A stretch of DNA of 17,974 bases from Nocardioides sp. (GTDB taxonomy: Bacteria > Actinomycetota > Actinomycetes > Propionibacteriales > Nocardioidaceae): the NCBI GenBank assembly GCA_021166815.1, contig JAJPEO010000150.1, forward strand, positions 1 to 17,974. Direction: 5' to 3'. The translations under genes were made by a program, and so were the position numbers. Below are positions 1 through 17,974 of the stretch, piece after piece. The notes under the pieces are model-generated. The model saw only the letters and a list, made by a program, of their open reading frames with translations, searched no databases and was not told the DNA's origin. The number at the start of each line of letters is the position of its first letter. The first letter of the stretch is position 1.

Positions 1-1058
1 CGAATCAGGGAGTCGCGCCACACCGGCGCGAGCAGCAGGATGCCGGCCGTCGCGAGGACCGACAGCGCGAAGCCGGCCGTCAACGCCAGCGACGGGTCAG
101 CCAGCAGGAGGAACAGCACGGCGATGCCGAGGCAGCGCGTACCCCGGGAGAGGCCGTTGCTCCCCATGCCGATGAGTGCGGCGGTCCCCATCGCTGCCGC
201 CCGCACGACGCTCGGCTCGTCACGAGCCACCAGGACGAACCCGATGATGCCGGCGCCGGCGAGCAGCCACGTGCCGCGGCCACGCACCCCCACCCACCTC
301 CCGGCGATGACGAGGAACCCGACGACCAGGGTCAGGTTGGTGCCGCTCACCGCGAGCAGGTGGGTCAGGCCGGTGTCGCGGAAGTCGTCGCTGAGCCCGG
401 CGTCGAGGGCGCTGTCGTCCCCGACGACGAGGGCTGGCACGAGCGCGGCGGCATCCGGCTGCCGACCGCTCACGACGTCGCGCACCGAGCGGCGCACGGC
501 GGCGGCCGCGTCCCACGCCGGACCGGGACGCGACACGACCAGTGGCGCTCCCCCGATGGGTCGGGCCAGTGCGACGGCGTCACCTGTGGCGGGTGCCAGT
601 CGCAGGCGCTGGACCACCTCGGTCCCCAGCGGCGGGGCGGGCCACTCCGGGTCGGCCAGCACCACCACCGGGACCCGCGTGCGCCACGTCTCCGCGCGGC
701 CCTGCACCGCCGTGATCCTGGCCCGGACGACCTGCTGGTCGGTGAAGCCACCAGCGACCACCCGTGCGTCGCTCGTGATGGTCAGCCGCGCCGAGACGAC
801 GGCGCGCTCGGCCGCAAGGTCGGCGACCGGCGAACCGGCCAGCAGGGCCTGCTGCAGCACCGCCACGCCTGCCACGGCCGAGAGCGCGGCGACCGGCCCC
901 AACCAGCCGATCGCGAGCCTGCCGCGCGCAACGGCCACGACGGCGGCGAGCACCAGGACCGCGACCGTCAGCGCGGCGTGGGCGGTCGGGACGAGCAGCG
1001 CCACCAGGGCGCCAGTCCAGGCGCCCGCGCCGAGGACCGGGGCCCGGACGTCGACCAC
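1..1058 (-). CDS. comEC: ComEC/Rec2-family DNA internalization protein (C-terminus beyond window)
   Basis: ComEC forms the membrane channel that takes up single-stranded DNA in transformable bacteria; in actinobacteria its role is mostly unproven. The reading frame stays open from a GTG at 1058 to the left edge, giving about 352 residues. The N-terminus has hydrophobic segments (about 10-70), followed by a soluble OB-like stretch (about 85-175). The competence domain then begins, with the family hallmarks HLLAVSGTN (233-241) and PSVVRA (282-287), and further membrane segments follow. The C-terminal part, which would include any metallo-beta-lactamase-like domain, lies outside the window. The start lies 4 bp past the comEA stop, so the two genes are probably cotranscribed. 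No clear ribosome binding site precedes the GTG. The family is certain; the exact start is less so. Confidence 0.93.
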   Translation of the reverse strand, partial: MVDVRAPVLGAGAWTGALVALLVPTAHAALTVAVLVLAAVVAVARGRLAIGWLGPVAALSAVAGVAVLQQALLAGSPVADLAAERAVVSARLTITSDARVVAGGFTDQQVVRARITAVQGRAETWRTRVPVVVLADPEWPAPPLGTEVVQRLRLAPATGDAVALARPIGGAPLVVSRPGPAWDAAAAVRRSVRDVVSGRQPDAAALVPALVVGDDSALDAGLSDDFRDTGLTHLLAVSGTNLTLVVGFLVIAGRWVGVRGRGTWLLAGAGIIGFVLVARDEPSVVRAAAMGTAALIGMGSNGLSRGTRCLGIAVLFLLLADPSLALTAGFALSVLATAGILLLAPVWRDSLI

Positions 1059-1062
1059 GAGG

Positions 1063-1935
1063 TCAGATCGTGACGAGCGGGGCGAGCTTGGCCAATGTCG
1101 CCTCGCCGATGCCGTCCACCTCGAGGAGCTCGTCGACCGATCCGAAGCCGCCGTGCTCGGAGCGCCACCCGATGATGGCGGCGGCGGTCACCGGCCCGAC
1201 GCCCGGGAGCGTCTCGAGCGTGACCTGGTCGGCGGTGTTGATGTTGACCAGCCCTGCCGGCGCCACCGTGCCTGGTGCGCCGAGGCTCCCGCCGACTCCG
1301 GCGGGGACGTCGACACCCACGAGGATCTGCTCACCGTCGACGAGGACCCGAGCCAGGTTGATCGAGGTGAGGTCGACACCGCGCCGGGCACCCCCGGCCT
1401 CCTCCAGCGCGTCGACGACCCGCGAGCCGGCGGGCAGCACCACGATGCCCGGCCGACGCACCTTGCCCGCGACGTCCACCGTCACCTCGGACCGCCCCTC
1501 GGTGGGCAGCACCGAGCCGGTGCTCGGGGACGACGCCACGGATCCGTCCGTTGCCGGGGCCGTGGGCACCGTGACGAGCGGGGTGGAGGCCGCCCTGAGC
1601 TCGGGCACCGCCTCCGGCTGCGCGCGGGCTGACACCGTCATCCACGCGGCGACCCCGACGCCGATCGCCGCGATCGTGACGACGACGGCCACGTGCACCG
1701 GTCCCAGCCCCGTGACCCAGGGCCAGCGCTCACCCCAGGCCTGGCGCCAGGCTGCGCGAGGGCGTCGCGAGGCGTGCCGGCCCGGGACCGGGATCGTGAC
1801 GGGAGCCGGCGAAGCCTCGCCGCGCAACCGGGTGGGCTCCTCGTCACCCCGCAAGGCGGACAGCTCGGCACCCAGGATCGCCAGGCGTCGGGCGACCGCC
1901 TCGGCATGCTCGGCATCGGTCTGGCTCCTGCGCAT
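1063..1935 (-). CDS. comEA: ComEA-family helix-hairpin-helix DNA-binding protein
   Basis: ComEA is a membrane-anchored DNA receptor that hands DNA to ComEC. The 290-residue protein has a cytoplasmic N-terminal stretch (1-77), one membrane segment (about 78-100), a Pro/Ser/Thr-rich linker, and a SLBB-type domain (about 150-210, VTVDVAGKVRRPG then LPAGSRVVDALEEAGG). It ends with a helix-hairpin-helix pair (about 228-290) containing VNINTA, LPGVGPVTAAAI and VDGIGEATLAKL. This is the complete domain order of Gram-positive ComEA. The ATG start is 6 nt after a TAGCGT box with no Shine-Dalgarno sequence, so the mRNA may be leaderless. comEC follows after 4 bp. Actinobacteria with this pair are mostly not known to be naturally competent, so the physiological role is open. 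Confidence 0.95.
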   Translation of the reverse strand: MRRSQTDAEHAEAVARRLAILGAELSALRGDEEPTRLRGEASPAPVTIPVPGRHASRRPRAAWRQAWGERWPWVTGLGPVHVAVVVTIAAIGVGVAAWMTVSARAQPEAVPELRAASTPLVTVPTAPATDGSVASSPSTGSVLPTEGRSEVTVDVAGKVRRPGIVVLPAGSRVVDALEEAGGARRGVDLTSINLARVLVDGEQILVGVDVPAGVGGSLGAPGTVAPAGLVNINTADQVTLETLPGVGPVTAAAIIGWRSEHGGFGSVDELLEVDGIGEATLAKLAPLVTI

Positions 1936-1941
1936 GACCCC

Positions 1942-1947
1942 ACGCTA
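1942..1947 (-). promoter_or_regulatory. Putative -10 element (TAGCGT) of comEA
   Basis: The minus strand reads TAGCGT, then 6 nt, then the comEA ATG. It fits the actinobacterial TAnnnT -10 consensus placed so that transcription would begin at or next to the start codon. No convincing -35 is visible. Confidence 0.4.
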
Positions 1948-1987
1948 GGGAGGTCCGAGCACCCAGCGGCACCCGTGCGGGAGGATC

Positions 1988-1996
1988 TGTGGACAA
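1988..1996 (-). promoter_or_regulatory. Isolated DnaA-box-like 9-mer (TTGTCCACA)
   Basis: The minus strand reads TTGTCCACA, the form of the DnaA box common in high-GC actinobacteria. It lies in the 110-bp gap between degV and comEA. It is a single copy, so it is not an origin. It could be a DnaA-responsive promoter site or a chance match. Confidence 0.3.
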
Positions 1997-2045
1997 CACG
2001 CCGCCCACGGAAGGGCATGCCCCCGCGGTCGCAGCAGTCGCGGTC

Positions 2046-2909
2046 TCAGTCGGTCGGGAGCGGGGCCACGCACGCTGCGACCATGCCGGGGCCGACGTGT
2101 GCGCCGAGCACGGCGCCGAGCTCGCCACACATCACGTCGCGACCATCCAGCTGGGTGGCGAGCCGGTCACGCAGCTGCTCGGCCAGGACCTCGGCGCGCT
2201 CGGCGTTGGCCAGGTGGGACACGCACACGTCTACCTGCTGGTCGCCGGCCGCCTCCACGGCCAGCTCGGCCAGGCGCGCGAGCGCTTTCGAAGCCGTACG
2301 GACCTTCTCCTTGGGCTGCACGCGCCCCTCGGCGATCTGGAGCAGCGGCTTGACCGACAACGCCCCGCCCAGGATGGCCTGCGCAGCGCCGATGCGACCG
2401 CCGCGGCGGAGGTACTCGAGGGTGTCGACGTAGAACAACGACGTGGCGGCGTGCCCACGCTGGCGCGCGGCGCGGGCTGCCTCCTCGGCGGTGCCACCGG
2501 CGGCGACCACGGCAGCAGCGGTGATCGCGGCGTAGCCGGTGGCGATGCCGACCTGGCCGGAGTCCACCGCGTGGACGGGCACGGGGGCGTCCCTGGCGGC
2601 GAGCTGGGCCGACTCGAAGGTGCCACTCATCTCGCCCGACAGGTGGACCGACACGATCTCCGTGGCACCGGCCGCCGCCAGCTCGCGGTAGACCTCGGCG
2701 AACACGGCCGGGGCCGGGCGCGAGGTGTTGACGGGCACGAAGTCGCGCAGCGCCTGCGCCACGATCTCGGGCGTCGCGCCGTCGGGCCCCTCGTCGAGCA
2801 CCTTCGCGCCGATCACGACCTGCAGGGGGACGACCCTGATGCCGTGATCGGCCGCCACCTCGGCCGGGAGGCTGGCGGTCGAGTCGGTGACGACGACGAT
2901 GGAGCTCAC
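2046..2909 (-). CDS. DegV family fatty-acid-binding protein
   Basis: DegV (FakB-like) proteins bind a fatty acid in a deep pocket; in Firmicutes, FakB presents it to the kinase FakA. The 287-residue protein matches the family throughout. It has the N-terminal VVTDSTASLP, the mid-protein HLSGEMSGTF fatty-acid-binding loop, DSGQVGIATGY, and the conserved YLRRGGRIG segment followed by LGGALSVKPLL. The start is GTG at 2909, 25 bp after the leuS stop. No purine-rich ribosome binding site lies in that gap, but a TACGCT box sits 8 nt before the GTG. leuS, degV, comEA and comEC keep the same order and strand, similar to the degV/comEA neighbourhood I recall in mycobacteria. Which fatty acid or partner kinase it serves cannot be read from the sequence. 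Confidence 0.93.
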   Translation of the reverse strand: MSSIVVVTDSTASLPAEVAADHGIRVVPLQVVIGAKVLDEGPDGATPEIVAQALRDFVPVNTSRPAPAVFAEVYRELAAAGATEIVSVHLSGEMSGTFESAQLAARDAPVPVHAVDSGQVGIATGYAAITAAAVVAAGGTAEEAARAARQRGHAATSLFYVDTLEYLRRGGRIGAAQAILGGALSVKPLLQIAEGRVQPKEKVRTASKALARLAELAVEAAGDQQVDVCVSHLANAERAEVLAEQLRDRLATQLDGRDVMCGELGAVLGAHVGPGMVAACVAPLPTD

Positions 2910-2917
2910 GGGGCGAG

Positions 2918-2923
2918 AGCGTA
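2918..2923 (-). promoter_or_regulatory. Possible -10 element (TACGCT) of degV
   Basis: TACGCT on the minus strand ends 8 nt before the GTG start of degV, inside the 25-bp leuS-degV gap. The spacing is slightly long for a leaderless start. Readthrough from leuS is an equally good explanation for expression. Confidence 0.25.
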
Positions 2924-2934
2924 TCGGGTGGTGC

Positions 2935-5460
<2,526 letters not shown>

Positions 5461-5492
5461 CTGGTCTCCTGATCGGTCCTGCCCCTGACATG

Positions 5493-5518
5493 AAAAAACC
5501 CCTCAGCACAGAGGGGTT
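5493..5518 (-). terminator. Rho-independent terminator/attenuator in the leuS leader
   Basis: On the minus strand, an 8-bp stem AACCCCTC/GAGGGGTT with a 6-nt loop is followed by six U. This is a textbook intrinsic terminator located only about 33 bp upstream of the leuS start codon, with leuS transcribed through it. A terminator in this place makes sense only if it is conditional. Confidence 0.8.
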
Positions 5519-5519
5519 G

Positions 5520-5554
5520 CCGCGTGACTCTCAAGGATCGGTGAGTCAGCGCGG
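5520..5554 (-). promoter_or_regulatory. 11-bp leader hairpin overlapping the leader-peptide stop codon
   Basis: The arms CCGCG-c-TGACTC and GAGTCACGCGG pair over 11 bp with one bulged C and a 12-nt loop. The UGA stop of the leader ORF is inside the 5' arm, so a ribosome at the stop would melt this stem, whereas one stalled at the Leu codons would not. It ends one base before the terminator stem. I could not find, by eye, a third segment that pairs alternatively with the terminator, so the switch mechanism is unresolved. Confidence 0.6.
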
Positions 5555-5584
5555 CTGGCCAAGGAGCAGGAACTGCGACTGCAT
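5546..5584 (-). CDS. Candidate leucine leader peptide of leuS (12 aa)
   Basis: A 12-codon ORF, MQSQFLLLGQPR, lies between the leuS promoter and the terminator. It carries three adjacent leucine codons of three kinds (CTG, CTC, CTT). An in-frame upstream ATG would give 15 residues (MGPMQSQFLLLGQPR). The TAGGAT box 7 nt before the ATG implies that the transcript starts at the ATG itself, so the peptide would be translated from a leaderless RNA. If the upstream ATG is used instead, AGGA could act as a weak ribosome binding site only for the downstream ATG. Ribosome-mediated attenuation with Leu-rich leaders is known for leucine biosynthesis operons, including leuA in actinobacteria. By analogy, ribosome stalling on uncharged tRNA-Leu would favour leuS expression. 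The assignment is inferred from position, codon content and the flanking hairpins. Confidence 0.6.
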   Translation of the reverse strand: MQSQFLLLGQPR

Positions 5585-5591
5585 GGGTCCC

Positions 5592-5597
5592 ATCCTA
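5592..5597 (-). promoter_or_regulatory. Putative -10 element (TAGGAT) of the leuS leader
   Basis: TAGGAT on the minus strand lies 7 nt before the leader-peptide ATG and downstream of the DUF4870 terminator, exactly where a dedicated leuS promoter is required. The -35 region is not recognisable. Confidence 0.5.
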
Positions 5598-5616
5598 CGC
5601 CGCTCGCCGGGGCGGA

Positions 5617-5659
5617 GGGAAAAGAAGGCGGCGGCCCGGTCCCCCGACCGGGCCGCCGC
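5617..5659 (-). terminator. Intrinsic terminator after the DUF4870 gene
   Basis: A perfect 13-bp inverted repeat, GCGGCGGCCCGGT with arms at 5628-5640 and 5647-5659, has a 6-nt loop. On the minus strand it is followed by the pyrimidine/U-rich tract CTTCTTTTCCCT. It begins 17 bp after the stop codon of the upstream gene and isolates leuS transcription from it. Confidence 0.8.
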
Positions 5660-5675
5660 AGGGGCTTCGCGGCGG

Positions 5676-6104
5676 TCAGCTCACGAAGCGCGGGGTGAAG
5701 GGCGGGGTCCACCACTCACCGTTGTAGGCCTTGATGCACCCGATCACGTGAACCACCAGGGCGTAGAGCAGGGCGGCGCCGAAGGTCACGAACCCGACGA
5801 GCAGCAGCATGAGCGGCAGCGAGATCACCAGGATGATCGCGGTCGTGATCTGCACGGTGAGGGAGTTGGCGGCGTGGGCCCGCACGAACGGACCGCGGTC
5901 CTTGTAGAGGACGTACACCACGAGGGAGCCCACGAAGCCGAGCGTGCCGGCGCTGGCGAGCATCGCGCCCAGCGGTGCGGCATGGGCGATGAGGCCCCAC
6001 GTGCGCTCGTCCTGGGGAGACATCGGCGCCTGCCCCCCACCCGGGCGGTAGTCCGGCGCCTGGGGGTAGGGGTCGTGCGGGGTGTTGGGGGTCGGGTCGG
6101 ACAT
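5676..6104 (-). CDS. DUF4870 domain small membrane protein
   Basis: This 142-residue protein has a Pro/Gly/Asp-rich cytoplasmic-type N-terminus (1-40, with PTPNTPHDPYPQAPDY). It is followed by RTWGLIAHAAPLG and one membrane segment (about 50-75), a charged loop YKDRGPFVRAHAANSLTVQ, two closely spaced membrane segments (about 92-130), and the C-terminal WWTPPFTPRFVS. The Asn-Ser-Leu/Gln signature after the charged loop is typical of DUF4870 (Tic20-like fold). The function of the family is unknown. The ATG at 6104 is chosen because GGAGGAGTGAGGAAG precedes it; an upstream in-frame start at 6143 lacks this and would add 13 unconserved residues. It stands alone, with a terminator below and a divergent ArsR gene upstream. 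Confidence 0.85.
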   Translation of the reverse strand: MSDPTPNTPHDPYPQAPDYRPGGGQAPMSPQDERTWGLIAHAAPLGAMLASAGTLGFVGSLVVYVLYKDRGPFVRAHAANSLTVQITTAIILVISLPLMLLLVGFVTFGAALLYALVVHVIGCIKAYNGEWWTPPFTPRFVS

Positions 6105-6218
6105 CTTCCTCACTCCTCCGTGCTCGATGCCTGCTGACACCACTCAACCACCGCGTCGAGCCGATTTCATCCCGGTCAGGGGTCACGTCAGGGTCGTCTC
6201 GGGGGCGTTTCAGGACCT

Positions 6219-6283
6219 ACCCCCCAAGAACTGTTTGACAGTAGGGCGAACGCGGGTGGATCCTTGACCCCCCAAGAACTGTT
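6219..6283 (+). repeat. 17-bp direct repeat pair upstream of the ArsR gene
   Basis: ACCCCCCAAGAACTGTT occurs twice, at 6219-6235 and 6267-6283, identical over 17 bp and 48 bp apart start to start. The first copy leads into ACTGT-ttg-ACAGT (6230-6242), an inverted repeat that overlaps a perfect TTGACA. The second copy ends just before the GGAGGG ribosome binding site. The location suggests operator sites or a duplicated leader element. Confidence 0.8.
6230..6242 (+). promoter_or_regulatory. Inverted repeat over a consensus -35 box (TTGACA) of the ArsR-MFS operon
   Basis: ACTGT-TTG-ACAGT overlaps TTGACA (6235-6240), a perfect -35 hexamer. The matching -10, about 17-18 bp on, is weak (GGATCC/GATCCT at 6258-6264). 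A dimeric winged-helix repressor bound here would block the promoter, so autoregulation by the downstream ArsR protein is a reasonable inference. Confidence 0.4.
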
Positions 6284-6290
6284 GGAGGGT
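6267..6290 (+). promoter_or_regulatory. Possible RNA hairpin sequestering the ArsR ribosome binding site
   Basis: ACCCCCCAA (6267-6275) can pair with TTGGAGGGT (6282-6290) around a 6-nt loop, with one C-A mismatch. The right arm contains the GGAGGG ribosome binding site of the following gene. The left arm belongs to the repeat described at 6219-6283. Confidence 0.35.
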
Positions 6291-6292
6291 TG

Positions 6293-6853
6293 ATGGACGA
6301 GACGACCGAGGCTGCCGAGGTCACCGCTCTGCGCGCGGTGGCCCACCCCGTGCGGCTGCGCATGCTCTCGATGCTGACCGGCGAGGCGATGAGCGCGGCC
6401 GAGGTCGCCCGCGCCCTGGACCTCACGCACGCCAACGCGTCATACCACCTCCGGGTGCTCCACGACGCCGGCGAGCTGGTCGTCGAGTCGGAGGAGAAGG
6501 TCCGCGGCGGCACCGCCCGGCGCTACCGCTACCGCTACGACGCGGCCGTCGACGAGCGGCGGGGACCGCGGGACGCCGCTGCCCGCATCGCCGACGCGCG
6601 CGCGACCCAGCTGGAGGTCGAGCGTCGCCTGCTCGAGGCGGCGCCGGGGTCCGGCTCGGCGAGCGACCTCGAGGCGTGGGTCCCCCTGGAGGCGTGGCGC
6701 CGGGCGCTCGACCTGGTGCACGAAGCCTCGATGCTCCTCCACGACGAGGCGAGGCCGGCCGGCTCGCCCGACACCGTGCACGTGAGCGCGACCTGGAACG
6801 CCTTCACGATGACCGGCGGGCTCACCGGCGAGGCAGCGGGGTGGCGTCCGTGA
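6293..6853 (+). CDS. ArsR-family winged-helix transcriptional regulator
   Basis: The 186-residue protein has an N-terminal winged helix-turn-helix domain. LRAVAHPVRLRMLSML is helix 1. MSAAEVARALDLTHANASYHLRVLHDAGELV is the recognition region, and GGTARRYRYR is the wing. The C-terminal half (about 85-186) is an Arg/Ala/Glu-rich, mostly helical effector or dimerisation region ending in TWNAFTMTGGLTGEA. The ELCVCD metal site of ArsR/SmtB sensors is absent, so it is not a classical metal sensor; it fits the HTH_20 group that often sits beside MFS exporters. The ATG follows GGAGGG by 3 nt (TTG at 6290 is an in-frame alternative). It overlaps the MFS gene by 13 bp. Repression of its own operon, relieved by an export substrate, is inferred. 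Confidence 0.9.
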   Translation: MDETTEAAEVTALRAVAHPVRLRMLSMLTGEAMSAAEVARALDLTHANASYHLRVLHDAGELVVESEEKVRGGTARRYRYRYDAAVDERRGPRDAAARIADARATQLEVERRLLEAAPGSGSASDLEAWVPLEAWRRALDLVHEASMLLHDEARPAGSPDTVHVSATWNAFTMTGGLTGEAAGWRP

Positions 6854-8088
6854 CCTGGGCAGCCTCCTTCGCGCCCCTGCGCAACCGCACGTTCGCGTGG
6901 TACTTCGCGAGCCGGTCGGTCAACACCCTCGGCGCGATGATGGCCAACATCGCGCTCACCTTCGCGGTGCTCGACATCGACGGCCGCGCCGTCGCGATCG
7001 GCCAGGTGCTCGCCGCCCACACCATCCCGATGATCGTGCTGCTCCTGTGGGGCGGCGTCATCTCCGACCGGTTCCCCCGCAGCATGGTCCTGCAGGTGTC
7101 CAACGTCGCCTCGGCCCTGACCGAGGGCGCCATCGCGTTCCTGGTGATCACCGGCCGCGCCGAGCTGTGGATGATCATCGCGCTCGGCGCCCTGCACGGC
7201 GCGGTGTCCGCGATCTCGATGCCGGCCCTGGCCGGGATGGTCCCGACGATCGTGCCGCGTGACCAGCTCCAGCCGGCCAACGCGCTGCTGTCCCTCACCC
7301 GCAACGGCCTCACCGTGCTGGGGCCTACCCTCGGTGCCCTGCTGGTCGTGTCGCTGGGCTCCGGATGGGCGCTGGCCTTCAACGCCGCCTGCTGGCTCCT
7401 CGCCGCGTTGTTCCTCATCCCCGTACGCGTGCCCCCGCGCGAGCACGCCGGCGACAGCGACGTGCTGACCGAGCTTCGCGAGGGATGGTCGTTCTTCCGT
7501 CGCACCACGTGGCTCTGGGTCGTCGTGCTGGGCTTCGGGGCGCTCAACGCGATCCACACCGGCGCCCTGTTCACCGTCGGGCCGGTCGTCGCCGAGGACA
7601 CGATCGGACGCCAGGGCTGGGGCTACGTCCTCTCCGCCGAGGCGCTCGGCCTGCTCGCCATGACCCTGGTCCTGCTGCGGGTGCGTCTGGACCGACCGCT
7701 GCTCTGGGGGATGCTCGCCATCAGCGCCATGGCCGTCCCCATGCTGATGCTGGGCCTGGAGCCCGTGCTCGTGGCGCTGGTCGTGGCCGCCTTCCTCGGC
7801 GGCATGGGCGTCGAGGTGTTCTCGATGGGCTGGAACCTCGCCATGCAGGAGAACATCGAGGACGCCATGCTCTCGCGCGCCTACTCCTACGACATGCTCG
7901 GCTCCTTCATCGCCATGCCGATCGGTCAGCTCGCCTGGGGACCCCTCGGGGAGGCGTTCGGCAACGACCGGGTCCTGGTCGCCTCCGGCATCGCGTACGT
8001 CGCCGTCTGCGCGCTCGTGCTGTCCTCCCGCTCGGTGCGCGACCTGCCCCGCGCTCCGACGCTGGTGCCCCATAGGGTCGACGCATGA
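6841..8088 (+). CDS. MFS transporter, MFS_3/enterobactin-exporter-like
   Basis: This 415-residue polytopic membrane protein has about 12 hydrophobic segments. It opens with FAPLRNRTFAWYFASRSVNTLG, typical of the MFS_3/drug-efflux branch. The loop 2-3 motif A is WGGVISDRFPRSM (D76, R77), and a motif-A-like repeat is less clear in the second half. It probably exports a small hydrophobic or toxic molecule with proton antiport; the substrate is unknown. GTG at 6841 is chosen because GAGG stands 7 nt upstream; GTG at 6850, overlapping the ArsR stop as GTGA, would remove three residues. The stop overlaps the next gene by ATGA, so the three genes form a translationally compact cassette. A regulator beside its transporter is the usual arrangement for inducible efflux. 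Confidence 0.92.
   Translation: MASVTWAASFAPLRNRTFAWYFASRSVNTLGAMMANIALTFAVLDIDGRAVAIGQVLAAHTIPMIVLLLWGGVISDRFPRSMVLQVSNVASALTEGAIAFLVITGRAELWMIIALGALHGAVSAISMPALAGMVPTIVPRDQLQPANALLSLTRNGLTVLGPTLGALLVVSLGSGWALAFNAACWLLAALFLIPVRVPPREHAGDSDVLTELREGWSFFRRTTWLWVVVLGFGALNAIHTGALFTVGPVVAEDTIGRQGWGYVLSAEALGLLAMTLVLLRVRLDRPLLWGMLAISAMAVPMLMLGLEPVLVALVVAAFLGGMGVEVFSMGWNLAMQENIEDAMLSRAYSYDMLGSFIAMPIGQLAWGPLGEAFGNDRVLVASGIAYVAVCALVLSSRSVRDLPRAPTLVPHRVDA
8073..8078 (+). promoter_or_regulatory. Possible internal -10 element (TAGGGT) for the SDR gene
   Basis: TAGGGT lies inside the last codons of the MFS gene and 6 nt before the SDR ATG, which has no Shine-Dalgarno sequence. It could allow a separate leaderless transcript of the dehydrogenase. 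ATGA coupling with the MFS gene is the alternative. Confidence 0.3.
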
Positions 8089-8846
8089 GCGTTCTCGACA
8101 TGTTCCGCCTCGACGGCAAGGTCGTCATCGTCACCGGCGCGTCCTCGGGCCTCGGCGTCGCCTTCGCGCACGGGTTCGCCCAGGCAGGCGCCGACGTCGT
8201 GCTCGGCGCGCGCCGGGTGGAGAAGCTGCAGGCCGTGGCCGACGCCGTACGCACCAACGGCCGCCAGGTGCTGACGGTCGAGACCGACGTCGCCGACCCG
8301 GAGCAGTGCCAGCGCCTCGTCGACGCGGCGATGGAGAAGTTCGGCCACGTCGACGTCCTGGTCAACAACGCCGGGGTCGGCACGGCCGTCCCGGCCACCA
8401 AGGAGACCCCGGAGCAGTTCCGCCAGGTGATCGACGTCAACCTGAACGGCTGCTACTGGATGGCCCAGGCCTGCGGCCGCGTCATGCAGCCCGGCTCGAG
8501 CATCATCAACATCTCCTCCATCCTCGGCATCACGACCGGCGGGCTCCCCCAGGCCGCGTACTCCGCCTCGAAGGCCGGGCTCGGCGGCCTCACCCGCGAC
8601 CTCGCCCAGCAGTGGATGGGCCGCAAGGGGATCCGCGTCAACGCACTGTGCCCGGGCTTCTTCGCCTCCGAGATGACCGACACCTACCCCGACGGCTACC
8701 TCGACCTGGCCCTGCAGCGGGTGCCGGCCGGACGCACCGGCGACCCGCACGAGCTCGCCGCGACCGCCGTGTGGCTGGCCTCCCCCGCGGCGGGCTACGT
8801 CAACGGCCAGATGATCCCGGTCGACGGGGGCCTCACCATCGCGTGA
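8085..8846 (+). CDS. Short-chain dehydrogenase/reductase (classical SDR)
   Basis: This 253-residue classical SDR uses NAD(P)H to oxidise or reduce an alcohol or carbonyl. All family motifs are present: the dinucleotide loop TGASSGLG (17-24), NNAG (94-97), the structural Asn in DVNLNG (N118), and the catalytic triad S145, Y159 and K163 in YSASK. The C-terminus has PGFFASEMT and the closing PVDGGLTIA. After beta-strand 2, GARRVEKL carries Arg residues that favour NADP(H). It may be FabG-like, but it has none of the features that separate a ketoacyl-ACP reductase from other SDRs, and the substrate is unknown. The start overlaps the MFS stop (ATGA). Shared expression with an exporter suggests, but does not prove, that both act on the same compound. 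Confidence 0.95.
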   Translation: MSVLDMFRLDGKVVIVTGASSGLGVAFAHGFAQAGADVVLGARRVEKLQAVADAVRTNGRQVLTVETDVADPEQCQRLVDAAMEKFGHVDVLVNNAGVGTAVPATKETPEQFRQVIDVNLNGCYWMAQACGRVMQPGSSIINISSILGITTGGLPQAAYSASKAGLGGLTRDLAQQWMGRKGIRVNALCPGFFASEMTDTYPDGYLDLALQRVPAGRTGDPHELAATAVWLASPAAGYVNGQMIPVDGGLTIA

Positions 8847-8864
8847 GGGGTTCACCGCCCCCCG

Positions 8865-8908
8865 GACGCACGAACGGCCGCCCGATCCCGGGCGGCCGTT
8901 GGTGCGTC
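8865..8908. terminator. Long bidirectional hairpin between SDR and tRNA-Ala
   Basis: A 12-bp stem AACGGCCGCCCG/CGGGCGGCCGTT with a 4-nt loop (8873-8900) is extended, past a G-G mismatch, by 7 more pairs, GACGCAC/GTGCGTC. It lies between the converging SDR gene and tRNA-Ala and can serve both as a terminator. No long U tract follows on either side. Confidence 0.65.
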
Positions 8909-8911
8909 TTG

Positions 8912-8984
8912 TGGAGCTGAGGGGACTCGAACCCCTGACCCTCTGCATGCCATGCAGATGCGCTACCAGCTGCGCCACAGCCCC
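8912..8984 (-). tRNA. tRNA-Ala (anticodon GGC)
   Basis: The 73-nt cloverleaf is read on the minus strand. The acceptor is GGGGCTG/CAGCTCC with the G3-U70 wobble that is the main identity element of tRNA-Ala. The anticodon stem TCTGC/GCAGA encloses the loop ATGGCAT, giving anticodon GGC (codon GCC). The T arm contains GGTTCGAGTCC. The CCA end is not encoded; the next bases are CAAG. The likely -10 is TAATGT at 9031-9036, about 46 bp upstream, with TTCACC near 9055-9060 as a weak -35. A small GCCC-gaaa-GGGC hairpin lies in the 5' leader. Confidence 0.97.
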
Positions 8985-9030
8985 ATCCCCGATTGCTCGG
9001 AGGGGTGCCGCCCTTTCGGGCAACGCGAGA

Positions 9031-9036
9031 ACATTA
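9031..9036 (-). promoter_or_regulatory. Putative -10 element (TAATGT) of tRNA-Ala
   Basis: TAATGT on the minus strand is the best AT-rich hexamer in the 99-bp gap between the DUF4112 gene and the tRNA. TTCACC stands about 18 bp upstream as a possible -35. Confidence 0.4.
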
Positions 9037-9083
9037 GCGGACGTCCACCCGGCGGGTGAAATCGGGGGTGGGGCATGTCGGTG

Positions 9084-9581
9084 TCACCGCAGCCAGCGCC
9101 ACAGCAGCCACAGTCCGAGGACGGCCACGGCCACGCCCGCGACCATCGGGACGACCATCAACGCCACCGCGCCGGCCAGGTAGCCAGCACTCGGCGGCTC
9201 CCGCAGCGGCTGCTTCTCGACCTCGCGGAGGAGCAGGCGCACGTTCTTGCGGTTGGCACGGTGGGCGACGTCGAGGAGGTCCCCGATCCCCGGCACCAGT
9301 CCCAGCACGGCGTCCAGGAGCAGGTTGAGGCCCATGAGCGCCAGCAGCGGCATCGGCACCCGCGCGCGGATGGCGTCGCGTACGACGATCCCCGACAGCA
9401 GGCTGCCTGCCGCGTCCCCGACGCCGGGGACCAGGCCGATGACCGCGTCGAGCCCGACACCGAAGGAGGTCCCGGGAACGGTGACGGCGTCGTCGAGGAG
9501 CCGCGCGGCCCGACGGCTGAGCGTCAGGTCGACCTCGCGCGCCCGAGCGCTCGGCGCCTTGCCCGCCCGCACCTCAGCCAC
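9084..9581 (-). CDS. DUF4112 domain membrane protein
   Basis: This 165-residue protein shows the DUF4112 signature: LDDAVTVPGTSFGVGLDAVIGLVPGVGDAAG (28-60) and a second, similar LLLDAVLGLVPGIGDLLDVAHRANRKN (about 87-113). These GLVPGxGD loops lie between hydrophobic segments, so the core is an internal duplication. A final membrane segment (about 132-160) ends in WLLWRWLR. Its function is unknown. The GTG at 9581 overlaps the stop of the phosphatase gene by 8 bp, so it is the last gene of the proA-nadD operon, and translational coupling is likely. A second GTG at codon 4 is an alternative start. Confidence 0.85.
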   Translation of the reverse strand: MAEVRAGKAPSARAREVDLTLSRRAARLLDDAVTVPGTSFGVGLDAVIGLVPGVGDAAGSLLSGIVVRDAIRARVPMPLLALMGLNLLLDAVLGLVPGIGDLLDVAHRANRKNVRLLLREVEKQPLREPPSAGYLAGAVALMVVPMVAGVAVAVLGLWLLWRWLR

Positions 9582-10182
9582 CCACGACCCGGTTGTAGGC
9601 CACCATCTGGGGCCGGCCGTCCTCGCTCTCGAGCAGCTCGACCCAGCCGCAGTTGGCCAGGCCGCGCAGCTGCTCGCGCAGGCTCACCGGCCAGCCGAGG
9701 AAGGCCAGCAGCCCGGTGCGCAGGGCGGCGCCGTGCATGACGACCAGCCCTGTCTCACCCCGGCCCAGGCTCTCCCAGAAGTCCTGCAGCGCCGAGTGGA
9801 CCCGGCGCTGGACCTGCTCGTCGGTCTCCGCGCCCTCGACGGCCCCGGGTGCGCCCGACACCATGGCGAGGTAGACCTCGGGGTGCTGCGCCCGGAGCTC
9901 GTCGCGGGTCATGCCGGCGCGCACGCCGACGTCGTACTCGCGCAACCGGTCGTCGAGCACTGGCTCGAGCCCGGTCGCGGCTGCCACGATCTCGGCCGTC
10001 CGGCTCGCCCGCACCAGGTCGCTGCTCCACAGGCGTACGGGGTCAAGCGCCGCCATCGCGGGCGCGACCCGCTCCGCCTGTGCGACCCCGGTCTCGTCCA
10101 GCGCGATGTCGGTGTGCCCCTGGAAGCGGCCCGCGAGGTTCCACTCGGTCTGCCCGTGGCGGAGCAGGACCAGCCGCCTCAC
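9574..10182 (-). CDS. Histidine phosphatase, glucosyl-3-phosphoglycerate phosphatase-like
   Basis: This phosphoglycerate-mutase-fold phosphatase has 202 residues. The phospho-accepting motif is RHGQTEWN (nucleophile H9), and R58/R61 bind phosphate in SSDLVRASRTAE. The general acid is E82 in REYDVGVRAG, and the second histidine is H150 in VVMHGAALR. GRFQGHTDIALDETG is close to the GpgP pattern of mycobacteria. There, from memory, Rv2419c (gpgP) follows rsfS (Rv2420c) and nadD (Rv2421c), the same order as here. GpgP dephosphorylates glucosyl-3-phosphoglycerate in methylglucose lipopolysaccharide synthesis; that activity here is inferred from synteny. No GpgS is visible in the window. The GTG start overlaps the rsfS stop as GTGA. 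Confidence 0.88.
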   Translation of the reverse strand: MRRLVLLRHGQTEWNLAGRFQGHTDIALDETGVAQAERVAPAMAALDPVRLWSSDLVRASRTAEIVAAATGLEPVLDDRLREYDVGVRAGMTRDELRAQHPEVYLAMVSGAPGAVEGAETDEQVQRRVHSALQDFWESLGRGETGLVVMHGAALRTGLLAFLGWPVSLREQLRGLANCGWVELLESEDGRPQMVAYNRVVGG

Positions 10183-10538
10183 CTCAGGTCGAGCGAGATC
10201 GTGGGGCAGTCGCTCCAGAGGCGCTCGAGGGCGTAGAAGGCGCGCTCGTCCTCGTGCTGGACGTGCACCACGATCTCGCCGTAGTCGAGGAGCACCCAGC
10301 GGCCCTCGCGCTGTCCCTCGCGCCGGATCGGCTTGGCCCCGGCCTCGCGCAGGTTGTCCTCGATCTCGTCGACGATGGCGCTGACGAGTCGCTCGTTGTT
10401 GGCGCTGGCCAGGACGAACGCGTCGGTGATGGCGAGCTGCTCGCTCACGTCGAAGGCGAGGACCTGCTGGGCCTGCTTGTCGTGCGCGGCCTGGGCGGCG
10501 ATGGCGACGAGCTCGAGGGCGTGGTCGGTGGCGGTCAT
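10179..10538 (-). CDS. rsfS: Ribosomal silencing factor RsfS
   Basis: RsfS (Iojap/RsfA) binds ribosomal protein uL14 on the large subunit and blocks subunit joining when nutrients run low. The 119-residue protein matches the family: [41 protein letters not shown], then the basic stretch [26 protein letters not shown] and [14 protein letters not shown]. The ATG at 10538 is chosen because it overlaps the nadD stop as ATGA and begins the conserved domain; a longer frame upstream is nadD in another frame. The gene sits between nadD and the phosphatase, the standard actinobacterial order. Confidence 0.97.
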
Positions 10539-11164
10539 GCAGGCTCCCTGTGGGGGTCTGGGGTGGCGGGCCCGGCTGGGGTGTAGAGCCGGTGCTTGGA
10601 GATGTACTGGACGACGCCGTCGGGCACGAGGTACCACACCGGCTCGCCGCGACGCGTGCGCTTGCGGCAGTCGGTCGAGGAGATCGCCAAGGCGGGGATC
10701 TCCACCATCGTGACCTTCTCGGCCGGGATCTTGGCCAAGGTCTCGGGGTCCATGGTGTAGCCGGGGCGGGTGCAGCCGACGAAGTTGGCCAGCTCGAACA
10801 GCTCGTCGACGTCACGCCAGGTGAAGATGTCGGCGAGCGCGTCGGCACCGGTGATGAAGTAGAGCTCGGCGTCGGGCATCAGCGCCTTGAGGTCCCGCAA
10901 CGTGTCGATCGTGTACGTGGGACCCTCGCGGTCGATGTCGACGCGCGAGACGGTGAAGCGCGGGTTGGAGGCCGTGGCCACCACGGTCATGAGGTAGCGG
11001 TGCTCGGCCGGGGAGACCTCCCGGTCGGCCTTCTGCCAGGGTGCGCCGGTGGGGACGAAGACCACCTCGTCGAGGTCGAACCACGCCTGGACCTCCGAGG
11101 CGGCCACGAGGTGACCGTGGTGGATGGGGTCGAAGGTGCCGCCCATCACGCCCACGCGACGCAC
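10535..11164 (-). CDS. nadD: Nicotinate-nucleotide adenylyltransferase
   Basis: NadD joins nicotinate mononucleotide and ATP to give deamido-NAD, an essential step of NAD synthesis. The 209-residue protein carries the nucleotidyltransferase signature [11 protein letters not shown] (8-18), followed by [10 protein letters not shown]. Further motifs are [15 protein letters not shown] and, near the end, [28 protein letters not shown] (the usual ISSTxIR with Cys for Ile). The GTG at 11164 has GAGG about 9 nt upstream and lies 11 bp after the 48-aa gene. The C-terminal tail, after [10 protein letters not shown], is short. The stop overlaps rsfS. Confidence 0.97.
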
Positions 11165-11175
11165 GGTGGGCAGCC

Positions 11176-11322
11176 TCAGCTGTGCTCGCGCCCGCCGCCG
11201 AACGCCACGACGGCGAACAGCATCACCATGAGGATCGCCAGGGTGATGGCCCCGACGGCGTAGGGGTGGATGGCGGGCTCGCCGGCCTCGGCGGCGGCGA
11301 CGACGGTGAGAGCGCTCAGCAT
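11176..11322 (-). CDS. 48-aa single-pass membrane peptide in the proA-nadD operon
   Basis: This is a complete small ORF. It starts [20 protein letters not shown], continues [20 protein letters not shown] as one membrane segment (about 21-40), and ends FGGGREHS. The ATG overlaps the proA stop by 7 bp (ATGCTGA), and the stop lies 11 bp before nadD. The composition, the hydrophobic centre and the exact fit in an otherwise overlapping gene chain all argue that it is real. I recall similar short membrane proteins with an FGGGREH ending next to nadD in related actinobacteria, but I have not tested this by a search. Function unknown. A TAGGAT box 7 nt before the ATG could also give it its own leaderless transcript. 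Confidence 0.8.
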
Positions 11323-12611
11323 GGGGAGGATCCTACCGGGCTGCCACCGCGTACGTGGCCGTCGCCCACCACGACGTACTTGCTGGACGTCATCTCGGGC
11401 AGCCCCATGGGCCCGCGGGCGTGGAGCTTCTGGGTGGAGATGCCGATCTCGGCTCCGAACCCGAACTCTCCCCCGTCGGTGAATCGCGTCGACGCGTTGA
11501 CCAGCACCGCGGCCGAGTCGACGGCGGCCACGAAGCGCCGGATCGTCCCCTGGTCGCGCGCGACGATTGCGTCGGTGTGGCCGCTGGAGAACCGCCGGAT
11601 GTGCGTGATCGCCCCGCCGACGTCGTCGACCACGGCCGCGGAGATCTCGGCGGCGAGGTACTCGGTCGCGTGGTCCTCGTCGGTGGCGGGCAGCACGTGG
11701 TCGTACTCGGCGAAGCGCTCGTCACCGTGGATCGTCACCCCGGCCTCCTGCAGCGCCTCGACCACCAGCGGCAGGAACTCGTCGGCCACGTCGGCGTGCA
11801 CGAGCAGGGACTCCGCCGCGTTGCACACGCTCGTGCGGTGGGTCTTGGAGTTCATCACGATGGCCAGGGCCTGCTCGAGGTCTGCGGACGCGTCCACGTC
11901 GACGTGGCAGTTGCCGCCCCCGGTCTCGATCACCGGCACGGTGGACTCCTCCACGACGCTGCGGATCAGGCCCGCACCGCCACGCGGGATGAGCACGTCC
12001 ACGAGACCACGCGCCCGCATCAGGGCCTTGACGCTGTCGTGGCTGTCGCCCGGCACCAGCTGGACGACGTCGGCGGGCAGGCCGGCCGACTCGACGGCGC
12101 CACGCAGGGCCTCGACGATGGCCGTGTTGCTGGACTGGGCGCTCGACGAGCCGCGCAGCAGCACCGCGTTGCCCGACTTCAGGCAGATGCCTGCTGCGTC
12201 CGCGGTGACGTTGGGACGGGCCTCGTAGATCATGCCGACCACGCCGAACGGGACGCGCACCTGGCGCAGCTCCAGGCCGTTGGCCAGGGTGCCGCCGCGC
12301 AGCACCTCCCCCACCGGGTCCGGGAGCCCGGCGACCTGGCGCAGCCCGCTGGCCATGTCCTCCAGCCGCGACTCGTCGAGGCGCAGGCGGTCGATGATGT
12401 TGGGGGGCGTACCGCCCTGCTCGGCGCGGGCGATGTCCTCGGCGTTGGCAGCCAGGATCTCGGGGCTCCGCTCGACCAGGGCGTCGGCCATCGCCAGCAG
12501 CGCCGCGTCCTTGGTCGCCCGGGTGGCGAGCGCGAGGTCGTGGCTGGCGGTACGGGCCCGGGCGGCCACCTCGGTGACCTGCTCGCGGACGTCGGGCTGG
12601 GGGGTGCTCAT
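11316..12611 (-). CDS. proA: Gamma-glutamyl phosphate reductase
   Basis: ProA reduces gamma-glutamyl phosphate to glutamate-5-semialdehyde with NADPH, the second step of proline synthesis. The 431-residue protein has the aldehyde-dehydrogenase-like fold. It has [20 protein letters not shown] (cofactor region), [19 protein letters not shown], and [12 protein letters not shown]. The conserved [12 protein letters not shown] is followed by the catalytic cysteine C263 in [12 protein letters not shown]. The C-terminal part has [33 protein letters not shown]. The length is normal for the family. The ATG at 12611 has no Shine-Dalgarno sequence but follows a TAGGCT box by 6 nt, so it is probably the leaderless first gene of the operon running through nadD. 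proB is not beside it. Confidence 0.98.
11330..11335 (-). promoter_or_regulatory. Possible -10 element (TAGGAT) inside the proA 3' end
   Basis: TAGGAT, then 7 nt, then the ATG of the 48-aa gene. The hexamer and spacing are identical to those at the leuS leader. It may add transcription of small-ORF-nadD-rsfS independent of proA. AGGA within it could instead be a ribosome binding site. Confidence 0.3.
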
Positions 12612-12617
12612 GCCACG

Positions 12618-12623
12618 AGCCTA
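12618..12623 (-). promoter_or_regulatory. Putative -10 element (TAGGCT) of the proA operon
   Basis: TAGGCT on the minus strand is 6 nt before the proA ATG. It fits TAnnnT and a leaderless start. It heads the six-gene proA-to-DUF4112 operon. Confidence 0.45.
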
Positions 12624-12666
12624 GGCGGCCGGCCGAGCTGCGCAGGCGGCGTCTCCCACCCTGACA

Positions 12667-12771
12667 CCGACCGGGCCCTTCTCCGCACCCAAATGGCTCC
12701 GACCGGGCACTTCTCCGCTGCGGAGAAGTGCCCGGTCGGCGTGTGGAACGTGCGGAGAAGTGCCCGCTCAG
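12667..12771. repeat. 105-bp symmetric four-unit inverted repeat between proA and etfA
   Basis: Four copies of a 20-bp unit are arranged as two forward then two reverse: 12667-12686, 12699-12718, 12720-12739 and 12752-12771. The inner two (CCGACCGGGCACTTCTCCGC and its complement) pair perfectly over 20 bp around a single T at 12719. The outer two differ from the unit by 1 and 2 bases. Both gaps are 12 nt, so the whole is centred exactly on 12719. The last unit covers the etfA stop codon. No transposase or target-site duplication is visible. It could fold as a large hairpin or cruciform, act as a terminator for etfA, or be a REP-like genomic repeat. Confidence 0.85.
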
Positions 12772-13721
12772 CCCTTGCGGGCGTTGACCTGCTCGGTCGC
12801 TGCGGGGAGCACGGTGTGGAGGTCGCCCACCACGCCGAAGTCGACCAGCTCGAAGATCGGCGCCTCGGGGTCCTTGTTGACCGCGACGATCGTCTTGGAG
12901 GTCTGCATGCCCGCGCGGTGCTGGATCGCACCCGAGATGCCGTTGGCGACGTAGAGCTGCGGCGACACGGTCTTGCCGGTCTGGCCGACCTGGAAGGCGT
13001 GCGGCATCCAGCCGGAGTCGACCGCGGCGCGCGAGGCGCCCACGGCGGCACCGAGGGAGTCGGCGAAGCCCTCGACGGGCTCGAAGTTGCCGCCGGTGCC
13101 ACGACCACCGGAGACCACGATCGCGGCCTCGGTCAGGTCGGGGCGCCCGGTCGACTGGCGCGGCTGCGAGGCAACGATCTGGGCGGTCTTGGCGGCGTCG
13201 GAGATCGTCGCGGCGAACGCCTCGACCGCACCGGCACCCTCGGCCTCCTCGGGGGCGGCGGAGTTGGGCTTGACCGTGATGATCGGCGTGCCCTCGGTGA
13301 CCTTGGCCTGGACCGTGAAGTTGCCGGCGAACACCGACTGGGTGGTCACGCCGCCCTCGGCGACGTCGACGGCGTCGGTGATCAGGCCGGAGCCGATCTT
13401 GATCGCCAGGCGGGCCGCGACCTCCTTGTTCTCGAAGGTCGAGGGCAGCAGGATCGCGGCGGGCTGGGCCTGCCCGGCCAGCTGCTGGAGCGCCTCGGCC
13501 TTGGGCGCCACGAGGAATCCCTTGATCTGTGCGTCGTCGACGACGTAGACCTTGGCGGCGCCGTACTTCTTGACCTTCTCGGCCACGGCGTCGCCCTGGT
13601 CGGGCGAGCCGAAGAAGACGGCCGACGGCTCGCCGAGGCGGCGGGCGATCGTGAGGAGCTCGTAGGTGGGCTTCTTGACCTCGCCGTCGGCGTGGTCGAC
13701 TACAACCAGGACTTCAGACAT
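12768..13721 (-). CDS. etfA: Electron transfer flavoprotein alpha subunit
   Basis: EtfA binds FAD and, with EtfB, carries electrons from acyl-CoA and other dehydrogenases to the membrane ETF:quinone oxidoreductase. The 317-residue protein has an N-terminal domain (1-190, [17 protein letters not shown]...). The FAD domain opens with [10 protein letters not shown] and has [29 protein letters not shown], the arginine-containing FAD site, then [12 protein letters not shown] and [18 protein letters not shown]. The ATG at 13721 follows GAGGGAAC; the longer frame upstream is etfB in another frame. It starts 16 bp after the etfB stop. The stop lies inside the palindromic repeat at 12667-12771. Confidence 0.98.
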
Positions 13722-13737
13722 GTTCCCTCGTCCCTTC

Positions 13738-14529
13738 TCAGATGAACTTCTTGGACGCGAGGAACTCGACCAGCGCGGTGGCGCCCGAGCCGTCCTCGTC
13801 GGTGACGATCTCGCCGGCCGTGCGCGGCGGGCGGGCGGCGGTGTCCTCGACCTGCGACCAGGCCACGGACAGGCCGACCTCACCGGCGTCGACGCCCAGG
13901 TCGCCGAGGGCGAGGGTCTCCAGCGGCTTCTTCTTCGCCGCCATGATGCCCTTGAACGACGGGTAGCGGGCCTCGCCCGACTGGTCGGTCACGCTCAGGA
14001 CGATCGGCAGGGTGGCACCGATGACCTCGGTGGAGCCCTCGTTGTCGCGCTTGACGCGCACCTGGTCACCCTGTGACTCGACCACCGACGCGAGCGTGAC
14101 CTGGGGCAGGCCCAGGCGCTCGGCCAGCATCGCGGGGACGACGCTCATGCCGGCGTCGGTCGAGGCCATGCCGCAGACGACGAGGTCGGCCGGGCCGATC
14201 TTCTCGATCGCCTTGGCGAGCACCAGCGAGGTGGCGATGGCGTCGGAGCCGGCGATGGCGTCGTCGACGACGTGGACGCCCTTGTCGGCGCCCATCTGCA
14301 GCGCCTTGCGCACCGCGTCGACGGCCTTCTCCGGGCCCACGCACAGCGCGGTGACCTCGATGTCCTCGCCGTCCCGCTTCTCGCGGAACTGCAGGGCCTG
14401 CTCGACGGCGTACTCGTCAAGCTCGGACAACAGGCCGTCGACGCCCACGCGGTCGACGGTGTTGTCGTCCTCGAACTTGCGGTCGGCCGTGGCGTCCGGC
14501 ACGTACTTCACACAGACAACAATGTTCAT
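13738..14529 (-). CDS. etfB: Electron transfer flavoprotein beta subunit
   Basis: EtfB pairs with EtfA and binds AMP; its recognition loop contacts partner dehydrogenases. The 263-residue protein begins MNIVVCVKYVPDATADRKF. It has LDEYAVEQALQFRE, the nucleotide-binding segment LCVGPEKAVDAVRKALQMGAD, and DLVVCGMASTDAGMSVVPAMLAERLGLPQVTLAS. The signature VKRDNEGSTEVIGATLPIVLSV and RYPSFKGIMAAKKKP follow. The ATG at 14529 begins the conserved sequence. An AGGAGGGG lies about 20 nt upstream, and the nearer GAGG about 8 nt upstream is the likelier ribosome binding site. It is the first gene of the etfBA operon. Confidence 0.98.
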   Translation of the reverse strand: MNIVVCVKYVPDATADRKFEDDNTVDRVGVDGLLSELDEYAVEQALQFREKRDGEDIEVTALCVGPEKAVDAVRKALQMGADKGVHVVDDAIAGSDAIATSLVLAKAIEKIGPADLVVCGMASTDAGMSVVPAMLAERLGLPQVTLASVVESQGDQVRVKRDNEGSTEVIGATLPIVLSVTDQSGEARYPSFKGIMAAKKKPLETLALGDLGVDAGEVGLSVAWSQVEDTAARPPRTAGEIVTDEDGSGATALVEFLASKKFI

Positions 14530-14592
14530 GGTGGTGTGGCCTCGCGGCCCCTCCTGTGCACTCGATGTGTGTTGTGAGGCTACAAGTGATGC

Positions 14593-14623
14593 CCCCGCCA
14601 CGGAATGCGGGTCCGTGGTGGGG
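14593..14623 (-). terminator. Hairpin after the Ig-repeat gene, upstream of etfB
   Basis: CCCCGCCACGGA and TCCGTGGTGGGG form a 12-bp stem with one G-U pair and a 7-nt loop. It lies about 30 bp past the stop of the Ig-repeat gene, and the same 123-bp gap also holds a 6-bp palindrome, ACAGTG-g-CACTGT (14630-14642). There is no U tract. Termination of the upstream gene is the most likely role; a site for etfBA control is possible. I see no convincing etfB promoter, only TAGCCT on the minus strand further down the gap. Confidence 0.5.
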
Positions 14624-14652
14624 TCGCTCACAGTGGCACTGTCACGGTCGCC

Positions 14653-17600
14653 CTACGGCCTGACCACCACGGACCCGGTCGCGGGCAGCACGGTCGGCGA
14701 GCCGAGGTACTTCACCACGACGGTGTACTTGCGCGCCTTCGGCAGCTTGTCGAGCGTGCGGGTGATCCGACCCCCGCACTCGACCGGCGGCTTGACGGTC
14801 TGGACGATCCGCGAGCCCACCTTGACCGTGATCCAGGCGCGGCCGTTGCACTGGCCGACCCCGTCCAGGGTGGAGACGAGCGCCCGCACCTGCAGGGAGC
14901 GCGTACGGGACAGGTACTTCGCGCGTACGGCCACCTTCGCCCGGGCCCGCAGCACGCGCACGGTCGCCGTGGCGAAGCTGGGCGTCAGGACCTGGTCGTC
15001 GGTGGGGACGAACGTCGCGGACACGACCGTGTCACCCGCCACCAGCGTGGGGAGCTGGGCGGAGGCGAGGCCGTTGACCACCGGCGCCACGACGGTCGAC
15101 CAGCCGGCGCTGAAGCGCACGGTGCCCGCGGCGTTGCCGCCCGTCACCGTGGCGGACACCGCGATCGTCTTGCCGAGGTTGACCCCGGTCGTGGGCACCT
15201 GCAGGCGAGTCGTCGTCACCGTCGGAGCGATCCGGAGGGGCTTGACCGTGAGGGTGCTGGCTTCCGAGGAGCTCGTGACGTGGTTGCTCGACGGGAGGTA
15301 CGTCGCCACCACGGGGTGGCTGCCCACGGCGAGCGGGGGCAGGCTGACGGTCGCTCCGCCGGCGGTGAGCGGCGCGGAGATCGTCCGGCCGTCGACCAGC
15401 ACCTCCACGACGCCGCTCGGGACGCCCGAGCCCGCCGCCACCCGGACGACGGCCGAGGTCGCGTCACCCAGGTAGACCGACTCCGACGAGAGCGTCAGCG
15501 TGGTCGTGGTGACCGACGCCGCAGCCCGCACGACGAGCATGGCGCTGCCCGTGCTGGCCCCGTGGAGGGAGCCTGCCTGGGGGACGTAGGTCGCGCTCAC
15601 GGTGTGGGTGCCCGACGCCAGGCTGTCCGGCAGCTGGACCGAGACGTTGCCGGAGGCGTCGAGCGGACCGCTGAGCGTGGTCCCGGCCACGGAGAACTCG
15701 ACGGTGCCCTCGGGCGTCCCCAACTCGCCGCGGACCGAGGCGGTGGCCGTGGGGGCCTGCCCGGGGTCGACCGTGTCGGGCGTGAGCGTCACCGCGGTGA
15801 GGGTGCGTACGGCCTCCTGCGCCGAGACGACCAGCGCCCGTGCGGCCGACGTGCTGCCGGCCTGTGCCGAGGGGTCGGTCGGCTGGAACTGCGCGGTGAC
15901 CGAGTACACGCCGGATGACAGCGGCGGGAGCGTCGCGGAGGCCCGCCCGCCGTCCACCGCAGCCGTCTTGCTGATGCCGAGCGGCGCCACCACGAACCGC
16001 ACCTGGCCCTGGGGCGAGGCGACACCGGTGACCGCGGCGGAGACGACCACGGACTCACCGACCACCGCGGCGGACGGCGAGACGCCGAGAGCCGTCTGGG
16101 TCTCCGAGGCGGCGGCGGTCGCCGTCACCGTCAGCGTCCGCAGTGCCGAGCTGCTGGGCGCCTGGCTGGTGGGGTCGGTCGGCGTGAACCGGGCCTGCAC
16201 GTCGTGGTCCCCGGGCTCGAGGTCGCCCGGCAGGTCCAGACGGGCCACGCCCGCCGCCACGGGCACCGCGGACCCCAGGTCGGCCCCGTCGAGGCTGAAC
16301 TGGACCGATCCCAGCGCCGCGCCGCCGTCGGCGGAGACGACCGCCGTGGCCCGTACGACGGTGCCGACCACGGCCCGGTTGGTCGCCAGCGTCAGGCCGG
16401 TGGCCGTGGAGGCGGCCTTGCTGCCCGCGACGCTCAGGATCGCCGAGGCGCTGCTCGCCTTCTGCTCCAGGGGCTGGGCGGGGACGAACGCCGCTGCGAC
16501 CGTCTCGGTCCCGGCCGAGGTCGGGGTGAAGGTCCACGTCGCGATCCGGTCCACCACGGAGGTGGAGAGGGTCTGCGCGCCCGCGGTGAACGTCATCGTC
16601 CCCTGCGGGGCTCCGGCACTCGACGAGACCGACGCGGTGACGGTGACCGGCTGGCCCACCAGCACGCTGGAGGGCGAGAGCTGGACGTACGTGTAGGTGG
16701 TGGCCGCCTCGCGCAGGACCGACAGCCGGACGGGTGCCGAGGTGCTGGCCGCGAACACGGCCGCGTCGTCGGGGACGAACCGTGCGACGACGTCGTGCTC
16801 GCCGATGCCGAGCGCAGGCAGGACCGCCTGTGCCGCGCCGGCCGACACGCGTGCCTCCACGGAACGTCCGTCGACGGTGAAGACGACCTTGCCGAGGGGC
16901 GAGGCGCTGTCGGCGGCGACCGTGGCGCGGGCCGTGATCGGGGTGCCCTGCGACACCGTGGCGGAGTCGAGGGCCAGCGAGGTGCTCGTGGCGGTCGCCG
17001 TGGTGGGGGCTGCCATGGTCACCATGACGGGGTCGGACTGGCTGGAGCGCGCGACACCGGTGCCGGAGGGGACGAACTCCGCGATCACCTGGTGCTGTCC
17101 GACCGCCATGGCCGGGAGCGTGGTGACGGCGGTGCCGCCGCCGACCGGCTCGGTGGAGACCTCCGAGCCGTCGACGAGGAACCGCACCGACCCGGTGACC
17201 CCGTCCGGGGTGACCGTGGCGGTCGCCTGGAGGGCGTCACCGGACGTCCCCGAGGTGGCGGAGAGCGCGAGCGAGGTGGTGGTGTCGACCAGCGTGATGG
17301 TGAGCGGGACGTTGGCGGAGGTGCTCGCACCGTACGTCGTGTCCGTGGGCTGGAAGCGGGCGCTGACCTGGTAGGTGCCGGCGACGAGCTGGGGCAGCTC
17401 GGCGGTGGCCACGCCACCGGTCACCGTCCCGGTGACGGTACGCCCGTCGACGGTGAAGGTGACGGTGCCGGCCAGGTTGCCTGGGCTGACCGCCGCCGAG
17501 GCCATCACGCGTTGCAGGGCGTTCGCCGAGGTGGGCGACAGGGTCAGCGTCGTGGTGGTCGGCGATGCCGGCGGGGTGATGGTGAGGGTGACCGGGTCCG

Positions 17601-17974
17601 ACGCGCTCGCGGCGTAGGCGGCCGGGTTGCCCGGAGTGAACCGGGCGACGACCTGGTGGTCCCCGGGCGCCAGGGCGCTGATGGCCAGCGTGTTGACGAC
17701 GGCTCGGCCGGAGACGACCGGCGCGGCACCGATCTCGGTGGCGCCGACGAAGAACTTCACGTCGCCGGCAGCGCCGGCCGGGGCGACCGTGGCGGTTCCC
17801 CGCACGGTGTCGCCGGCCGCGGCCGTGGTGCGCGACAGGGTCAGCGCGGTCGTGGTCGCCGTGGCGGGCGCGGAGACCGTGAGCAGCTCCATGGGCGAGG
17901 TGCTCGGCAGGTACTGCGCGGTGTTGGTCGGGACGAAGGACGCGGTGACGGCGTAGTCACCCTGCGGCATCGCC
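14653..17974 (-). CDS. Tandem Ig-like (Big_3-type) repeat protein, N-terminus beyond window
   Basis: The frame is open from the right edge to a TAG at 14653, about 1,106 residues. It contains one partial and ten full repeats of about 95 residues. Each opens with TTTxLTLS, followed by a GTVxFxVDG strand, an LPxLxxGxHxVxAxFxP strand, and a Ser/Ala-rich closing strand. This is the bacterial Ig-like domain 3/5 pattern of secreted or surface beta-sandwich proteins. The last 92 residues form a different domain with two cysteines (CNGRAW and ECGG, 24 apart), which could form a disulphide, and it ends in SVVVRP. No LPXTG, membrane anchor or SLH motif closes the protein, so attachment, if any, lies N-terminal. 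The repeats are divergent in DNA, which argues for old duplications. It may be an adhesin, a matrix protein or a spacer stalk; nothing in view identifies a ligand or enzyme. Confidence 0.9.
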   Translation of the reverse strand, partial: AMPQGDYAVTASFVPTNTAQYLPSTSPMELLTVSAPATATTTALTLSRTTAAAGDTVRGTATVAPAGAAGDVKFFVGATEIGAAPVVSGRAVVNTLAISALAPGDHQVVARFTPGNPAAYAASASDPVTLTITPPASPTTTTLTLSPTSANALQRVMASAAVSPGNLAGTVTFTVDGRTVTGTVTGGVATAELPQLVAGTYQVSARFQPTDTTYGASTSANVPLTITLVDTTTSLALSATSGTSGDALQATATVTPDGVTGSVRFLVDGSEVSTEPVGGGTAVTTLPAMAVGQHQVIAEFVPSGTGVARSSQSDPVMVTMAAPTTATATSTSLALDSATVSQGTPITARATVAADSASPLGKVVFTVDGRSVEARVSAGAAQAVLPALGIGEHDVVARFVPDDAAVFAASTSAPVRLSVLREAATTYTYVQLSPSSVLVGQPVTVTASVSSSAGAPQGTMTFTAGAQTLSTSVVDRIATWTFTPTSAGTETVAAAFVPAQPLEQKASSASAILSVAGSKAASTATGLTLATNRAVVGTVVRATAVVSADGGAALGSVQFSLDGADLGSAVPVAAGVARLDLPGDLEPGDHDVQARFTPTDPTSQAPSSSALRTLTVTATAAASETQTALGVSPSAAVVGESVVVSAAVTGVASPQGQVRFVVAPLGISKTAAVDGGRASATLPPLSSGVYSVTAQFQPTDPSAQAGSTSAARALVVSAQEAVRTLTAVTLTPDTVDPGQAPTATASVRGELGTPEGTVEFSVAGTTLSGPLDASGNVSVQLPDSLASGTHTVSATYVPQAGSLHGASTGSAMLVVRAAASVTTTTLTLSSESVYLGDATSAVVRVAAGSGVPSGVVEVLVDGRTISAPLTAGGATVSLPPLAVGSHPVVATYLPSSNHVTSSSEASTLTVKPLRIAPTVTTTRLQVPTTGVNLGKTIAVSATVTGGNAAGTVRFSAGWSTVVAPVVNGLASAQLPTLVAGDTVVSATFVPTDDQVLTPSFATATVRVLRARAKVAVRAKYLSRTRSLQVRALVSTLDGVGQCNGRAWITVKVGSRIVQTVKPPVECGGRITRTLDKLPKARKYTVVVKYLGSPTVLPATGSVVVRP

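Follow-up and report, generated by a model that had tools for sequence, protein, structure and literature searches.

Attenuators of the trp type, as in Escherichia coli, combine regulatory codons and a terminator, the position of the ribosome serving as the signal. In actinobacteria, attenuators before leuS were predicted for Streptomyces avermitilis and S. coelicolor in 2005 (PMC1262725), and LeuL2 (MRAVRLLLSEPR), a leaderless leader peptide of S. lividans TK24, was reported in 2021 (PMC8079986). The LEU element of actinobacterial leuA is described as a leader peptide with a leucine codon run which pairs near the start of the downstream gene, at its Shine-Dalgarno region (PMC1262725). Mutants of the Corynebacterium glutamicum ilvBNC leader led to the proposal of an antiterminator hairpin which adjoins the terminator and overlaps it by three bases (PMC11857589).

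The element described here lies before leuS in a 17,974-nt stretch of Nocardioides sp. DNA (the window). With the trp type it shares a leader peptide carrying cognate codons (Leu for leuS, and Ile for cimA in the version treated below), whereas an antiterminator pairing which excludes the terminator was not found in the leuS leaders. The leucine run is a likeness to the LEU element. With the ilvBNC / ilvB-II motif of Corynebacterium, as presented in PMC11857589 and PMC10272879, it has in common the control codons (CUU and GUA in that motif), a hairpin directly before the terminator and, probably, a leader ORF close to the transcript start (one nt away in Corynebacterium). The adjoining antiterminator proposed for C. 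glutamicum also has the same polarity as the model put forward below. In contrast, ilvBNC control is exerted on ilvB and involves three hairpins, the antiterminator sharing bases with the terminator, while leuS leaders of the window type have only two stems, overlapping by at most one base. A peptide attenuator on leuS had been regarded as less familiar in the original prediction for this DNA; it is less unfamiliar than that, since the Streptomyces cases were already published (PMC1262725, PMC8079986), one of them with a 12-codon leaderless LLL..PR* peptide.

Architecture of the leader upstream of leuS

Based on sequence inspection and folding, a -10 box, a short leader ORF, a hairpin (H1) and a U6-tailed intrinsic terminator were identified in this order upstream of leuS (Table 1). 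These are the four elements, in the order, that had originally been predicted with the strand unnamed. The terminator agreed with its description; the hairpin, described as 11 bp long with the stop codon in its 5' arm, was found to have the stop codon at that place but to consist of 12 bp with one bulged C. Zero nucleotides separate the end of H1 from the start of the terminator stem.

Table 1. Features of the leuS leader region in the window
Feature	Position	Strand	Basis and remarks
GC-rich hairpin with T-rich tail, end of upstream DUF4870 gene	5665-5618	-	Sequence
-10 promoter box TAGGAT	5597-5592	-	Sequence; 7 nt to leader ATG
Leader ORF MQSQFLLLGQPR*, 12 codons + TGA	5584-5546	-	Sequence; ATG at 5584, TGA at 5548-5546; probably leaderless
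Regulatory Leu codons CTG CTC CTT	5569-5561	-	Sequence
Hairpin H1	5555-5519	-	Fold; 5' arm 5555-5543, 3' arm 5530-5519
Intrinsic terminator	5518-5493	-	Fold; stem 5518-5511/5504-5497, U6 5498-5493
Shine-Dalgarno sequence AGGAG of leuS	5470-5466	-	Sequence
leuS, leucyl-tRNA synthetase, putative controlled gene	5460-2935	-	TIGR00396, 901 bits; editing domain PF13603 present

The combination of a TAnnnT box followed after 6-7 nt by a short ORF with three adjacent Leu codons was found once in the window, at the leader itself; in 200 first-order Markov sequences of equal length it averaged 0.005. The region 5556-5493 folds at -35.1 kcal/mol (z -6.06), and none of 200 shuffles was as low. To judge from the spacing of the -10 box, the transcript of the window would be leaderless. 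The gene upstream of the leader encodes a DUF4870 protein (PF09685), and the hairpin at its end, which adjoins the leader promoter, is likely its terminator; the leader therefore probably has a promoter of its own.

Distribution of the leader and relation to Streptomyces leuL2

The first set of relatives comprised leuS loci from 30 of 39 genomes. In 29 of the 30 loci, the window included, a TAnnnT box is followed at leaderless spacing by a short ORF containing a Leu run; the leader was absent upstream of leuS only at locus L013. There the likely GTG start of leuS comes six nt after a TATCCT box, and leuS itself may therefore be leaderless in this relative. A covariance model of the 29 leaders (R1), of which the window is part, gave the window element a score of 75.9 bits.

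Matches to R1 of at least 59.8 bits were found in 101 of 118 sampled genomes of the genus (a count that excludes a 44.5-bit match in genome G253), and seven of the 118 had no match at E 0.1. Coding sequence of leuS lay downstream in all 61 newly fetched matches of the genus, which comprise 21 of 30 given loci (nine were repeats) and 40 of 51 further places. In the sample of the order and class, which comprised 60 leuS upstream regions (about eight of the 60 from the same genus), 26 matched R1 and 34 did not; the 60 regions were fetched by LeuRS match, with about two dozen further leuS places left out. For 25 places among L032-L091, where the fetched sequence held just 39 nt of leuS, the check for downstream coding sequence was positive in none, but these places had themselves been picked by LeuRS match. 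Across the class, R1 matched at E 1e-4 or better in 150 of 296 genomes, weaker matches being taken by score alone.

For comparison of the layout, 114 of 115 leaders were parsed, of which 78 are non-redundant; L038 was dropped with a hairpin outside the limits of the script, and the partial L083 was left out. The TAnnnT box lies 6-7 nt before the start in all 114, the parse itself having demanded a box at 3-9 nt. A Leu run is present in every one, ending in CTT (102 leaders) or CTC (12). The gap between H1 and the terminator measures -1 to 3 nt throughout, so the two share at most one boundary base, though the span of H1 ranges from 25 to 50 nt. In 108 leaders the stop codon falls within -2 to +8 nt of the base of H1, and in the other six it is found 12-26 nt past it. 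The leaders show one of two layouts: in one, TAG stands immediately before CCGCG; in the other, CAG CCG CGC TGA, the arm is kept and the stop is moved. A role of the QPR* ending as a peptide signal was rejected, as other leaders have TAG for CAG and retain CCGCG as the arm of H1.

In an alignment of 101 leaders, seven of the 13 modelled pairs vary on both sides (three of six in H1, four of seven in the terminator). Pairing cells amounted to 99.5% over the 13 pairs, above all 500 shuffles, and to 99.8% in H1, figures favoured by an alignment fitted to the model and drawn from related, not independent, sequences. Thus the Leu codons, leaderless spacing, both stems and U run all recur in relatives, with compensatory changes in both stems, and the leucine-responsive leader-peptide attenuator proposed in the original prediction gains support from the comparison. 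Judged from these sequences, the element is very probably a ribosome-mediated transcription attenuator of leuS that responds to leucine.

The relation to Streptomyces was examined with a second covariance model (R2), built from 26 leaders (24 Streptomyces and two unclassified Actinobacteria) with the window excluded. R2 scored the window element at 37.7 bits (E 2.3e-10) and, searched against the whole genome of the window, found it as the sole match at E up to 1 (E 3.7e-8). The window also has the Leu-run ORF before leuS and the hairpin followed by a U-tailed terminator that characterize the Streptomyces type. By this model, its leader ORF is homologous to LeuL2 of S. lividans. Named genomes were scanned with a codon-blind pattern of the arms of H1 and the terminator, giving at least 118 matches. 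Among the 80 matches listed, LeuRS coding sequence lay downstream in 74 and a Leu-run ORF at leaderless spacing was present in 76; the named Streptomyces among them encode exactly MRAVRLLLSEPR in 21 of 29 cases, the other eight differing at one or two residues. The kind is thus already in print, and the leuS attenuator described so far in Streptomyces is extended here to Nocardioides-type genomes. Streptomyces leuL2 and the window leader share a 12-codon Leu-run ORF of leaderless type ending in PR*, the hairpin, the U-tailed terminator and leuS behind them; the Streptomyces set differs in its longer H1.

The synthetases behind these leaders fall into different lineages. Streptomyces LeuRS is divergent, being about 37-40% identical to that of the window, although both belong to TIGR00396. 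The same leader precedes a lineage about 60-82% identical to the window protein, in Nocardioides and others, and a second one about 34-41% identical to it, in Streptomyces and Intrasporangiaceae. Another LeuRS-like gene, shorter and with a Leu-run leader of its own, lies 0.2-4.2 kb after leuS in four genomes belonging to one family (L031:4400-4509 and L326-L329); the leader of L327 is without a U-tailed terminator, and the second gene of L326 has no match to the editing domain PF13603.

Ile and Leu/Val leaders upstream of cimA and ilvB

Weaker R1 matches within the genus were read at 12 loci, of which six lie before cimA (citramalate synthase) and six before ilvB, gene identity being assigned by the downstream protein with a profile check for one cimA and one ilvB. 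In a set of 30 cimA loci (L178-L207) picked by protein match alone (40 genomes searched, 36 with a match), the same layout with an Ile run was present in 28 and absent at L199 and L207; L130 and L133 are further cimA loci with this layout. These leaders read ATC ATC ATT, one codon, then TAG together with the arm of H1, the hairpin and the terminator. A codon-blind hairpin search recovered an abutting hairpin and terminator in 23 of the 30 loci, and in all 23 they are preceded by at least two Ile codons. The draft genome of the window (89.7% complete, 400 contigs) gave no cimA protein match.

The design of the leuS leader is therefore common to an Ile version on cimA, which is new here; a literature search found no report of a cimA attenuator. 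The exchange of Leu for Ile codons between leuS and cimA amounts to a natural experiment favouring sensing of the cognate amino acid.

A Leu/Val run was found before ilvB at all six loci read and in the genome of the window. The latter leader (L123; C82:6992-7112, minus strand, 24.7 bits) reads ATC CTT CTT GTA and stands before the gene for the large subunit of acetolactate synthase.

The final regulatory codon is usually a rare synonym and the first a common one. Thus CTT, which usually ends the run before leuS, accounts for 7 of the 2016 Leu codons counted in 30 leuS sequences, and ATT, the final Ile codon in 26 of the 28 cimA leaders, for 2 of the 467 Ile codons sampled in cimA. The run ends in GTA in the ilvB leaders (the six and that of the window genome), and GTA makes up 33 of 2287 Val codons in the 30 leuS sequences.

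Ribosome position, H1 and the terminator

The effect of the ribosome was modelled by folding of free RNA masked as far as 12 nt beyond the first base of the A-site codon, an assumed footprint whose mask upstream of the front edge is too strict for the six leaders with a stop codon 12-26 nt past the base of H1. With no ribosome, and with the ribosome at Leu1, Leu2, Leu3 (the last three codons of the run) and the stop codon, H1 folded in 113, 114, 111, 36 and 0 of the 114 leaders, and the terminator in 112, 114, 114, 114 and 114, respectively. Under this footprint the position of the ribosome decides H1 and leaves the terminator unaffected; H1 must therefore influence the terminator by some means that does not involve shared pairs.

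The best explanation is probably an attenuator of leuS in which H1 serves as an abutting antiterminator. Given sufficient Leu-tRNA, the ribosome would pass the Leu codons and come to rest on the stop codon, covering the 5' arm of H1; H1 would be blocked, the terminator would close and transcription would stop before leuS. With Leu-tRNA scarce, the ribosome would stall at the first or second Leu codon with its front edge short of H1, H1 would fold and hinder closure of the terminator stem inside RNA polymerase, and leuS would be transcribed. Such hindrance could come from the direct fusion of H1 to the base of the terminator stem, hardly any base being shared; that fusion obstructs closure within the polymerase is held with slightly less than even confidence. 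In free RNA, H1 and the terminator fold together, which counts against mutual exclusion, so that exclusion inside the polymerase is assumed. Also against the explanation, H1 is opened in most leaders if the ribosome halts at the last Leu codon, 34 of the 60 leuS upstream regions of the order and class did not match R1, and changed regulatory codons before S. coelicolor ilvB are described as without effect (PMC1262725). It is possible, though doubtful, that the rare last codon slows even a well-supplied ribosome at the point where H1 is held open. A switch of fused helices would, if proved, be a new variant. A tentative wider reading is a leaderless actinobacterial attenuator family on leuS (Leu), cimA (Ile) and ilvB (Leu/Val), in which no base pairs would compete, a terminator-fused hairpin would obstruct closure within the polymerase, the presence of that hairpin would depend solely on where the ribosome is, and the rare last codon would serve as a timer. 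The missing antiterminator, fused helices and rare last codon make the actinobacterial mechanism testable with few reporters.

The main rival, clearly less probable, is shielding by the stalled ribosome: H1 would serve only to bring the ribosome close to the terminator, and the ribosome, standing next to folded H1 at a distance of a few nucleotides, would prevent the terminator from folding or push the polymerase, the terminator acting by default where there is no translation. The last Leu codon, H1 and the terminator follow one another at nearly fixed distances although H1 varies in length, which is in keeping with such shielding; on the assumed footprint, however, a ribosome at Leu1 or Leu2 barely touches the base of H1 with its edge. 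Of the two, the reading of H1 as antiterminator is preferred.

A classical attenuator, with a stall-dependent antiterminator pairing with one arm of the terminator, is unlikely, although the Streptomyces leuS attenuators are called classical and are given an antiterminator by their authors (PMC1262725). The position L6 of the H1 5' arm and position -5 of the terminator 3' arm are complementary in 90% of leaders against 72% expected, but this cross pair is isolated and was read as the result of relatedness and of two terminator registers in the alignment. Wherever the ribosome was placed, 112-114 of the 114 leaders retained the terminator with a probability above 0.5. As antiterminator partners, the H1 loop and the H1 3' arm were rejected with no gain over shuffles; mean z for antiterminator pairing was 0.56, 0.04 and 0.15 in 78 leaders, negative values being better than shuffles. 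Pairing of the Leu run with the terminator is not judgeable by covariation, as the codons hardly vary. The pairing of CUCCUU with the terminator 3' arm GAGGGG, noticed by eye, was set aside; it is not possible with the Ile codons and the GAGAGG arm present in most cimA leaders. No convincing antiterminator was thus found in the leuS leaders by folding and covariation; the remark in the original prediction that no classical one is visible holds after folding, covariation and shuffle tests.

Similarly improbable is a second, translational layer, in which the Leu run of the read-through RNA would pair beyond the terminator near the leuS start. In the window the run pairs with the region 5485-5476 at -17.0 kcal/mol, also in the full-length fold. 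Averaged over 78 leaders, pairing between a leader's own segments is stronger by 0.82 kcal/mol (se 0.24) than with swapped ones and by 0.90 kcal/mol (se 0.26) than with shuffled ones. Own pairs beat swapped ones in only 47 of the 78, with relatedness not corrected, and any purine-rich Shine-Dalgarno region would favour such pairing. A plain terminator with a chance or unused small ORF is highly improbable in view of the conservation, the Leu/Ile swap and the 0.005 such ORFs expected by chance. A T-box was rejected, as none of five weak Rfam matches around the leader is a T-box. Above the gathering score, Rfam gave only a tRNA in the window and nothing in the leader loci L123, L130, L131, L208, L002 and L185.

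Elsewhere on the minus strand of the window are a tRNA-Ala with anticodon GGC (8911-8984) and a gene for a 1105-residue protein with ten Big_3_5 Ig-like repeats (14653-17970; PF16640).
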